Shown: one piece after another, positions 1 to 64,000 of the stretch
Position numbering within the stretch: the stretch's first letter is position 1
Layout of the letters: the number at the start of each line of letters is the position of its first letter
Assembly (NCBI RefSeq): GCF_000484535.1
Contig: NC_022600.1
Location: forward strand, 4,642,234 to 4,706,233
Origin: Gloeobacter kilaueensis JS1
Lineage (GTDB): Bacteria; Cyanobacteriota; Cyanobacteriia; Gloeobacterales; Gloeobacteraceae
DNA: 64,000 bases
Direction: 5' to 3'
Notes under the pieces: model-generated
What the model was told of the DNA's origin: nothing
What the model saw: only the letters and a program-made list of their open reading frames with translations
The model's database searches: none
Position numbers and translations under genes: made by a program

Positions 1-1
1 C

Positions 2-457
2 TCCGGAGCAGGAGCATTGCTGGTCACAGCACTACTCGTCGCCTGCAGCGGCCAGACCAGCAAACGCACCCCCGCCCGCGATCCTGAAAGCCGGGCCGTC
101 TACAGCACCGACGAGCGCCTGCTCATCAAGCTGGTCCGTTCCGAGCGACTGTCGGCCAGCGAGGGGGTGATCACCGTCCGGGTGAGCAACAGCGAGCAGC
201 AGGTGGCCGGTTCTGCTGTCGTCGATCCGTCCCACTTTTTTATCGCCCCTGAGGGCAGCAACCAGACGCCCCAGGCGGCAGTAGATCTCTCAAAATCGAC
301 CCTCAAGCGCCAGACCCTCGCGATCCACCAGAGCACCGGGGGCAAAGTCTTCTTCAAGATCAAAGACCAGGGCGTGCAGGACATCGTCTACGGCGACGAT
401 CCAGTGCTCGCCGTGCGCGTCGGTCGCATCCCCGCCTTTGGCGCTGTGTCACCATAG
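2..457 (+). CDS. Putative lipoprotein, 5' end outside window
   Basis: The reading frame is open back to the window edge, so the true start lies upstream; the first start-like codon inside is a TTG at 17. The visible N-terminus is a hydrophobic stretch ending in L-V-A-C-S-G, a good lipobox for signal peptidase II, so a membrane-anchored lipoprotein is likely. The mature part, about 130 residues, is polar with beta-type alternation and resembles no family I can name. The stop lies 28 bases before the preferred gltX start. Function unknown. Confidence 0.55.
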   Translation, partial: SGAGALLVTALLVACSGQTSKRTPARDPESRAVYSTDERLLIKLVRSERLSASEGVITVRVSNSEQQVAGSAVVDPSHFFIAPEGSNQTPQAAVDLSKSTLKRQTLAIHQSTGGKVFFKIKDQGVQDIVYGDDPVLAVRVGRIPAFGAVSP

Positions 458-485
458 AGTCGGTATCGTCTTGCCGGATCTGTCG

Positions 486-1949
486 ATGTCGGAATTTTCG
501 AGTGCCTCGCGCCTGCGCTTTGCGCCCAGCCCCACCGGTTACCTGCACGTGGGCGGGGCGCGCACGGCACTGTTTAACTGGCTTCTCGCCCGCAAGTACG
601 GCGGGGCGCTCGTGCTGCGCATCGAGGACACCGACCGGGAGCGCTCCTCGGAGGCGATGATCGAAGGGGTGATAGCCGGACTGCGCTGGCTCGGGATCAC
701 CTGGGATGAGGGGCCTTTTTTGCAGTCGGGCTTTGTCGAGCGCCACCGCGCCGTCGCCTATGATCTGCTCGATCGGGGCCTGGCCTACCGCGCCTTCGAG
801 ACGCCTGAGCAACTGGAGGCGATGCGCGCCGAAGCCCAGGCCCGCCAGCAGGCGTACCTCTACAAGGGCGGCATCTGGCGTGCGGCGACAGCTGCGCAGA
901 TCGAAGCGCAACTCGCGGCGGGTACCCCCTACGTCGTGCGCCTCAAGACGCCTGTATCTGGAGCTTTTCGCTGGCACGACGCGGTTTTTGGCGATCTGAG
1001 CGGCGACTGGTCGGAGATCGAAGATTACGTGCTCCTGCGCTCGGACAGCAACCCGACCTACATGCTCTCGGCAGTGGTCGATGACATCGACATGCGAATT
1101 ACTCACGTCATTCGCGGCGCGGATCACATCAACAACACCCCCAAGCAGATTTTGCTCTACCAGGCGCTCGGGGCGGAGCCGCCCCACTTTGGCCACCTGC
1201 CGCTCATCCTGGGCGCGGATCGATCGCGCCTCTCGAAGCGCCACGGGGCCACCTCGGTGCTCGCCTACCGCGACGAAGGTTTTCTGCCCTGGGCCTTCTG
1301 TAACTTTCTGGCGCTCATCGGCTGGAGCACCAGCGACAATCAAGAGATCTTCGCCACCGCCCAGGAGCTGATCGACCGCTTCAGCCTCGATCGCATCAGC
1401 CGCACCAACGGCGTCTTCGATGTCGAGAAGGCCCGCTGGCTCAACTCCCAGCATCTGGCCCACCACATCGACCTGCAAAGTCTCAAAATCGCACTTCTGC
1501 CCCACCTGCAGGCGCTGGGCATTGCCGAACCGCTGGCCACCAGCTTCGATCTGAGCGTGACGCTGTTGCGCAGCCGCGCCCGCACCCTGGTCGAGCTGGC
1601 CCAGATGCTCGTGCCCTACGTGGGCGACACCTTTGCCTTCGACGAGGCGGCGCTGCAAAAAAATATCCTCAAAAGCGGGGCCGAGCAATTTTTGCCCGCC
1701 CTCATCGAACAGATCCAGGCTCTCGATTTTGGCGATCCAGGGGCGATGGAGGCAGCACTGCGCGAATTTTGCGAGGCGCAGGGCATCGGTACCGGCAAGG
1801 TCTTCAACTGCATCCGCACCGCCCTCACCGGCCAGAAGGTAAGCCCCGGCATCTTCGAGACGCTCCAGGCGATCGGCAAGCCCCGCGCAATTGCCCGGTT
1901 GGAGCGGGCTCTGCAGCTCAGTGAGGCCGCCCGCGTCGCTTCTTCTTGA
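486..1949 (+). CDS. gltX: Glutamyl-tRNA synthetase
   Basis: Class I aminoacyl-tRNA synthetase that charges tRNA-Glu in the cytoplasm; in cyanobacteria it is normally non-discriminating and also makes Glu-tRNA-Gln, and it feeds tetrapyrrole synthesis through Glu-tRNA. The protein has 487 residues, normal for the bacterial enzyme. The PSPTG/HVGG signature (HIGH motif) lies at residues 15-23 and an LSKRH form of the KMSKS loop near residue 248, followed by the helical anticodon-binding domain. An in-frame TTG at 438 would add 16 residues overlapping the previous gene; the ATG at 486 directly precedes the conserved N-terminus, so I use it. Confidence 0.96.
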   Translation: MSEFSSASRLRFAPSPTGYLHVGGARTALFNWLLARKYGGALVLRIEDTDRERSSEAMIEGVIAGLRWLGITWDEGPFLQSGFVERHRAVAYDLLDRGLAYRAFETPEQLEAMRAEAQARQQAYLYKGGIWRAATAAQIEAQLAAGTPYVVRLKTPVSGAFRWHDAVFGDLSGDWSEIEDYVLLRSDSNPTYMLSAVVDDIDMRITHVIRGADHINNTPKQILLYQALGAEPPHFGHLPLILGADRSRLSKRHGATSVLAYRDEGFLPWAFCNFLALIGWSTSDNQEIFATAQELIDRFSLDRISRTNGVFDVEKARWLNSQHLAHHIDLQSLKIALLPHLQALGIAEPLATSFDLSVTLLRSRARTLVELAQMLVPYVGDTFAFDEAALQKNILKSGAEQFLPALIEQIQALDFGDPGAMEAALREFCEAQGIGTGKVFNCIRTALTGQKVSPGIFETLQAIGKPRAIARLERALQLSEAARVASS

Positions 1950-1994
1950 ATTCCCCCAAAGTCAGGAGATAGCTGGAGCCGCCGACCCGTGCGG

Positions 1995-2000
1995 TACTAT
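1995..2000 (+). promoter_or_regulatory. Possible -10 box of the porin gene
   Basis: TACTAT within GGTACTATCTT, 56 bases upstream of the porin start. The same 11-base string occurs before the glutathione peroxidase gene at 52694-52704. No good -35 is visible at normal spacing, so this is a suggestion only. Confidence 0.3.
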
Positions 2001-2055
2001 CTTTTAGAGCTGACATCGAGGGGGCTTGGCGGTCCGCCAAGTGAGGAGAAGCACT

Positions 2056-3921
2056 GTGAAGACAAACATGCGCGCCCTGCCTCGGGTAGCCGGGTGCATC
2101 GGTCTGGCGCTGGCGTTGGGCCCGCTGCCGCTCCTGGCCGCCGAGGAGCCTGGGATGTTTACCGACCTACAGACCCAGACAGAAAGCCCAACGTCCCAGG
2201 TCAATACCGTCTCGGAGTTGAGCGACGTCGATCCTGCTTCCTGGGCTTTCCAGGCGCTCAAGAGCGTCGTCGAGCGCTACGGTTGCCTGGAGGGCTATCC
2301 CAACAAGACCTACCTGGGCAGTCGGCCCCTGTCGCGCTACGAGTTCGCCGCTGGCCTCAATGCCTGCCTCGAGAAAATCAGCGAACTCATCGCCGCCGGT
2401 ACCGCCGACAAGGCGAGCAAAGACGATCTGGCCGCTCTGCAGCGATTGGCCGAAGAATTTCGCAACGAACTGGCGGCACTGCGCGGTCGGGTCGCCGCCC
2501 TCGAAGACAAGACCAGAGAAATCGAGAGCAAACTTTTTTCGACGACGGCCAAGCTCGACGGCTCGGTGGTGATGGCTGTCACCGGCGGCGGTGCCGGCAG
2601 CAACAACACCGTCAGGCTGCCGCTGGCCGGACCCACCCTGGGCGACTCACCGCTCATCAACCTCGTCGAACAGCAACTCAACCGCCTGGGGGTGCCCGCT
2701 CCCTTCACGCGGGCAAGAACAGTGACCGGCGACGCTGCCAACGTCAGCTTCGTCGCCCGCTCGACGCTCAATATCCGCGCTACCTTCTCGGGCACCGACG
2801 AACTGCTGGTCCGGATGCGGGGCGTAACTGGCCAGGATATCTCGAGTGTCTTTCCAGGCATCGCCGGATCGCTGGGCACCCTCTTCTACGCCGGCAACCC
2901 CAATAACTTCTCCTCCCCGGCCATCCGTGGCTTCAGCTACGACGGCTCTGCCCTCGCCAACGTGCCGGTCAATGGCACCGCACCGGTCACCTTCGACAAG
3001 GTGCGCTATATCTTCAGCCCCTTCGGCGAGAGCGTCCGCTTCTTCGTCGGGCCGCGCATCGACCTGTTCGAGGTGATCGACACCAACTCGTTCGCCAACA
3101 ATGAAGAATTCGACTTCTCCAACGGCTTTTTTATCAACAACCCGCTGGTCACACCGCTATTTGCCGGTCCTGGCCTGGGCTTCGATTGGACGATCTCAAA
3201 GAACTTCAGCCTGCGGGCCGCCTACATCGCCGCCTCCGGCGGCAGCGCCCTCGCCTTCGGTTCCGGTGGCCTGACGGGCGGCAACAACCTGGTGGCTGCC
3301 GAGTTCGAGATCCGCCCCTCCGTCACCTCCTCGATCAAATTGCAGTACAGCCACTACGTCGAGCAAAATTCGCTCTTTGGCATCGACTTCAGCCTCAACG
3401 GCACCTTCGGCCAGTTCACCCGCTCGGTCACCGACGTTGCCGGCTTTAACGGCGAATGGGCGATCACTCCGAGCGTCGCCATCTTCGGTCGCTTCGGCTA
3501 CGCCTTCTCCGATGTTAGATTCCAGCTGTCGTCATTTGTGAGCGATGTCGTCTTTGGCCCCGGCAGCACGACCACCCTCGCCAGCAACCTCGACTCGACC
3601 ACCTGGTCCGCCGGTCTGGCCTTTCCCAACTTTGTCGGCTCCCCCGGTACCCTGGCGGTCGTCGTCGGTCAGGTACCAAGAATCAGTTCCTCCCGCGATT
3701 TTGTCTTCACCAACGGCACTCCGCCGCCCGGCGCGCCCACCCAGGCGATCAACGGCTTTATCTCCAGCGGGCGCGAGACAGATGTCGAGCTGTTCTATCG
3801 CTTTCCGATTACCGAGCGGCTGACGATCACTCCTGACTTTCAACTCATCTTCGACGCTGCCAACATCGCCAACAATCCGACGATCTCTGTCTTTACCCTG
3901 CGGACCGTCTTCACCTTCTAA
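2056..3921 (+). CDS. SLH-domain OprB-type outer-membrane porin
   Basis: Cyanobacterial outer-membrane porin of about 621 residues. It starts with a signal peptide (hydrophobic core, then L-L-A-A-E), followed by an SLH domain (roughly residues 50-105, S-D-V-D-P-A-S-W start), which in this family anchors the porin to peptidoglycan. A short coiled coil with repeated L-A-A-L heptads follows at about 130-165, then a long OprB-like beta-barrel ending in aromatic strands and a terminal Phe. I chose GTG 2056 because AGGAG sits 8 bases upstream; an in-frame TTG at 2026 has no such site. Expected role: passive uptake of ions and small solutes. A hairpin follows the stop. Confidence 0.9.
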   Translation: MKTNMRALPRVAGCIGLALALGPLPLLAAEEPGMFTDLQTQTESPTSQVNTVSELSDVDPASWAFQALKSVVERYGCLEGYPNKTYLGSRPLSRYEFAAGLNACLEKISELIAAGTADKASKDDLAALQRLAEEFRNELAALRGRVAALEDKTREIESKLFSTTAKLDGSVVMAVTGGGAGSNNTVRLPLAGPTLGDSPLINLVEQQLNRLGVPAPFTRARTVTGDAANVSFVARSTLNIRATFSGTDELLVRMRGVTGQDISSVFPGIAGSLGTLFYAGNPNNFSSPAIRGFSYDGSALANVPVNGTAPVTFDKVRYIFSPFGESVRFFVGPRIDLFEVIDTNSFANNEEFDFSNGFFINNPLVTPLFAGPGLGFDWTISKNFSLRAAYIAASGGSALAFGSGGLTGGNNLVAAEFEIRPSVTSSIKLQYSHYVEQNSLFGIDFSLNGTFGQFTRSVTDVAGFNGEWAITPSVAIFGRFGYAFSDVRFQLSSFVSDVVFGPGSTTTLASNLDSTTWSAGLAFPNFVGSPGTLAVVVGQVPRISSSRDFVFTNGTPPPGAPTQAINGFISSGRETDVELFYRFPITERLTITPDFQLIFDAANIANNPTISVFTLRTVFTF

Positions 3922-3926
3922 AAAAA

Positions 3927-3949
3927 AGGGGTGCGTCCTGCGCACCCCT
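3927..3949. terminator. Perfect hairpin after the porin gene
   Basis: A 9-bp perfect stem, AGGGGTGCG / CGCACCCCT, with a 5-base loop, begins 5 bases after the porin stop. The A-run lies on the 5' side of the plus strand, so the U-tract is correct only for minus-strand transcription. It may act as a 3'-end stabilising hairpin for the porin mRNA. Confidence 0.45.
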
Positions 3950-4274
3950 GCATCCACCCGATAGCAAAATTTTTGAGGGCCGGTCTGAGCCGACGTTCTT
4001 GACTCTCACTGCCGCTCACCCGGCCTGGGGACTGGACTACCTGGAAGTACTCACAGATTAGTCGCTGGGCCGGCTTTTGCTGATGCCTCCAAAGGTAGAG
4101 TTTGGTTCACCGGTTATAAACAGCGGCACTGGAAAGACATAGCTACTTATCTAAGACCCACACTTCTCACAAAAGGATTTCTGCTCACTTGGGCCAGCAA
4201 TTTGCATTGCCCCGGATAAAGAATGACCGGTTTGTGGTAAATAAAAGAGAAGATTTCGAGGAGCGAGCGGAGCC
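3950..4274. other. Intergenic region without recognised gene
   Basis: About 325 bases between the porin and the SpoIID-like gene. No RNA gene, riboswitch or convincing small ORF was seen. The right half becomes AT-rich and should hold the promoter of the next gene, but no clear -35/-10 pair was found. Confidence 0.4.
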
Positions 4275-5384
4275 GTGTTCAAGAGGTTGCTGCTGGCGGT
4301 CGGTCTCGGCCTGCTACTTGCTGCCCCGGTCAGAGCTGTCGATCTGCGCGTCGCCGTGGTGCAGGATGTAGGCGCACTCACCGTCGGCAGCTCCAGCGAC
4401 GCAGCTGTCATCGATGAATCGGGGCAGACGATTGGCCACCTCCCGGCAATGCAACCGCTCACCGTCACCGCCTCGGGCAATCAGGTCCGCGCCGTCAACG
4501 TCCAGGCGGGCCGCCTGCGGATCGTTCCCGACAAGCCCGATGGCCTGGTCTTTATCGGCAGCCGCTGGTTTCGCGGGGCAGCCGAGGTCTACGCCAGCGC
4601 CAACCGGGCGACCGGTCTGAATCTGGTCGATCTCGAAGCGTACCTCTACGGCGTGGTGGGTGCCGAGATGATCGCAAGCTGGCCTGAAGAAGCACTCAAA
4701 GCCCAGGCAATCGCGGCGCGCACCTTTGCGCTCTATAACTGGACCCGCCGTCAGAACGAAGCCTTCGACCTGGGCGACACGGTGATGTGGCAGGTCTACA
4801 AGGGCGCTGAAGACGAAACCGACTCGGTGCGCCGGGCGGTCGATGCCACCGCCGCTCAGGTGCTCACCTTCAAAGGCAGCCTGATCAACGCCATGTACCA
4901 CAACAACGCCGGGGGCCGCACCGAAGATTTTCGCGCCGCCAGCGGCAGCGAAGAAGCGCCCTACTTGAGTTCGGTCGAAGATTACGATCAAAATTCGCCC
5001 TACTGGAAGTGGCAGCAGGTGATTCCGGTGGCCACCCTGCGCCGGTCGCTGGGACTTATTGCCATCGGCGATCTGCTCCAGGTCAAGATCGCCGAGCGCA
5101 GCCTGAGTGGCCGGGCGCTCTCGGTGCTCTTTGTGGGCAAAAGCGGCAGCCAACTGGTCAAAGGCACCGACGTGCGCTTCAAACTCGGCCTGCGCAGCAA
5201 TTTCTTTGAGATCAACCCCAGTGGGGCACCGCTGAATGCCCTCACCTTCGACGGCCACGGCTTTGGCCACGGCATCGGCATGAGCCAGTGGGGCGCACGC
5301 GCCCTCGCGGCCCTGGGTTGGAACTGCAGCCGCATCCTCAAACACTACTACCAGGGCGTCGAGGTGCAGAAGGAAGTGTTTTAG
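4275..5384 (+). CDS. SpoIID/LytB-domain protein
   Basis: A 369-residue exported protein related to SpoIID/LytB, the amidase-enhancer or lytic-transglycosylase family that acts on denuded peptidoglycan. A signal peptide covers residues 1-22 (ends P-V-R-A-V). The SpoIID core follows: E-E-A-L-K-A-Q-A-I-A-A-R-T near residue 140, the YHNNAGG segment near 215 and the C-terminal GHGFGHGIGMSQWGA signature near 325-340. The start is GTG with GGAG-type sequences just upstream. In non-sporulating cyanobacteria these proteins are assumed to take part in wall remodelling; the exact substrate is not shown here. Confidence 0.88.
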   Translation: MFKRLLLAVGLGLLLAAPVRAVDLRVAVVQDVGALTVGSSSDAAVIDESGQTIGHLPAMQPLTVTASGNQVRAVNVQAGRLRIVPDKPDGLVFIGSRWFRGAAEVYASANRATGLNLVDLEAYLYGVVGAEMIASWPEEALKAQAIAARTFALYNWTRRQNEAFDLGDTVMWQVYKGAEDETDSVRRAVDATAAQVLTFKGSLINAMYHNNAGGRTEDFRAASGSEEAPYLSSVEDYDQNSPYWKWQQVIPVATLRRSLGLIAIGDLLQVKIAERSLSGRALSVLFVGKSGSQLVKGTDVRFKLGLRSNFFEINPSGAPLNALTFDGHGFGHGIGMSQWGARALAALGWNCSRILKHYYQGVEVQKEVF

Positions 5385-5426
5385 CTTTCTTGCCAGGCTT
5401 TGATGGTCCACCGAAGCCGATTGCCA

Positions 5427-5460
5427 AAACGGGCCGGGAGGTTCACCTCCCGGCCCGTTT
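5427..5460. terminator. Strong bidirectional terminator
   Basis: A 15-bp perfect stem (AAACGGGCCGGGAGG paired with its complement) around a TTCA loop, with AAA/TTT at the stem ends. It lies between the convergent SpoIID-like gene (plus) and the OCP-N gene (minus), so it probably ends both transcripts. Confidence 0.85.
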
Positions 5461-5502
5461 CAAGAACATGGCGCTATTCGCTCACGTCAGATGACTCGTA
5501 GC

Positions 5503-6276
5503 CTAGCGGCTGTATTCGCTCGATGTCCGGCCCATCGCGTAGGCAATGTCGCGCAGAAGAGTGATCTGCTGCTCAAAGTCGAGCTGCTTGATCGCTTCGA
5601 GGGCGCGGTTGCCGTCCTCCGACAACTTGTAGTCTGCAGGAACATCGATGACGTCTTTGCCCATCCGCTCGGCGAGCAAAAACCAGGTAAACAGTTTGTC
5701 GTTCTCGGTAAAATTGCCGTAGGTCTGACCCAGAGCCGTGTCGTCGCCGCGCACCAGCGCCCGCATCGCTTCAAGCTGCGCCTCACCCTGCCCCAGAGCG
5801 TCGAAGCCATTGAAGAAGTCCTGGACGCGGAGGCGATCGGCGGCGGCGGGGGCAGCGGGCGTCACCGACTTGCCCATCTCGACATAGACGTAGTAGAGCA
5901 CCGCCAGCTTCGCATCGACGTCGAGGGCATCGAACTGGTCGCGCACCTGCTGCAGACCTTCGCTGCGCACTGTTCCAGGGGTCTGGGTGCTGAGGGTCTT
6001 ATCGACAATGTCAGAAATGCGCTCGCTGGAAACGCTGTAGTTCCCACTACCCTGATTGGCTCCTTCGTGGAAGACCTTCTCAGAATCGGAGTCGGTCGTA
6101 TTGGTCGGCACCTGACGCTGCTCGTAGGCAGGGACGGCACCGGTACTCGAAGCGCCTGCCTCCTGAGCACCGGAGATGCTGGTCTGATGGGGAGCGCTCC
6201 CGGCTGGATCGCTCAGCTGCTGGCCCTCCTCGAAGGCCCGGTCGATGTTTTTTGTGTTCTCGTCCATAAACTTCAC
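5503..6276 (-). CDS. Orange carotenoid protein N-terminal-domain protein (HCP-like)
   Basis: 257 residues. From about residue 108 to the end it matches the all-helical carotenoid-binding N-domain of OCP: a V-E-M-G-K-S-V-T-P-A-A-P segment, a KLFTWFLLAERM helix and the final L-D-F-E-Q-Q-I-T-L-L-R-D helix. There is no C-terminal NTF2-like domain, so it resembles helical carotenoid proteins, which bind carotenoid and quench phycobilisomes or singlet oxygen. Against OCP, Trp41 appears as Tyr while Tyr44 and a Trp equivalent to 110 are kept, so pigment binding is possible but unproven. The first 100 or so residues are polar and probably disordered, unusual for HCPs. GTG at 6276 or ATG at 6267 could start it; AGGAG lies just upstream. 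Confidence 0.75.
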   Translation of the reverse strand: MKFMDENTKNIDRAFEEGQQLSDPAGSAPHQTSISGAQEAGASSTGAVPAYEQRQVPTNTTDSDSEKVFHEGANQGSGNYSVSSERISDIVDKTLSTQTPGTVRSEGLQQVRDQFDALDVDAKLAVLYYVYVEMGKSVTPAAPAAADRLRVQDFFNGFDALGQGEAQLEAMRALVRGDDTALGQTYGNFTENDKLFTWFLLAERMGKDVIDVPADYKLSEDGNRALEAIKQLDFEQQITLLRDIAYAMGRTSSEYSR

Positions 6277-6512
6277 CGTTCTCCTGAACTTCTTCCCAGC
6301 CTACGGAGCGATCCCCGTCCAACCGTCACCCTATAGTCAGAAGAATTTCGTTAAATTGTCGTTCGAAAATATGCCTCTCTATCCATTCTTTTTGACGCTG
6401 CAAAGCCGCCTGAAAGCAGACACCACCTGCCGCCTTGAAACGCAGAAAACATTATCCGATGGCCCCTCCCCTATGGGAGAGAGGGAGAGTCATTGCTTTC
6501 CCTGCTGAGAGT

Positions 6513-7664
6513 TCAGGTGTCTTCTTCGTCGTCGGTGATCAGACGATTGAGTTTTTGTTTGATCTGGCTATCGAAGACTTCCCACTTGAGCTGATTGAAG
6601 GCAGTATTCTCGCTGCTGCCCGACAAAAAACCTACCGGGATTTCAAATCCGCCGGCGCGCATTCGGCCACCGCCAAAGAAACGGCCACTCGCGTCCTGAC
6701 CGAAGGTTTTTTTGATAAATTCGTCCGGATCGAGGGTGAGCTTGTTGGTGCGCAGCGAACCGGAGACGATCTCGCGCTCGTCCTCGGTGCGGACGATGCC
6801 GTAGACGACGGCGGTGTGGATGTCCTCTTCGGTGATGAGAAAGTCCGCCGCCTGGGGAATGGCGTCGCGGTCCTCGTAGCGCAGGTAGCCGACGCCGGAG
6901 ACCGAGAAGCTATTTTTGACGATCCGGTTTTTGAGGGCGCGCTCGATCACATCCATCACCCGCCGCGAGCGGGCCGTCTGCAAGATCGCTTCTAAAAGCT
7001 TCGGATCGTAGTAGCGGCTCAGGTAAGCGGCGGCCTGAAAATCTTCTTCTTTGGCCTGCATCAGGTGGTTGGTCTCGGAGCGCAGGCCGTGCATCAAGGC
7101 GGTGGCAACTTTGAGGTGGTCGGCGTTGGTGGCATCGAGGCCAAGGAGACCGTCCTGGAGGTACTGCACAAAGATCGTCGCCGTCGCGCCGCAGGCGGTG
7201 CGGATGTCGCTAAATTGGGGTGCCAGGTCGTCCTGGGGAGCGTGGTGATCGATGACGGCAATGACCGGCAGCTTGGATTGCTTGACCAGGCGGGTGATCT
7301 GGCTGGTGGTGCCCTGGTTGTCGAGGAAGACCGCACCTTGAAAATTTTTAAGATCGCGCTGTTCGAGCTGTAAATTCCAGCGCTGCACCGGAAAACCGGT
7401 CAGGCGCACCAGGGCGATGTTTTCTTGATGGCTTAGAGTACCGGCGTAGGCACTCACACACTCGATGCCGTACTGCTGAGAGATCAAGGTGTAGGTCCAG
7501 GCGCTGCTGAGGGCGTCCGGATCGGGAAAATCCTGCAGCACGATGAGATGCCGTTCCTCGGCGTGCTTGCTCAGCACCTGACGCAATTTATCGGCTTTTT
7601 TGAGCTGGCCGTTGGTCTTGATCGCCGGGGCGACGGACTCGGCTGTACTGGATGCAGATTCCAT
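6513..7664 (-). CDS. DHH/DHHA1 phosphoesterase, NrnA-like
   Basis: A 383-residue cytoplasmic phosphoesterase of the DHH superfamily, probably an oligoribonuclease or pAp phosphatase of the NrnA type. The N-terminal DHH domain shows D-F-P-D-P-D-A near residue 45, F-L-D-N near 114 and the signature V-I-D-H-H near 140. The C-terminal DHHA1 domain ends with G-G-G-R-M-R-A-G-G-F, a substrate-binding loop. The gene begins 6 bases after the stop of the upstream O-antigen-ligase-like gene, so the two are probably co-transcribed. Cyanobacteria often lack Orn, which makes an NrnA-type nanoRNase plausible. Confidence 0.82.
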   Translation of the reverse strand: MESASSTAESVAPAIKTNGQLKKADKLRQVLSKHAEERHLIVLQDFPDPDALSSAWTYTLISQQYGIECVSAYAGTLSHQENIALVRLTGFPVQRWNLQLEQRDLKNFQGAVFLDNQGTTSQITRLVKQSKLPVIAVIDHHAPQDDLAPQFSDIRTACGATATIFVQYLQDGLLGLDATNADHLKVATALMHGLRSETNHLMQAKEEDFQAAAYLSRYYDPKLLEAILQTARSRRVMDVIERALKNRIVKNSFSVSGVGYLRYEDRDAIPQAADFLITEEDIHTAVVYGIVRTEDEREIVSGSLRTNKLTLDPDEFIKKTFGQDASGRFFGGGRMRAGGFEIPVGFLSGSSENTAFNQLKWEVFDSQIKQKLNRLITDDEEDT

Positions 7665-7670
7665 GGAACC

Positions 7671-9095
7671 TCACGAGTGTTCTTTGATTGTCTCTTGCAA
7701 AGCAAGAGATGGCATACGCCAGATCAAGGCCAGCTCGATCCAGAAAAGGGCGTTGATGCGCGCGTCGTAGAAGGGCACATCCGAAAAACCAAACAGCAAA
7801 TACGCGACGAGGGCAGCCAGCAGGCCCGCCTGTTGCCAGCGGGAAACACCCCTCAAAGATACCGCCTGCCGCACGCCCCGTAACAACGTCCAGAGATAGA
7901 AGCCCACCAGCAGCAGGGCCGCCGGGATACCGGTTTCGGCAGTGTAGGTGAGATAGAGGTTGTGGGCGTGCAGAAGCTGAGCGGCGTCGTGGCCAAAGTA
8001 GGTCTTCTCGACGAACGGAAAAGTCTGCAGGCCCCAGCCGGTGAGGGGGCGCTCGCCGGTCATCCGCAGGGCGATCTGCCAGGCATCGAGGCGATTGGTG
8101 AGCGAAGTAAAGGAGGCGGTGCCGCTGGTGATGCTCTCGCTCACCTTCTGCCAGAGCGAGGCCGGAACGATCTCCCGCAGCCAGCGGATCGGAGGCCAGG
8201 ACACTGGCCCCAGACCCGCGAGCAAGACTGTCCCCGCCCCCGCCGTCAGCGCCGTCACCAGCCGCCATCGCCGGGCCACCAGCAACAGAGCGCCGACCAC
8301 CAGCAGCGCAATCATCCAGGCGTTGCGCGAGGCGGTGCCCAGCAGTGTCACCCCTCCGACTGCCAGCACTGCCCAGCCCAGCCAGCGCTGGCGCGGCAGG
8401 CCGCCGAGGGCAATCGCAGCAGCGAGGGGCAGCACCAGCAGCAGGTAGGCTGCCGTCGAGGTGGGCCAGGCAAAAAAGGCGGTGACCCGATCGAGGATGC
8501 CTGCTTCCTGGCGCGAACCCACCGTGAGCAGGACGAGGCCACTTAAAGGTTCCCACTGCCAGTTGGCACCTGTCACCCACTCGAAGAGCCCGGCCAGACC
8601 GGTGACGAGTCCGCCCCAGAGCAGGACCGTCAGCAGTTGGGTGAGCCGCTCGGCCCGATCGACCAGATGCACAGCCAACCCGAAAAACAAAAAGAAGGGC
8701 AGGTAGTTAAAAAGACCCAGTAGACTGTCACCCGGTCGGACACTAAAAGCCGTGAGCACCAGCAGCACCAGGGCCGTCGCGATAAGCCACCGCCCAGCCG
8801 GCCCCGGCCTGAGCGGCCACAGACCACCGGCGGCGAGGGCAATCGAGGCGACCAGCCAGCTTACGAGCATCAGGGGCGACCAGACCGGCAATACGGCAAG
8901 GCCCACCAGGAATGCTGCCCAACTGATGGGCCCGGCGCTCAGGGCTTCGGAGGCGGACGGGAAGCCGCGCTTGGCAGTGCTCAAACCAGTTCCCACAAGG
9001 ACCACTCCCCACGCTATCACGGCTGTTGGAGCCCGCCTGTCCGGCTCCAGCACCCAGCTTGACCACGGTTTCTCAGCGGATAGACTGGGATGCAC
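7671..9095 (-). CDS. O-antigen ligase/polymerase-family membrane protein
   Basis: A 474-residue polytopic membrane protein with about 10-12 hydrophobic segments and the Wzy/WaaL-type pattern: a large periplasmic loop followed by the T-G-W-G-L-Q-T-F and H-A-H-N-L-Y motifs near residues 360-395. Such proteins join or polymerise lipid-linked glycans at the periplasmic face. It belongs to the same broad family as IctB, and a second, clearer IctB is encoded at 59908-61308. It starts with GTG at 9095, only 14 bases from the divergently transcribed methyltransferase gene. Confidence 0.75.
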   Translation of the reverse strand: MHPSLSAEKPWSSWVLEPDRRAPTAVIAWGVVLVGTGLSTAKRGFPSASEALSAGPISWAAFLVGLAVLPVWSPLMLVSWLVASIALAAGGLWPLRPGPAGRWLIATALVLLVLTAFSVRPGDSLLGLFNYLPFFLFFGLAVHLVDRAERLTQLLTVLLWGGLVTGLAGLFEWVTGANWQWEPLSGLVLLTVGSRQEAGILDRVTAFFAWPTSTAAYLLLVLPLAAAIALGGLPRQRWLGWAVLAVGGVTLLGTASRNAWMIALLVVGALLLVARRWRLVTALTAGAGTVLLAGLGPVSWPPIRWLREIVPASLWQKVSESITSGTASFTSLTNRLDAWQIALRMTGERPLTGWGLQTFPFVEKTYFGHDAAQLLHAHNLYLTYTAETGIPAALLLVGFYLWTLLRGVRQAVSLRGVSRWQQAGLLAALVAYLLFGFSDVPFYDARINALFWIELALIWRMPSLALQETIKEHS

Positions 9096-9109
9096 CCTGA
9101 AAGACGTTC

Positions 9110-9724
9110 ATGGCCTCCGAAGAACTTCCCAGCCTCAACCAGCCCGTCTATTGGGAAAGCCGCTACCGGCAGCACCAGGACCGCTGGGATCTGGGCCGCC
9201 CGGCTCCGAGTTTCGAGTACCTGCTTGCCACCCCCCAGGCTCCTCCGCCCGGCACGGTCGTCGTTCCTGGCTGTGGACGGGGCTACGACGCCCTGCTGTT
9301 TGCCAGTCGCGGCTACAAAGTTTATGGCTTTGACTTTGCCGCCGACGCCATCGCCGATGCGACCCGCTCAGCGCTGCGCAGCGGCATCTCCGTCACCTTC
9401 GTTCAAGAAGATCTTTTTAAGCTGCCCAGAGAACTCGACAGTCTCTTTGATCTGGTGATCGAGCACACCTGTTTTTGTGCCATCGACCCATCCCGCCGTC
9501 CGGAGTACGTCCAGATCGTCCACCGGCTGCTCAGGCCGGGCGCAGAGCTGATTGCGATCTTTTTTGCCCATCCGCGCCCTGGCGGTCCGCCCTTTCGCAC
9601 CGATCCCGACGAGATCGAGCGGTTGTTTGGCGGTTACTTTGCCATCGAGCAGTTAGAACCGGCACCGGTTTCGGTGCCCGAGCGGCAGGGCGAGGAACTG
9701 TTCGCTCGATTGCGCCGCCTCTGA
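9110..9724 (+). CDS. Class I SAM methyltransferase, TPMT family
   Basis: A 204-residue protein of the thiopurine S-methyltransferase family. The N-terminal Y-W-E-S-R-Y and D-R-W-D-L-G-R-P pattern is typical, followed by the SAM-binding V-V-V-P-G-C-G-R-G-Y-D motif near residue 50, an acidic motif II (F-D-F) and the F-D-L-V-I-E-H-T-C-F-C segment near 107. Bacterial members methylate thiols, selenium or tellurium compounds or halides; the substrate cannot be told from sequence. The start ATG lies 14 bases from the divergent O-antigen-ligase-like gene. Confidence 0.85.
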   Translation: MASEELPSLNQPVYWESRYRQHQDRWDLGRPAPSFEYLLATPQAPPPGTVVVPGCGRGYDALLFASRGYKVYGFDFAADAIADATRSALRSGISVTFVQEDLFKLPRELDSLFDLVIEHTCFCAIDPSRRPEYVQIVHRLLRPGAELIAIFFAHPRPGGPPFRTDPDEIERLFGGYFAIEQLEPAPVSVPERQGEELFARLRRL

Positions 9725-9732
9725 GGGCAGCC

Positions 9733-10692
9733 TCAGTACAGGCCGTGCCGTTTTTTGTACTGCACCAGGACGCGCTGGGCTTCGCCCGCATCGAGGCCGA
9801 TGCGGGTGGACCAGGCAAGGATCTGGCCCTCGTAGGCCGGGGAGAGCTGGCCGTTTGCCAGACACTGGCCAATCACCCGCTCAAGCAGATAATTCTGGGC
9901 GTAGCGCATCAATTCCTGGTGGCGCACCAGGGGAATGCCCAGCCCCTGGGCAAAGCTGCCGAGCAGGGCCACCTCGTTTTGATCGAGCTGTTCGTCGGCC
10001 AGCGCCAGGGACCAGGCGAGCATCATGATCGTCTCGCGGGTCGAATCGGCTGTCGTCTCCTCCAGCTCGACCGGACTGGGCATGGGCCGACTGGAGAGCG
10101 ATTCGAGGCTGCCCAGTTGCGGATCGATAAACCAGGCAAAAAAGTTCTTTTCGCTCTCGGCGAGCTGGCCGTCGGCGTTGGCGATCGCGATCAAAATCCG
10201 GGCGAGGATCGCCTGATCAAAGGGCTGGGTGACCGGGTAGGCGTTGAGCTGCCGCTCAAAGTCGGAGTACATCTGCTGTTCTGCGTTCGCCGAAATCCAG
10301 CGGCTGTTTTTGTTGTCCCAGACAAAAAAGTCTGCCGACTGAAAAGCGCGGGCAAGCGCGTCCTTCTTCTCTTCCTCGCTGTAGTGAATTTCGCCAGGTG
10401 TATTGCCGGTCTGCAAGATCAGCGAATCGGCGATGTCGCCGATGATATAACCGACAAAACCAAAACCCATCGCCCGCCGGATCGTCGAGGCCACCGAGTA
10501 CTTGAGGGTCTGGACGACGTTGCCGCCGACGTTCTGGGCCATATTTCCCATCATGGTCTCGCGCTTTTGCAGGGGCGCGCTCGCCTGCACCGTCTCGCCG
10601 GTGACAGGGCACTGAAAGACGCAGTTGAGGGTCGAACCCTGCTGCTCGGCGCTGACGATCAGCGGCTGAATCGATTCAAAAAAATCCGCCAT
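9733..10692 (-). CDS. TerB-like-domain protein, conserved hypothetical
   Basis: 319 residues. A central Gly-rich hydrophobic segment (V-G-Y-I-I-G-D-I near 85) is followed by two helical, TerB-like regions. The first holds I-A-N-A-D-G-Q-L-A-E-S-E-K, which matches the acidic metal-binding style of TerB/DUF533 proteins; the second repeats the pattern with A-L-A-D-E-Q-L-D-Q-N-E. No enzyme motif was seen. ATG 10692 is preferred over TTG 10698 because GGAGAA lies 9 bases upstream. It ends 8 bases from the convergent methyltransferase gene. Function unknown. Confidence 0.6.
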   Translation of the reverse strand: MADFFESIQPLIVSAEQQGSTLNCVFQCPVTGETVQASAPLQKRETMMGNMAQNVGGNVVQTLKYSVASTIRRAMGFGFVGYIIGDIADSLILQTGNTPGEIHYSEEEKKDALARAFQSADFFVWDNKNSRWISANAEQQMYSDFERQLNAYPVTQPFDQAILARILIAIANADGQLAESEKNFFAWFIDPQLGSLESLSSRPMPSPVELEETTADSTRETIMMLAWSLALADEQLDQNEVALLGSFAQGLGIPLVRHQELMRYAQNYLLERVIGQCLANGQLSPAYEGQILAWSTRIGLDAGEAQRVLVQYKKRHGLY

Positions 10693-10792
10693 AACCAATT
10701 GTTCTCCGATTGTCGGGTGCCGGTCGGCTCGTGCTCAACAATAGGGATCACAAGCCCGCCAGCGCGAAGAAGCCTCCTATCGATCTAAGCGC

Positions 10793-10821
10793 AAAAAAAG
10801 GGGCAGAAATCGCTTCTGCCC
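10793..10821 (-). terminator. psbA rho-independent terminator
   Basis: On the minus strand, an 8-bp GGGCAGAA/TTCTGCCC stem with a 5-base loop is followed by C and seven T. It starts 40 bases after the psbA stop. Confidence 0.85.
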
Positions 10822-10861
10822 GCTTGTCCATGACTGCAACGCCTGAATAACTCTTAAAGCG

Positions 10862-11950
10862 CTAGCCGCGAATCGCCTCTGTACTTACGGCCACGGGCGC
10901 ACTCTCGCTCGACGCCAGATCCAGCGGGAAATTGTGGGCATTGCGCTCGTGCATCACTTCCATTCCCAGGTTCGCCCGATTGACGATATCCGCCCAGGTG
11001 TAAATCGCCCGGCCCTGGGAATCGACGATGCTCGAATTGAAGTTGAACCCGTTCAGGTTGAACGCCATCACGCTGATGCCCAGCGACGTGAACCAGATGC
11101 CCACCACCGGAAAGGCGGCCATGATGAAGTGCAGCGAGCGAGAATTCGCGCCCCAGAAGGCAAAAGTCTGGAAGACCAGACGGCTGATGTAGCCGTGGGC
11201 GGCGGTGATGTTGTAGGTTTCGTGGCCCTGGCCGAACCTGTAGCCGTAGTTCTGCGATTCCTCGTAGGAGGTCTCGCTCACCAGCGAAGAGGTGACGAGC
11301 GACCCGTGCATGGCGCTAATCAGAGCGCCGCCGAACACTCCCGCCACTCCCAGCATGTGGAAGGGGTGGTTGAGAATGTTGTGCTCCGCCTGAAAGACAA
11401 ACATGAAGTTGAACGTGCCAGAGATACCCAGAGGCATCCCATCGCTGAAGCTGCCCTGACCAATCGGGTAAATCAAAAACACCGCCGTCGCTGCCGCCAC
11501 AGGCGCACTGTAGGCAATGCAGATCCAGGGACGCAAGCCCAGACGATAGGACAACTCCCACTCCCGACCCAGGTAGCAAAACACCCCAATCAAAAAGTGG
11601 AAGACGACAAGCTGGTAAGGCCCGCCGTTGTAGAGCCACTCATCCATGCTGGCTGCTTCCCAAATCGGATAAAAGTGAAGACCGATAGCGTTGGAGCTGG
11701 GAATGACAGCGCCGGTGATGATGTTGTTGCCGTAAAGCAAGGAGCCGGAAATCGGCTCGCGGATGCCGTCCATGTCCACCGGCGGGGCGGCGATGAAGGC
11801 GACGATGTAGCAGATGGTAGCCGAAAGCAGGGTGGGGATCATCAAGACGCCGAACCAACCGACGTAGAAGCGGTTGTTGGTGGAGGTGACCCAGTCGGCG
11901 AAGCGCTCCCACAATCCCTGAGTCGAACGACGCTCAAGTGTTGCGCTCAT
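10862..11950 (-). CDS. psbA: Photosystem II D1 protein with atypical QB loop
   Basis: D1 reaction-centre core in the thylakoid or, in Gloeobacter, the plasma membrane. It has 362 residues instead of about 360. Key residues present: Glu130, Tyr161 (YZ), Asp170, Glu189, His190, His198, His215 and His252. After a two-residue insertion, His272 becomes 274 and the C-terminal [13 protein letters not shown] gives His334, Glu335, His339, Asp344 and the processed end Ala346. Glu130 is the form typical of high-light D1. The odd part is residues 261-271: the usual Q-Y-A-S-F-N-N-S-R reads [11 protein letters not shown], so the QB-binding Ser264 is Ala and two residues are added. A GGAGAG site precedes the ATG and a terminator follows the gene. 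Confidence 0.97.
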
Positions 11951-12074
11951 AAATAACTCTCCAAAAGCGATACAGACGAATAGAAACAGACCTGGGCAGC
12001 GACAGTCGCAGAGCGGGCGGCACCCTCAACTGTGAAGCTTTAAGAAAGTCTGCCCTTCGCTCAGTCAGGCTGAG

Positions 12075-12092
12075 CTGGTAACAGTTTGTAAT
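12075..12092 (-). promoter_or_regulatory. HLR1-like element upstream of psbA
   Basis: Read on the minus strand this is ATTACAAACTGTTACCAG, two TTAC-type half-sites separated as in the HLR1 consensus (two TTACA-type repeats 2 bases apart) bound by RpaB at high-light genes in other cyanobacteria. The second half-site deviates (TTACC). It lies about 125-140 bases before the psbA start. Assignment is by pattern only. Confidence 0.35.
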
Positions 12093-12121
12093 AGGGGATC
12101 AGCGCTCGCCAGGCAATTTAC

Positions 12122-12133
12122 GAACGTTAAGCC
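12122..12133 (+). repeat. Direct repeat copy 1, GAACGTTAAGCC
   Basis: Identical to 12213-12224, 91 bases apart start to start. It contains the palindrome AACGTT. It could be a regulator site in the psbA/WD40 divergent region. Confidence 0.5.
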
Positions 12134-12212
12134 CGCATCCTAACGAGCTGTTCTGGCGGCGACAAATTCTGTGAACAGGCGGACCCGAATCGAGCCGCAA
12201 CCGGAAAGTTAT

Positions 12213-12224
12213 GAACGTTAAGCC
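12213..12224 (+). repeat. Direct repeat copy 2, GAACGTTAAGCC
   Basis: Second exact copy of the 12-base sequence at 12122-12133, 79 bases before the WD40 gene start. Confidence 0.5.
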
Positions 12225-12303
12225 GATCACTTAAGGCTCGCAGTGCAGCAACAGCAAAGAAGCAGGATATAAGAAAAAGCATCCCGATTGGTTTTGAGGC
12301 AGG

Positions 12304-15300
12304 ATGCTGCCCAGGAGCGAGCCACCCGCCAGACAAAGACGCAGGCGCGGCGTCGTGCTCGCCCCTGTCGGGCTGCGCAAGTTGCGGCAGGCGATTACTC
12401 GGCTGGAGCAGGAAGAACTGGACGGCTGGCGGTACACCCTGGAGGCGCTGAGCGAGCGGATTGGACTGACCACCCGGACGATTGCCAAGCTCATGGCTGG
12501 GCGCGAGGGACTGGACCGGCGGACGATCGAGCACTGTTTCGAGCGCCTTGGCCTGGTGCTGGAGCCGGCAGATTATGCCCATCCGCCCCTGGAGGCCGCC
12601 CCCAACCCCAGCCGGCAGGATTGGGGGGAAGCCCTCGATGTTGCGATCTTCTTTGGCCGCACTGAGGAGCTGACAAAGCTCGGCCACTGGCTCACCCACG
12701 ACCGCTGCCGGGTAGTCGCCATCCTGGGCATGGGGGGCATGGGCAAGACTGCCCTCTCGGTGAAGCTGGCCCAGCAGGTGCAGGGACAGTTCGAGTGGGT
12801 GATCTGGCGCTCGCTCAGCAACGCGCCGCCCATCGCGGACATTCTGGCGGAGTGGCTTGGCCGCATCTCGGGGACGGGGCTGGAGTTGCCGACGGCGGTC
12901 GAAGCGCAGATTGCTCTGCTCATCGAGCAACTGCGCCGCCGCCGCTGCCTGCTGGTGCTCGACAACTGTGAGACAATTTTGCAGAGTGGCAGCGGCGAGG
13001 TGCTAGGCACCGCCGGCCTCTGCCGCCCAGGGTTTGAAGCTTACGGAGAACTCTTTCGCCGCCTGGGCCAGATCGCCCACAACAGCTGCCTGGTGCTCAC
13101 CAGCCGCGAGAAGCCGGAGGCGGTCGCCACCCTCGAAGGCAGCAGCCTGCCGGTGCGCTCGCTGCTATTAACTGGCCTGCCCTACGGCGAAGCGGTGGCC
13201 ATTCTCAAGAGCAAGGACATCCAGGCTGCCCCAGCCGAGTATGCCCGCCTCGTCGAGCTGTACCGGGGCAATCCGCTCGCCCTCAAGATCGTAGCGACAG
13301 CAATTCAAGATACCTTCGCCGGAGAACTGCGCGCCTTTTTAGAACAGGAGACGACGGTCTTCAACGGCATTCGCACGCTCTTAGGCGAGCAGTTCGCCCG
13401 CACCTCGCAGATGGAAAAGGAACTGCTCTACTGGCTTGCCATCCAGCGCGAGCCGGTGGCCCTCAGCCGGTTAGGCGCGGTGCTCGCTGAGCGCGGGGCG
13501 AGTGCGAAGGTGCCCATCGTCCTCGAATCGCTCTGTCGGCGGGCGCTGGTCGAAAAACTGATCGAGACCGAACCGCTGGAGGTGCGCTACGCCCTGCAGC
13601 CGGTGGTGCTGGAGTATCTGACCGACCGGCTGATCGAGGTGGCCTGCCGGGAGATTCTTGAGCGCCGATTTGTCACCCTCCACCGGCACGCCCTGATGCA
13701 GGCGGAGGCAAAGGACTACCTGCGCACCGCCCAGATCCAGCTCATCGTCGAGCCGGTGCTCGAAGGGCTGCTCACTCGGCTCGGCACCGCAAGAGCGATA
13801 GCCGATTATCTGGTGGATCTGATTGCCCTGTTTCAGTCCACACCGGGCTTCGAGCGCGGCTACGCTGCCGGTAACCTGCTCAACCTGCTCATCTGTCTGG
13901 GTAGCGACCTGAGCGGGCTGGATCTCTCGGGTCTGGCGGTCTGGCAGGCGTACCTGAACGAGCGCCGTTTGCACCGGGTCAACTTTGCAGGAGCCGATCT
14001 GAGCGGTTCGACCTTCGCCAGAACCTTCAGCCTCGTCGTCGCCCTCGCCTTTCACCCGGACGGCCAACTGCTTGCCTCCGGCCACTCGACCGGCGACATC
14101 TACCTCTGGCAGATCGACACAGGCCAGCAGGTCGCCTGCTGGAATGCCTGCCCGGAGGCGATCTGGACCCTCGCTTTCAGCCCGGATGGCCGCACGCTGG
14201 TAGCCGGGAGCGGCGATGCGGCCATCCGCTTCTGGGACGTGCAGAGCGGTTACTGCACCCGCACCCTGCGCGAACACACCGGCACAGTCGCCTCCCTGGC
14301 CTTCAGCCCGGACGGGGAGTACCTGGCGAGCGCCAGCGCGGACCATTCGGTGCGCCTCTGGCACCGCTCGACGGACTACACCACCAGTTGTCTACTTGGA
14401 AAACACGACCGGCCCTGCTTCAGCCTCGCCTTCAGCCCCGATGGCTGCACCCTGATAAGCGGCGGGGCCGACCACCTGCTTAGAGTCTGGGAGATCGCGA
14501 GCGGCCTGTGTCTGCGGGTGATGGCCGGTCACACCGACTGGCTCAGGATGATCGCCGTTCATCCGGCGGGTGGGCTGCTGGCAAGCTGCGCCATCGATCA
14601 CACTGTCCGGCTTTGGGATCTAAAGACGGGCGAATGCCTGGCCGTACTCGCCGATCACACCTGCTTCGTCGCCGCCATCGCCTTCGTTGACGAGTACACC
14701 CTGGCAAGCAGCGGTTCGGATCGCAGCATCCGGCTCTGGGACATCCGCACCCGGCGCTGCACCCGGATTCTCCAGGGGCATACCAGCGACGTGCTCGCCC
14801 TGGTGCGCCATCCCCATCGCCTTCAGTTTGTCAGTGGCAGCGAAGATCAGACGATGCGCCTGTGGGAGTTGCCCACCGGGCGCTGCCTGCGCACCTTTTC
14901 TGGCCGGATCAACTGGCAGATGTCGGTGAGCTTCAGTCCGGACGGTAGGCAGATCGTCTCGGGAGGCGAAGATCATCTCGTTTTTTTGTGGGACCGTGAG
15001 TCGGGGGCGCGGCGGCTCCTGGTCGGCCACACCGGTTCGGTGGGAGCGGTCGCCTTCAGCCCGGACGGCGAGTACCTGGCAAGCGGCGGCAACGACCAGT
15101 CGATTCACCTCTGGAAGGTGGCGACGGGCGAGAGCCTGGCGGTGTGGAGCGGCCATCGGGCCACCGTGCGCAGCCTGACTTTCAGCCCGGACGGTACGCG
15201 CCTGGCGAGCAGCGGCTACGACGGCGGCATTCACCTCTGGCACACCGGCTCGGGCCAGTTGGAACAACGGCTACCCGTGCCGCTGCTGGTCGATTGCCTC

Positions 15301-15876
15301 GCCTTCAGCCCGGACGGTAAGCTCCTTGCCCTGGGACCGATCGACGAGCGCTGCTGGATCTGGGATCTGGCCGCTGGGCGGCCTCTACATATTCTTGCCG
15401 GGCACAGCGAGTGGGCCTGGCAGGTCGCCTTCAGCCCGGACGGTAAGCTCCTTGCCTCCGGTAGTCACGACGGCACCGCCCGCCTCTGGCGGGTCAGCGA
15501 CGGCAGCGCGCTGCACGTTCTTGCCGGTCATAGAGGCTGGATCTGGCAGGTCGCCTTCAGCCCGGACGGTCGTCTCCTCGCCACCGCCAGCACCGACTCG
15601 TGCATCAAACTCTGGGACGTTGCTACCGGCGCGTGTCTTAAAAGTTGGAAAGCGCACACGCACTGGGCCATATCGATCGCCTTTGCTCCTGACGCCCAGA
15701 CCCTGGTGAGCAGCGGCACCGACGGCGCTTTGAAGTTGTGGGCGATCGACTCCGGCGCGTGCCTGCGGGTGTTTCAAGTCGAGCGGCTCTACGAGGGGAT
15801 GAACATCGCCGGGGCAACGGGCCTGAGCGCCGTTCAGCGGGCGACGCTCAAAGCGCTGGGAGCGGTCGAGCTTTAA
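12304..15876 (+). CDS. STAND (NB-ARC) ATPase with 14 WD40 repeats
   Basis: A 1190-residue signalling ATPase. The N-terminal 80 residues look like a helix-turn-helix-like domain (L-S-E-R-I-G-L-T-T-R-T-I-A-K-L). The NB-ARC core follows, with Walker A G-M-G-G-M-G-K-T near 141-149, Walker B L-L-V-L-D-N near 215 and G-L-P-Y-G-E-A near 295; a winged-helix and helical linker run to about 530. Two or three pentapeptide-like L-S-G-x-D/A-L turns come next, then 14 WD40 repeats (about 575-1165), most with F-S-P-D-G and L-W-D, enough for two seven-bladed propellers. Such proteins are ligand-sensing switches that oligomerise on activation. The output domain is not obvious unless it is the HTH-like region. 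Confidence 0.9.
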   Translation: MLPRSEPPARQRRRRGVVLAPVGLRKLRQAITRLEQEELDGWRYTLEALSERIGLTTRTIAKLMAGREGLDRRTIEHCFERLGLVLEPADYAHPPLEAAPNPSRQDWGEALDVAIFFGRTEELTKLGHWLTHDRCRVVAILGMGGMGKTALSVKLAQQVQGQFEWVIWRSLSNAPPIADILAEWLGRISGTGLELPTAVEAQIALLIEQLRRRRCLLVLDNCETILQSGSGEVLGTAGLCRPGFEAYGELFRRLGQIAHNSCLVLTSREKPEAVATLEGSSLPVRSLLLTGLPYGEAVAILKSKDIQAAPAEYARLVELYRGNPLALKIVATAIQDTFAGELRAFLEQETTVFNGIRTLLGEQFARTSQMEKELLYWLAIQREPVALSRLGAVLAERGASAKVPIVLESLCRRALVEKLIETEPLEVRYALQPVVLEYLTDRLIEVACREILERRFVTLHRHALMQAEAKDYLRTAQIQLIVEPVLEGLLTRLGTARAIADYLVDLIALFQSTPGFERGYAAGNLLNLLICLGSDLSGLDLSGLAVWQAYLNERRLHRVNFAGADLSGSTFARTFSLVVALAFHPDGQLLASGHSTGDIYLWQIDTGQQVACWNACPEAIWTLAFSPDGRTLVAGSGDAAIRFWDVQSGYCTRTLREHTGTVASLAFSPDGEYLASASADHSVRLWHRSTDYTTSCLLGKHDRPCFSLAFSPDGCTLISGGADHLLRVWEIASGLCLRVMAGHTDWLRMIAVHPAGGLLASCAIDHTVRLWDLKTGECLAVLADHTCFVAAIAFVDEYTLASSGSDRSIRLWDIRTRRCTRILQGHTSDVLALVRHPHRLQFVSGSEDQTMRLWELPTGRCLRTFSGRINWQMSVSFSPDGRQIVSGGEDHLVFLWDRESGARRLLVGHTGSVGAVAFSPDGEYLASGGNDQSIHLWKVATGESLAVWSGHRATVRSLTFSPDGTRLASSGYDGGIHLWHTGSGQLEQRLPVPLLVDCLAFSPDGKLLALGPIDERCWIWDLAAGRPLHILAGHSEWAWQVAFSPDGKLLASGSHDGTARLWRVSDGSALHVLAGHRGWIWQVAFSPDGRLLATASTDSCIKLWDVATGACLKSWKAHTHWAISIAFAPDAQTLVSSGTDGALKLWAIDSGACLRVFQVERLYEGMNIAGATGLSAVQRATLKALGAVEL

Positions 15877-15912
15877 GCGCATAAAGAGTCGCCGGGCTAC
15901 CTAATCAAGGGT

Positions 15913-16494
15913 ATGGCAACTCCGCTTCGCCCCGAATCTGCGCGCCAGAGCCAGCAGATGAGTGCTCCAGCCTGTCCGAACCTGCACTGCCGCCTCTTCC
16001 GCCAGTTGTTGCCCGAAGGCGCAAAAGTCTGCCCGATGTGCGGCACCCAGCTGGGCAACGCTGTTCGCCGCCCGCCTGGCCAGACGAACCTGCCTGTTGC
16101 CCAGCCCCGCCCGCTGCTCAAACTCGTTCATCCTGCCAGTGGTTACGAGTTTTTTGTGCGCGGCGAACGCTGTTTTATCGGGCGTACCCCCCAACCACCC
16201 GAACCCGGAACCTCCCAGATCGCCCTCGACAATCTTCCAGATAACCAGATCGTCTCGCGCCGCCACCTGCAGATCACCTGGGACGCTGAGCGATCCGCTT
16301 ATAGCGTGAGCGATCTGGGCAGCCGCAACGGCACCGCCCTCAACGGTTCACCCCTTCTACCGCAGGCAAGCTATCGCCTCAGCAACGGCGACAGGCTGCA
16401 ACTGGGAAAGCCATGCCTGATCGAACTGGTCGCCTCGATCAGCGCCTTTGGCCGCACCCCGAGCCCTTCTTCTCCTGGCGCAGAACTTCCCTAG
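15913..16494 (+). CDS. Zinc-ribbon FHA-domain protein
   Basis: 193 residues. The N-terminus has two Cys pairs (C-P-N-L-H-C at 21-26 and C-P-M-C-G at 40-44), a rubredoxin-like zinc ribbon. The C-terminal half is a forkhead-associated domain with G-R-T near 90, S-R-R-H at 114-117 and G-S-R-N-G-T at 136-141, the phosphothreonine-binding residues. It probably binds Thr-phosphorylated partners of Ser/Thr kinases. It follows the STAND ATPase by 36 bases on the same strand, which fits a shared signalling role, though this is inferred from position. Confidence 0.85.
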   Translation: MATPLRPESARQSQQMSAPACPNLHCRLFRQLLPEGAKVCPMCGTQLGNAVRRPPGQTNLPVAQPRPLLKLVHPASGYEFFVRGERCFIGRTPQPPEPGTSQIALDNLPDNQIVSRRHLQITWDAERSAYSVSDLGSRNGTALNGSPLLPQASYRLSNGDRLQLGKPCLIELVASISAFGRTPSPSSPGAELP

Positions 16495-16529
16495 GTTTTT
16501 GAGCTTCTTCCACGCAAAAGACTTGTTCG

Positions 16530-16721
16530 ATGTCTCGCTTCCACACAAACGCGACTGTCCTCAGAGATCTGTTTCTGGCCGGTATTCTGGCTGCGATTAT
16601 TTGTTTTCTGGTCTCAGCCACCGTCCACGGCGTCCGCCCGCCCCAAAGATCCGCTCATTCGCTCATCCACCCGCAATCGCTGGCAAAGACCATTGCTGCG
16701 CCGCGCCTGCCTGCCAGCTAG
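16530..16721 (+). CDS. Small single-span membrane protein, uncertain
   Basis: 63 residues with one clear hydrophobic segment (residues 13-32, L-F-L-A-G-I-L-A-A-I-I) and a basic, Pro-rich tail. It starts at ATG 16530, 35 bases after the FHA gene, without a strong ribosome-binding site, and its last four bases overlap the end of the convergent reductase gene. No family recognised; it could be spurious. Confidence 0.35.
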   Translation: MSRFHTNATVLRDLFLAGILAAIICFLVSATVHGVRPPQRSAHSLIHPQSLAKTIAAPRLPAS

Positions 16722-17587
16722 AGCGGCGGATAGATCTGGGCCAGGGGCCGGGGAGAGCGGGCTAAAAGTTCGTAGGCCCGGCGCGAATCGAGGCAGACGT
16801 TCGCAGGCCGGGGTGGCTCGGACGGAAAGTCGCGCCCGAGCGCCGGGGCAATCAGGCGTGCGTCCCAGCCAAAGTGCCGGGCCAGCAGCCACCCCAGTTC
16901 ATAGCGCGACACACAGGCTCTGCCACCGACGTGCAACAGGCCACAATAGTTGCCCCAAGCCAGTTCCAGTAGCGCCGCCGCCAGATCGGCGGCGTGGATG
17001 GGGGAGCGATATTCGTCGGTAAATAGTTGAGCGGGTTTGCCCGACCTCAGTTGTGCTCCCAGTCGCTCCTCGACGCTGCGTTCCCCAGAAGGACTTGGCC
17101 CTAACAGGAGCGAGGTGCGCACGACGAGCGCATTTGAATATCCCAGTACGCGCTCCTCGGCCAGCCGCTTGGTGCGGGCATAGCAACCCAGAGGCCCGGT
17201 CGGGCTCGCTTCGGTGTAGGGGGCCGCCCTCCCGTCGAAGACCAGATCGGTGGAGACAAAGATAAAACGGCTGCCAACCCTAGCCGCTGCCCGTGCCAGG
17301 TGGTCGGTCGCTTCGACGTTGACCTGGAAGGCGCGCTCGGGAGCCTGTTCGCACTGGGCGCTCTCGCTCATCGCCGCGCAGTGGATGACCGCCTGCGGCT
17401 GGATCTGCTCCAGAAGCTGCCGGTAGATTTCTGCCCCCGCCGTCGCCAGATCCAGGGCCATTGCCGGCACTTTTATAGACAGAGGCCGACGACCAGCGAT
17501 TGCCCTGACCTCCCAGCTGTCCAGCGCCTGAAAAGCGACGTGGTAGCCCAGCAGGCCGCTAACGCCGGTAAGCAGCAGGCGCGGCAT
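16718..17587 (-). CDS. SDR sugar-nucleotide reductase, RmlD-like
   Basis: A 289-residue NAD(P)-binding protein of the extended SDR/RmlD family, related to dTDP-4-dehydrorhamnose reductases. The Rossmann motif T-G-V-S-G-L-L-G is at residues 7-14, an I-H-C-A-A segment near 68, the F-V-S-T-D-L-V-F-D strand near 108 and the active-site Y-x-x-x-K (C-Y-A-R-T-K) near 134. The precise sugar substrate cannot be read. Its first 29 bases overlap the 3' end of ndhB in another frame, an unusually long overlap for an unrelated gene. Confidence 0.8.
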
Positions 17588-19103
17588 GAACCGGCAACTG
17601 GGACACCGACGCTGCCCGGTTTGCGGGGGTGAGCGAAGGGGTAGCCCGCAGGGAAGTGTCCGTCAGACTGATGAGCGTCGGGAAGAAGATCCCGAGTACG
17701 ACCGTGGCAATCGTCGTGATGAGCATCCCGGCCTTGAGCGGCTGGATACCCTCGCTGTCGCCGCCGTCGCCCGCGCCGTAGGCCAGCACCTGGGGCGAAG
17801 GTTCTTTGACCAGCATCAGCTTGACGACGCGCACGTAGTAGTAGATCGAGGCTACCGAGGTAACCAGGCCAAAGAAGACCAGCGTGTATGCCTGGGACTG
17901 CACCGCCGCCCAGAACAGGTACAGTTTGCCGAAGAAACCGGCCAGCGGCGGAATCCCGGCCAGCGAGAGCAAGCAGAGGCTCAGTACCAGGGTGAGGAAC
18001 GGATCTTTCTGGTAGAGGCCACTGTAGGCGGTGATCTCGTCGGTGCCGGTGCGCAGGCTAAAAAGCACTACCGCCATGAACGCCCCCAGGTTCATAAACA
18101 GGTAGGTGCCGATGTAGATGATCATGCTGCTGTAGCCCTGGGGGGTGCCGATCGCAAGGCCAATCATCACGTAGCCTGCCTGGGCAATCGAACTGTAGGC
18201 GAGCATCCGCTTCATGCTCGTCTGGGCGATGGCGACGACGTTGCCGAGCACCATGCTGAGGATCGCAAGCAGCACGAACAGCGTCTGCCACTGTCCGGTA
18301 AATGCCGGGTAGGCGGAGGTGAGAAAGCGGATGGCCAGGGCAAAACCGGCGGCCTTGGAGCCGACGGACAAAAAGGCGACCACCGGCGTCGGCGAACCTT
18401 CGTAGACATCCGGCGTCCACTGGTGAAAGGGCACCGCCGCGATCTTGAAGCAGATGCCGGCCACCACCAATACCAGCGACAGCAGGGCCGGAAAACCCAG
18501 ATCGACGATGCGCGGCGCAATTTCTAATAGCCGTGTCTGGCCGCCGGAAAATCCGTACAGCAGCGACAGGCCGTACAAAAAGATGCCCGAGGAGGCAGAA
18601 CCGATGAGCAAATATTTGAGCGATGCCTCGTTGGAGCGCTTGTCGAGCTTGGTGTAACCGGCGAGCAGATAACTGGTGATACTCAATAGCTCCAGCGCCA
18701 CGAAGATCATCACCATCTCGGAGGCTCCCGAGAGCAGCATCGCCCCGAGCACCGCTCCCAGGAGCAGCTCATAAAATTCTGCTGTCGTCAGGCTGGTGCG
18801 GTCGATGTAGCGAATCGACATCAGCACCGTGAGGGCCGCCGACAACAGCACAAAGGCGCGAAAGGCGACGCTCAGCGGATCGGCGGTGAAGCTGCCTAAA
18901 AAACTGTCGGGATTGGCGATAATCCACTGCGGCAACAGCAGGGCCGTAGCGATTCCCAATCCCAAAAGCGTGATGTAGGGCAGCGCCCTGGCGACTTTGC
19001 GGCCAGCGGTCAAGTCTACCAGCAGCAGGACGACCAGGGTAATCGTGACGGCGTACTCGGGCCAGAGTACACCGGCGTTGAGAGCGGCAAAGTCGATGTT
19101 CAT
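17559..19103 (-). CDS. ndhB: NAD(P)H-quinone oxidoreductase subunit 2 (NdhB)
   Basis: A 514-residue polytopic membrane subunit of cyanobacterial NDH-1, which transfers electrons from ferredoxin to plastoquinone in respiration, cyclic flow and CO2 uptake. It shows the antiporter-like Nd2/Nd5 pattern: [12 protein letters not shown] with the conserved Glu near residue 137, K-Y-L-L-I-G-S near 165, [13 protein letters not shown] near 225 and S-S-I-A-Q-A-G-Y near 300. Length is normal. The C-terminus overlaps the reductase gene. No other ndh gene is adjacent, as is usual for ndhB. Confidence 0.95.
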
Positions 19104-19234
19104 GGGCTGGAAGCGGACGCTCCCCCAGAGCTTTTCTCTGTCATCGTACTGTAGTTTACCGGTAGTCTCGGCAATGCTGCCGGTGTGCTATCGTGAACGC
19201 TAACGGGACGCCTGTCCATCTTGAGAGGGCCACC

Positions 19235-20350
19235 ATGGCGATCATCTCCTCCCACACCGCCGCAGCTGAGGGTGAACCGGCAAAAAGCCGCACCGCCCAG
19301 CCCAGATCCGAGGCTCTGCAGGCCCAAAAAGGGCGCGAGGACCACCACGAAGAAAACCTGCGGCCCAAGAACCTCGACGATTACGCCGGTCAAAAAGAAC
19401 TCAAAGCCGTCCTCTCGCTACTGGTGGCCGCCGCCCGCCATCGCAGCGAACCGCTCGATCACCTGCTTTTTTATGGCCCGCCGGGACTCGGCAAGACGAG
19501 CATCTCGCTCATCCTCGCCCACGAGATGGGGGTCAACATTCACCTCACCACCGCCCCCGCCCTCGAACGCCCCCGCGACATCGCCGGTCTGCTTGTCAAA
19601 CTGCAGCGCGGCGACATTCTCTTTATCGACGAAATCCATCGTCTGCCCCGGATCACCGAAGAAATTCTCTACCCGGCGATGGAAGATTTTCGGCTCGACA
19701 TCACCGTGGGCAAGGGCCAGAATGCTCGAATTACGAGCGTTCCGCTGCCTCGCTTTACCCTCATCGGAGCGACCACCCGCGTCGGTGCCCTCAGTTCCCC
19801 GTTGCGCGATCGCTTTGGCTTTATCCAGCGGTTGCGCTTCTACGAAGTCGATGAACTGACGGGCATCCTCCACCGCAACGCCCAGCTGTTGCAGATCGCG
19901 ATCGACGAGGCCGGAGCCAGCGAGATTGCCCGCCGCTCGCGGGGCACCCCCCGCATCGCCAACCGACTACTCAAGCGGGTGCGCGACTATGCCCAGGTCG
20001 AAAGCGACGGGCTCATCACCGAACCGGTCGCCTGCGCCGCCCTCGAACTGTTTGAAGTCGATCCGCTGGGCCTCGACTGGACCGACCGCCGACTGCTGCA
20101 GACCCTTATCGAGCACTACAACGGCGGGCCGGTGGGCATCGAGTCGCTCGCAGCGGCCACCGGCGAAGACAGCCAGACGATCGAAGAAGTCTACGAGCCT
20201 TACTTGATGCAGATAGGCTATCTGCTGCGCACCGCTCGTGGCCGGATGGCCTCGGCTGCTGCTTACCGCCACCTGGGCTACACCCCGCCCCAGCGCTTCG
20301 AGCAGGTGAGCTTGCTCGACAGCAGCGATCCGCTGGGGTTGCACAACTAG
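19235..20350 (+). CDS. ruvB: Holliday junction helicase RuvB
   Basis: Hexameric AAA+ motor that drives RuvA-dependent branch migration during recombinational repair. Walker A G-P-P-G-L-G-K-T lies near residue 82, Walker B F-I-D-E-I-H near 130, sensor 1 I-G-A-T-T-R near 178, the arginine-finger stretch L-R-D-R-F-G near 190, and the C-terminal winged helix ends in R-x-A-Y-R-H-L-G-Y. I use ATG 19235, with AGAGGG upstream, rather than GTG 19193. The last codons and stop form the left half of a 34-bp repeat that recurs at 23221. Confidence 0.95.
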
Positions 20351-20365
20351 CGAGCGGGCAATCGG
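20332..20365 (+). repeat. Imperfect direct repeat, left copy
   Basis: 34 bases covering the ruvB stop and the sequence after it. It matches 23221-23254 at 28 of 34 positions, and all six differences are transitions. The shared core is CGAGCGGGCAA. Read on the minus strand, both copies end in codons for L-P-A-R-stop, which is the true C-terminus of the DUF885 gene at the right copy. Confidence 0.7.
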
Positions 20366-20422
20366 GTAGGCCGGTAGCACCGGTAACGGGTGATGGCGCG
20401 GTGGCAGGCGAGTGCCGATGAC

Positions 20423-20899
20423 CTATCGGACACGAACAAAGTCAGATCGCATGAATTCCTTCCATTCGCCGTCCTGGAGAACCTCCGCAGCGGTGAACCG
20501 GTGGTCGTCGTCGATAATCTGAAAGACATCGCGGTAGCGATCGGTTTCACGGCCCTCGCTCATCGCCGGACCCTCAGTTTCGAGCAGAAGTGCCCGCCCG
20601 TCCGGAGAAAGGTCGCCGTCGTACACGAACAGGCGGTCGAGCGCACTCCCCGCCACGGCACCCGCGAACCGGCCAGTGTTCGGCTCATATCCGATCAGCG
20701 TTGCTGCACGCGTTTGCGAGCCGTCGCTCGATTGGCCGGTGTTGTCGAGGATGATGAAATGGTCGCTCAAAGCCCGCACGGACTCAGTCCCATTCGCGGC
20801 GACACCTGAGTGGTCCGAATCGTCGGCTGTGTGAAACTGGTAAGACCATTCGCCGACGAGGTTCTGGAGCCAAGCCCGTTTGGAGGAGGTAGCAGACAT
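20423..20899 (-). CDS. DUF1579-like protein
   Basis: 158 residues from ATG 20899, which has GAGGGA upstream; an in-frame ATG at 20941 would add 14 residues. The L-V-G-E-W pattern near residue 14, beta-rich make-up and periodic D/G turns match the DUF1579 family of small lipocalin-like proteins. No catalytic residues are known. It is transcribed divergently from the HxlR regulator with about 100 bases between them, a layout typical of a regulator and its target. Confidence 0.6.
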   Translation of the reverse strand: MSATSSKRAWLQNLVGEWSYQFHTADDSDHSGVAANGTESVRALSDHFIILDNTGQSSDGSQTRAATLIGYEPNTGRFAGAVAGSALDRLFVYDGDLSPDGRALLLETEGPAMSEGRETDRYRDVFQIIDDDHRFTAAEVLQDGEWKEFMRSDFVRVR

Positions 20900-21001
20900 G
20901 TCAAAAGTTCCCTCTTTCTCTTTACTGATTGCATTTTGCAATCGGTTTTTAGATTACCACGTGCGATTGCATAGCGCAAGCAGTTTTGATATACCTGCGG
21001 T

Positions 21002-21490
21002 ATGAACGACACGAAACGATCCGGGTGTCCAATCAACCTCACGCTGGAGGCGCTCGGCGACCGCTGGAGCCTGATCGTCATTCGGGACATCATCTTCGGC
21101 GATCGCCGTCATTTCCGGGAGCTGCTTTCCCGTTCTGAGGAAGGGATCGCGACCAACATCCTCGCCGACCGGCTGAAGCGATTGACGGAGAACGGGTTTC
21201 TGACGCGCTCAGCCGACCCGTCGCACAAGCAGAAGGCGATCTATAGCCTTACCGAAAAGTCCATTCAGCTGATCCCGCTACTGGCGGTCATGGGAGCCTG
21301 GGGCAGGCAGCATACCGCCGTCAGCCGACCTCTCGCCATCCGCGCAAAGCTGCTGGAGGAGGGCGGCCCGGCCCTGTGGTCTGCGCTGATGGACGAACTT
21401 CGCTCGGCCCATCTGGACGGCAATTCAGTGAAGTCGAACACGATCGTCGAGCTTCAAAAAGCTTATGAGATGGAACTGGCAAAAGCATAG
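21002..21490 (+). CDS. HxlR-family transcriptional regulator
   Basis: A 162-residue winged-helix regulator. The diagnostic features are the N-terminal G-C-P-I (Cys9, often redox- or electrophile-sensing), L-G-D-R-W-S-L-I-V-I-R near residue 18, F-R-E-L-L and the wing containing A-D-P-S-H-K-Q-K-A-I-Y. HxlR proteins often control an adjacent divergent gene, here the DUF1579 gene, and may also control the hydrolase downstream. The sequence style resembles alphaproteobacterial regulators, an impression rather than a search result. Confidence 0.88.
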   Translation: MNDTKRSGCPINLTLEALGDRWSLIVIRDIIFGDRRHFRELLSRSEEGIATNILADRLKRLTENGFLTRSADPSHKQKAIYSLTEKSIQLIPLLAVMGAWGRQHTAVSRPLAIRAKLLEEGGPALWSALMDELRSAHLDGNSVKSNTIVELQKAYEMELAKA

Positions 21491-21570
21491 TGCCATCGAT
21501 CTGCACACCGTCGATTTCCTGTTAAAAGGAGATATACGCGGACTTGAGCATTCTGCAGATCTAGAAGGGT

Positions 21571-21651
21571 ATGGCGCGGATTTGGGTTGCCCAGACCTTC
21601 GAGCACGGCATGGATGCGGAGACGATTTGGGCGCTTGTGGATCGACGATGA
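21571..21651 (+). CDS. Possible 26-residue ORF or gene remnant
   Basis: An ATG-started frame encodes 26 residues with an aromatic, acidic pattern (E-T-I-W-A-L-V-D-R-R) and then stops; the same frame stays open after the stop. It lies in the 186-base gap between the HxlR and hydrolase genes, 26 bases before the hydrolase start. It may be the remains of a deleted gene. Low confidence. Confidence 0.2.
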   Translation: MARIWVAQTFEHGMDAETIWALVDRR

Positions 21652-21676
21652 TGGCGAGCGCGGGGGAGAGTGCTGA

Positions 21677-22810
21677 ATGAAAAAGTCAAGCGTACTTGGA
21701 CGAGGGACAGTCTTTGCCCTGTTGCTTGCTGGTGCGGCTCCCGCCACACTGGCTCAGGAACCCAAGCCGACCAATCGGGCAGAGGCTGTCGAGGTTGTCC
21801 GCGAGTTGCGGGGCATTGTGACGCCCGACGGCGTCGAACGTGCGCGAATGGTGCGCATTGGGGGCATCGACCAGTTCGTCTCGATCCGTGGGCGCGACCG
21901 GCGCAATCCCATCCTGCTCATTCTTCACGGCGGGCCTGGCTTTCCAGAAACGGCTCTTGCATGGTGGAACACCCGCGACCTCGAGGAATACTTCACTGTC
22001 GTGCACTGGGATCAGCGAGGATCGGGCAGGACCTACCTCGCCAACGATCCTGCCGCAGTCGCGCCCACAATGCTGCCCGAACGCTTCGTCGCCGACACAG
22101 GCGAACTCATCACCTGGCTGCGCACCGAATTCGGAAAAAAGAAGATCTTTCTGCTCGGCCATTCCTGGGGCAGTTTCATCGGGCTCGAATACGCCCGGCG
22201 GTACCCCGGACAGCTTCACGCGTACATCGGCGTGGGACAAGCGACCAACACGCCGGAGAGCGAACGTCGCGGCTATGCCTTCGCGCTCGCCGCCGCTCAG
22301 CGGGCGGGCAATGCCAACGCAGTCGCGCAGCTCGAATCGATCGCGCCCTATGCCGTGCCCGGACGCCCGATCCCGCTGGAACACATTGTCATCGAACGGC
22401 AGTGGTCCGACTATTTCGGCGGCGTCATGGCCTATCGCCAGCGCCAGACCAATGGGATCGCGAGCCGCCTGTCACCCGACTATTCGGACGCAGATGCCCC
22501 CCGCGCTTACGACGGCAACAACTACTCGCAGCTATACCTTTTCAGTACAGTCCTCGGCCTCGACCTCAGCGGCATCACGCGGCTTGGCTGCCCCTTAATC
22601 CTTCTGGAGGGGCGACACGACCGCACAGTGAGTTCGGAGGTCGCCCATGAATGGTTCGTGCGGGTCCGTGCGCCGCGCAAGCATTTCGTCTGGTTCGAGC
22701 ATTCGGGTCATGAGGTTATGACCGAGGAACCCGGCAAGGTTCTGGTGTCGCTCTTAAAATATGCACGTCCAATTGCTGCCCGCGCGGGCGACGTGGGACC
22801 CGAGCCTTGA
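21677..22810 (+). CDS. Exported S33-family alpha/beta hydrolase
   Basis: 377 residues with a signal peptide (residues 1-25, ending T-L-A-Q) and an alpha/beta-hydrolase fold of the proline iminopeptidase/S33 group. H-G-G-P-G (oxyanion hole) is near residue 85, W-D-Q-R-G-S-G near 115, the nucleophile elbow G-H-S-W-G-S gives Ser162, the acid is Asp in E-G-R-H-D-R-T near 315 and the catalytic His is in S-G-H-E near 344. The triad is complete, so it should be active, on peptides, esters or lactones in the periplasm. It lies in the putatively acquired cluster. Confidence 0.85.
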   Translation: MKKSSVLGRGTVFALLLAGAAPATLAQEPKPTNRAEAVEVVRELRGIVTPDGVERARMVRIGGIDQFVSIRGRDRRNPILLILHGGPGFPETALAWWNTRDLEEYFTVVHWDQRGSGRTYLANDPAAVAPTMLPERFVADTGELITWLRTEFGKKKIFLLGHSWGSFIGLEYARRYPGQLHAYIGVGQATNTPESERRGYAFALAAAQRAGNANAVAQLESIAPYAVPGRPIPLEHIVIERQWSDYFGGVMAYRQRQTNGIASRLSPDYSDADAPRAYDGNNYSQLYLFSTVLGLDLSGITRLGCPLILLEGRHDRTVSSEVAHEWFVRVRAPRKHFVWFEHSGHEVMTEEPGKVLVSLLKYARPIAARAGDVGPEP

Positions 22811-22865
22811 ACGCCCGCCCAGTCAACTATCTGTACCCCAACGTCATCCGCAGAGGAGGGAAGCC

Positions 22866-23207
22866 GTGATTACCTGCGTCGTCCATTACAAGATCGACCC
22901 AGACAAGCTGGCCGATTTTGAAAGGTTCTCCAGGGCTTGGATTTATCTCGTTAACAAGCATAAAGGTCAGCACCACGGCTATTTTCTGCCGTCCGAGGGC
23001 GCGAGCGATGTAGCTCTTGCGCTCTTCAGCTTTGAGAGCTTAGCGGCCTATGAGCAATATCGCACGCGTTTCGGTAAAGATAAGGAGTTCATTGCGGCGG
23101 ACAAGATCCGTGACGAAAGTGGCTGCGTCATCCGGTACGAACGGACCTTTATGCGTCCCCTGTTACCCAACGAGGTGGATGGTCCCCCCGACGGCTGGCA
23201 GAAGTAG
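22866..23207 (+). CDS. NIPSNAP-family protein
   Basis: 113 residues of the dimeric alpha/beta-barrel NIPSNAP/ABM type: the V-V-H-Y-K-I-D-P strand, a F-E-R-F-S-R-A-W helix and the late F-x-R-P/L motif. GTG 22866 is preceded by GAGGAGGG, the best ribosome-binding site here; a longer frame from 22761 overlaps the hydrolase gene. Members are small cytoplasmic proteins of largely unknown function, often beside oxidoreductases or hydrolases. It ends 13 bases before the right direct repeat. Confidence 0.75.
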   Translation: MITCVVHYKIDPDKLADFERFSRAWIYLVNKHKGQHHGYFLPSEGASDVALALFSFESLAAYEQYRTRFGKDKEFIAADKIRDESGCVIRYERTFMRPLLPNEVDGPPDGWQK

Positions 23208-23220
23208 TCCGAACGCCGCC

Positions 23221-23254
23221 GCCGGGGCTGCGCAACTAACGAGCGGGCAACTGG
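23221..23254 (+). repeat. Imperfect direct repeat, right copy
   Basis: Matches 20332-20365 at 28 of 34 positions. It covers the stop and last codons of the DUF885 gene (minus strand) and, to its left, a stretch resembling the last codons of ruvB. Confidence 0.7.
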
Positions 23255-25071
23255 CCAATCGACTGCGTATTCACCAGTTGCTCGTAGACGGCCTGACGCA
23301 GCAGCTTCGGCGGCAACAGCCCCTGGGCGAGCACGAAGTCGTGGAAGCGCTGGGGGCTGAATTTGACTCCCTGGGTGCGCTCCAGATCCGAGCGGAGCGC
23401 CAGGAGCTGGGTATAGCCGTAGAAGTAGGCGGTGGCCTGGCCAGGGGAGCGGAAGGTGTAGCGCTCGACTTCCTGGCGGGCGTGGGCGGGTGAGACCGCT
23501 ACTTCGTCGGTGAGGACACGCAGCGCCTGCTCGGGCGTAATCCTGCCCAGCTGTAGCTCCGGATCGAGAAAGGCGCGGGCCGCCCGCTTCAACTGTTCTC
23601 TGAGCGAGATGAGTTGCCCATCCGGGGGCATAAAAGGCAAAATGATCGACTCGGCGTAGAGTCCCCAGCCCTCGACGTTGGTGCTGTTAAAGGCAAAGAG
23701 GGCACGGGGCAGCGAGACGCCCTTTTCGACCATCGTGTCGAACTGCAATTCGTGGCCGGGCCGCGCCTCGTGGGCAGTAAGGGTCCAGGAGGCCGCCGCA
23801 AAGGAAAAATCATCGACTTTCTGGCTGGTGCCGGAGGCGCTGATTGCCCTTAGCGGCAGCACAAATTCGCCCCGCTCGCCCTTGTTGCCGATAAGTCGCG
23901 GCCCAGTCTCGTAGGGTGCCGGGGCGTCGGCACTCTCGGCGGCACTGGCAAGGCGAATGATCCCTGGCCGATCCGGCAGGGTGAGTAGATTTTCGCGCCG
24001 GATGATCGCTTCGATCTGAGCCAAGCGCTGCTGGTAGTGGGCGAGGATGATGTCGTCGGTGAGCTGGTCTTTTTTGAGTTCGCGGATCACATCGCGGTAG
24101 TCGGTGACGGTGTAGCCCTTTTGCTTTGCCACCTGGGGAGCGAGAATCTGCATCTGCTTTTGAATGGCGGCAAAGGCGGTGTGGGCCTGCTCTATCAGCT
24201 GCTCCGGCGGAATATCGACGCCCACCCGCTCAAGGGCGAAGGCGTAGAGTTCGGGAGGCAGGCGAAAATCGCTGCGGGCTTTGGGCAGGATCTCCTTGCG
24301 GATAAACGCCTGATAGGCCGCAAGCTGCGTCTTGAAGCGGGCGAGCGCTTCCTGGTAGCCGGTAATCTTGTACTGATCAAAAAGGGGCGCAATCCCTGCC
24401 ACCAGCGCATCGGCGGTAGCCAGATCCCGCTCGACCTCGGCTTTACTGGGATAGCGCAGGCCGGGCACAGCAAGCTTCTCGCGGATGCGCTTCTCGGCTT
24501 GAACCGTAATCGGTGTGTAGCCCGCTTCCAGTCCTGCGTAGCGCCTGAGGCGCACGAGGGCCGCCGGACGGCGCTCGGGGGCAATCTGGTCTGTCAGCAG
24601 GCCGCGCACCCCAAAAAACGCCAGTCGCGCCGGTTTGAAGTAGGGCAGGTTGTATTTTTTCTCCAGCGCATCGCCCCGATTCTGGCGTTCGGCAGCCTGG
24701 ATCGAAATTTCGAGATCCTGCCGGACCTGGGGATCTTTCTCGGCGGCAAGCCGTTTTTTGAGGGTGCCTGCCGCTTCCGTGCGCGCCTTGATCCGCTGTT
24801 CGTCCACGCCGGAACTGAGATCGCTGATCCGCTCGTCGATGCCCTCGACGCCAAACGCCGCCGATTCTTCCGGATCGAAGCGCGCCAGCACAGCGAGCAA
24901 GACGCGGGCATCTTCGTTGCTGCGCTGTACCCAGGCCGGTGTAGGAGCGTTCTGGGCAGGCGGCGGTGTTGTCTCAGCCCCAGAGCCGGGGAGAGGAAAA
25001 GCTACCGGCAGAGCGACGCTCAACGCCACCAGACCACTCAAAAGACGAACCGAAGCACGGATCTTGGGCAT
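23236..25071 (-). CDS. Exported DUF885 metallopeptidase-like protein
   Basis: About 611 residues from ATG 25071, which puts a clear signal peptide first (L-L-S-G-L-V-A-L-S-V-A-L-P). The body is helical and of DUF885 type. The signature H-E-A-R-P-G-H-E-L-Q lies near residue 432 and G-W-G-L-Y-A-E-S near 468, giving two His and a downstream Glu as expected for a zinc gluzincin related to carboxypeptidase-like enzymes. Location would be periplasmic or outer surface. A TTG at 25110 could add 13 residues. It ends in the right direct repeat. Confidence 0.8.
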   Translation of the reverse strand: MPKIRASVRLLSGLVALSVALPVAFPLPGSGAETTPPPAQNAPTPAWVQRSNEDARVLLAVLARFDPEESAAFGVEGIDERISDLSSGVDEQRIKARTEAAGTLKKRLAAEKDPQVRQDLEISIQAAERQNRGDALEKKYNLPYFKPARLAFFGVRGLLTDQIAPERRPAALVRLRRYAGLEAGYTPITVQAEKRIREKLAVPGLRYPSKAEVERDLATADALVAGIAPLFDQYKITGYQEALARFKTQLAAYQAFIRKEILPKARSDFRLPPELYAFALERVGVDIPPEQLIEQAHTAFAAIQKQMQILAPQVAKQKGYTVTDYRDVIRELKKDQLTDDIILAHYQQRLAQIEAIIRRENLLTLPDRPGIIRLASAAESADAPAPYETGPRLIGNKGERGEFVLPLRAISASGTSQKVDDFSFAAASWTLTAHEARPGHELQFDTMVEKGVSLPRALFAFNSTNVEGWGLYAESIILPFMPPDGQLISLREQLKRAARAFLDPELQLGRITPEQALRVLTDEVAVSPAHARQEVERYTFRSPGQATAYFYGYTQLLALRSDLERTQGVKFSPQRFHDFVLAQGLLPPKLLRQAVYEQLVNTQSIGQLPAR

Positions 25072-25140
25072 GATTCTGACTACGAATTTCTTAATCGATT
25101 GTTCCACCAACCCTGCCCTTTGAAAAGCGGAAGCTCGCCC

Positions 25141-25803
25141 TCACCCGGACGCTGCCGCCACAAGCAGTGCCCACAGCTGCTGATCACAAAAATCCGGCAC
25201 CGCCAGCACCACTCCCAGCTCCCGCAGCTTTTCGGCGCTCTGGGTAGAAGTGATTCCGACCGTCGGGATCGCCGCTCCCACCGCCGAGCGCACGCCGGAG
25301 GGCGAGTCCTCGAAGGCGATCGCCTGGCGCGGGTGGACGCCCAACTGTTCGAGGGCGACCCGGTAGGGCAGGGGATCGGGCTTGCCATGGGGCAGGTCGT
25401 CCCCCAGAACCACCGCGTCGAAGACGGTCTGCAACTGCAATACTTCGAGCATAAAGTGGACATTCGGGCGGGGAGCGTTGCTCACCAGCGCGCAGGCCAG
25501 TTGCCGCCGCTTTGCCCAATCGATCAGCTCCAGCGCTCCCGCTAGCGGCACCAGCAGACCACGGGCCAGTTCGCGAAAGTGGGCTTCCTTGTCTTCCGCC
25601 AGGGCCGCTTTCTGTTCGTCTGGCAATTGGGGCAATAGATCCTGGATAATTTCCGGGTTGCGCCTGCCGCTGAAGCGGGTGCGGTAGAACTCTTCATCGA
25701 CTGACAGGCCAAAGGGAGCGAGCATGTCCTGCCAGGCGCGCAGGTGAATCGGGTCGGTGTCGCTCAGGGTGCCGTCCAGATCAAACAGCAGGGCGGCGAG
25801 CAT
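25141..25803 (-). CDS. HAD-superfamily phosphatase/phosphoglucomutase-like
   Basis: A 220-residue HAD subfamily IA enzyme. Motif I is F-D-L-D-G-T (Asp8, Asp10), the cap domain is the four-helix type 1, motif II is V-S-N-A near 108, motif III is the Lys of G-K-P-D-P near 143 and motif IV is F-E-D-S-P-S-G near 168. This pattern fits beta-phosphoglucomutase-like sugar phosphatases. Substrate unknown. Confidence 0.85.
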   Translation of the reverse strand: MLAALLFDLDGTLSDTDPIHLRAWQDMLAPFGLSVDEEFYRTRFSGRRNPEIIQDLLPQLPDEQKAALAEDKEAHFRELARGLLVPLAGALELIDWAKRRQLACALVSNAPRPNVHFMLEVLQLQTVFDAVVLGDDLPHGKPDPLPYRVALEQLGVHPRQAIAFEDSPSGVRSAVGAAIPTVGITSTQSAEKLRELGVVLAVPDFCDQQLWALLVAAASG

Positions 25804-25830
25804 AGGGCCTCCAGATCCAATGCAAGAAAA

Positions 25831-26493
25831 TCATGCTCCGCCTGCGAGAAGCTGCTGGACCCAACGGCGGGTTGCCGCTACCGCTGCGCTCATACCTTCA
25901 CTCTGGCCCAGTTCTAAAAATTCAGGCAACCTCCGAACCGGGATCGCCGCAAAAGCGAGGCTCGTCTGCGCTTCAACGTAAGCCCCCTGCTGCAGGTGAA
26001 AGATACGCAGTACCCTGCCGTCGTAGATCCAGACTTCGGGAATTTTGAGCGCCGCATAGATAGGCAGTTTTCTGAGGGAGGGATTGGTGATATCGACTTC
26101 GACAGCCAGATCCGGGGGTGGATCGCTATCAAGATTCAACGTCTCTTTATCGCGTACCACTTGCTCGTTCTGAATATAAAAACTGCTATCTGGTTCGATG
26201 GCACTATCGGCAGCCTGACTCTGCCATAGGGTCGAGCCGAGGCTTTCGACATCTAACTTTAGCTCATCGCAAATAGCGATAATTAATCTTGTCAGCAGAG
26301 AATTTGCTTTTTCGTGTTTCCTCGAAGGACTCATCAGAGTCAATGTTCCCCGGTAATAATCTACGCGCACGGAGCGGCCTTCGGGCAGCTCTGAGATAAT
26401 ATTGCGGTAGGCATTCCAACCCACACCATTCACAGAGATGGCCTGGGTTTGCTTAAAGCCGTTGCGGTATGCAATATTTTGGGATAATACCAT
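25831..26493 (-). CDS. Uma2-family (DUF820) endonuclease-like protein
   Basis: 220 residues of the PD-(D/E)XK-like Uma2 family, which is greatly expanded in cyanobacteria. I-E-P-D near residue 100 and A-V-E-V-D near 131 give the D...ExD core, followed by K-I-P-E-V-W-I-Y-D. The role of these proteins is unsettled; they are often found singly near mobile DNA. A second family member lies at 58657. Codon use here is more AT-rich than in the flanking genes. Confidence 0.82.
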   Translation of the reverse strand: MVLSQNIAYRNGFKQTQAISVNGVGWNAYRNIISELPEGRSVRVDYYRGTLTLMSPSRKHEKANSLLTRLIIAICDELKLDVESLGSTLWQSQAADSAIEPDSSFYIQNEQVVRDKETLNLDSDPPPDLAVEVDITNPSLRKLPIYAALKIPEVWIYDGRVLRIFHLQQGAYVEAQTSLAFAAIPVRRLPEFLELGQSEGMSAAVAATRRWVQQLLAGGA

Positions 26494-26658
26494 GTCTCAA
26501 GACCAACAAAAAAACTATAACTGATCGATCTCCGCTCTCCATTCCTTTATCTTGCCAGGGCCAAATAACACTTTAAAAAGTTCCAAAACCTGGCTACGAG
26601 TTGAGCTGTTTTTTTAGAATATCGTTTGCCATCCCATCCCCCAGGCAGTGCTGTAAAT

Positions 26659-27108
26659 TTAGCGGACGACCAGCACCGGGCAGTGGGCGTGGTGGAGCAC
26701 GTAGTCGCTGACGCTGCCGAGCATCAGCCGCTGCATTCCACCCAGACCGCGCGAGCCAATCACCAGAACGTCCGGCTTTTCTTTTTCGGCAACTTCGCAG
26801 ATCGTCTCGCGGGCATGACCAAATTCGAGGCGGGTCTCACAGGCAAGTTCTGCCTGTTCGCAAAGTTTGCGGGCCTTTTCGAGGGCAGCCTCACCGACCG
26901 CCCTCGCCACCTCCTCCAGTTCGACGAGGGGCGGTCCCTGATAGACCGGTTCGCCGGTAGGAAGCACACCGGGCCAGAACGCGCCGCTATCGACTTCGGC
27001 CACCGTCAGCAGTAGCAGCGAAGCGCCGCTTGGACGGGCAATATCGATCGCCCTGGCGAGGGCGTGTTCACTGGCCGGAGAACCGTCGATCGCAACGAGA
27101 AATTTCAT
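26659..27108 (-). CDS. Universal stress protein UspA, ATP-binding type
   Basis: A 149-residue single-domain Usp. It begins with the typical F-L-V-A-I-D-G-S-P strand and ends with G-S-R-G-L-G-G-M-Q-R-L-M-L-G-S-V-S, the G-2x-G-9x-G-S ATP-binding motif. It is a cytoplasmic dimer thought to work in stress signalling. It is divergent from the ferredoxin-MBL gene with about 80 bases between them. Confidence 0.88.
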   Translation of the reverse strand: MKFLVAIDGSPASEHALARAIDIARPSGASLLLLTVAEVDSGAFWPGVLPTGEPVYQGPPLVELEEVARAVGEAALEKARKLCEQAELACETRLEFGHARETICEVAEKEKPDVLVIGSRGLGGMQRLMLGSVSDYVLHHAHCPVLVVR

Positions 27109-27190
27109 AGGTGGTGTCTGTCGTCGCTTTCTATCTTAAGAGCGGGTGTGCCGTTCAGCTATCCTGGAGTTTTGGGGGAGCTAGGCGGCC

Positions 27191-28078
27191 ATGGCAAAAC
27201 TAGGGCGGCGCAGGGCTCAAAATAGCGAGGGCGAGTTTTACGTCGATAGCAGTTGCATCGACTGCGACACCTGCCGCTGGCTGGCCCCGGAGGTCTTTTG
27301 CGAAGCAGGCGATCAATCGGCGGTCTATCACCAACCGACCAGCGAATTGCAGCGGCAGCAGGCGCTGCAGGCGCTGCTTGCCTGTCCGACCGCTTCGATC
27401 GGTACGGTTCACCCTCCCCAGGACATCCAGGCTGTCCAGGCCACTTTTCCGCTGCCCGTCGCCGATAACGTCTTCTACTGCGGCTACCACTCGGAGGCGT
27501 CCTACGGGGCGGCGAGCTATCTGATCCTCCGGCCCGAGGGCAACATCTTGATCGATTCGCCCCGCTTCGCCCCACCCCTGATCAAGCGCCTGGAGCAGCT
27601 GGGGGGCGTGCGCTATCTCTATCTCACCCACCGCGACGACGTGGCCGAGCACCAGCGCTTTCGAGAGCACTTTGGCTGTGAGCGGATTCTGCACACAGCC
27701 GATATTGCCGCCGACACGCGCACCGTCGAGATCGTCCTGGAGGGCGACGCAGCAATTGCCTTTGCGCCGGAGGTGGTGATTTTGCCCGTACCCGGCCACA
27801 CCCCAGGCCATACGGTGCTGCTGTACCGGCAGAAATTTTGCTTTACAGGCGATCACATTGCCTGGTCGGCGGCGCGTGAGCGGCTGGTGGCCTTCTGGGA
27901 CTACTGCTGGTACTCCCGCAGCGAACTGGTGCGCTCGGTCGAAAAACTCCTCCCCTACCGCTTCGAGTGGGTGCTGCCGGGCCACGGTCGCCGCTACCAT
28001 GCCCAGGCCGAGCAGATGGCCGAGCAGATGCGCCTGTGCCTCGCGGATCTGCGCGCTAAAAGCCTGGTGCGCTCCTAG
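27191..28078 (+). CDS. Ferredoxin-metallo-beta-lactamase fusion protein
   Basis: 295 residues. Residues 15-70 form a bacterial ferredoxin-like domain with C-x2-C-x2-C at 22, 25 and 28 and C-P at 65-66, enough for one 4Fe-4S cluster. Residues 85-290 form an MBL-fold domain, where the canonical HxHxDH reads T-H-R-D-D-V-A-E-H near 146-154, then P-G-H-T-P-G-H near 203, G-D-H near 223 and the final G-H-G-R. The fusion, also known in plants and other cyanobacteria, suggests a redox-linked hydrolase; substrate unknown. Its TAG stop lies in a CTAG shared with the stop of the convergent gene. Confidence 0.85.
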   Translation: MAKLGRRRAQNSEGEFYVDSSCIDCDTCRWLAPEVFCEAGDQSAVYHQPTSELQRQQALQALLACPTASIGTVHPPQDIQAVQATFPLPVADNVFYCGYHSEASYGAASYLILRPEGNILIDSPRFAPPLIKRLEQLGGVRYLYLTHRDDVAEHQRFREHFGCERILHTADIAADTRTVEIVLEGDAAIAFAPEVVILPVPGHTPGHTVLLYRQKFCFTGDHIAWSAARERLVAFWDYCWYSRSELVRSVEKLLPYRFEWVLPGHGRRYHAQAEQMAEQMRLCLADLRAKSLVRS

Positions 28079-29067
28079 CGCCGGAACCCCCGAAAGGCCG
28101 GATCGCCGGTGGGCAAGTCGGCGACTTTGGCCGACTCCTCGATGAGCCGGTCGATCCAGCTCAATAGTTCGTTCAATTCAAAGGGCTTGGGTACGAACAG
28201 ATCCGCTCCGGCGGCGAGGGACTCCTCGCGGTCGGCGTTGGTGGCAGCGACGATGAGGAATGTCTTCTCCAGCTCCGGCTGGCGGCGCAACTCCTGGCAC
28301 AAGAAGGGTCCAGCCGGTAGATCGGAGGTAAATAGATCGAGGATGATCACCCTGGGCGGATTGGTGACCGCCAGCTTGAAGGCTTCCTGGCCGGAACTGG
28401 TGACGACCACCTCGTAGCCGCGCATCTCAAGGGTGGTCTGCAACAGATAGGCCAGGGCAGCGTCGGGCTCGACCACCAGCACGCGGTGGGAGAGAGAATC
28501 TGCGACGGACGAAGCCTGCAGGTGAGCCTCCGGGTTGGCGAAGCAGTAGCTGCAGGACTGGTTGGCCTGGGCATCGAGGTTGGTCTGCAGGGCGCTTGAA
28601 AATAGCTGCGCCAGCGACCACTCCCGGCGGCCAGCCGCCGGAACGATACCGATGTTGACGGTGACAAGCGGACAGCGCCGACCGATGCCGTGGCGGTCGG
28701 TACCCACCAGAAAGCCGCGCTGGCGGTCCTGACGGGTATAAAAACCGAGCGACGCCTTTTCCCACTGCAGGCAGATCTCGCAGGCCAGCCCCTCGGCGCG
28801 GCGGCCCTCGACGAGAGCCAGAAATTCTTGTGCGCCCAGGCGATAGAGCAGGCCACCGCCGGTCACGCAGCGATCGAGGGTGCTCTGGAGGGTGGAGAGC
28901 ATCTTTTCACCGGCCACTCGCCCGTAGATCTGATTGTAAAGACGAAAATTAGAAAGATCGATGTACAGCAGTGCCCAGTCCTGGTCCCGGTGGCTACCAA
29001 AGCGATGGCGCAACTCGCTTTCCATCCGCTCGAAGTCGAGCGGCGGCTGGATAGGGCGCTCAAGCAT
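28075..29067 (-). CDS. Degenerate GGDEF plus receiver-domain protein
   Basis: 330 residues. Residues 20-165 are a GGDEF-like domain: L-L-Y-I-D-L-S-N-F keeps the first metal-binding Asp, but the active loop reads G-A-Q-E-F, so diguanylate cyclase activity is probably lost. Residues 195-310 are a CheY-like receiver (R-V-L-V-V-E-P-D start, phospho-acceptor Asp in I-I-L-D-L, Lys in V-P-K-P-F). It probably acts as a phosphorylation-controlled adaptor. Its ATG overlaps the stop of the upstream histidine kinase by 8 bases (ATGCTTGA), so the two are translationally coupled and likely partners. Confidence 0.82.
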   Translation of the reverse strand: MLERPIQPPLDFERMESELRHRFGSHRDQDWALLYIDLSNFRLYNQIYGRVAGEKMLSTLQSTLDRCVTGGGLLYRLGAQEFLALVEGRRAEGLACEICLQWEKASLGFYTRQDRQRGFLVGTDRHGIGRRCPLVTVNIGIVPAAGRREWSLAQLFSSALQTNLDAQANQSCSYCFANPEAHLQASSVADSLSHRVLVVEPDAALAYLLQTTLEMRGYEVVVTSSGQEAFKLAVTNPPRVIILDLFTSDLPAGPFLCQELRRQPELEKTFLIVAATNADREESLAAGADLFVPKPFELNELLSWIDRLIEESAKVADLPTGDPAFRGFRR

Positions 29068-30070
29068 CTAAGCGGTCCTCGCCTGGGTGGGCTGCGGGCA
29101 GGCTGATCGTAAAGACGCTGCCGACGCCGTACTGGCTCTCGACGCTGATCGACCCGCCCAGGCTTTCGACCAGGGACTTGGTGATGTAGAGCCCGAGGCC
29201 GGTGCCCTCCCGCTCGCGGGTCAGGGGCGAGTCGATGCGGCTAAAACGGTTGAAGATCTGATCGAGGTGCCCCTCGGGAATACCGATGCCCCGGTCGCGC
29301 ACGGCAATCCAGAGGACGTTCGGATCTTCAGGATCGACGTGGGCACTGATTTGCACCGGCGAACCGGCCTCAGAATATTTGAGGGCGTTGTCGATCAAGT
29401 TGGTGAGAATCTGCTCAAGCCGGTCTTGATCGGCCCAGATGCGCGGCAGGTCAGCGGGCAACTCGGTCAGCATCGGATTGCCGGTGAATTTTTGTGAGAG
29501 ATTCTCAACGACCCGATCGACAATTTCTGCGAGTTCGAGGCGCTGGGGCAGATTCTTGAGCCGCCCGGACTGGATTTTGGAGACGGTGAGGATGTCCTCG
29601 ACCAGCCTGGTCAGACGGTCGGCCTGATTTTTGATAATCCGCAAAAACCGGCGGTGCTGCGCCTCGCTCAGCTGGGAGCCCGAGCGCAAGAGCGTATCGA
29701 TAAAACCTTTGATGCTGGTGAGGGGCGTGCGCAGCTCGTGGGAGACGGTCGAAACAAAGTCGGCCTGGGCCTGATCGAGTTCTTGATGGGCTTCCTGCAA
29801 AAAAGTCCAGATTTTATGCCCCTGGGCACTCTCGGCGGTGAGCACGTTGAGGTGGAGGTGCTGCTGAGCGGTTGTCTGCCAGCAGACGCTGCCGTGCCCG
29901 TTGTGGGGCAATTCCGGGGACCAGTCGTAAATCCAGCTGCCCTCCGCTTCGGGGGCGCGCACACCCGTCAGGCTCGCCATAGCCTCGTTCCAGAGCAGAA
30001 TCTTTCCACGACGGTCGGTCACCACCAGCCCAAAAGGCAAACAGTTCAGAATTTCGTGTTCAGCCAGCAT
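29060..30070 (-). CDS. PAS-domain sensor histidine kinase
   Basis: A 336-residue soluble kinase without membrane segments. An N-terminal PAS domain (residues 8-60, V-V-T-D-R-R-G-K-I-L-L-W-N) is followed by a HisKA dimerisation helix with phospho-acceptor His111 in V-S-H-E-L-R-T-P, then an HATPase_c domain with L-I-D-N-A-L-K-Y (N box), R-D-R-G-I-G-I-P (G1) and G-T-G-L-G-L-Y (G2). It overlaps the GGDEF-REC gene downstream and lies 145 bases after the rpaA-like gene on the same strand, so either or both regulators could be its target. Confidence 0.88.
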   Translation of the reverse strand: MLAEHEILNCLPFGLVVTDRRGKILLWNEAMASLTGVRAPEAEGSWIYDWSPELPHNGHGSVCWQTTAQQHLHLNVLTAESAQGHKIWTFLQEAHQELDQAQADFVSTVSHELRTPLTSIKGFIDTLLRSGSQLSEAQHRRFLRIIKNQADRLTRLVEDILTVSKIQSGRLKNLPQRLELAEIVDRVVENLSQKFTGNPMLTELPADLPRIWADQDRLEQILTNLIDNALKYSEAGSPVQISAHVDPEDPNVLWIAVRDRGIGIPEGHLDQIFNRFSRIDSPLTREREGTGLGLYITKSLVESLGGSISVESQYGVGSVFTISLPAAHPGEDRLDA

Positions 30071-30215
30071 CTAGTCTTTAATTGAGTAACACAGTATTTT
30101 GCCCGAGCGTGCGAAAAAAATACTGAAGACTTCCTGCTCTACCGAGTCAGAAAGCGCTTCGCCCCCTCATCAGTGTATCGGATGTCACCTATAAGCAAGG
30201 CAAAATCGGACTGCC

Positions 30216-30944
30216 CTATTCGGCGGGTTCAGCCATCGTCTGGTCTGCCGAGATCTCAAGGCAGTAGCCCGCTCCGTAGACGGTCTTGATAAAGCGGGGA
30301 TGGCGGGGTTCCGGTTCGAGCTTGGTGCGCAGGTGGCGGATGTGAACGCGGATCGTCTCGATGTCGTCGTCTGGATCGTAGCCCCAGACTTCTTTGAGGA
30401 TCTCGCTGGGGGAGACGGTCTGGCCGTGGCGCTGCAAGAGGCAGTGCAATAGCTCGAATTCGAGGTGGGTGAGCTTGATCGTCCGGCCAAACCAGACGCA
30501 CTCGAAGCGCTCCGGGATCAGCGTAATCGGCCCCTTCGAGAGAATCTCGGTGTGCCGGGCCGCCTGGGGCATCCGGTCGGTGCGCCGCAACAGCGCCCGC
30601 ACGCGGGCAAGCAGCTCCTCCAGCTCAAAGGGCTTGGTCAGGTAGTCGTCCGCTCCGGCGTTGAACCCGCTCACCTTGTCCTTGACCTGGCCCAGAGCCG
30701 TCAGCATCAGCACCGGAATCTCGGAGGTGCGCTCGTCGCGGCGCAAGCGCTGGCAGATCGTCAGACCGTCCACCTGAGGAAGCATCAGATCGAGCACGAT
30801 CAGATCGGGCAACAGCTGCAGCGCCAGCGCCTGGCCCTTGATGCCGTCCGGAGCCTCCACCACCTCGTAGCCGGACATCTGCAAGTTGAATGCGATCAAC
30901 TCGAGAATGGCAGGATCGTCGTCAATCACAAGCACGCGCGGCAT
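30216..30944 (-). CDS. rpaA: OmpR-type response regulator RpaA
   Basis: A 242-residue response regulator: receiver with Asp8-10 and phospho-acceptor Asp52 in L-D-L-M-L-P, Lys in L-T-K-P-F-E, and a C-terminal winged helix. I recognise RpaA rather than RpaB from [28 protein letters not shown] and [10 protein letters not shown]. In clock-bearing cyanobacteria RpaA is the SasA-controlled output regulator and affects energy transfer from phycobilisomes. ATG 30944 has AAGGA upstream; TTG 30965 is less likely. Confidence 0.85.
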
Positions 30945-31221
30945 TTGTAATCCTTGTTTTTTCAAGCGAAATGTTTTTTAACTAAAGTTAACCACCTTTT
31001 ATTATATCTATCATAGATCTGCTAAAAGCGGGGTGTTCACTCATTTTTCTTACTACGACCGCTGTGCGGTGTGGCTTGGACAGGCTATAAACCTCTTGCT
31101 GAGCATCTTTCAGCTTAAAGTGCGAGTTGCAGCAGCACTGGTTCTCCCGCCTTCGCGCTTCCCTCCCCTAAAGGAGAACAGGCCCGATACCGTACAATAG
31201 CTGTCGAGTGAAAGTGCAACT

Positions 31222-32115
31222 ATGACGGGCTTTCAAGCATCTTCCGCCGCCGATACTGTTGTTTTGACCTCGCTTTCGGGAGCGGGCCGTTCCGAAGCGG
31301 CACGTATCCTCGAAGATCTTGGATTTTTGTGTCTCAACCACGTCCTGCCGGAACTGGTGCCCGCTTTTGTGCAGAACTATGCGCCGCTCAATCCCCGTCT
31401 GGCGCTCTGCCTGGCAACGCTGCCGGGCCAGGACGTTCAAGCGGCGCTCATTGCAACGCGGCTTGCCCTGCGCACTGCCTCCCGTCAGGCGCTGCACCTG
31501 TTTGTTGATTGCTCGGAGGAGGTGCTGCTGGGGCGCTACGCCCTCTCGCGCCGCCCCCATCCCTGGTTCAACGGCGAGGGGTTGCTTGCGGCTATCCGCC
31601 ACGAACGCCGCGCCCTAGAATCGGTGCGCGACTGGGCGGACGAAGTGATCGACACCAGTGCGCTGAGCCCGGCCCAGCTGCGCACGCGCATCGTCGCGCT
31701 CGTCAACGGCGAAGCGCCCGAGCTGCCGGTGACGCTGATGAGCTTTGGCTTCAAGCGCGGCCTGCCCGCCGACGCCCAGGTTGCCCTCGATATTCGCTTT
31801 TTGCCCAATCCGTACTACGAGAGCGCTCTCCGGCCCTTAAGCGGCCTCGACAGTGCGGTGGCAAGCTACGTCTTCGCCTCCGAACAGGCCCAGCAGACCT
31901 ACCGATCGCTGCTCGAATTTTTGCGCTTTTTACTGCAGCAGTACCGGGGCGATCGGCGCAGCCAGCTTTTGATCGCTGTAGGTTGCACCGGTGGTCAGCA
32001 CCGCTCGGTTGCCTTCGTCGAGCGCCTCGCTCAGGAGTTGGCAGCCGAGGGCACCGCCTGCCGCACAGTCCACCGCGATCTTGTCGCCAACCGGCTGCAG
32101 GAGGTGAGCCTGTGA
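31222..32115 (+). CDS. rapZ: RapZ-like nucleotide-binding protein
   Basis: 297 residues. The N-terminal P-loop domain has S-G-A-G-R-S in place of the usual G-S-G-K-S, so Walker A Lys23 is Arg. The C-terminal domain is conserved: [19 protein letters not shown] and [10 protein letters not shown], which in E. coli RapZ senses glucosamine-6-phosphate and binds small RNAs and RNase E. Outside enterobacteria the role is uncertain. The gene overlaps the following yvcK-type gene by 4 bases (GTGA), which recalls the rapZ-yvcK-whiA cluster of Gram-positive bacteria; whiA is absent here. Confidence 0.85.
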
Positions 32116-33464
32116 TCAGCGCCCTGCGCCTGCGCAAGCTCACCACCCAGTTCGGCAAGTGGCTCTATCCGGGGATGCGGGTCAAGCGCTGGCTCGCCTT
32201 GATCGTGCTCGGTACGGTCTGCACCAGCCTGGGGCTTGCGATCTGGGTGGACCTCAGACCTATCTTCTACAGCAGCAAGGTGCTCTGGGGACTGGTGCGG
32301 GGGCTGGCCGAAATCCTTCCCAACGACATCAGTGGTCCGCTGGTGCTGGTGGCCGGTATCGGCTTCGTCGTTCTGGGCCTGCGCTTCACCCTGGGTTCGA
32401 TCACCGAAGTGCTGGTGCCCGAGGGCGAAGACGACCTTGTCGAGCGGCTCTTCCGGCATCGCCGCCTCAGCCGTGGACCCAAAATCGTCGCTATCGGGGG
32501 CGGTACCGGTCTTTCGACGTTGCTGCGCGGCCTCAAGCGCTACAGCGCCAACATCACAGCCGTCGTCACCGTCGCCGACGACGGCGGCTCCAGTGGCCGA
32601 TTGCGCCAGCAATTTGGCGTACTGCCCCCCGGTGACCTGCGCAACTGCCTCGCTGCTCTGGCGGACGAAGAAAAACTGCTCACCGAACTCTTTCAGTACC
32701 GCTTCAAGACCGGCGAGGGGCTGGCGGGGCATTCCTTCGGCAACCTGTTTCTCACGGTCATGGCTGAGATCACGGGCGACCTCGAAAAGGGCGTAGAGGC
32801 AAGCTCCAAAGTGCTCGCCATCCGGGGCCGGGTTCTGCCTGCCACCCTCGACGATATGACCCTCTGGGCCGACCTCGACGATGGCCGCCATATCGAGGGC
32901 GAGTCGAACATCTCCCACGCCGGAGGGCAGATCGTGCGCATCGGCTGCAGCCCGGCGGTACCCCGCGCCCTGCCGCAGGTGGTCGAGGCGATCGTCGATG
33001 CGGACCTTGTGATCATCGGTCCTGGCTCGCTCTACACCAGCATCGCCCCCAACCTGCTCGTACCAGAGATCGTTCAGGCGCTCCGGGTGAGCAAGGCGCG
33101 CAAGATCTATATCTGCAACGTCATGACCCAGCCCGGTGAGACCGACGGTTACGCCGTAAGCGACCACGTGCGCGCCCTCGAAGGGGCGGCGGGCGGGCCT
33201 TTTTTTGAGGCGGTGCTCGTTCACCGCGACCCGCCCACCCGCAACCTCGAAAGCCTCCGCCGCTACGAGCAGCAGGCATCTTATCCGGTGGCGATCGACC
33301 GCGACAATCTGACGCTGATGGGGCTGCAGCTGGTGATGGCGAACGTGATGGATGAGAACGATGCCGGTACGACCATCCGCCACTCCTCGCGGCGGCTGGC
33401 GCGCGCCCTCCTGCGCTGGTACACCCGCAGCCTCCAGCAAAATCCCCAAGATCGAGCTTCTTAG
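32112..33464 (+). CDS. yvcK: YvcK/CofD-like gluconeogenesis factor with membrane anchor
   Basis: 450 residues from GTG 32112, which overlaps the rapZ stop; a longer frame upstream is only a shadow of rapZ. Two hydrophobic segments (about residues 25-42 and 75-95) precede the cytoplasmic domain, as in other cyanobacterial members. The core has A-I-G-G-G-T-G-L-S near 125, [10 protein letters not shown] near 148, G-D-L-R-N-C-L near 173 and G-P-G-S-L-Y-T-S near 300, matching YvcK proteins that bind UDP-sugars and support cell-wall metabolism. Followed directly by an SRPBCC gene. Confidence 0.9.
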
Positions 33465-33911
33465 ATGGAATACGTCGAAGCGAGCGGTGTTGTCGCCCGT
33501 CCCCTCGCCGCTGTCTGGCAGGCCCACACCGACCCGCAGCTGTTGGCGCAAGTCTGGCCCTCCTACCCGCCGCTGCGAGTGGTAGGACCGGGTACGATCG
33601 ACGGCCCCGACCAGTTCACCGTCCAGATCGATCTGCCGCCGCCCTTGCCGCCCATCGACTGGCAGGTCGAGATCGTCCGCTGGGAGCCGCCTTTTCGCTT
33701 TGTCGATCGGCAGGCGAGGGGCCCGTTTCGCTTTTGGGAACACACCCACCAGTTCAGCGCCCTCGACGACGAGCGCACCCTGTTCGTAGACGGCATCAGC
33801 TTCGAGTACAATCCGCTCATCGATGGCCTGATTGTCAAGCCGGCTCTGGCTCTGGTACTGGAGTGGCGGGTGGGCCGAATGGGCGAGGTGCTGGGCGGCA
33901 GGATCACCTGA
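33465..33911 (+). CDS. SRPBCC (START-like) ligand-binding protein
   Basis: 148 residues with the helix-grip pattern of polyketide cyclase/START-like proteins: an N-terminal V-E-A-S-G-V-V-A-R-P-L strand, A-V-W-Q-A-H-T-D-P-Q-L-L helix and the long C-terminal amphipathic helix. The ATG follows the yvcK stop with no gap, so it is part of the rapZ-yvcK transcript. The ligand is unknown; a hydrophobic metabolite is expected. Confidence 0.75.
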   Translation: MEYVEASGVVARPLAAVWQAHTDPQLLAQVWPSYPPLRVVGPGTIDGPDQFTVQIDLPPPLPPIDWQVEIVRWEPPFRFVDRQARGPFRFWEHTHQFSALDDERTLFVDGISFEYNPLIDGLIVKPALALVLEWRVGRMGEVLGGRIT

Positions 33912-33923
33912 GCGCTAGGATAA

Positions 33924-35210
33924 GTGGCGTTACTGTTGCGCCCGGCTATGCGTCAAAGAACCTGGTTATTGCTTCTCGTCGCGGTGGTGATCGTGGGCTC
34001 GATCTTGATCATCGCCACCAAGCCGACGATCCTCGGCCTCGACCTGCAGGGGGGCAGCCAGCTGACGCTGCAGGCAAAGCCTTCTGAAAAAGTCAAACAG
34101 GTCACCCCTGAAGTGATGAAGGGGGTGGCCGCCGTCGTCGAGCAGCGCGTCAACGGCCTCGGCGTCTCCGAGGCGCTCGTGCAGCTTAAAGGCAGCGATC
34201 AAGTTCTTGTCCAGTTGCCGGGGGTCAAAGATCCGGCCCAGGCGGAGCGCCTGCTGGGCGACACGGCCCAGCTCGAATTTCGCAAGGAAGTCCCAGGGGG
34301 CAAATTTGAAAAAACCGACCTGGGCGGCACGGATCTGACCAATGCCTTTCCCCAGGCGCTCCAGGGCGGCCAGGGCTGGGAGGTGGGGATCGAATTTACC
34401 GGGCCGGGGGGCGATAAATTTGCCCGGATCACCCGCGAGCTGGCCGGTACGGGCCGCCGGTTGGGTATTTTTCTGGACAACAAGCCCATCAGCACCCCCA
34501 CGGTCGGCGTCGAATTTGTCGATCGCGGCATCACCGGCGGCAAGGCAGTGATCACAGGCCGCTTCAGCGCCCAGGAAGCGAGCGAGTTGGGCATCAAGCT
34601 CAAAGCCGGTGCCCTGCCGGTGCCGGTCGAGGTGATCGAAAACCGGACCGTAAGCGCCACCCTGGGAGCGGACTCGGTGCGCCAGAGCCTCTACACCGGC
34701 ATCGCCGGGACGATTCTGGTACTCCTGTTTATGATCGCGTTTTACCGGCTGCCGGGATTGGTGGCCGATGTCGCCCTCGTCATCTATGGGCTGACGACCT
34801 TCGCCATCTTCAAGCTGGTCCCGGTCACCCTCACCCTGCCGGGCATCGCCGGTTTTATCCTCTCGGTGGGCATGGCGGTCGATGCGAACGTGCTCATCTT
34901 CGAGCGCACCAAAGAAGAGCTGCGCTCGGGCAAGCAGCTTTTTACCTCCGTCGAAGCAGGTTTCCAGCGCGCCTTTTCGAGCATCCTCGATGCCCACGTC
35001 ACTTCGCTCATCACCTGCGCAGTGCTCTTTTTTCTGGGAACGGGCCTGGTCAAGGGTTTTGCCCTCACCCTGGCGATTGGCCTTCTGGTCAACCTGTTTA
35101 CGGCGATCACCGTCTCGCGCACCTTCTTGCTCACGATGCTCAATTTTTCTAACCTGCGCAAACCCGCGCTCTTTGGTGTCACGGGCGTTCCGGCCAAGGC
35201 GGTGCGCTGA
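33924..35210 (+). CDS. secD: Protein translocase subunit SecD
   Basis: A 428-residue membrane subunit that uses the proton gradient to help SecYEG export proteins across the plasma and thylakoid membranes. First membrane helix at about 15-35, then the periplasmic domain starting with G-L-D-L-Q-G-G-S, then five helices with the hallmark F-I-L-S-V-G-M-A-V-D-A-N-V-L-I-F-E-R region near 310. The start is GTG 33924 with AGGA close by, or ATG 33948. The stop shares one base with the secF start (TGATG), giving translational coupling. Confidence 0.94.
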   Translation: MALLLRPAMRQRTWLLLLVAVVIVGSILIIATKPTILGLDLQGGSQLTLQAKPSEKVKQVTPEVMKGVAAVVEQRVNGLGVSEALVQLKGSDQVLVQLPGVKDPAQAERLLGDTAQLEFRKEVPGGKFEKTDLGGTDLTNAFPQALQGGQGWEVGIEFTGPGGDKFARITRELAGTGRRLGIFLDNKPISTPTVGVEFVDRGITGGKAVITGRFSAQEASELGIKLKAGALPVPVEVIENRTVSATLGADSVRQSLYTGIAGTILVLLFMIAFYRLPGLVADVALVIYGLTTFAIFKLVPVTLTLPGIAGFILSVGMAVDANVLIFERTKEELRSGKQLFTSVEAGFQRAFSSILDAHVTSLITCAVLFFLGTGLVKGFALTLAIGLLVNLFTAITVSRTFLLTMLNFSNLRKPALFGVTGVPAKAVR

Positions 35211-36124
35211 TGGAACTGAAGATCTCGAAGACCAAAAATCTCTACTTTGCCCTCTCCGCTGCCTTGATCGTAGCCGGCCTCATCGCGATGGTAATCTCCT
35301 GGATTACCCTCGGTGCGCCGCTGCGGCTCGGGCTTGACTTTACCGGCGGTACCCTCGTCCAGTTGCGCTTCAGCCCCAAAGCGCCCGCAATCGAGGCGGT
35401 ACGTCCGGTCGTCGAAAAGCAACTGGGCATCACCAACATCCAGCAAATTGGCGATCAAAATATCGCCATCCGCACCCGCTCGCTCTCGACCGACGAGCGC
35501 ACCAAACTTCAAGAACAATTGCGCGCGAGCCTAGGCAAATTCGAGATCGAGCGCATCGAGACGGTGGGGCCCACGATCGGCCAGGAATTGCTCACCAACG
35601 GCCTGCTGGCCCTGGGCCTCTCCCTTGTCGGCATCCTCGCCTACCTGGCTTTTCGCTTTCAATTCGACTACGCCATCTGCGCCTCGATCGCCCTGTTCCA
35701 CGATGTCCTGGTGCTTCTGGGCATCTTCTCGATTCTCGGACTGCTCTTTGGCGTCGAGGTCGATACGCTCTTTGTCGTTGCCCTGCTCACTGTCGTGGGC
35801 TTCTCCGTTCAAGATACGGTCGTGGTCTATGACCGTATCCGCGAGAATCTCAAGTTCCAGAGCCGCAAGAAGACCTTCCCGGATATCGTCGATGATTCGG
35901 TCAACCAGACCCTCGTGCGCTCGATCAACACCACCGTCACCGCCCAACTGGTGCTGTTGCCCCTCGCCATCTTCGGCGGCGAGACGATCCGCCTTTTTGC
36001 CCTGGCGCTCATCGTCGGCTTTCTTTCCGGCACCTATTCGAGCATCTTCAACGCCAGCGCCCTGCTTATCTGGTGGCGCGAGCGCAAAACGACCGCCCCA
36101 GTGACAGCAAAGGCCCAAAAATAA
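35210..36124 (+). CDS. secF: Protein translocase subunit SecF
   Basis: A 304-residue partner of SecD with six membrane helices. The N-terminal G-L-D-F-T-G-G-T motif starts the periplasmic domain near residue 42; V-G-F-S-V-Q-D-T-V-V-V-Y-D-R-I-R-E-N near 195 and the S-I-N-T-T segment near 240 are the SecF signatures. The gene overlaps secD by one base and ends directly against the convergent NarL-type regulator gene with no intergenic base. Confidence 0.95.
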   Translation: MELKISKTKNLYFALSAALIVAGLIAMVISWITLGAPLRLGLDFTGGTLVQLRFSPKAPAIEAVRPVVEKQLGITNIQQIGDQNIAIRTRSLSTDERTKLQEQLRASLGKFEIERIETVGPTIGQELLTNGLLALGLSLVGILAYLAFRFQFDYAICASIALFHDVLVLLGIFSILGLLFGVEVDTLFVVALLTVVGFSVQDTVVVYDRIRENLKFQSRKKTFPDIVDDSVNQTLVRSINTTVTAQLVLLPLAIFGGETIRLFALALIVGFLSGTYSSIFNASALLIWWRERKTTAPVTAKAQK

Positions 36125-36766
36125 CTACTCCAGCCGCACCAGTCCCCGGCGGATGGCAAGCATCGCCGCCTGGGTACGGTCCTGAGCGCCCATCTTAGAA
36201 AGAATATTGTTCATGTGGGCACGCACGGTGCCCTCGCCGATGAAGAGGCTGACGGCGATCTGGCGATTGCTCTTGCCCTGGACGACCAACCTGAGCACCT
36301 CCAATTCGCGGGCAGTCAGTTCGGGATTATTGAGACGGCTGGTGAGTCTGGCGGCGATCTGCTGGGGGATGCGCTTTTGACCGGCGTGGACGGCCCGGAT
36401 CGCCTCGATCAGCTCCTCGGTCGGGGCGTCCTTGAGCAGGTAGGCCATTGCCCCCGCCCGCAATCCCCGATACACGTCCTCGTCGGTGTCGAAGGTCGTG
36501 AGAACGATAATCCGCGAATCGGGAAACTCGGTGCGGATGGCAACCAGCGCCTCGACGCCGTCCATATCCGGCATTCGCAGATCCATCAGCGTCACCGCCG
36601 GCAGATACCGCCGAAAAAGGGCGATCGCCTCGTGGCCATTGCTGGCTTCACCCACCACCGCCATACCGGGCTGGCGACTGATCACCGCCGCCAATCCCTG
36701 GCGGACGACAGGGTGATCGTCGGCGAGCAAAATCCGAATCGCTCGATCCACCGGTGGGGTGTTCAT
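36125..36766 (-). CDS. NarL/FixJ-type response regulator
   Basis: 213 residues: a receiver domain (L-A-D-D-H-P near residue 13, phospho-acceptor Asp in L-M-D-L-R-M-P near 62, Lys in L-L-K-D-A near 113) and a LuxR-type helix-turn-helix (L-T-A-R-E-L-E-V-L-R-L near 150, E-G-T-V-R-A-H-M-N-N-I-L). DNA-binding regulator of unknown regulon; no kinase gene is adjacent. Confidence 0.9.
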   Translation of the reverse strand: MNTPPVDRAIRILLADDHPVVRQGLAAVISRQPGMAVVGEASNGHEAIALFRRYLPAVTLMDLRMPDMDGVEALVAIRTEFPDSRIIVLTTFDTDEDVYRGLRAGAMAYLLKDAPTEELIEAIRAVHAGQKRIPQQIAARLTSRLNNPELTARELEVLRLVVQGKSNRQIAVSLFIGEGTVRAHMNNILSKMGAQDRTQAAMLAIRRGLVRLE

Positions 36767-36930
36767 CCGTTCATCCTAGCCTGCCGGGCCTGAAGCGCAG
36801 AGGACTCCGCCTGACGATGCAGATGCATTAACCGTCCGGTTCAATGTGAAAAACCCTTGCATCCTATGGCTACAGGCTCTAACGTTGGAGATCCAGGCTG
36901 GCGATACTGTTTTCAAAGTGAGTTCCCCCC

Positions 36931-38109
36931 TTGACACGCAGCGATCCTGTCGATGTCTTCTCGACTTTCCTGAGGTTCGACGGTGCATCCACGCGCTGGA
37001 TCTGTGATCCCCGCTTGCGCCGCAGTATGCTCATCAGCATCGAAAAGCTCGGGCAACAAAAAGAGGCGTTCTGGATAAACTACTGGCTGGATGCCTGGCG
37101 CACCCAGCCATCGGTAGCGAGACAGCTAGCTCTGGGCCACCTGAGCGCCTACTTGCAGGAGGGGTGCTTGCAGGTGGCGAGGCGCTATCATAGCCGCTTC
37201 GGCAATACGCGCTATGGCCTGGAGGACTACTTTCAAATTGCAATGGCTCGGATCGAGCGCATTCTGGAAGGCTACCATTCCTGCGGTGCCAGCTTCAAGA
37301 ATTTTGCAAATGTAGTATTTTCAAATAACATCGTCGAGGCGATGCGTCAGCAGCGCGAGTTCAACATCTGTTCGCCCTGGTCGCTCCTGCGCAAGGTGAG
37401 CCAGAGGCGGATTAAAGAAGTACTTGTCCACACGGGTTACAACCCCGATCAAATCGAACACCGGCTGACTGCCTGGCTCTGTTTCAAAGACCTCTATATT
37501 CCGAGTTCCACCAAATCCCGGCTTCACGAGCCCAACCCGCAACTGTGGCAGCGCCTCTGGAAGGAATACTGCCGCCGGATGCCCAGGGTAGCAGGGCAGG
37601 CGAGCAGTCCGGAGCAGTTGCGCCAATGGCTCATCGAGTGCGCCAATGCGGTGCGCATGTACCTCTTCCCGACCTTTCAGGCGAGCAGCGAGTTTTCTTC
37701 GGACCCCCAGATGGACGACTGGATGGAGCAGTTGCCCCAAAACCGCGTGCCCTCGCTCTGGGAGGGACTGGTCTTAGACGAAGACGAGCGCCGCCGCCGG
37801 TTGCTGTGCCGGCTGCTGCGGCAGATCCTCGCGACAGCTATCGCCCAATTTGAAGCCCGAGACCAGGAACTGTTGAAGTTGTACTACGGCGAGGACTGGA
37901 CCCAGCAGCAACTGGCCGGACAGTTTCAGATGCGCCAGGACGCCGTCTGCCGTCGCCTGCAGCGCCTCCGCATCCGGCTTGTGACGACGGTGGGCCAGTG
38001 GTGCCGGCAGCATCTGGAGGCTCCGCTTTCTGAGCAGGTACTGGAGGAGATGGACGAGTTGATCGAAGAGTGGTTGGAACAGTCCTATGGCCCACCCCAG
38101 GCAGAATAG
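36931..38109 (+). CDS. Sigma-70-like regulator (cyanobacterial group-3-like)
   Basis: 392 residues. Residues 75-150 resemble sigma region 2 (L-E-D-Y-F-Q-I-A-M-A-R, N-I-V-E-A-M-R-Q-Q-R-E) and residues 300-355 resemble region 4 (R-D-Q-E-L-L-K-L-Y-Y-G, then the T-Q-Q-Q-L-A-G-Q-F helix-turn-helix). It looks like a divergent cyanobacterial sigma-factor family rather than the housekeeping SigA. The start is TTG 36931, which keeps an N-terminal V-F-S-T-F-L-R-F-D block I consider family-specific; ATG 37027 is the alternative. It may control the downstream response-regulator and pilin-like genes, by position only. Confidence 0.65.
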   Translation: MTRSDPVDVFSTFLRFDGASTRWICDPRLRRSMLISIEKLGQQKEAFWINYWLDAWRTQPSVARQLALGHLSAYLQEGCLQVARRYHSRFGNTRYGLEDYFQIAMARIERILEGYHSCGASFKNFANVVFSNNIVEAMRQQREFNICSPWSLLRKVSQRRIKEVLVHTGYNPDQIEHRLTAWLCFKDLYIPSSTKSRLHEPNPQLWQRLWKEYCRRMPRVAGQASSPEQLRQWLIECANAVRMYLFPTFQASSEFSSDPQMDDWMEQLPQNRVPSLWEGLVLDEDERRRRLLCRLLRQILATAIAQFEARDQELLKLYYGEDWTQQQLAGQFQMRQDAVCRRLQRLRIRLVTTVGQWCRQHLEAPLSEQVLEEMDELIEEWLEQSYGPPQAE

Positions 38110-38274
38110 CCCGAAGATGCAGGAACACACTAAAATCTGTAACTTACAGGTAGCGCTGCTCCCAGCCTCCGGGCGGCAACAGCCGTTCCGGTTCGCCCTC
38201 GCCACCTGAACGTTACTAAGATTTGCGAAGTTGCATTCTGGCTTTCGATCTACGATAAGAAGGAACCTCGAACC

Positions 38275-38679
38275 TTGACCATGACTCAAAAGCGCATCCT
38301 GGTGGCTGAGGATGTTGCCGACAACCTGCTTCTCATCCAGAGCATCCTCGAGAGCAACGGTTACGCGGTCACTGTCGCCCAAAATGGTGCCGAAGCAATC
38401 GAGCTGGCAACCAGCCAGCTACCCGATCTCATCTTGATGGATCTTTCGCTGCCGGTCGTCGATGGCTGGAAGGCGACTCGCGTCCTCAAATCACAAGATT
38501 CTACCCGTCCGATCCCGATCATTGCTCTGACCGCCCACGCCATGCAGGGGGACCGCGAAAAAGCGCTCCTTGCCGGTTGCGACGATTACATGAGCAAACC
38601 CATCGATATCGCTGAGATCGAACAGGTGACGGCGAGTTGGCTGGCCCGGACGGACGGGGACGCACCGCAGGCGCAGTAA
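38275..38679 (+). CDS. Single-domain CheY-like response regulator
   Basis: 134 residues (132 if ATG 38281 is used; AGGA lies 10 bases before the TTG). Receiver only: acidic pair E-D near residue 12, phospho-acceptor Asp in L-M-D-L-S-L-P near 57, Thr in A-L-T-A-H-A near 88 and Lys in M-S-K-P-I near 110. Similar to receivers of hybrid-kinase phosphorelays (DivK-like). No output domain. Confidence 0.85.
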   Translation: MTMTQKRILVAEDVADNLLLIQSILESNGYAVTVAQNGAEAIELATSQLPDLILMDLSLPVVDGWKATRVLKSQDSTRPIPIIALTAHAMQGDREKALLAGCDDYMSKPIDIAEIEQVTASWLARTDGDAPQAQ

Positions 38680-38779
38680 GAACTTCTACTTTCTGCCTCT
38701 GACTAAAACAGATAAACAGAGCACTTGCGAATTTCCCCAAACTGGCCTTGAATAGGGAACAGCTTCCAGTGTTGGGCAA

Positions 38780-39352
38780 ATGGCAATCTCTGGTATGCGC
38801 AACGTGCGGGGAGAGTCCTTGGTCGGCCTGCTGGTCGCCCTCTCGGTCCTGGCGGCGATCTTTGCCTTCACGCCGCTGGTCGTCCAGACTCGCCTGATGC
38901 CTCTGCAATCGGCATCCCGCTACACTTTCTCAGGCTTTGTCGCCCACTTCAACCGCCTGGCGAGCCACCAGGCCGCCGCCAATTGGGCCAACCCCAGCTT
39001 TCGCGCCTCCAGTCTGGCGGGCACCTATCCTCTGGCCGAAGGTAGCGCCCAGACTGCCACCGTCAGCTTCGAGGGCTGCCTCGATCCAGCTGTGGCTGGA
39101 CTGCACAACAACCTTCCCCCTTCCCAATCTGAGGCGCTTGCCGCCCAGATCACCCGGCAAACACCTGCCCAGGTGATTACCAGCGGCGACGGCCAGACCG
39201 GCGGCGTCATTCTCAACGAACCCTACGACCGCCGCCTGCCAGAGGTGACCCAACTTCTTCGCTACAAACTCACCGGTCCCGCGATCAGCGACGGCAACCC
39301 GCCCCCTGTTGCCATCAGTCAGATTCCGGCAAGCCCCGAACAGTGCCAATAA
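38780..39352 (+). CDS. Pseudopilin-like protein 1
   Basis: 190 residues with a type IV prepilin-like N-terminus: a short basic leader ending R-G, then E-S-L-V-G-L-L-V-A-L-S-V-L-A-A-I. Cleavage after Gly by PilD would leave a hydrophobic helix. The usual Glu5 is Gly, as in some minor pilins. The C-terminal domain is not recognisable and ends in a Cys. It is the first of three tandem pilin-like genes, perhaps minor pilins of a type IV pilus or secretion pseudopilus. Confidence 0.65.
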   Translation: MAISGMRNVRGESLVGLLVALSVLAAIFAFTPLVVQTRLMPLQSASRYTFSGFVAHFNRLASHQAAANWANPSFRASSLAGTYPLAEGSAQTATVSFEGCLDPAVAGLHNNLPPSQSEALAAQITRQTPAQVITSGDGQTGGVILNEPYDRRLPEVTQLLRYKLTGPAISDGNPPPVAISQIPASPEQCQ

Positions 39353-39373
39353 CGACAGGAAACCTACCCGACG

Positions 39374-39805
39374 ATGGTATCGCTGGCAATCTCTCTTCTT
39401 CTACTGCTCGGAGCCATTCCGCTGATGCTCACCAACAACGCCCACAACATCAGCATCGTGCGCGAGGACCAGCAGGCCGCCGCCCACCAGATCGAGCGAG
39501 AAACCCTCTACGCCGCCATCCAGTACGCCATCGCCGACATCAACAACGAGGGCGGTTCAAGGCAGATGCAGCAGGACTTTCCGGAAGCAGGGCTGAGCGT
39601 CTATCTATTCACTGAACCCGAAACAATCGTCGGCCAGACCTACCCGATCATCCGCATCCGGGCCACTGCCCGCCCGCTCACCACCAACCCCCAGATCACC
39701 CCCAACTTTGCCACCAACAACACCCAGGTTGCCACCGCCGCCTTCGACCCGATCACCCGCATCGCCACCCAGGTGCGCTACATCGACATCCAGAGGAGCA
39801 ACTGA
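39374..39805 (+). CDS. PilX/pilin-like membrane protein 2
   Basis: 143 residues with an N-terminal hydrophobic helix (A-I-S-L-L-L-L-L-G-A-I-P-L-M-L) and a polar C-terminal domain, in the position of a PilX/PilW-type minor pilin. AGGAAA precedes the ATG. No clear prepilin cleavage site is left at this start. It is GC-rich like the host and lies 21 bases after the preceding pilin-like gene. Confidence 0.55.
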   Translation: MVSLAISLLLLLGAIPLMLTNNAHNISIVREDQQAAAHQIERETLYAAIQYAIADINNEGGSRQMQQDFPEAGLSVYLFTEPETIVGQTYPIIRIRATARPLTTNPQITPNFATNNTQVATAAFDPITRIATQVRYIDIQRSN

Positions 39806-39808
39806 CCG

Positions 39809-40438
39809 ATGCGCCGCAACAGACGAGGAGTCACCACCACCGAGACCGTTGTCGGCCTGGCCCTGATGCCCGGCATCTTGATCGGTGCCATTAGCCTCTA
39901 CAATATCTTCTGGCAAGAATCCCACCGCCTGAGTGAATACCGCGCCGCCCGCGAACAACACAAGCAACTGGAAAATGTCCTCGCCCCTGCATTGGATGGG
40001 ATGGTTTTTAGTAAGATGGTTACTCCTCGCATATCAAATGGGCCCACTTACGACACTTTCCAGTCATATACAAACTACGATACAGCTATTTGGCGCTGGG
40101 TTCATGATGGTAATTCGGTATTTACTATTTTATATCCACAGCTTGTAGGTCTTCAACGGACTAGCGGTATTTGTTTGCAAGACAGACTAACAAACCTTGA
40201 GTTTGACAAGCGAAATCAAACATTGAAGCTAACGCGGTACCAGTACCGTAAAGACGGTCAGCTTGTCTCGTGCTTAGGTGGAGGGCAAGAGGGCATTCAA
40301 AGCACTGAACAAATTATATGGCAGAGGGTAGCCGATGCACAGATCCTGAGGCTACCAAATCTCGGTCTTGAGCTTTATGTACGCTTTGATGGAGAGCCGG
40401 AATGGCAGGCAGTTAATGGAGGCACTCGAGAAGATTAG
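39809..40438 (+). CDS. Pilin-like protein 3, compositionally mosaic
   Basis: 209 residues. The N-terminus (R-R-G-V-T-T-T-E-T-V-V-G-L-A-L-M) is prepilin-like, with Gly before the cleavage point and Glu in the hydrophobic segment. The first 190 bases or so have the GC-rich codons of the host; from about position 40000 the gene is clearly AT-richer, with ATA, TTA and AGA codons, and this continues through the next gene. The frame stays open, so it may be a recombinant gene whose 3' part was exchanged. The C-terminal domain matches nothing I know. Confidence 0.55.
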   Translation: MRRNRRGVTTTETVVGLALMPGILIGAISLYNIFWQESHRLSEYRAAREQHKQLENVLAPALDGMVFSKMVTPRISNGPTYDTFQSYTNYDTAIWRWVHDGNSVFTILYPQLVGLQRTSGICLQDRLTNLEFDKRNQTLKLTRYQYRKDGQLVSCLGGGQEGIQSTEQIIWQRVADAQILRLPNLGLELYVRFDGEPEWQAVNGGTRED

Positions 40439-40546
40439 CCGGTGCTGCTATCAGAAACTTTTCTGATTGGCTCTTACCTTATTGTACGTGATGATGTATA
40501 CTTCTTCAGTACTACATCGCTAAACCGTCTAAAGGAGTTGATTCAG

Positions 40547-41695
40547 ATGCGAGTAAGTGGCTTACTGTTTTTGGGCCTATCTTGTGTCGTCGTATCTAGC
40601 TTGCAACTCGCCCCAGCTTCTGGATTCAGCATTTCTGATTTAGAGGCTAGCAACAAAGAATTAATGGCAGCGGCCTCTCGACTCTCACCATCACTACTAC
40701 AAAATGCTATCCAATCCCCACAAGCTTTTTCATCCCCCGATCAAGCATTGACCATTCAAGTAAGTTCACCAACTAGCTTGTATGTTGGTGGAGATGGAGA
40801 TGTTAAGCAATATAATGCTAGTACTGGTACCTTCTTGGGCAATTTCGGTACGTCTATTTTCTCTAGTCCAGACCTTACTTACGGAGGTCCAGACAATCAC
40901 TTTTTTATAATTGACGGTTTCTCCTCAAATGTTTTGGAATATGATCAAGCTGGAGTCTTTGTGCGCGTACTAACTGGCCCGGCGAATGGCTTAGAACTTA
41001 ATCAACCAATTGGCGTCACCTTCTCCCCATACAATGGAAACCTATTTGTGTCAGATATTGGAAATGCCAGTAATGGAGTTTTTGGCAATATACGGGAAAT
41101 TAACCCGACTACAGGCGATTTAATAAATACTCTAACTAACGGCCCAAAAGGCTTTCAGCCTCTACAAGTTGCATTTGCTAATAACTCTCTTTACGTGAGT
41201 GATCTTACGTCCAATAGCGTCCTTCGCTACAATCCTTCCACAAATGTCTTTGATACCTTTGCCTCCAGCAGTGAACTTACAAGTCCAGGAGGTTTAGCTT
41301 TTGGAGGTTCGAGCCTTAACAATGATCTATTTGTTGTTGGCTCAGCGAGCACAATCTTGCGTTATGATGGCGCAACTGGAGCGTTCAAATCAATTTTTGC
41401 AACTAGTACTCTTCAAAACACTACTTTGACAGATCTTGCCTTCGGTCCAGACGGCAATCTTTATGTTACTGATACTAGAAACAGTAGTATCCTGAAATTT
41501 GATGGTATCACTGGTGCATTCGAGGGCCAGTTCGTTACACAGCAGGACGGAAACTTAACTAATCCGACAGGCATCTTGTTCGCCCCGTCATTAGTGCCTG
41601 AGCCGGTGATTGGTGGATCGGCTTTTGGGTTTGGTGTTCTGGGTCTGTTGGCGATCAAGGCTCGACGGCGCAGGCAGGTAGGCTCCAGCAAATAG
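40547..41695 (+). CDS. PEP-CTERM-type exported beta-propeller protein
   Basis: 382 residues. AAAGGAG lies 9 bases before ATG 40547, so the upstream 35 in-frame codons are not used. A signal peptide (L-L-F-L-G-L-S-C-V-V) is followed by repeated units of the form L-Y-V-S/T-D-x-x-x-N-S-V/I-L-R/K-Y/F, an NHL- or SMP-30-like propeller of about six blades. The C-terminus reads V-P-E-P, a short hydrophobic segment and a basic R-R-R-R end, which matches the PEP-CTERM sorting signal processed by exosortase. Base composition is AT-rich against the GC-rich neighbours, suggesting transfer. Confidence 0.75.
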   Translation: MRVSGLLFLGLSCVVVSSLQLAPASGFSISDLEASNKELMAAASRLSPSLLQNAIQSPQAFSSPDQALTIQVSSPTSLYVGGDGDVKQYNASTGTFLGNFGTSIFSSPDLTYGGPDNHFFIIDGFSSNVLEYDQAGVFVRVLTGPANGLELNQPIGVTFSPYNGNLFVSDIGNASNGVFGNIREINPTTGDLINTLTNGPKGFQPLQVAFANNSLYVSDLTSNSVLRYNPSTNVFDTFASSSELTSPGGLAFGGSSLNNDLFVVGSASTILRYDGATGAFKSIFATSTLQNTTLTDLAFGPDGNLYVTDTRNSSILKFDGITGAFEGQFVTQQDGNLTNPTGILFAPSLVPEPVIGGSAFGFGVLGLLAIKARRRRQVGSSK

Positions 41696-41710
41696 CAAGG
41701 GTTATTTGCT
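41687..41710. terminator. Shared hairpin at two convergent stops
   Basis: An 8-bp AGCAAATA/TATTTGCT stem with an 8-base loop spans the stop codons of the PEP-CTERM gene (plus) and the HD-domain gene (minus). It could end both transcripts. Confidence 0.45.
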
Positions 41711-42967
41711 AAGGAGTTTGCGTACTTCGGATTCGACTTCGCGAGGATAGACGAGCCAGACGCGGGTCTCGGGCTGGATGAGGGAGCGGACCAGTTGGGA
41801 GGCGTCGGCCAGTTCGCGCAGGTCCGCTCCATCGCGCAAAAAGATGCCCTGTTCGTAGAGGGTGTAGCCCCTGGCCTGGGTGTTCTGGAGGGTGCAGTAG
41901 TGGGTAGACGGCCAGCCCAAGGCGGCAACGGCGGCACAGACCCGCTTGTAGACAAATTCGCGGTGCAGGTCGGCTAAGTCGGTGACTTCGATCGCTTTGA
42001 AGAGGTCGCGGTCGAGGAAACGGCGGCAGAGATCGCCCAGGATCGGGTCGGGATGGTTGCGCCAGCGATTGAGGTGGTAGGTGAAGAGAATGTCGTCGGA
42101 GGCGAGGTAGGTTTGGAGGGGCATCTGTTCGATGTCGAGGACCAGCCAGGCTTTGATCTGCTCGTCCATCTCCAGTTCGCCGCTGCGGGCGTAGCGGGCA
42201 GCGAGGGCGAGCGCCTGCTGGAGGATGAAGCGGGCAGCCATGTTCTTCGGGTGGTAGTAGACCTGGGAGTACATGAAGTGGCGGACGACAAGGTAGTGCT
42301 CGATCGCGACCATCTGCTTGCGTCCACTCAGGACCAGGGTCTGGGTGGGCGGGTCGAAGTCGATGGCATGGATGATCCGATCGAGGTCGAGCTGGCCGTA
42401 GCGGGCTCCGGTAAAGTAGCTGTCGCGCACGAGGTAGTCGAGGCGGTCGCAGTCGAGCTGGCCTGAGATGAGCTGGGAGAGGGCGCTGATCGGGTGGGTC
42501 TTATTCAAGACGGCGCAGAGCTGACGGTTGAGGCCGGGGTCAAAGGCGTCGAGCAGTTGTGCAATCTGAGTGGATTCGCAGAGGATGCGGCGGGTCCACT
42601 GCTCGTGGTCGTAGTTGAAGATGTGTTCGCTCGCATGGCTGAAGGGGCCGTGGCCAACGTCGTGGAGAAGGGCAGAGCAGAGGGCGACCGTGCGAAAGGG
42701 AGCGAGCATCGGATAGCGGGGCGCGAGCCGGTCGAAGATGCGCCGGGCGATGGCCAGGACACCCAGAGAATGGGTGAAGCGCGAGCCCTCGGCACCGTGG
42801 AAGGTGAGGGCGGCAACGTCGAGCTGGCGGATGCGGCGCAGGCGCTGAAATTCGGGGGCATCGATGAGGCCGATGAGCAATGCCTCAGCTGGATCGCTGC
42901 CCGAAAGGCTGATCGCCCCGTGGATCGGATCGTGGTAGGTGCGGGACTTGCGCTGCAGAAGATTCAT
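41702..42967 (-). CDS. HD-domain phosphohydrolase, SAMHD1/dGTPase-like
   Basis: 421 residues. The N-terminal region I-H-G-A-I-S-L, R-L-R-R-I-R-Q-L and R-F-T-H-S-L-G near 65 is followed by the HD motif L-L-H-D-V-G-H-G-P-F-S-H near 100, and the last metal ligand lies in Q-L-D-C-D-R-L-D-Y near 170. This is the pattern of the YdhJ/SAMHD1-like dNTP triphosphohydrolase group. Expected role: nucleotide pool control or hydrolysis of a phospho-nucleotide; the exact substrate is open. Confidence 0.85.
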   Translation of the reverse strand: MNLLQRKSRTYHDPIHGAISLSGSDPAEALLIGLIDAPEFQRLRRIRQLDVAALTFHGAEGSRFTHSLGVLAIARRIFDRLAPRYPMLAPFRTVALCSALLHDVGHGPFSHASEHIFNYDHEQWTRRILCESTQIAQLLDAFDPGLNRQLCAVLNKTHPISALSQLISGQLDCDRLDYLVRDSYFTGARYGQLDLDRIIHAIDFDPPTQTLVLSGRKQMVAIEHYLVVRHFMYSQVYYHPKNMAARFILQQALALAARYARSGELEMDEQIKAWLVLDIEQMPLQTYLASDDILFTYHLNRWRNHPDPILGDLCRRFLDRDLFKAIEVTDLADLHREFVYKRVCAAVAALGWPSTHYCTLQNTQARGYTLYEQGIFLRDGADLRELADASQLVRSLIQPETRVWLVYPREVESEVRKLLSK

Positions 42968-43054
42968 AAAGGTGCCCGGAGCAGTACCAGTCGGCCCGGT
43001 TGGCTGGAACGCCCGTTCACATTATCGGGCATGGGCAGCAAGTTAGGGGAGAAA

Positions 43055-44413
43055 TCAACCTTCGAGGGGCAGCGCACCAGCGGCAGGTTCGCTCTGGGCG
43101 CGGCGTTCGCCGGGGCGGGCGGGCAGGCGGACGCGCAGGGTCGTGCCTTTGCCCGGTTCGCTCTCCGCCCAGATCTGGCCCTGGTGGTTTTCGACGATCG
43201 TCTTGGCGATGGCAAGGCCGAGGCCGGTGCCGCCCGCCTGCCGGGCACGGGCGGTATCGACCCGATAGAAGCGCTCGAAGATGCGGCCCAGGTGCTCGGG
43301 GGCGATGCCGATGCCGGTGTCGCTCACGGTGACAATGGCATCTTTGCCCTCGCGGCCAGTTGTGAGGGCAATCTGGCCCCCGGTCGGGGTGTAGCGGATG
43401 GCATTGCCGAGCAGATTGGTAAAAAGCTGGCTCATCTGGTCGGGGTTGGCGACGACCATCACCGGCCCACTGGTCTTGATCGAGACGTTCAGCCCGGCGG
43501 CGGCGGCGAGGGGCATCTGTTCTTCGACAATCTGCTGGAGCAGTTCTGTGAGGTTGCAGTCGGTCTGGCCCTCGGCGTTTTCCTGGCCCTCGTTGCGCGC
43601 TAAGAACAACAGATCGCCCACCAGGCGGCCCATGCGCCGGGTCAGACGCTCGGAGACTTCGAGGCTTTTGCGGTAACTCTCGGCGGAGGGCTCCGGGTCG
43701 GCGAGGGTGACCTGGACGTTGGTCTGCAGGGCGGCAAGGGGCGTGCGCAATTCGTGGCTCGCGTCGGCGGTGAACTGCTTGAGCTGGTTGTAGGCTTCGC
43801 GGATGGGCCTGAGGGCCATCTCGGTGAGCACCCAGCCCCCGGCGCTGATGAGCAGCATCGCGATACTGAGGCCAAAGAGCAGATCGAAGAACAGTTGCTG
43901 GGCAGGTTTATCGACCTCGAACCACTGGTGAGAGACGCGCAGATAGCCCAATAGCTGGCCCTCCCGGCGCACTGGCACGGTGAGCTGGCGCAGTTTGTGG
44001 CCGGGGGAGACTTCGACCGTCGCTCGAATCAGGCCGCGCGTCAGGGGCACCGGGCGGCGAAAGACGGCGGTGGAGCGCACCGGGCGGCCCTGGGGATCAA
44101 ACCACTCCAGATAAATCAGATCCAGTTCGATCGTCGGATCGTCGTCGCCACCGGCAAAGACCCGATCGGGATCGACCCGGAGCCTGCCATCGGCCTCCGG
44201 CACGATCACCATCGAGTGCTCGATGAGCTGGACGACGTGCTTGAGCGTGTCGTCGATGCGCTCGACCAGGGTGCTGCGCACGTAAGAATAGAACCCAAAA
44301 GCCAGCAGCGCCATGATTGCGGCGGTGACGGCGATGTAGCTTGCGAGCAGACGAGAACGGGCCAGCTTGAGGGGATTGCGGGTGGGTGGGCGCACGACCA
44401 GCATCCAGGACAC
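43055..44413 (-). CDS. Membrane sensor histidine kinase, RppB/NrsS-like
   Basis: 452 residues. Two membrane helices (about 25-45 and 180-200) bracket a periplasmic sensor of about 130 residues; a HisKA domain follows with the phospho-His in A-S-H-E-L-R-T-P near 218, then HATPase_c with L-L-G-N-A-I-R-Y, V-S-D-T-G-I-G-I and G-T-G-L-G-L-A. The layout resembles the cyanobacterial metal- or redox-sensing kinases RppB/NrsS. No cognate regulator is adjacent. The start is GTG 44413 or ATG 44404. Confidence 0.82.
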   Translation of the reverse strand: MSWMLVVRPPTRNPLKLARSRLLASYIAVTAAIMALLAFGFYSYVRSTLVERIDDTLKHVVQLIEHSMVIVPEADGRLRVDPDRVFAGGDDDPTIELDLIYLEWFDPQGRPVRSTAVFRRPVPLTRGLIRATVEVSPGHKLRQLTVPVRREGQLLGYLRVSHQWFEVDKPAQQLFFDLLFGLSIAMLLISAGGWVLTEMALRPIREAYNQLKQFTADASHELRTPLAALQTNVQVTLADPEPSAESYRKSLEVSERLTRRMGRLVGDLLFLARNEGQENAEGQTDCNLTELLQQIVEEQMPLAAAAGLNVSIKTSGPVMVVANPDQMSQLFTNLLGNAIRYTPTGGQIALTTGREGKDAIVTVSDTGIGIAPEHLGRIFERFYRVDTARARQAGGTGLGLAIAKTIVENHQGQIWAESEPGKGTTLRVRLPARPGERRAQSEPAAGALPLEG

Positions 44414-44531
44414 TGCTTCTATTAAACAGCTCCAGTATCACTGCGAAAGAAGAGGCACCTGGCTTTTTGGTGGGCCGTTGCCGCCGATGTTATCTTGGTG
44501 AGCAATTGAGCCTGCCAGCGAGCGAACAGCA

Positions 44532-45047
44532 ATGCCCAGAAGCCAGCGCAACGACAACTTCATCGACAAAAGCTTCACGGTCATGGCCGATATGATCCTC
44601 AAGATGATGCCGGTCAAGCGCCAGGCCAAAGAAGCCTTTGCCTATTACCGGGACGGCATGTCTGCCCAGGCGGACGGCGACTACGCCGAGGCCCTCGAAT
44701 ACTACAACGAGGCGCTCAAACTCGAAGAGGACGCCTACGATCGCTCGTTTATTCTCTACAACATCGGCCTCATCCACGCCGCCAACGGTCAGCACGACGA
44801 AGCGCTCGTCTACTACGACCGGGCCCTCGAAGACAATCCCCGCCTGCCCCAGGCGCTCAACAACATCGCCGTCATCCACCACTACCGGGGAGCAAAGGCC
44901 GAAGAAGACGGCCACCCCGAGCGGGCCGAGCCCCACTACGAAAAGGCCGCCGCCGCCTGGGTGCGGGCGATCCGGCTGGCTCCCGACAACTATATCGAGG
45001 CGCAGAACTGGCTCAAGACCACTGGCCGCGCCGAGTTGCTGTACTGA
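44532..45047 (+). CDS. ycf3: Photosystem I assembly protein Ycf3
   Basis: A 171-residue thylakoid-associated chaperone for PsaA/PsaB assembly, conserved from cyanobacteria to chloroplasts. It opens with the family block [12 protein letters not shown] and carries three TPR motifs: [10 protein letters not shown] near 40, [10 protein letters not shown] near 73 and [11 protein letters not shown] near 110. Normal length. The stop is 16 bases before serS on the same strand. Confidence 0.95.
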
Positions 45048-45063
45048 ATAAAGGACCGGTGCT

Positions 45064-46353
45064 GTGCTCGATCCCAAACTGCTGCGCGACAAGCCGGAGT
45101 GGCTCACCGAACGGCTGAATACGCGCGGGGACGATTTTGGTCCCACCGTGCAGCAGCTGGTGCTGCTCGATCGGGAGCGGCGGGCCAGCCAGACGGAGGT
45201 GGGCCGATTGCAGGCGGAGAGCAACCAGATCGGCAAACAGGTAGGAGCGCTGCTGCGCAGCGGCCTGGCGGCGGACGCCCAGGAGGTGCTCGCCCTCAAG
45301 CAGCAGGGCCGGGATCTGGGGGACAGCCTTGCCCGCTTGCAGGAGCAGGAGCGCACCCTGGACGAGCAGTTTGGGAAGTTGCTCCTTACCCTGCCGAATG
45401 TTCCCCAGCCGGTGGTGCCGGTGGGCAAAGACGAAACAGAAAACAAAGAAGTGCGCCGCTGGGGCGAGCCGCGCACATTTGATTTCGAGCCCCTGCCTCA
45501 CTGGGAGATTGGCGAGAAGCTGGGGCTTCTGGGTTTCGAGCGGGCAACAAAGGTGGCCCAGACCCGCTTTGCCCTGCTGGTAGGCGACGGAGCCCTGCTG
45601 GAGCGTGCCCTCATCTGGTTCATGCTGGATCGCCACCGCGCCCACGGCTACAGCGAAGTGCTGCCACCTTATCTAGTCAATACCACTGCCCTGACTGGCA
45701 CCGGGCAGTTGCCGAAATTTGCCGAAGATAGCTTCCGCTGCCAGGACGACGAGCTGTGGCTGATTCCGACGGCAGAAGTGCCGGTGACCAACCTCTACGC
45801 AGGCGAGGTCTTGAGCGCCGCTGAGCTGCCGATTCACCACTGCGCCTTCACCCCGTGTTTTCGGCGCGAGGCCGGGAGCTATGGCCGCGACACGCGGGGG
45901 CTGATTCGCCTCCACCAGTTTCATAAAGTCGAACTGGTCAAATTCTGCCGCCCCGAGCACTCCGAGGCGGAGCACGAAAGCCTGGTAGCGGACGCGGAGG
46001 ATATTTTGCAAAAACTCGAGTTGCCGTACCGGGTGCTGGAATTGTGTACGGGCGATCTGGGCTTTTCCGCCTCCCGCTGCTTTGATCTGGAAGTCTGGTT
46101 GCCGAGCCAACAGCGCTACCGCGAAATCTCCTCGTGCTCGAATTTTCTCGACTTCCAGGCGCGCCGGGCCAAACTGCGCTTCAAAGACCCGGATAAAAAA
46201 GGGACCGAATTTTTGCACACTCTAAACGGCTCCGGTCTGGCCGTGGGCCGCACCTTCGCCGCCATCCTCGAAAATTACCAGAACGCCGATGGGACGGTGA
46301 GCGTGCCCCGCGTCCTCAGGCCCTACCTGGGCAAGGATTTGCTCAGCCCCTGA
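45064..46353 (+). CDS. serS: Seryl-tRNA synthetase
   Basis: A 429-residue class II synthetase. The N-terminal coiled-coil arm (residues 30-105) contacts the long variable arm of tRNA-Ser; the catalytic core has motif 2 (F-R-R-E-A-G-S-Y-G near 275, with R-L-H-Q-F near 290) and motif 3 (N-G-S-G-L-A-V-G-R near 395). It starts with GTG 45064. Length and motifs are normal. Confidence 0.96.
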
Positions 46354-46371
46354 ATTCACCTGCGCAGGGCG

Positions 46372-46399
46372 TTGACAGGGGGAGCTTATTTGCTACACT
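46372..46399 (+). promoter_or_regulatory. marR promoter (TTGACA-16-TACACT)
   Basis: A sigma-70-type -35 box TTGACA (46372-46377) and -10 box TACACT (46394-46399) are 16 bases apart, just before the MarR-family gene. This is the best promoter match in the window. Confidence 0.7.
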
Positions 46400-46402
46400 G
46401 AT

Positions 46403-46421
46403 ATTACGCACACGAAGTAAT
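46403..46421 (+). promoter_or_regulatory. Candidate MarR operator, inverted repeat
   Basis: ATTAC and GTAAT arms separated by 9 bases, immediately downstream of the -10 box and before the marR start. The placement suits autorepression. Confidence 0.4.
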
Positions 46422-46435
46422 TGGATTAGCAAGGC

Positions 46436-46915
46436 ATGGAGACGACCACCCGAGAACCTTCCCGGCAGGCATTCTTCGAAGAGTGGAAGGATATTCTCGC
46501 TCCCACCGGCTTCGGGTATCGAGTGCGGATTCTCTCGCAGTTGATGAGTCGTCGCTTTCAAGACCGGCTCGAACCGTTTGGCATCACCCCCTTTCACTGG
46601 GTCGTGCTCTGCTGCCTGTGGCAGGAGGACGGTCTGCCCACTTCGGCCATCTGCGAGCGGCTGCAGCAGGTGGGCGGCACCCTCACCGGCGTGCTTGACC
46701 GGATGGAGGAGCGGGGTCTGGTCCGCCGCGAGCGCGACAGCCGCGACCGGCGCATCTGGCGCGTGTTTCTTACCGAGCAGGGCGAAGAACTGATGGACGA
46801 GCTGCCGCCTGTGGTGCGCCGGGTCAAAGAAGAGACCCTGGCTGGGATCGCCGAGGAGGAGCGCGCCCTATTAAGCCGCCTGCTCGATCGGACGATCGCC
46901 AATCTCGCCAATTAA
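46436..46915 (+). CDS. MarR-family transcriptional regulator
   Basis: A 159-residue winged-helix regulator. The recognition region is L-P-T-S-A-I-C-E-R-L near residue 65, followed by G-G-T-L-T-G-V-L-D-R-M-E-E-R-G-L-V and the wing D-S-R-D-R-R-I-W-R, typical of MarR/EmrR. It lies directly upstream of an emrAB-like pair and is very likely its repressor, inactivated by small phenolic or toxic compounds. A strong promoter and palindromes flank it. Confidence 0.9.
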   Translation: METTTREPSRQAFFEEWKDILAPTGFGYRVRILSQLMSRRFQDRLEPFGITPFHWVVLCCLWQEDGLPTSAICERLQQVGGTLTGVLDRMEERGLVRRERDSRDRRIWRVFLTEQGEELMDELPPVVRRVKEETLAGIAEEERALLSRLLDRTIANLAN

Positions 46916-46917
46916 CT

Positions 46918-46937
46918 TGACAGTTAATACGCTGTCA
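46918..46937 (+). promoter_or_regulatory. Palindrome TGACAG-N8-CTGTCA upstream of emrA-like gene
   Basis: Six-base inverted repeat arms at 46918-46923 and 46932-46937, just after the marR stop. A TATAAT box follows at 46951-46956, so the palindrome is well placed to block a promoter for the efflux genes. Confidence 0.45.
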
Positions 46938-46950
46938 TTTATTCTGCCTG

Positions 46951-46956
46951 TATAAT
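46951..46956 (+). promoter_or_regulatory. Possible -10 box of the efflux operon
   Basis: A perfect TATAAT 182 bases before the HlyD-family gene and 40 bases before a 35-residue small ORF. No TTGACA lies at normal spacing (the nearest is 28 bases upstream and part of the palindrome). Confidence 0.4.
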
Positions 46957-46995
46957 TTACGTATGCTAAGCAATCGTCGATTGAGCGGGGGAAAG

Positions 46996-47103
46996 ATGAG
47001 CGCACAAGATTTTGCAGGATGGACCCGGCACATACCCGATGTCGTCATGCCCCTCTTTTTTGCCTGTTTATTTAGCATTCTAAATAAACGCCCTCTTAAT
47101 TAG
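46996..47103 (+). CDS. Possible 35-residue leader ORF
   Basis: ATG 46996, preceded by GGGGGAAAG, opens a 35-codon frame ending at TAG 47103, 29 bases before the HlyD-family start. It ends in a hydrophobic stretch (M-P-L-F-F-A-C-L-F) and its last codons overlap a 10-bp hairpin. It could be a leader peptide or a small membrane protein. No homologue is known to me. Confidence 0.3.
   Translation: MSAQDFAGWTRHIPDVVMPLFFACLFSILNKRPLN
47066..47089. promoter_or_regulatory. 10-bp perfect hairpin before the emrA-like gene
   Basis: GTTTATTTAG and CTAAATAAAC are perfectly complementary around a CATT loop, ending 43 bases before the HlyD-family start. There is no U-tract, so it is either a repressor site (AT-rich MarR-type operator) or an mRNA structure in the leader. 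Confidence 0.45.
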
Positions 47104-47132
47104 TCTCGCTTCTTACCAAGGAGAGAGTTCAG

Positions 47133-48431
47133 ATGAAGAACGCGAAGGTAGCGACGGTACCGGCGGAGCTGACCGAAAGAGAAGCCGCAGACGCACCGAC
47201 CCGTCCGCTCAAAAAGGGATTGCCGCGCATTTTGTTGCTGGCGGGGCTGGGCATGGGTCTGGCGGCGGCAGGTGTCGCCGGTTTTCACTGGTGGCAGTAC
47301 GCATCGAGCCACGAGGAGACCGACGACGCCTACGTGAGCGGCCACATCCATCCGGTGAGTGCCCGGATCAACGGCACCGTGCAGAAGGTGCTCATCGACG
47401 ACAACCAGCCCGTCAAAGTCGGTCAGCCGCTGGTGCTGCTCGATCCTCGCGACTATCAGGTGCAGTTGCAGCAGGCGCAGGCGGCTCTGGCGGTGGCAAA
47501 GCGTCAGGCGGAAACGGCCCGCTCGAACATCGCCTTTGCTGCCGGTAGAGCTGGTGCCCAGCAGACGACCGCCGGGGGCAACGTCGGGGCAGCTGAAGCG
47601 GCGATCCGCTCCGCCCAGTCGGTGGTCGTCGAAGCTCAGGCCGGGATTCCAGCCGCCCAGGCCCAACTCGCCCAGGCAAACGCCAACCTGACCAAAGCCA
47701 GGCTCGACTACGAGCGCTACCAGAACCTCGAAAAAGAAGGCGTAGTCGCCCGCCAGCAGCTCGACACCGCCCGCGCCACCTACCAGGTGCAGGTGGCGGC
47801 CCGCGACGCGGCAGCCGAAGGGGTGCGCCAGGCCCAGGCCCGCCTTGCCCAGGCCAGACAGGGAGTAGCCAACGCCAGGGCCGGATTGCTGCAGTCGGAG
47901 GGTTCCCTCCAGGATGCGCGGGCGGCCAACCTCCAGACCGATGTCAACCGCGCCCAGTACGAGGCCGCCCTCGCCGCTGTCCAGCAGGCCGAGGCGAACG
48001 TGCGCAACGCCCAGCTGCAGCTTTCGTATACGCGCATCGCCGCCCCTATCGCCGGACGCATCGGCAAGCGCACCGTCGAGGCGGGCCAGCGCGTCCAGCC
48101 CGGCCAGCCCCTGCTCTCGGTCGTCCAGAATCAAGTCTGGGTGACGGCCAACTTCAAAGAAACGCAGCTCGCCCACATGCGCCCCGGTCAAACAGTCGAA
48201 GTGAAAGTCGATGCCCTGGGCGGCAAAGCCTTCGAGGGCAGAGTCAATAGTTTCTCCCCCGGCTCCGGCCAGACCTTTGCCCTCTTGCCCGCCGACAACG
48301 CCACCGGCAACTTCACCAAGATCGTTCAGCGGGTGCCGGTCAAGATCGTGCTCGATCCGGCGAGCGTGCGCGGCTACGAGCCGTTGCTCGTGCCTGGTCT
48401 ATCGGTCACAAGCAGTGTCGAGGTCAAATAG
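47133..48431 (+). CDS. HlyD/EmrA-type membrane fusion protein
   Basis: A 432-residue periplasmic adaptor for a tripartite efflux pump. One N-terminal membrane helix (about 30-50), then the lipoyl/barrel-sandwich half (S-G-H-I-H-P-V-S-A-R-I-N-G-T-V near 70), a long Ala/Gln-rich coiled-coil hairpin (105-290) and the second half (Y-T-R-I-A-A-P-I-A-G-R-I-G near 300). AAGGAGAG precedes the ATG. It is 12 bases upstream of the MFS partner and probably controlled by the MarR regulator. Confidence 0.9.
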   Translation: MKNAKVATVPAELTEREAADAPTRPLKKGLPRILLLAGLGMGLAAAGVAGFHWWQYASSHEETDDAYVSGHIHPVSARINGTVQKVLIDDNQPVKVGQPLVLLDPRDYQVQLQQAQAALAVAKRQAETARSNIAFAAGRAGAQQTTAGGNVGAAEAAIRSAQSVVVEAQAGIPAAQAQLAQANANLTKARLDYERYQNLEKEGVVARQQLDTARATYQVQVAARDAAAEGVRQAQARLAQARQGVANARAGLLQSEGSLQDARAANLQTDVNRAQYEAALAAVQQAEANVRNAQLQLSYTRIAAPIAGRIGKRTVEAGQRVQPGQPLLSVVQNQVWVTANFKETQLAHMRPGQTVEVKVDALGGKAFEGRVNSFSPGSGQTFALLPADNATGNFTKIVQRVPVKIVLDPASVRGYEPLLVPGLSVTSSVEVK

Positions 48432-48443
48432 GAGCGCCAGGCT

Positions 48444-50039
48444 ATGACCGCGAGCAGCATTGCAACAAAGCCCACTCCCACAGGCCAGAGCGATCAGGTG
48501 TCTCTCAGAACCTGGATCAACGTCGCAGGCGTTCTTCTGGGTGCGTTCATGGCAGTGCTCGACATCCAGATCACCAACTCGTCACTCAAAGATATCCAGG
48601 GGGCTTTGAGCGCCTCCCTCGACGAAGGCTCCTGGATTTCGACCGCCTACCTGGTCGCTGAGATCGTCGTCATTCCGCTCACCGGCTGGCTTGGCATCGT
48701 CTTCTCCAAGCGCAACTATCTACTGGTCAACGCGGCGCTCTTCGTCGTCTTCTCGGTCTGCTGCGCCTTTGCCTGGGATCTCAATTCAATGATCGTCTTT
48801 CGGGCACTGCAGGGGTTTACAGGTGGCGTGCTCATTCCGATGGCCTTTACGGTCATCCTCACCAAGTTGCCCCGCGCCAAACAGCCGGTGGGCCTCGCCC
48901 TCTTTGGCATCACCGCCACCTTTGCGCCCACGATCGGCCCGACATTGGGCGGCTGGCTCACCGAAAATTACGGCTGGGAGTATATCTTTTATCTCAACGT
49001 GATTCCCGGCGCGCTGCTCATCGCCTCGGTCTGGTTCACGATGGACAAGGAGCCGATGCAGCTGGGCCTCATCAAACAGGGCGACTGGTTCGGCATCCTC
49101 ACGATGGCGGTGGGCCTCGCCTCGCTGGAAGTGGTGCTCGAGGAGGGCAACCGCAAGGACTGGTTCGGCAACGACCTCATCCTGCGCCTCGCCATCGTCG
49201 CAGCGATTGCCCTGACCCTGTTTTTCTGGATCGAATTTACGAGCAAAAAGCCCTTTATCAACCTGCGCTTACTGGGCCTGCGCAACTTTGGCCTGGGTGC
49301 CGTCGTCAACGTCGGCCTGGGGCTGGGCCTCTACGGTTCGGTCTACATTCTGCCTCTGTATCTGGCCCAGATCCAGGGGTACAACGCCATGCAGATCGGT
49401 GTTGTGATCATGTGGGCGGGCCTACCGCAACTGGTGATCATTCCGCTGTTGCCCAAGTTGATGCAGCGCATCGACCCGCGCTGGCTACTCGGGTTCGGCT
49501 GCTTTATGTTCGGTGTCAGTTGTGTGATGAACGCCTACATGACGAGCCAGACCGGCTACGACCAGCTCATCTGGTCGCAACTGGTGCGCGCCATTGGCCA
49601 GCCCTTTATCATCACACCCCTCTCGACGATCGCCACCTCTGAAATTCCGCCGGGACCGGAGGCCGGCTCCGCTTCGGGGTTGTTTAACATGATGCGCAAC
49701 CTCGGCGGCTCGATCGGGATCGCCGTTTTGAGCACCCTGCTCACCTGGCGCGAACAGCTCCACTCCGAGCGCATCGGCGAGGCAATCTCGCTTTACGCTC
49801 CCCAGACCCAGGAGCGGCTAAACCAGCTCACCCAGTTTTTTACCAGCCGGGGCGCTGACCTTGCCAGTGCCCAGGAGCAGGCGATCAAGGCCCTCGACAC
49901 GATCGTGCGTCGCGAAGCTTACACGATGGGCTACAACGATTGTTTCTTCTTTATCGGTGCGGCGCTCATCCTTTGTTCGGCAGTTGTCGTATTCTTGAAG
50001 CGGCCCAAACTTGGGGCCGGTGGCGGAGGTGCCCATTGA
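48444..50039 (+). CDS. DHA2-family multidrug MFS transporter, EmrB-like
   Basis: A 531-residue inner-membrane drug/proton antiporter with 14 predicted helices. Motif C-like and DHA2 signatures are visible: A-V-L-D-I-Q-I-T-N-S-S-L near residue 33, R-A-L-Q-G-F-T-G-G-V-L-I-P near 120 and P-T-I-G-P-T-L-G-G-W-L near 158. It works with the preceding HlyD-family protein and an outer-membrane channel that is not encoded here. The stop overlaps the next small gene by 4 bases (TTGA). Confidence 0.92.
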   Translation: MTASSIATKPTPTGQSDQVSLRTWINVAGVLLGAFMAVLDIQITNSSLKDIQGALSASLDEGSWISTAYLVAEIVVIPLTGWLGIVFSKRNYLLVNAALFVVFSVCCAFAWDLNSMIVFRALQGFTGGVLIPMAFTVILTKLPRAKQPVGLALFGITATFAPTIGPTLGGWLTENYGWEYIFYLNVIPGALLIASVWFTMDKEPMQLGLIKQGDWFGILTMAVGLASLEVVLEEGNRKDWFGNDLILRLAIVAAIALTLFFWIEFTSKKPFINLRLLGLRNFGLGAVVNVGLGLGLYGSVYILPLYLAQIQGYNAMQIGVVIMWAGLPQLVIIPLLPKLMQRIDPRWLLGFGCFMFGVSCVMNAYMTSQTGYDQLIWSQLVRAIGQPFIITPLSTIATSEIPPGPEAGSASGLFNMMRNLGGSIGIAVLSTLLTWREQLHSERIGEAISLYAPQTQERLNQLTQFFTSRGADLASAQEQAIKALDTIVRREAYTMGYNDCFFFIGAALILCSAVVVFLKRPKLGAGGGGAH

Positions 50040-50224
50040 CCCAATTGCAGGATCTGTTGAGCGACCAGCAGTATCGCACAGTCCTCAAAGCAGCCAGTCG
50101 AGCCCAGGACGAGCGGCAGCTACCGCTCGTCGCCTGGGCTCTGGGCTTTGTGAGCCTGACGGAACTGGCGGCTGTCCTGGAGACGGCCAACCGCAGCCAG
50201 AACGCACCGACCCCCAGACCTTAG
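50036..50224 (+). CDS. DUF2949-like small cyanobacterial protein
   Basis: 62 residues from TTG 50036, translationally coupled to the MFS gene through a TTGA overlap. The helix pattern L-Q-D-L-L-S followed by L-P-L-V-A-W-A-L-G-F-V-S-L-T-E-L matches the short DUF2949 proteins of cyanobacteria. Function unknown. Confidence 0.55.
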   Translation: MTQLQDLLSDQQYRTVLKAASRAQDERQLPLVAWALGFVSLTELAAVLETANRSQNAPTPRP

Positions 50225-50237
50225 CCGTCGAACGATC

Positions 50238-50828
50238 ATGGCGAAGCCGCTCCTGGTCTTCGATCTGATGGACACGGTGATCGTCGATCCGTTTTATCGG
50301 GAAGTGCCCGCCTACCTGGAGACCACCCTCGAAGAATTGCTCAAGGTCAAACATCCCACCAGCTGGATCGAATTTGAGACCGGCCTGACCGACGAGGCCG
50401 GTTTTTTAGCCCGCTTCTACCGCGAGGACAGCGGCCTGACGTTACTTTCGCCCGAAGATTTTAAGCACATTTTCTTTTCGGCCTACCGCTTCGTCGATGG
50501 CATGGAGCTGTTGCTGGAAGAACTCAGATCCTCCGGCTACAGACTCTGGGTGCTCTCGAACTACAGCCGCTGGGCAGTGCGCGCCCGCGAGATCCTGGGT
50601 CTCGATCGCTTCTTTGAGGGCTACAGTATTTCCTGCGACATCGGCCACCGCAAACCCAGCCCCCAGGCTTATCAGGCGGTGATCGACGCCACCGGCGAGC
50701 GGGACTGTCTGCTCATCGACGACCGGCCAGTGAACATTGCCGGAGCCCGCGCCGCAGGCATGGACGGCATCTTGTTTGAGAACACCACCGCCCTGCGCCG
50801 TGTGCTGGAGGCGCGGGGCATCTGCTAG
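50238..50828 (+). CDS. HAD hydrolase resembling plastid FMN hydrolase
   Basis: A 196-residue HAD protein with motif I F-D-L-M-D-T: nucleophile Asp9 is present but the usual second Asp is Met11. The following D-P-F-Y-R-E-V-P-A-Y, K-H-P-T-S-W-I-E-F-E and L-I-D-D-R-P-V-N segments closely resemble the plant chloroplast FMN hydrolase FHy1 family, as far as I can recall it. A flavin mononucleotide phosphatase role is therefore plausible. It is close downstream of the DUF2949 gene on the same strand. Confidence 0.7.
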   Translation: MAKPLLVFDLMDTVIVDPFYREVPAYLETTLEELLKVKHPTSWIEFETGLTDEAGFLARFYREDSGLTLLSPEDFKHIFFSAYRFVDGMELLLEELRSSGYRLWVLSNYSRWAVRAREILGLDRFFEGYSISCDIGHRKPSPQAYQAVIDATGERDCLLIDDRPVNIAGARAAGMDGILFENTTALRRVLEARGIC

Positions 50829-50837
50829 CTTGAGAAC

Positions 50838-51197
50838 ATGGAAGAGAACCGCCCGGTGTACCCCACGGACCGCACGTCGCTGGAGCGCGACTGCGCCCTC
50901 GAATTTGTCGTCGCCGGTGGTCCCGGCGGCCAGCATCGCAACAAGACCGAGAGCGGTGTGCGGCTTACTCACAAGCCGAGCGGCACGGTCGTGCTCGCCA
51001 CCGAGCGCCGCTCCCAGCACCAGAATCGGGAGGTGGCCTTCGAGCGCATGGCCGCAAAGCTTGCCCGTGGGCAGCAAATCCAGCCGCCCCGCAAGCCGAC
51101 GCGCCTCTCAAAAGCAGCAAAAGCGCGCATCCTCGAAGCGAAGCGTCGCCGCTCCGCCCTCAAGCGCGAGCGCACCAGTCGCGTCGAGATCGACTAG
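50838..51197 (+). CDS. RF-1-domain peptidyl-tRNA hydrolase-like protein (ArfB type)
   Basis: 119 residues consisting of a release-factor catalytic domain with the G-G-P-G-G-Q-H motif near residue 27 and a Lys/Arg-rich tail (A-K-R-R-R-S-A-L-K-R-E-R). It lacks the codon-recognition domains, as in ArfB/YaeJ, so it probably rescues stalled ribosomes by hydrolysing peptidyl-tRNA. It starts 9 bases after the HAD gene stop. Confidence 0.82.
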   Translation: MEENRPVYPTDRTSLERDCALEFVVAGGPGGQHRNKTESGVRLTHKPSGTVVLATERRSQHQNREVAFERMAAKLARGQQIQPPRKPTRLSKAAKARILEAKRRRSALKRERTSRVEID

Positions 51198-51206
51198 AGC
51201 GGTGCT

Positions 51207-52331
51207 GTGCAGAAGTACTTTGCCACCGTCGCCAGGAGTCTTGAGGCGGTCGCCGCCGCCGAGCTGGAAAAGCTCGGAGCGTCGCATATCGAACCCGGTT
51301 TTGCCGGTGTGAGTTTCTCAGGCGATCTGGAGATGCTGTACCGGGTCAATCTCTGGGCACGGACGATCTTTCGCGTGCTGGTGCCGATTGCCGAATTTCG
51401 AGCGACCACCCGCGAGGAACTGTACCGGCAGGTGCGCCGCATCGACTGGCAGCCGTACCTCGATACCAGCGCCACTTTTGCCGTCGATGTCACCGGCAGC
51501 AACGCCCAACTCAACCACAGCCACTTCACGGCCCTACAGATTAAAAACGCGATCGTCGATCAGCAGCGCGAGCGCGACGCTCGCCGCTCCAGCGTCGATC
51601 TGCTCCGGCCCGATCTGCGCCTCAACGCCCACATCTACCAGGACCGCTGCATTCTCAGCCTCGACAGCTCGGGGGGGAGTTTGCACAAGCGAGGCTACCG
51701 GCCCGCGATGGGCATCGCCCCCCTCAAAGAAACCCTCGCCGCCGCCTTGATCGACCTGTGCGGCTGGGATCCGGCCCTCCCTTTTGTCGATCCGCTCTGC
51801 GGCTCCGGCACCCTGCCCATCGAGGCGGCGATCAAGGCCCTCGACATCGCCCCTGGTCTCGGGCGCGACCGCTTCGGCTTCGAGGGCTGGCCGGGGTTCG
51901 ACCGGCCCCTCTGGCAGCGGTTACAGAGCGAGGCAAAAGCGCGGCGGCACGAGCGGCCCCGCGCCCCAATCGCCGGCAGCGACCACGACAGAGCAGTACT
52001 GCAGCTGGCAAAAGACAACGCCCGGCGCGGCGGCCTCAAAGCAGCGATCCACTGGCAGGTTCGGGAACTGGCACAACTTGAAGCACCCGCCCCCCAGGGC
52101 GTGCTCGTCTGCAACCCGCCCTACGGCGAGCGCCTGGGGGAGGCGAGCGCCCTGGGCAGCCTCTACCGGACGATCGGCGACGTGTTCAAACAGCGCTTCA
52201 AGGGCTGGACCGCCTTTGTACTCACAGCCAACCGGGAACTGGCCAAACAGATCGGCCTGCGGCCCGCTCAGCGCCTGCCCATCTTCAATGGTGCGCTTCC
52301 CTGTACGTTCCTCAAGTATGAGCTGTACTGA
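51207..52331 (+). CDS. THUMP-domain 23S rRNA guanine-N2 methyltransferase (RlmL/YpsC-like)
   Basis: 374 residues. An N-terminal ferredoxin-like and THUMP region (1-160) is followed by a Rossmann methyltransferase: D-P-L-C-G-S-G-T-L-P-I-E near residue 193 binds SAM and N-P-P-Y-G-E-R near 300 is the catalytic N-P-P-Y motif for exocyclic amines. It matches the N-terminal half of RlmL and the stand-alone YpsC type, which modify 23S rRNA. GTG start, 9 bases after the ArfB-like gene. Confidence 0.87.
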   Translation: MQKYFATVARSLEAVAAAELEKLGASHIEPGFAGVSFSGDLEMLYRVNLWARTIFRVLVPIAEFRATTREELYRQVRRIDWQPYLDTSATFAVDVTGSNAQLNHSHFTALQIKNAIVDQQRERDARRSSVDLLRPDLRLNAHIYQDRCILSLDSSGGSLHKRGYRPAMGIAPLKETLAAALIDLCGWDPALPFVDPLCGSGTLPIEAAIKALDIAPGLGRDRFGFEGWPGFDRPLWQRLQSEAKARRHERPRAPIAGSDHDRAVLQLAKDNARRGGLKAAIHWQVRELAQLEAPAPQGVLVCNPPYGERLGEASALGSLYRTIGDVFKQRFKGWTAFVLTANRELAKQIGLRPAQRLPIFNGALPCTFLKYELY

Positions 52332-52450
52332 CCGAATGGCTCCTTTTGCTCTACTGAGGGTAGGAGCCCCAGTTGCCTCCCCCGGCTGATGGGAAGCGGG
52401 ATAGATGAGAGCTAGTCTTTACCTAACAACATATTTCAGACCAGGCAGAT

Positions 52451-52657
52451 ATGGCGAACTTTAGACAACAGAGCGAAATGCCCGAAGAGCTGCGCATTTC
52501 GATTGAAAAGTTGATGCTTGAGACCACCGAGCCCCTCGATCCCCTGCTCTCGCTCAAAATTACGAATATGACGATGAATCTGGCAAAGGTCGTCTATCAG
52601 ATGGGCCGCCGGGATGGCAGCCCCAGCTTTGCAGCCGACGGTTTTGTCCCTTTTTGA
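52451..52657 (+). CDS. Small conserved-looking hypothetical protein
   Basis: 68 residues, mostly helical (L-R-I-S-I-E-K-L-M-L, L-A-K-V-V-Y-Q-M-G). GC-rich codons and the position between two real genes support it. No clear ribosome-binding site; AGGCAGAT lies upstream. Function unknown. Confidence 0.5.
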   Translation: MANFRQQSEMPEELRISIEKLMLETTEPLDPLLSLKITNMTMNLAKVVYQMGRRDGSPSFAADGFVPF

Positions 52658-52695
52658 CCGGTCCAGAATCTGACTGCAGGCGCGCACTGCCGGTG

Positions 52696-52701
52696 GTACT
52701 A
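52696..52701 (+). promoter_or_regulatory. Possible -10 box of the glutathione peroxidase gene
   Basis: TACTAT within GGTACTATCTT, 31 bases before the ATG, identical in 11 bases to the sequence before the porin gene (1991-2003 region). No good -35 was seen. Confidence 0.3.
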
Positions 52702-52731
52702 TCTTGAGGCTGTGACAATGGCCTGCTCCCG

Positions 52732-53217
52732 ATGAGTGCTACTATCTCCGATATTTCTGTCAAGACTATAGATGGCGAGAACCGCTCCCTCAGCGCCTAT
52801 GCAGGCAAGGTTCTGCTGATTGTGAATGTCGCTTCCTACTGCGGCTACACCCCCCAGTACGCTGGACTGGAACAGCTCTACCAGCGCTATCAGTCTGCCG
52901 GGTTGCGCATTCTTGCCTTTCCGTGCAACGACTTTGGAGCCCAGGAGCCGGGCAGCAACGCTGAGATCGCCCAGTTCTGCGACCGCCGCTACGGCGTGAG
53001 CTTCGAGCTATTCGACAAGGTCCATGCTCGCGGCTACGAGCAGCATCCGCTCTACGCCCGCCTGGTTAAAAAAGCCAATCCCTCCGGGGATGTCTCCTGG
53101 AACTTCGAGAAATTTTTGATTAGCAGGCAGGGCGAAATCGTCGGGCGCTTCCGCAGCGGCGTCGCCCCCGAGTCGCCGGAACTGATAGCGGCGATCGAGG
53201 GCGAACTGGCAAAGTGA
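52732..53217 (+). CDS. Glutathione peroxidase-family thiol peroxidase
   Basis: A 161-residue cytoplasmic peroxidase of the Cys-type GPX family. Peroxidatic Cys37 is in V-A-S-Y-C-G-Y-T, Gln71 and Trp123 (V-S-W-N-F) complete the catalytic set, and Cys65 or Cys83 could be the resolving Cys, which suggests thioredoxin rather than glutathione as donor. Expected to reduce lipid or hydrogen peroxides. It is the last host-like gene before the AT-rich island. Confidence 0.93.
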   Translation: MSATISDISVKTIDGENRSLSAYAGKVLLIVNVASYCGYTPQYAGLEQLYQRYQSAGLRILAFPCNDFGAQEPGSNAEIAQFCDRRYGVSFELFDKVHARGYEQHPLYARLVKKANPSGDVSWNFEKFLISRQGEIVGRFRSGVAPESPELIAAIEGELAK

Positions 53218-53864
53218 GTTGGCTTAATTTTTGAAAATTGCGGGGACAGATTTGCGTTCACTCCAACTTGTGGGCCTCTAGTGGGCAATCACAGAAATAA
53301 GATTTAATGGCAAAAGTTCACTTTAAATAACTACTCGTACCAGCATCCTCATGCCCTTGCCATTAGACCAATCTTAGTATTTATTTTTTTATCATTTTGC
53401 GAGGGCATTGGCAAGCCAACTAGTGAAGTAGCTAACTAGACCACTAAGCAATGATAGTGTATAGTTAGGCGAGTAGAATGGTATTTGACACTATGAAACC
53501 TACCGAAAGAGTACAGTGCAGGTTTGAGCGTCAGATTGATAGTATAAAGACTGCCAGGCTTCATAGTTTAGGAAAAGTCGGCAAAATGGTCACGAAACAA
53601 GTGCATGAACTACCTGTACGAGAGACCATTGTAGGAGCAAGCCTTTTGCTAGAGAGCAAAGATCCGAAGCACATACAAGTCCCCAGATTCTAAGATTCAC
53701 ATATATTAAAGTGCAGACCATGGTTTACGCAGAAGAAATGAAGTACAGCAAGCATGTAGAGAGCTCAATCAAGTAGGGTTTCATTCGAGGGATTTGCCAA
53801 CTCAAATTCCATAAAAAAGTACGCAAAACTGTTATTGACATAGTAAACAAAGCCACTTGTTTGT
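53218..53864. other. Left end of the AT-rich island, no firm gene
   Basis: About 650 bases where composition drops sharply from GC-rich to AT-rich. Apart from a doubtful 71-codon ORF (53478-53693) no gene is supported. Several short TTGCCA/TGGCAA and AACTAG repeats are visible, and TTGACA at 53835-53840 may be the -35 of the methyltransferase gene. No integrase, tRNA or clear target duplication was found. Confidence 0.45.
53478..53693 (+). CDS. Doubtful 71-residue ORF
   Basis: An ATG-started AT-rich frame, basic and without recognisable domain or ribosome-binding site. It may be random or a remnant linked to the defence operon downstream. Confidence 0.2.
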   Translation: MVFDTMKPTERVQCRFERQIDSIKTARLHSLGKVGKMVTKQVHELPVRETIVGASLLLESKDPKHIQVPRF

Positions 53865-53882
53865 GTGAGGTTTGGCTGCATT

Positions 53883-54860
53883 ATGCATATAGTGGAGGAA
53901 TCAGTGGTATTGAAAAATGAAAACAGGGTGTCGCTTTCATATAGGACTGACCTAGGAAGCATGTACATCGGAAAAGCTGAGGATGCTTTAGAGCTTTCGG
54001 AAATTCAATCATTGCAAGGGAAGGTTAATTTAATATTTACGTCTCCCCCCTTCCCCTTAATCACCAAGAAGCGGTATGGAAACGAATCTGGGGAAAAGTA
54101 CGTTGAATGGCTTGAGGGATTGGCTCCCAGCTTGGCAAAATTACTGGCACCAGACGGGTCGATTGTGATTGAGGTTGGGAATGCTTGGGAGGAAGGTATT
54201 CCTGTAATGTCCACTCTTCCTCTAGAAGCACTACTTGCTTTTAAAAAAGCTGCTGAGCTCAATCTATGCCAGCATATAATTTGCCACAATCCAGCAAGAC
54301 TCCCTAGCCCTGCACAGTGGGTAACTATAGAGCGGATAAGATTAAAGGACTCATATACCCATTTGTGGTGGATGTCTTCTGTGGATTCGCCAAAGGCGGA
54401 TAATAGGAGAGTTTTAACGCCATATAGCACATCAATGAAAAAGCTACTTGAGAAAAAAAAATATAATTCTGGAAAAAGACCCTCTGGGCATGTTATTTCA
54501 GAAAATGGTTTCCTTACAGATCACGGGGGGGCTATTTCAGCAAATGTTATTGAGGTTGGCGAACAAAGTTCAAAGATACCAGGAGCTTTGCTAAAACTGA
54601 CTGGAACCGCTTGGGACAGTAAATATAGAGAATACTGCAAAGAGCACGATTTAGAATCGCATCCAGCAAGGATGCAAATCGAATTAGCTGGATTTTTTAT
54701 TCAATTTCTCACGTTACCAGGTGACATCATATTGGATCCATTTGCAGGTTCAAATACTACAGGTTTTGCAGCGGAACAGCTTAAGCGACACTGGATAAGT
54801 ATAGAAGTAGATCCAGGATATGTTGAAGGCTCGAAAGGACGTTTTGATGCAGTCAGGTAA
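53883..54860 (+). CDS. Beta-class DNA methyltransferase (m4C or m6A)
   Basis: 325 residues from ATG 53883 (GTG 53865 possible). Catalytic motif IV T-S-P-P-F lies near residues 53-57 and the SAM-binding motif I D-P-F-A-G-S-N-T-T-G near 285-294, so motif IV precedes motif I as in the beta class. The S-P-P-F form is most common in N4-cytosine enzymes, though N6-adenine is possible. It is the first gene of the AT-rich operon and probably protects host sites from the GHKL-helicase-nuclease module. Base composition is unlike the chromosome, suggesting transfer. Confidence 0.85.
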   Translation: MHIVEESVVLKNENRVSLSYRTDLGSMYIGKAEDALELSEIQSLQGKVNLIFTSPPFPLITKKRYGNESGEKYVEWLEGLAPSLAKLLAPDGSIVIEVGNAWEEGIPVMSTLPLEALLAFKKAAELNLCQHIICHNPARLPSPAQWVTIERIRLKDSYTHLWWMSSVDSPKADNRRVLTPYSTSMKKLLEKKKYNSGKRPSGHVISENGFLTDHGGAISANVIEVGEQSSKIPGALLKLTGTAWDSKYREYCKEHDLESHPARMQIELAGFFIQFLTLPGDIILDPFAGSNTTGFAAEQLKRHWISIEVDPGYVEGSKGRFDAVR

Positions 54861-54912
54861 CAACCAAATGAGGAAAATGTGATTTAGTAGTTCAATCTTT
54901 GTGAGGGGAAAA

Positions 54913-56490
54913 ATGGAAAAGAATGCTACAGAGACAACACTAGAAATTGGGCCAAGTGCAATTGAAGCTTACAGCCGATTGAGTTACACAATGTGGTATG
55001 CGTTAGCCGAATTTATTGACAATTCCACTCAATCACGGATGAATTATGAGTCTATCATTGATGATGTGCTGCTCAATGAGGGAACTCCACTAACGGTGAA
55101 GATTGATCATAATAGAATTAAGAGAGAAATTTCCATTTCTGACAACTCAATAGGAATGACAAATGCCGATCTAGTAAATGCATTAAGAATCGCATGTCCA
55201 ACACCTGATAGCAAAGGGCGTTCGAAGTACGGTATGGGCATGAAAACTGCAGCTTGCTGGATTGGGAAAAGATGGAGAATAGAGACTTGTGAATGGGCTA
55301 GCGGGCAAGAATGGACAGCCGAAGTCGATGTTGCTGCTGTGGCTAGAAGCCAAGCGAAGATTCCATTATCTCTTAGAGAAGTAAGTACCAATGAGCATTA
55401 CACCAGGATTATAATTTCTGAGATGCAGAGGTACATCCAAGGACGCACTGAAGAAACGATTAAGAATTACTTAGGCTCAATGTACAGATTTGATTTGAAA
55501 GAAGGTAAGTTGAAATTAATTTACAACAATGAAGAGATTCAACCTCCTGATGAATATGAATACGACACGGATCCCGAAGGCAAACCGATGATGAGAGAGA
55601 TTCCTGAGACTATGATAAATGGGAAATCAATACGTGGTTGGTTCGCCGTGCTAAAAAAAGGCGGTCGCAAATTCGGTGGTTTTTCGCTATTTCAAAACCG
55701 TAGGCAAATCCAAGGCTTTCCCAATGCATGGAAACCGCAGAGTATATTTGGTGGTGTTGAGGATGAGGGAGCTAATAACTTGGTGGCCCAGCGTCTTACT
55801 GGTTTACTTGAACTGGACGGATTTCAGGTATCCCACACAAAAGATACAATTTTGTTTCAAGACGATGAGGAAGAACAACTCGTAAAGTTGCTAGATGAGC
55901 AAACTAAGGACTACAGGAATTACGCCCAAAAGCGAAGGGGCTCGCGTGGACAACCTTGGACACCTGAGAAATTAAACGATTTGTTTCAAGGGTTAAAGAG
56001 AGAATTTGAAAGTCCTGAGATGAAAGATGCTGTCAGTAGTTCTTTACTCCCGCCCTTGCAAACTATTCAAGCCAACAATCAATCTCAACTCGCTGCATTG
56101 GTACCATCAGATACAATGGCAACAGTGGACTTAACGCCGCAGCTTAAAGTTGTTATATCTCTATCGAATAAGAGTGAGTTTGAACCTCATTTGACGATTG
56201 TTGCTGGCGCAGAACCAAGGACGATCCATGTCATTATCAATGGCCTGCATCCTTATTACAATGAATTAGAGTCTACGGAGGCTATTAATGAATGCATTAA
56301 ACAATATCTATATGATGCAATAGCTGAGTATAGAGTTTCACAACTAACTGCAAGAGTTAATACAGATAGTATCAGGCGCTTGAAAAATGATTTACTTAGA
56401 GTGCAAGTAGTGAAAATCGAGAATGCTGCAAGTGCAATAAGAGCAGGTGAATTGGAAACTACTATTTTTAGCGATAATGATAACGGGTAA
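54913..56490 (+). CDS. MORC/MutL-like GHKL ATPase of a restriction-type system
   Basis: 525 residues from ATG 54913, which has AGGGG 5 bases upstream. The N-terminal third is a Bergerat-fold ATPase: N box A-E-F-I-D-N-S near 31-37 (Glu and Asn for Mg-ATP), G1 box S-D-N-S-I-G-M near 76-82 and G2-like lid Y-G-M-G-M-K-T-A near 105-113. The next part resembles the S5-type transducer domain of MORC/MutL/Hsp90 proteins (F-G-G-F-S-L-F-Q-N-R-R-Q-I near 250). The C-terminal 200 residues are unknown. Bacterial MORC-like ATPases are known in restriction-modification loci, which fits the neighbours. Confidence 0.8.
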   Translation: MEKNATETTLEIGPSAIEAYSRLSYTMWYALAEFIDNSTQSRMNYESIIDDVLLNEGTPLTVKIDHNRIKREISISDNSIGMTNADLVNALRIACPTPDSKGRSKYGMGMKTAACWIGKRWRIETCEWASGQEWTAEVDVAAVARSQAKIPLSLREVSTNEHYTRIIISEMQRYIQGRTEETIKNYLGSMYRFDLKEGKLKLIYNNEEIQPPDEYEYDTDPEGKPMMREIPETMINGKSIRGWFAVLKKGGRKFGGFSLFQNRRQIQGFPNAWKPQSIFGGVEDEGANNLVAQRLTGLLELDGFQVSHTKDTILFQDDEEEQLVKLLDEQTKDYRNYAQKRRGSRGQPWTPEKLNDLFQGLKREFESPEMKDAVSSSLLPPLQTIQANNQSQLAALVPSDTMATVDLTPQLKVVISLSNKSEFEPHLTIVAGAEPRTIHVIINGLHPYYNELESTEAINECIKQYLYDAIAEYRVSQLTARVNTDSIRRLKNDLLRVQVVKIENAASAIRAGELETTIFSDNDNG

Positions 56491-56498
56491 GATCGTTT

Positions 56499-57653
56499 GT
56501 GGCTAGGGTGCCTCTTAGAGAGTGGCAAAGGAAAGCTCTTTTCCAGTGGGAACAGGCGTCCCACAAAGGAATTGTTAGCGTTGTTACAGGCGGCGGGAAA
56601 ACCATTTTTGCTCTTGCATGTATTGATAAGCTGCAGCCCAACACTGTTCTAATTGTTGTTCCTACAGTTGCCCTGCTTGACCAGTGGTGGGAGGAGGCAG
56701 CTAATTACTTTGACTTGGCATTGGATGAAATTTACATAGTAGAAAAAGTTAAAAGACTCCGAACGGGAACCATAAATTTGGCGGTGCTTAATACCGCCTC
56801 TAAATTAGAGAATAAAGTTGATAGTTCTCCATGTTTTCTTATAGTTGATGAATGCCATAAAGCAGCAAGCCCTACATTTAGTTCTGTGTTATTACTGCCA
56901 AAGATTGCATCTTTAGGATTATCTGCGACACCTGAGCGGCCTTATGATGATGGTTTGAATGAGACTTTAATTCCAGCGCTCGGTCCGCTCATCTATAAGT
57001 ACACTTATAGAGATGCGCTGCAGGATGGAGTAATAGTTCCATTCACATTAAACAACATAGTCTTTGAGCTTGAAGAAGATCGGAAACAAGAATATGACAG
57101 ATTAACGAAATCTATTGCTCGCTCAATTCAACGATATGGAATTGAGGCACAAGAGACTGTCTCACTATTACTTCGGAGAACTAGAGTTCTTAATCTAAGT
57201 TTAAATCGAGTACGTTTGGCTTTACGTCTAGTGGCAGCACATCGTGGTAAGCGTGTTCTTGTTTTTCATGAAGATATTGAAGCTTGCAATATAATTTACC
57301 AAGTACTTGAGAAGTATAACTTTAAAGCAGGCATTTATCATTCTAAGCTAACTCTACGTCAACGTGTCAGTATGCTTTCGTTATATAGACGCGGAGAAAT
57401 TGAAATTTTGGTTACTTGTCGGGCGCTTGACGAAGGTTTTAATGTTCCTGAGACAGAAATTGGCATCATTGCTGCTAGCACTGCTACTCGTAGACAACGT
57501 ATCCAAAGGTTAGGCCGTGTACTTCGGCCTGCAGGTGGAAAATCTGCTGCCATAATTTATACTCTTGTTGCTACTATTCCCGAGATTAGTCGTTTGCGAG
57601 ATGAGGAAATCGAGCTACAGGGAATGGCAACTATTACATGGAATGAAGCATGA
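56499..57653 (+). CDS. SF2 DNA helicase/translocase, XPB/Res-like
   Basis: A 384-residue two-domain helicase. Q-like motif W-Q-R-K-A near residue 9, motif I V-T-G-G-G-K-T near 28-34, motif II V-D-E-C-H near 116, motif III S-A-T-P-E near 143, motif V D-E-G-F-N-V-P-E near 310 and motif VI Q-R-L-G-R-V-L-R-P near 336. It lacks extra domains, so target recognition must come from partners. GTG start 8 bases after the GHKL gene, and the stop overlaps the nuclease gene by 4 bases (ATGA), so all three are one transcript. Confidence 0.88.
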   Translation: MARVPLREWQRKALFQWEQASHKGIVSVVTGGGKTIFALACIDKLQPNTVLIVVPTVALLDQWWEEAANYFDLALDEIYIVEKVKRLRTGTINLAVLNTASKLENKVDSSPCFLIVDECHKAASPTFSSVLLLPKIASLGLSATPERPYDDGLNETLIPALGPLIYKYTYRDALQDGVIVPFTLNNIVFELEEDRKQEYDRLTKSIARSIQRYGIEAQETVSLLLRRTRVLNLSLNRVRLALRLVAAHRGKRVLVFHEDIEACNIIYQVLEKYNFKAGIYHSKLTLRQRVSMLSLYRRGEIEILVTCRALDEGFNVPETEIGIIAASTATRRQRIQRLGRVLRPAGGKSAAIIYTLVATIPEISRLRDEEIELQGMATITWNEA

Positions 57654-58432
57654 GAACTATTTTTATTGGTGAGTGCTTGCCTGGCTCTTTGTACTGTATG
57701 GATGATCCTGACGAGCCTAATGAAAACCAATTTACAGAAACTGTAATTAAAGCGCTCTCTTGTATCTATAGCAATTATTACTGTATAGTATTCAACGGTT
57801 GTTTTTTGTATGAGCAACGGGCTTATAGACCTGACCTAGCCCTTATAGCAAAGGATTATTCTCACTGGTTTGTTATAGAAGTTGAGTTAGCTTCTCATTC
57901 TTTTGAGGGCCATATATTACCCCAGGTTAAAGCCTTTCGGTATGGTGAGCCTCAAGCTAGTTGTTCTCGTGCTTTGGCTTCGCAATTGGGTATTTCGTTT
58001 GAACAAGCACAGACTTTAACTTTATATGTTCCTTGCGTTACCACAGTAGTAGTGAACAGAAGAAAGCTTGACTGGGAAAAAGTATTGGCATCTCACAATA
58101 TTCAAATGTTAACGGTCACTTCTTTTCGATCTATTACCAATATTCAAGCTCTTGAAATTGAGGGTGTACTTCAGGTTATTAGAGAAAATTTAGGATTTGG
58201 TACATTTATGGCTACTGACCGCTCAATTCGATTTCCCACTGTAACAAGGATCCCTGAAGGTAAACTTCAAATTTATAATTCTGAAGGCGTCCTGTCTTGG
58301 TGGGTTATTGAAAAAACTAGTTCAGCAATATGGTTGAGAAAAGAGAGCGGTGTGCCTGACTTAGTGGACGGCTCTTATGTTCAGCTAATTCGCACAATCG
58401 AAGGACGCTTCTCTTTGCTCGTCCATTTATAA
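57650..58432 (+). CDS. Probable PD-(D/E)XK-type nuclease of the operon
   Basis: 260 residues. A helix with N-Q-F-T-E-T-V near residue 25, then R-P-D-L-A-L near 59-64 and, after a hydrophobic strand, F-V-I-E-V-E-L near 74-80, give an E...PD...E-x-E core in the order expected of the PD-(D/E)XK fold, with Glu in place of the final Lys. A long C-terminal part with beta strands ends in L-L-V-H-L and matches nothing I know. The ATGA overlap with the helicase gene implies tight coupling. Assignment as a nuclease is from pattern and context. Confidence 0.6.
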   Translation: MRTIFIGECLPGSLYCMDDPDEPNENQFTETVIKALSCIYSNYYCIVFNGCFLYEQRAYRPDLALIAKDYSHWFVIEVELASHSFEGHILPQVKAFRYGEPQASCSRALASQLGISFEQAQTLTLYVPCVTTVVVNRRKLDWEKVLASHNIQMLTVTSFRSITNIQALEIEGVLQVIRENLGFGTFMATDRSIRFPTVTRIPEGKLQIYNSEGVLSWWVIEKTSSAIWLRKESGVPDLVDGSYVQLIRTIEGRFSLLVHL

Positions 58433-58602
58433 TAATTGACGTGGTGTTGAGTTACCAGTTATTCATCCAATGGTTAAGCGGTACGAATTCTAAAGTAAAG
58501 TACAAGTATTAAGAATCTTCACTTATAGTGAACTAAAGGTACCAAACGTTCACTACAACGAGAATTTATCTCTATAAACTATCAGTGGCTCAACGCTTTG
58601 GA

Positions 58603-58624
58603 GAGCAAAGAACTCTTTGTTTTC
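58603..58624 (+). terminator. Weak terminator after the defence operon
   Basis: CAAAG/CTTTG stem with an AACT loop, extendable by G-U and A-U pairs, followed by TTTT; 170 bases after the nuclease stop. Confidence 0.4.
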
Positions 58625-58656
58625 TAAATTGATCTTACCTGGCCAATTCGTATTTT

Positions 58657-59223
58657 TTAAGAACGAAAAATTTCCGCTACAGAGGTACTGAACCCCGGCA
58701 ACAGCGGTGAGGTGAGCGTATCTCCCGCCAGCAGGGTGCCGACAAGTTGAAGCCGGGCTTCGGTGCGGCGGTAAATTTCGAAAGTTTCGCGCTGCCAGCT
58801 CACGATCCAGTACTCCTGCACGCCATGCAGGGAGTAGAGTTTGAGCTTGATTTCTCTGTCGCGCTGTTCGTTCAGCTCTCCAGAAGACAGGATCTCGACG
58901 ACGAGTTCAGGGGCAACGATCAGGTGCCCGGCTTCGTCGATGCCCTCAGCAAGGCGGGTACTGCTTACCCAAACGACATCGGGAATGACCGCATCGTCGG
59001 GGGTGAAGATGATCCCTGGCGCTTGCAGAGGTTCGCCCAACTGCGCCTTTCTGGACCAGGATTCTAGCTCGAAGAAAATCTTGCCGCCCGCCCGTTGATG
59101 GCGAATATGAGGAGCACGGGTCACGTAGAGATTTCCATCGACGATTTCGTAGCGCTTCCAGCCGCCGTCGTCGGGCATTGCCTCGAGGTCTCGGATCGTC
59201 CAGCGCAGGGCATCGGGAAACAT
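58657..59223 (-). CDS. Uma2-family (DUF820) endonuclease-like protein
   Basis: 188 residues of the Uma2 family with V-I-P-D-V-V-W-V near 90, E-L-V-V-E-I-L-S near 115 and the K-L-K-L-Y...V-Q-E-Y-W-I-V segment. GC-rich like the host, it marks the right border of the AT-rich island. Second Uma2 member in the window; role unknown. Confidence 0.83.
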   Translation of the reverse strand: MFPDALRWTIRDLEAMPDDGGWKRYEIVDGNLYVTRAPHIRHQRAGGKIFFELESWSRKAQLGEPLQAPGIIFTPDDAVIPDVVWVSSTRLAEGIDEAGHLIVAPELVVEILSSGELNEQRDREIKLKLYSLHGVQEYWIVSWQRETFEIYRRTEARLQLVGTLLAGDTLTSPLLPGFSTSVAEIFRS

Positions 59224-59373
59224 AGGATCTGCCGTTGATCCAGTTAATTCAGTGTAGTTGATTGTTCAGAATTACCTGGAGAAGCTGTTCCGGCAATGGC
59301 ATCGTAAAGCCGGAAATAGACCCGCCCTGGAGTTGAGGATGTCGCGAAGCCTCTCCGGCTGGGGTGGCCTGAA

Positions 59374-59841
59374 CTACTTCTTCTTGTTTTGTTTGGTGCC
59401 AAATTTTTGATCGAGAAACGAGCGCAACTGGTTGAACAGAGGCTTTTTGGGCCGCTTGGCCAGTTGAATCGGGTCGTCGGGAAATTCTTTGCGGCGAAAG
59501 CCGTATTCGAGCGGACCTTCTACTTTGCGCAGCGAAGCGTACTGGCGGCGCGCACTCTGGCGCAGCTTTTCTTCGGAGTCGAAGATCGCCCGCTCGATGA
59601 GATTCGAGGAGACAGCGATCGCTCCGGAGGGCTTCCATTCTGCCTCAGCGCTCTCGCGCACGAAGATCTCGAAGGTGGGTTCGCCTTTTTTTTCTGCGTC
59701 CGCGTAGCGACGGCGGGCCTGGTACTCCTCGTCGCTAAGACGCGGCTGGGCTGCCCGCCGCTTTTTTTTGGGAGTCGCGGGCCTGGCGGGTTCGGTTGCC
59801 TTACCAAATCCTTTGGGCTTTCCCTCTGACTGCTCAGCCAT
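59374..59841 (-). CDS. HHL1-like protein
   Basis: 155 residues from ATG 59841 (a longer frame starts at 59904). A basic, disordered N-terminus is followed by the conserved block F-E-I-F-V-R, G-A-I-A-V-S, A-I-F-D-S-E-E-K-L and L-E-Y-G-F-R-R-K-E-F-P-D that I recognise from HHL1 (hypersensitive to high light) and its cyanobacterial relatives, associated with photosystem II repair in plants. It ends in a Lys-rich tail. It lies 66 bases downstream of ictB on the same strand. Confidence 0.7.
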   Translation of the reverse strand: MAEQSEGKPKGFGKATEPARPATPKKKRRAAQPRLSDEEYQARRRYADAEKKGEPTFEIFVRESAEAEWKPSGAIAVSSNLIERAIFDSEEKLRQSARRQYASLRKVEGPLEYGFRRKEFPDDPIQLAKRPKKPLFNQLRSFLDQKFGTKQNKKK

Positions 59842-59907
59842 TTCACCTGCCTCCCGCTCAATGTCTGGAGCATCGATTATCGGGCCAAAGCGAGTGAGAT
59901 CCAAGGG

Positions 59908-61308
59908 CTAGAAATCGTCTCGGTGGGTGCTGCGCAAAAATTCAGAGCCAATCAGCGCGCAGAGGAGCCACCAGAGGATCTGCACCGCCGGTCGAAACCA
60001 GACCGTATCGGTAAAGCCGTCCACCACCAGCCCCACCAGCCCGCAGAGGGCAGCCGCACACCAGAGCGTTCCGGCGGGGTCGGTCCGGCGCTGCCAGACC
60101 GTAAAACCCTGCACCAGCGCTGCCACCACCAGCCAGCCAAAGGCGACAAGCCCCAGAATGCCCAACTCGACAGCGATCTCAAGCACGATCGAGTAGGCGC
60201 TCAGGGCGTTGAACTTGGGCCGCTGAAAAAACGGATAGATCGCCTCAAAGGTCCGGTTTCCTGGACCGATGCCGGTGAGCGGGTAGGCGCGGATCATGTC
60301 GATCACCGCCGCCCAGACATTGATCCGAAAGTTGTTGCTCGAATCGTCGCGGCCACTGAAGATGCTGGCGGCCCGCTCGCCCAGGGAGGGCACGGCGACC
60401 ACGGCGACCAGCAGACCAATTGCCAGTAATACGAGGACAATCACCGGCAGCCAGGGCCGCCACTGGGGGCTGAGCCGACCGCTGAGCCGCTGCAGAAGCA
60501 GCACGGCGAGCAGGGCGCTTGAGACGGCAAGGGCGATCCAGCCGCCCCGCGAGAGGGTAAGCACCAGGCAGAGCGCTCCAGTGGTTGCAGCAGTGGCGGC
60601 GAAGGCTTTTGCAATCCAGTTGCGCCAGACGACAGCGCCGATTGCCCCCAGCGGGATCGCTGCGAGCAGATAGGCCGCAAGCAAATTCGGATTGCCCAGA
60701 AAGCTGTAGACGCGGGTGGCATCCGCCAGCGTCGATTCCGGATCGACCCAGGTGGCAAGGGGCGGTGCGCCGACCTGGAACTGCCACAGTCCGTAGAGCG
60801 AGACCGGCAGACTCACGAGCAGATAGCTCATCACCGCGAGCGTCCGGTAGAGGGGCCGCTGCAACAGGTGGGCAGCCAGGGCAAAGCTGCCGATATAAAG
60901 GGTCATCTTCACCCAGCCGTCGAGGCTGAGAACAAAGCGCGGCGAGGCGACCAGCGCAATCAGCCCGCTCAGCCAGAAGGCGAGCACCGGCAGCGCCAGA
61001 GGCGAGAGTGCCCGTGGCCGCACCGCGAAAAGCAGCACCGTCAGCAGCAGACAGACTGTGAGCACCGCGCCGATCGTGGGCGTCGATACGAAGGGCGAGA
61101 TTACCAGCAGCAGACAGAAGACAGCGATAGCCAGCGGTTCGGCGATCCGCCCGACGATGCTGGTGGCCGTGTAGCGCGCCAGTTGCTGCTGCAATCTGCC
61201 CAGCAGACTGTCCTGCCACCACGACTGCAAAGGGGTACCGGCAAGCCCCGCCCCGCCCAGCAGGCGGCTCGTCAGACTGCCATTGGTCCAGCGCACCCAG
61301 GTGGTCAT
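59908..61308 (-). CDS. ictB: IctB-type membrane protein (O-antigen ligase fold)
   Basis: A 466-residue polytopic protein with 10 or more helices. The N-terminal W-Q-D-S-L-L-G-R-L, the S-P-F-V-S-T segment near 72, N-P-N-L-L-A-A-Y-L near 205, L-S-R-G-G-W near 252 and R-I-N-V-W near 330 with T-G-I-G-P-G-N match cyanobacterial IctB, first described as involved in inorganic carbon accumulation and structurally an O-antigen-ligase-family protein. Its transport role is disputed. A more distant relative is at 7671-9095. Confidence 0.88.
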   Translation of the reverse strand: MTTWVRWTNGSLTSRLLGGAGLAGTPLQSWWQDSLLGRLQQQLARYTATSIVGRIAEPLAIAVFCLLLVISPFVSTPTIGAVLTVCLLLTVLLFAVRPRALSPLALPVLAFWLSGLIALVASPRFVLSLDGWVKMTLYIGSFALAAHLLQRPLYRTLAVMSYLLVSLPVSLYGLWQFQVGAPPLATWVDPESTLADATRVYSFLGNPNLLAAYLLAAIPLGAIGAVVWRNWIAKAFAATAATTGALCLVLTLSRGGWIALAVSSALLAVLLLQRLSGRLSPQWRPWLPVIVLVLLAIGLLVAVVAVPSLGERAASIFSGRDDSSNNFRINVWAAVIDMIRAYPLTGIGPGNRTFEAIYPFFQRPKFNALSAYSIVLEIAVELGILGLVAFGWLVVAALVQGFTVWQRRTDPAGTLWCAAALCGLVGLVVDGFTDTVWFRPAVQILWWLLCALIGSEFLRSTHRDDF

Positions 61309-61531
61309 AGCGCCTTTATCCAGAACACAACCAGGCTACAACAGGCGGCAGCGCCGCTGTTGGGATGGTTTCGAGTAACGTTTCTTAAGCAAAAAATGCA
61401 ACAGCTCTCAAAAGGCTTAAGAAGCAAAAACTATTGCGTACTTCTTCCCCGTTTCCTCAAGTTTGATCGGGCTTTCGTGCTATACGCGCTGCCCCCTCCC
61501 ATACTGAGAGTGTGCTCGCTTCATCGCAACA

Positions 61532-62698
61532 GTGTCGAGATTTGTGCCCAAACCACTTCCCGCCGATCCCTGGCAGGGCTTTCAGCCTGGGGACTGGCAA
61601 CAGCGCGCCGATGTCGAGAGTTTCATTCTCTGCAACAGTCTGCCTTACACGGGCGACGACAGCGATCTGACCGGCCCCACGGAGCGCACCCAGGCGATCT
61701 GGCTGCAGGCGCAGATGCTCTTGCAGGCGGAGCGGGCGACGGTCCATCGGGGCCGCCGCAGGGGGGGGGCGCTGCAGCCCGACTTTCTTGACCGGCGCGA
61801 GGAGTTGATCTTTGGGATGCTCGCCTCTCCCGGCGGTGAGCGGCTACCGACGGGGGGCGACTGTCGGCAGCTCGCCCTCTACGGTGCCCGGCAATTGCGC
61901 CACACCGGCACCCAGCCGGAGGTGATTGCAGCGATCGCGGATCTGGCCCGCTACTACGACATCGATATCGACCCTCCGGCGGCCACAGCCCAGCAGGCAA
62001 TCCAGTGGACATTCCTGGCCTTGCTTGCCACCCGCGATCCGCTGGTGGGAAGGCGTCGGACCCTCTCTGGCCTCGATGTGTTCTTCGATATCTACCTGCA
62101 GCGCGACCTCGATCGGGGCGTGCTGATCGAGGAGGAGGCCCAGGAGCTGATCGACGATCTGACGATCAAGCTGCGGTTGGCGCGGCCCACCGGCGATGCC
62201 GCTACGGTTCTGCCCGCCCTCTACCTGCCGCTGGCAGGCCAGACAGTCACCCGCACCGGCTTCCGCCTGGTCAACACGCTCTATACCCTCGGTCCTGCCG
62301 CTGCACCCCACCTGCTCGTGCTCTGGTCCACCGCCTTGAGCGATACGTTCCGGCGCTTCTGTGCGGAGGTGACGATCGACACCAGTTCCCTCAGCTACGC
62401 GCAGGCCCTACCTCTACCAGAAGCGGGCCACAGCCGCACGATGAGTCCCGACCGTCTCGGTGCGACCCGCAGCGCCCAGGTGTACACCCTCTGTCAGCTC
62501 CTCGATGCACTTGATGGCAGCTCCACTCTGGGCATCAACGTCCTGCGCCGGGAGGTGCTGAGCGCTATCCTTGCCCGGCCCAACCGCTACGGATATCTGA
62601 CGGTGCAACTGCCCGGCGGTGCCGTCGATCTGCACCACCTGAATCCGGCGGCGCGTCAGGATGTGCTGCAGCAACTGCTCACCAGCTTCGAGTCCTAG
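61532..62698 (+). CDS. Shrunken pyruvate formate-lyase-like protein without Cys-Cys centre
   Basis: 388 residues against about 760 in pyruvate formate-lyase. Clear family segments are present: W-Q-G-F-Q-P-G-D-W-Q near residue 14, G-P-T-E-R-T near 47, G-D-C-R-Q-L-A-L-Y-G near 109, A-Q-Q-A-I-Q-W-T near 150, R-L-V-N-T-L-Y-T-L-G near 247 and I-D-T-S-S-L-S-Y near 281. Right after this, where PFL has the catalytic C-C-V-S region and a further 330 residues or so, the protein jumps to the family C-terminus. The glycyl-radical site reads L-P-G-G-A-V, not V-S-G-Y-A-V, so Gly is kept but its surroundings are not. Classical PFL activity is not expected. GTG start; anmK follows at 2 bases. Confidence 0.8.
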   Translation: MSRFVPKPLPADPWQGFQPGDWQQRADVESFILCNSLPYTGDDSDLTGPTERTQAIWLQAQMLLQAERATVHRGRRRGGALQPDFLDRREELIFGMLASPGGERLPTGGDCRQLALYGARQLRHTGTQPEVIAAIADLARYYDIDIDPPAATAQQAIQWTFLALLATRDPLVGRRRTLSGLDVFFDIYLQRDLDRGVLIEEEAQELIDDLTIKLRLARPTGDAATVLPALYLPLAGQTVTRTGFRLVNTLYTLGPAAAPHLLVLWSTALSDTFRRFCAEVTIDTSSLSYAQALPLPEAGHSRTMSPDRLGATRSAQVYTLCQLLDALDGSSTLGINVLRREVLSAILARPNRYGYLTVQLPGGAVDLHHLNPAARQDVLQQLLTSFES

Positions 62699-62700
62699 AG

Positions 62701-63846
62701 GTGGCGGTGGCAGCAGCGCTGGCAATCGGACTGATGAGCGGCACTTCCCTCGATGGAATCGATGCTGCCTTGATTGCGATCGAGGGCAGCGCCGAGCAGC
62801 CGGAGGTCGAGACGCTGGCCACACTCGCGGTTCCCTATCCGGCGGGTCTGCGCGAGCGGCTGTTGCCCGTCGCCGAGGGCGAAGCTGTGTCCGTCGGCGC
62901 AATCAGCGCCCTCCACCGCGATGTCGCCATCGCCTTTGCCGAGGCCGCCCAGCAGGTGATCGAAGCTGCCGGTCTATCTGGTGCGGCGATTGCCTGCATC
63001 GGCTCCCACGGCCAGACGGTCCATCACCAGCCGCCCACAGGCTCTGCCCCCGGTCACACGCTGCAGTTGGGCGAAGGAGCCTGGATCGCCGAGCGCACCG
63101 GCGTGACGACGGTGAGCAACTTTCGTAGCCGCGATATGGCCGCCGGGGGCCAGGGGGCACCGCTGGTACCCCTTGTAGACTACTTGTTGCTGCGCCACCC
63201 TGAGCGGGCGCGCTGCATCCAGAACCTGGGAGGCATCGGCAACGTCACCTACCTGCCCGCCGGGGCGACGCCAAAGCAGGTACTCGCCTTCGACACTGGA
63301 CCGGCCAACTTGCTTATCGACGCTGTCGCCCAGCAGCTGACAGGCCGGCCTTTTGACCGCGACGGGGCGCTGGCAGCGGCGGGGCAGGTCGATAGCCGCC
63401 TGCTTGCAGGCTGGCTCGCCGATCCGTACTTTGCCCTGCCGCCCCCCAAATCCACCGGACGCGAGTCCTTTGGCTACGCCCGCGCCGGGCAACTGCTGGC
63501 GGAGGCGGCGCACCTCTCACCGGCGGATCTGCTGGCGACGGTGAGCGAACTGACGGTCGAATCGATCGCTCGCGCCTACGGTGACTGGTTGCCCACTGCC
63601 CCGGCAGAAGTCTTCTTGGGCGGGGGCGGCGTGCGCAACCGCTATCTGGTCCGGCGGCTGAGGGAGCGGCTCGCTCCTGCCACCGTCGCCTCGACAGCCG
63701 AGGTGGGCATCGACAGCGACTTTAAAGAGGCGATCGCCTTCGCCGTCCTCGCCTGGCTGCGCTGCTCCAACCGGCCCGGCAACCTGCCCTCGGTGAGCGG
63801 GGCCGCCCGCGCCGTTCTGCTGGGCGATGTCCATCCGGGCAGGTGA
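62701..63846 (+). CDS. anmK: Anhydro-N-acetylmuramic acid kinase
   Basis: A 381-residue peptidoglycan-recycling enzyme that converts 1,6-anhydro-MurNAc to MurNAc-6-phosphate. The N-terminal G-L-M-S-G-T-S-L-D-G-I-D phosphate loop, I-G-S-H-G-Q-T-V-H-H near 100 (catalytic Asp region follows), N-L-G-G-I-G-N near 178, F-D-T-G-P-A-N near 198 and G-G-G-G-V-R-N near 305 are typical of AnmK. GTG start 2 bases after the PFL-like gene, so the two share a transcript. Confidence 0.95.
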   Translation: MAVAAALAIGLMSGTSLDGIDAALIAIEGSAEQPEVETLATLAVPYPAGLRERLLPVAEGEAVSVGAISALHRDVAIAFAEAAQQVIEAAGLSGAAIACIGSHGQTVHHQPPTGSAPGHTLQLGEGAWIAERTGVTTVSNFRSRDMAAGGQGAPLVPLVDYLLLRHPERARCIQNLGGIGNVTYLPAGATPKQVLAFDTGPANLLIDAVAQQLTGRPFDRDGALAAAGQVDSRLLAGWLADPYFALPPPKSTGRESFGYARAGQLLAEAAHLSPADLLATVSELTVESIARAYGDWLPTAPAEVFLGGGGVRNRYLVRRLRERLAPATVASTAEVGIDSDFKEAIAFAVLAWLRCSNRPGNLPSVSGAARAVLLGDVHPGR

Positions 63847-63878
63847 TACGGTATGTAGAATACGACACCCGTTCAGCG

Positions 63879-64000
63879 ATGCGGCGCTACCAGGTTCCCT
63901 TTGTTGTAATCACCGAGACGAGCGAGCTTGCCCATCTCATCGAGCGCTGGCAGCAGCGGCAGGTCCTCGCCATCGATACCGAGACGGCCCATGCCCACCA
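63879..64000 (+). CDS. Start of a DEDD 3'-5' exonuclease (RNase D-like), truncated by window
   Basis: The first 40 codons from ATG 63879 are visible. V-L-A-I-D-T-E-T is the exonuclease motif I of DEDD-family enzymes (RNase D, DnaQ-like or the Pol I proofreading domain). Which member it is depends on the missing sequence. Confidence 0.6.
   Translation, partial: MRRYQVPFVVITETSELAHLIERWQQRQVLAIDTETAHAH

Follow-up and report, generated by a model that had tools for sequence, protein, structure and literature searches.

A compact block of four co-directional genes in Gloeobacter kilaueensis JS1 is likely to encode an ATP-dependent restriction-modification system that includes a MORC ATPase alongside an M.PvuII-like methyltransferase, an XPB/Rad25-like SF2 motor and a nuclease-like protein that we call P4. 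The cassette (Table 1) spans 4.6 kb of the window, the whole 64,000-nucleotide stretch analysed here, which corresponds to positions 4642234–4706233 of a single 4,724,791-bp contig. An ORF check found all four frames intact on one strand at 53865–58432, as an earlier note on this DNA had described them. The tight packing of the last three genes and the sharp drop in GC that the note reported were also borne out: 8 bases separate the GHKL stop (56490) from the SF2 start (56499), SF2 and P4 overlap by 4 bases (57650–57653), and the GC fraction is 0.41 in the block versus 0.61 in the rest of the window.

Table 1 Features of the cassette and of the insert that contains it (window coordinates).
Feature	Coordinates	Strand	Evidence
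Beta-class DNA methyltransferase, M.PvuII-like	53865..54860	+	PF01555, PADLOC MTase_II, PDB 1boo, motif order
MORC-like ATPase	54913..56490	+	PF13589, GHKL + S5 motifs, AF2 model + fold matches
SF2 helicase/translocase, XPB/Rad25-like	56499..57653	+	ResIII, Helicase_C, PbeA, TIGR04095, PDB 2fwr/6p66
P4: PD-(D/E)XK-type nuclease + B3-like domain (predicted)	57650..58432	+	AF2, Foldseek, invariant residues
Whole insert: glutathione-peroxidase-like gene stop to downstream convergent gene stop	53218..59373	.	Synteny in L037, L038, L039
Uma2-family gene inside insert	58657..59223	-	PF05685 E 5e-36

The first gene product belongs to PF01555 in a Pfam profile search (E 1e-32) and matches the PADLOC model MTase_II (E 1e-78), and its best solved relative is M.PvuII (PDB 1boo; E 2e-62 for the protein alone, 2e-96 as a family profile). 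Motif IV (TSPPF) lies upstream of motif I (DPFAGSNTTG), which is the beta order and agrees with the class assigned earlier; judged by its sequence, the enzyme is probably an N4-cytosine methyltransferase. Its start codon could be GTG 53865, ATG 53883 or a later one. An M.PvuII-family methyltransferase is common to the cassette and the PvuII type II restriction-modification system, but no R.PvuII-like endonuclease was found next to it, and the window has ATP-driven parts instead.

The second product matches PF13589 (HATPase_c_3, E 6e-24) and is laid out as a GHKL domain, an S5 domain, a helical linker, a C-terminal alpha/beta domain and a long terminal helix. Although the frame is open from GTG 54901, the sequences of relatives make ATG 54913 the probable start. 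The GHKL motifs ExxDN, DNxxGM and KYGMGMKTA are invariant or nearly so among relatives; in 23 GHKL sequences E33, D36, N37, D77, G81 and KYGMGMKTA do not vary, and four intact ATP-binding motifs are followed by the S5-fold domain. When compared with the MORC S5 motif of Iyer 2008 (GhXhhpXXRhl), the window stretch GFSLFQNRRQI fits at 10 of 11 positions, with Q where a hydrophobic residue is expected, and the fit is full in relatives with the second of two gene orders described below (order B; GFSILQAERVV) and in an archaeal one (GLTMFYNNRVI). An AF2 model of moderate confidence (pLDDT 77.6) has fold matches to MORC2, MORC3, MORC4 and Hsp90/TRAP1. MORC3 and MORC4 align with it over ~390–420 columns (TM 0.57–0.59 by target, rmsd 5–8 Å), and the full-length Hsp90/TRAP1 matches lie mostly at ~15 Å rmsd. 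Motif and fold thus uphold the MORC-like half of the former label ‘MORC/MutL-like’ but not the MutL-like half. The MzaB model scores this ATPase at 25.9 bits against a cutoff of 850, and the cassette contains no Z1 or AIPR match, which places it outside the MZA systems.

The third product matches ResIII and Helicase_C in Pfam and is, by sequence, XPB/Rad25-like. It shows kinship with the helicase part of PbeA (PADLOC, E 3e-73) and of TIGR04095 (E 3e-55, under the cutoff of that model) and matches archaeal XPB structures (PDB 2fwr/6p66, E 1e-38). The motifs TGGGKT, DECH, SAT and QRxGRxxR are invariant or nearly so among relatives, so that the motif sets of both the ATPase and the helicase, which had been described as complete, are also conserved. 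PADLOC matches in the cassette are limited to the methyltransferase and the helicase type, a point that counts against the restriction-modification reading.

P4, the fourth product, is an unannotated protein of 260 aa. Sequence searches of Pfam, also with 20 members, and of NCBIfam, PADLOC and the PDB gave no significant match. An AF2 model built from 20 relatives (pLDDT 93.6) places helices at residues 25–39 and 85–98, strands up to residue 79 and a strand at 129–135; E25, D62, E77xE79, H83, H88 and P91-Q92 are invariant. Foldseek gives separate matches to the restriction-fold nucleases Card1, EndoMS/NucS, Bax1 and MunI. The lack of a nuclease fold in this protein had been named beforehand as a possible refutation of the earlier reading, and the model has that fold. 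Of the designation ‘probable PD-(D/E)XK nuclease’, the fold therefore stands but the motif does not, because the sequence runs PD...ExE rather than ExK: in E77-V-E79, both glutamates are invariant in 20 of 20 members, the usual catalytic lysine is replaced, and distant P4 relatives keep ExE as well. BamHI is among the members of the PD-(D/E)XK superfamily that use ExE. On the model, P4 is a variant of this fold family with a non-canonical motif. Two properties of P4 count against the restriction-modification reading, namely that activity is not assured without the usual lysine and that its fold matches overall lie at E 0.003–0.1, with none below E 0.001.

The C-terminal 110 residues of the P4 model are all-beta. 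In the Foldseek search against the PDB, B3 DNA-binding domains come out on top (At1g16640, VAL1, TEM1, NGA1, LEC2 and RAV1; E 0.003–0.03, TM 0.53–0.57 by target, placed on the C-terminus by exclusion), with LlaJI.R1-N and BfiI lower in the list. P4 thus appears from its model to consist of a nuclease domain (approximately residues 1–150) and a B3-like DNA-binding domain (approximately 150–260), and probably serves both to recognise the site and to cut. Distant relatives in two genomes (L040 5787–6839; L060 7344–8330) fit this two-domain build: they keep PD...EVEL..HS...H..PQ, have another C-terminus and lack a MORC gene nearby. To judge from their sequences, these stand-alone relatives of the nuclease domain could represent a wider, unannotated nuclease family. 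Moreover, the C-terminal part is the fastest-evolving piece of P4 in both gene-order groups, as expected for a recognition domain. Since Pfam, NCBIfam and PADLOC all fail to pick up P4, present-day annotation would probably read the locus as an orphan type II methyltransferase with unrelated neighbours.

The predicted combination of nuclease and B3-like domain follows the principle of R.CglI and R.NgoAVII and thereby supports the reading as an ATP-dependent restriction-modification system. CglI and NgoAVII use a nuclease-B3 protein together with a separate SF2 ATPase, and cutting, at fixed positions next to GCCGC, takes place only with extensive ATP hydrolysis (PMC4267653). The window cassette shares with these systems a stand-alone methyltransferase and a separate SF2 ATPase, to which P4 would add a nuclease-B3 restriction protein. 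By contrast, the three-gene CglI/NgoAVII systems have a PLD-type nuclease, a Z1-bearing ATPase, a C5 methyltransferase and no MORC ATPase; with a PD-(D/E)XK-like P4 and an SF2 protein that has no Z1 match, the cassette lies outside that class of PLD nuclease-B3 and DEAD-Z1 proteins. We propose that the methyltransferase would mark the host's own sites and that the B3-like domain of P4 would read the same site, unmarked, on incoming DNA. P4 could then recruit or activate the XPB-like motor, which would translocate on the DNA or open it, and the MORC dimer would close round the DNA upon ATP binding, holding or looping it. Finally, the nuclease domain of P4 would cut only within this assembled, ATP-consuming complex. 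Complex formation, the site-reading subunit, the order of events, cutting and protection against phages or plasmids are all parts of the scheme that we infer.

Several known or predicted systems share subsets of these parts. Iyer, Abhiman and Aravind (2008, PMC2292703) predicted restriction-modification systems composed of prokaryotic MORCs, SF2 helicases and nucleases, in which the GHKL protein loops DNA, and the earlier statement that GHKL/MORC ATPases are known from such loci by comparative genomics is accurate in that sense. Group 1 of that paper likewise combines a GHKL-S5 MORC-like ATPase, a Rad25/XPB-like SF2 protein, a nuclease and a methyltransferase in laterally mobile loci, and this exact cassette may be among its examples. 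In those operons, however, nuclease (RE fold or HKD) and helicase commonly form a single fusion protein, whereas here the nuclease is a separate PD-ExE protein with a predicted B3-like domain, and the methyltransferase of the window is M.PvuII-like. Systems of this kind have thus been predicted before; what the present analysis adds is the predicted nuclease-B3 architecture of P4, the existence of two gene orders, the probable exchange of methyltransferases and the empty site.

Operons of MORC, Z1 helicase, PD-(D/E)XK protein and Dcm, together with MZA (for example, on Rathayibacter plasmid NZ_CP047182.1), likewise have a methyltransferase, a MORC-like ATPase, an SF2-type motor and a PD-(D/E)XK protein, but their helicase is of the Z1 type, their methyltransferase is a C5 enzyme and profile comparison detected no kinship between their PD-(D/E)XK proteins and P4. 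An operon of MORC, Z1-helicase-like and PD-(D/E)XK-like genes is also present on an IMG/VR contig classed as viral (L056 5983–12649). The archaeal XPB-Bax1 pair (PMC7293015) resembles the cassette in joining an XPB-like SF2 motor to a restriction-fold nuclease, Bax1 being one of the P4 fold matches, but has a repair role, lacks a methyltransferase and a MORC protein, and includes N-terminal and Cas2-like domains in Bax1. A protein that joins a GHKL domain to a Shedu-type nuclease (paraMORC3 type) defends Vibrio cholerae (PMC12137116), and this makes a defence role for the window cassette more plausible. In the literature searched, neither a functional, phage-defence or restriction study of this exact gene set nor functional work on any bacterial MORC together with its complete operon came to light.

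When 84,980 species genomes were scanned with GHKL as the anchor, 25 loci emerged, including a close set of 22 (L002–L023), and a P4-anchored search added two further complete loci (L059 and L062). Whether the four families co-occur elsewhere had been fixed in advance as a point on which the earlier reading could fail. All four genes are adjacent in 19 of the 22 close loci, as they are in L059 and L062; two others are cut by contig ends, and one, in Variovorax (L011), has a displaced family member ~25 kb off on the same contig (G409 C27:69525–70403), with no methyltransferase remnant beside the core. This recurrence is far beyond chance and, together with the nuclease fold of the P4 model, leaves the earlier interpretation supported, although the clamping or looping role of the GHKL protein and the anti-phage activity are still conjectural. 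The genes run MTase-GHKL-SF2-P4 in the window and mostly in Proteobacteria (order A), and MTase-SF2-P4-GHKL in Acidobacteriota, Chloroflexota and Actinomycetota (order B). In uncut loci the core was never seen without a methyltransferase. A locus in a Poseidoniales archaeon (L063 9981–14610), where SF2-P4-GHKL is followed by DGQHR-motif, GIY-YIG-like and N6-type methyltransferase-like proteins (the last three read from sequence), may represent an archaeal form of the system that carries another modification module. Among 83 flanking proteins, no Pfam family turns up more than twice and there is no recurrent fifth gene, so the four genes appear to be the full unit. P4 is found in less than 1% of genomes in each of four sampled groups, counting the centre genome each time: 2 of 386 in cyanobacteria, including a weak match that lacks GHKL, and 3 of 369, 2 of 396 and 2 of 385 in the others. 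Plasmids yielded three distant MORCs, none with this cassette, and viral contigs a single match, a MORC-Z1 operon rather than this cassette. Recurrence across several phyla points to a little-studied, energy-driven system against foreign DNA.

In the trees of SF2 and of P4 the two gene orders separate with 100/100 support, whereas the same split is rejected when forced on the methyltransferase tree (AU p=0.0056), which indicates that the methyltransferase has probably been swapped between cores at least once. The trees thus indicate a coherent restriction core of SF2, P4 and GHKL with the methyltransferase as an exchangeable partner. In order A, methyltransferase distances track P4 beyond SF2 (partial r 0.44–0.62, permutation p 0.0005–0.002) and are more weakly related to GHKL distances (partial r 0.17–0.23), a pattern suggestive of a common site recognised by P4 and the methyltransferase. 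Order B gives no clear repeat, which counts against the reading: partial r for the P4 N-terminal part is -0.28 and -0.10, the C-terminal part reaches significance with no methyltransferase segment other than the middle one, and GHKL correlates at least as well. A conflict between two methyltransferase types within order A and the SF2 tree was considered and dropped, since none of the trees contradicts the split and the differences are mainly in branch length.

An exchangeable methyltransferase, 25 kb off in Variovorax, might also belong to a type IV-like or modification-dependent device, in which the core would attack modified or damaged phage DNA and the methyltransferase would be a regulator or passenger; an XPB-like motor with a restriction-fold nuclease does recall the archaeal XPB-Bax1 repair pair (PMC7293015). 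We consider this unlikely, because a dispensable methyltransferase would often be lost, yet all uncut bacterial loci among the 22 retain the M.PvuII-family enzyme, and even the displaced one is still in its genome. Within the preferred reading as an ATP-dependent restriction-modification system, we tentatively put forward, at somewhat less than even chance, that the MORC clamp is the obligatory coupling between the nuclease-B3 reader and the XPB-type motor, and that a three-gene core that swaps methyltransferases makes up a distinct class of restriction machine. In plants and animals, MORC proteins act to silence transposons, and an origin from bacterial restriction operons has been proposed for them. 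If it is real, a MORC-coupled class would offer a small, tractable bacterial system for the ancestral action of MORC ATPases on DNA, and the compact, intact cassette, which stays coherent from phylum to phylum and whose nuclease bears a predicted site-reading domain, makes the MORC step testable by gene removal.

The cassette region is a laterally acquired insert, as its empty site in three congeners (L037, L038 and L039) indicates: there, the glutathione-peroxidase-like gene ends 7–8 bp from the next convergent gene, and in the window ~6.2 kb lies between the two. The congeners have no close MORC homologue, only weak matches covering 60 residues. In 23 of 24 related loci the cassette has a lower GC content than its flanks, in one of them marginally so, and among the neighbours in other genomes are integrases, a TrwC relaxase, ArdC, a transposase and AbiE. 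Matches between the insert ends, searched for terminal repeats, are at chance level. Uma2 is not among the most frequent families of the 83 flanking proteins at other loci, and the Uma2 gene probably lies outside the system as a separate arrival. That the insert retains a foreign base composition and that P4 has ExE for ExK could mean that this genome carries a silent or decayed copy despite the intact frames; we think this very improbable, as all four frames are open, every family-invariant residue is present and ExE is normal for the family, being shared by all 20 aligned members and by distant relatives. Least probable of all is a MutL-like repair or recombination module, in which a helicase-nuclease and its GHKL clamp would have been captured along with a methyltransferase: mismatch repair uses a GHKL protein, a nuclease and a helicase, Iyer et al. 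raise a possible recruitment to repair (PMC2292703) and XPB-Bax1 is a repair pair (PMC7293015), but the sparse distribution in the four sampled groups, lateral transfer, mobile neighbours, the tight link to a site-specific methyltransferase and the predicted B3-like domain all speak against it.

A second AT-rich patch of the window (40001–42000, GC 0.44–0.50) contains, at first sight, no defence locus; at 40442–41695 it encodes a secreted protein of 417 aa that, by eye, resembles a beta-propeller and ends in a sorting-like tail at its C-terminus, and an HD-domain-like protein lies next to it.
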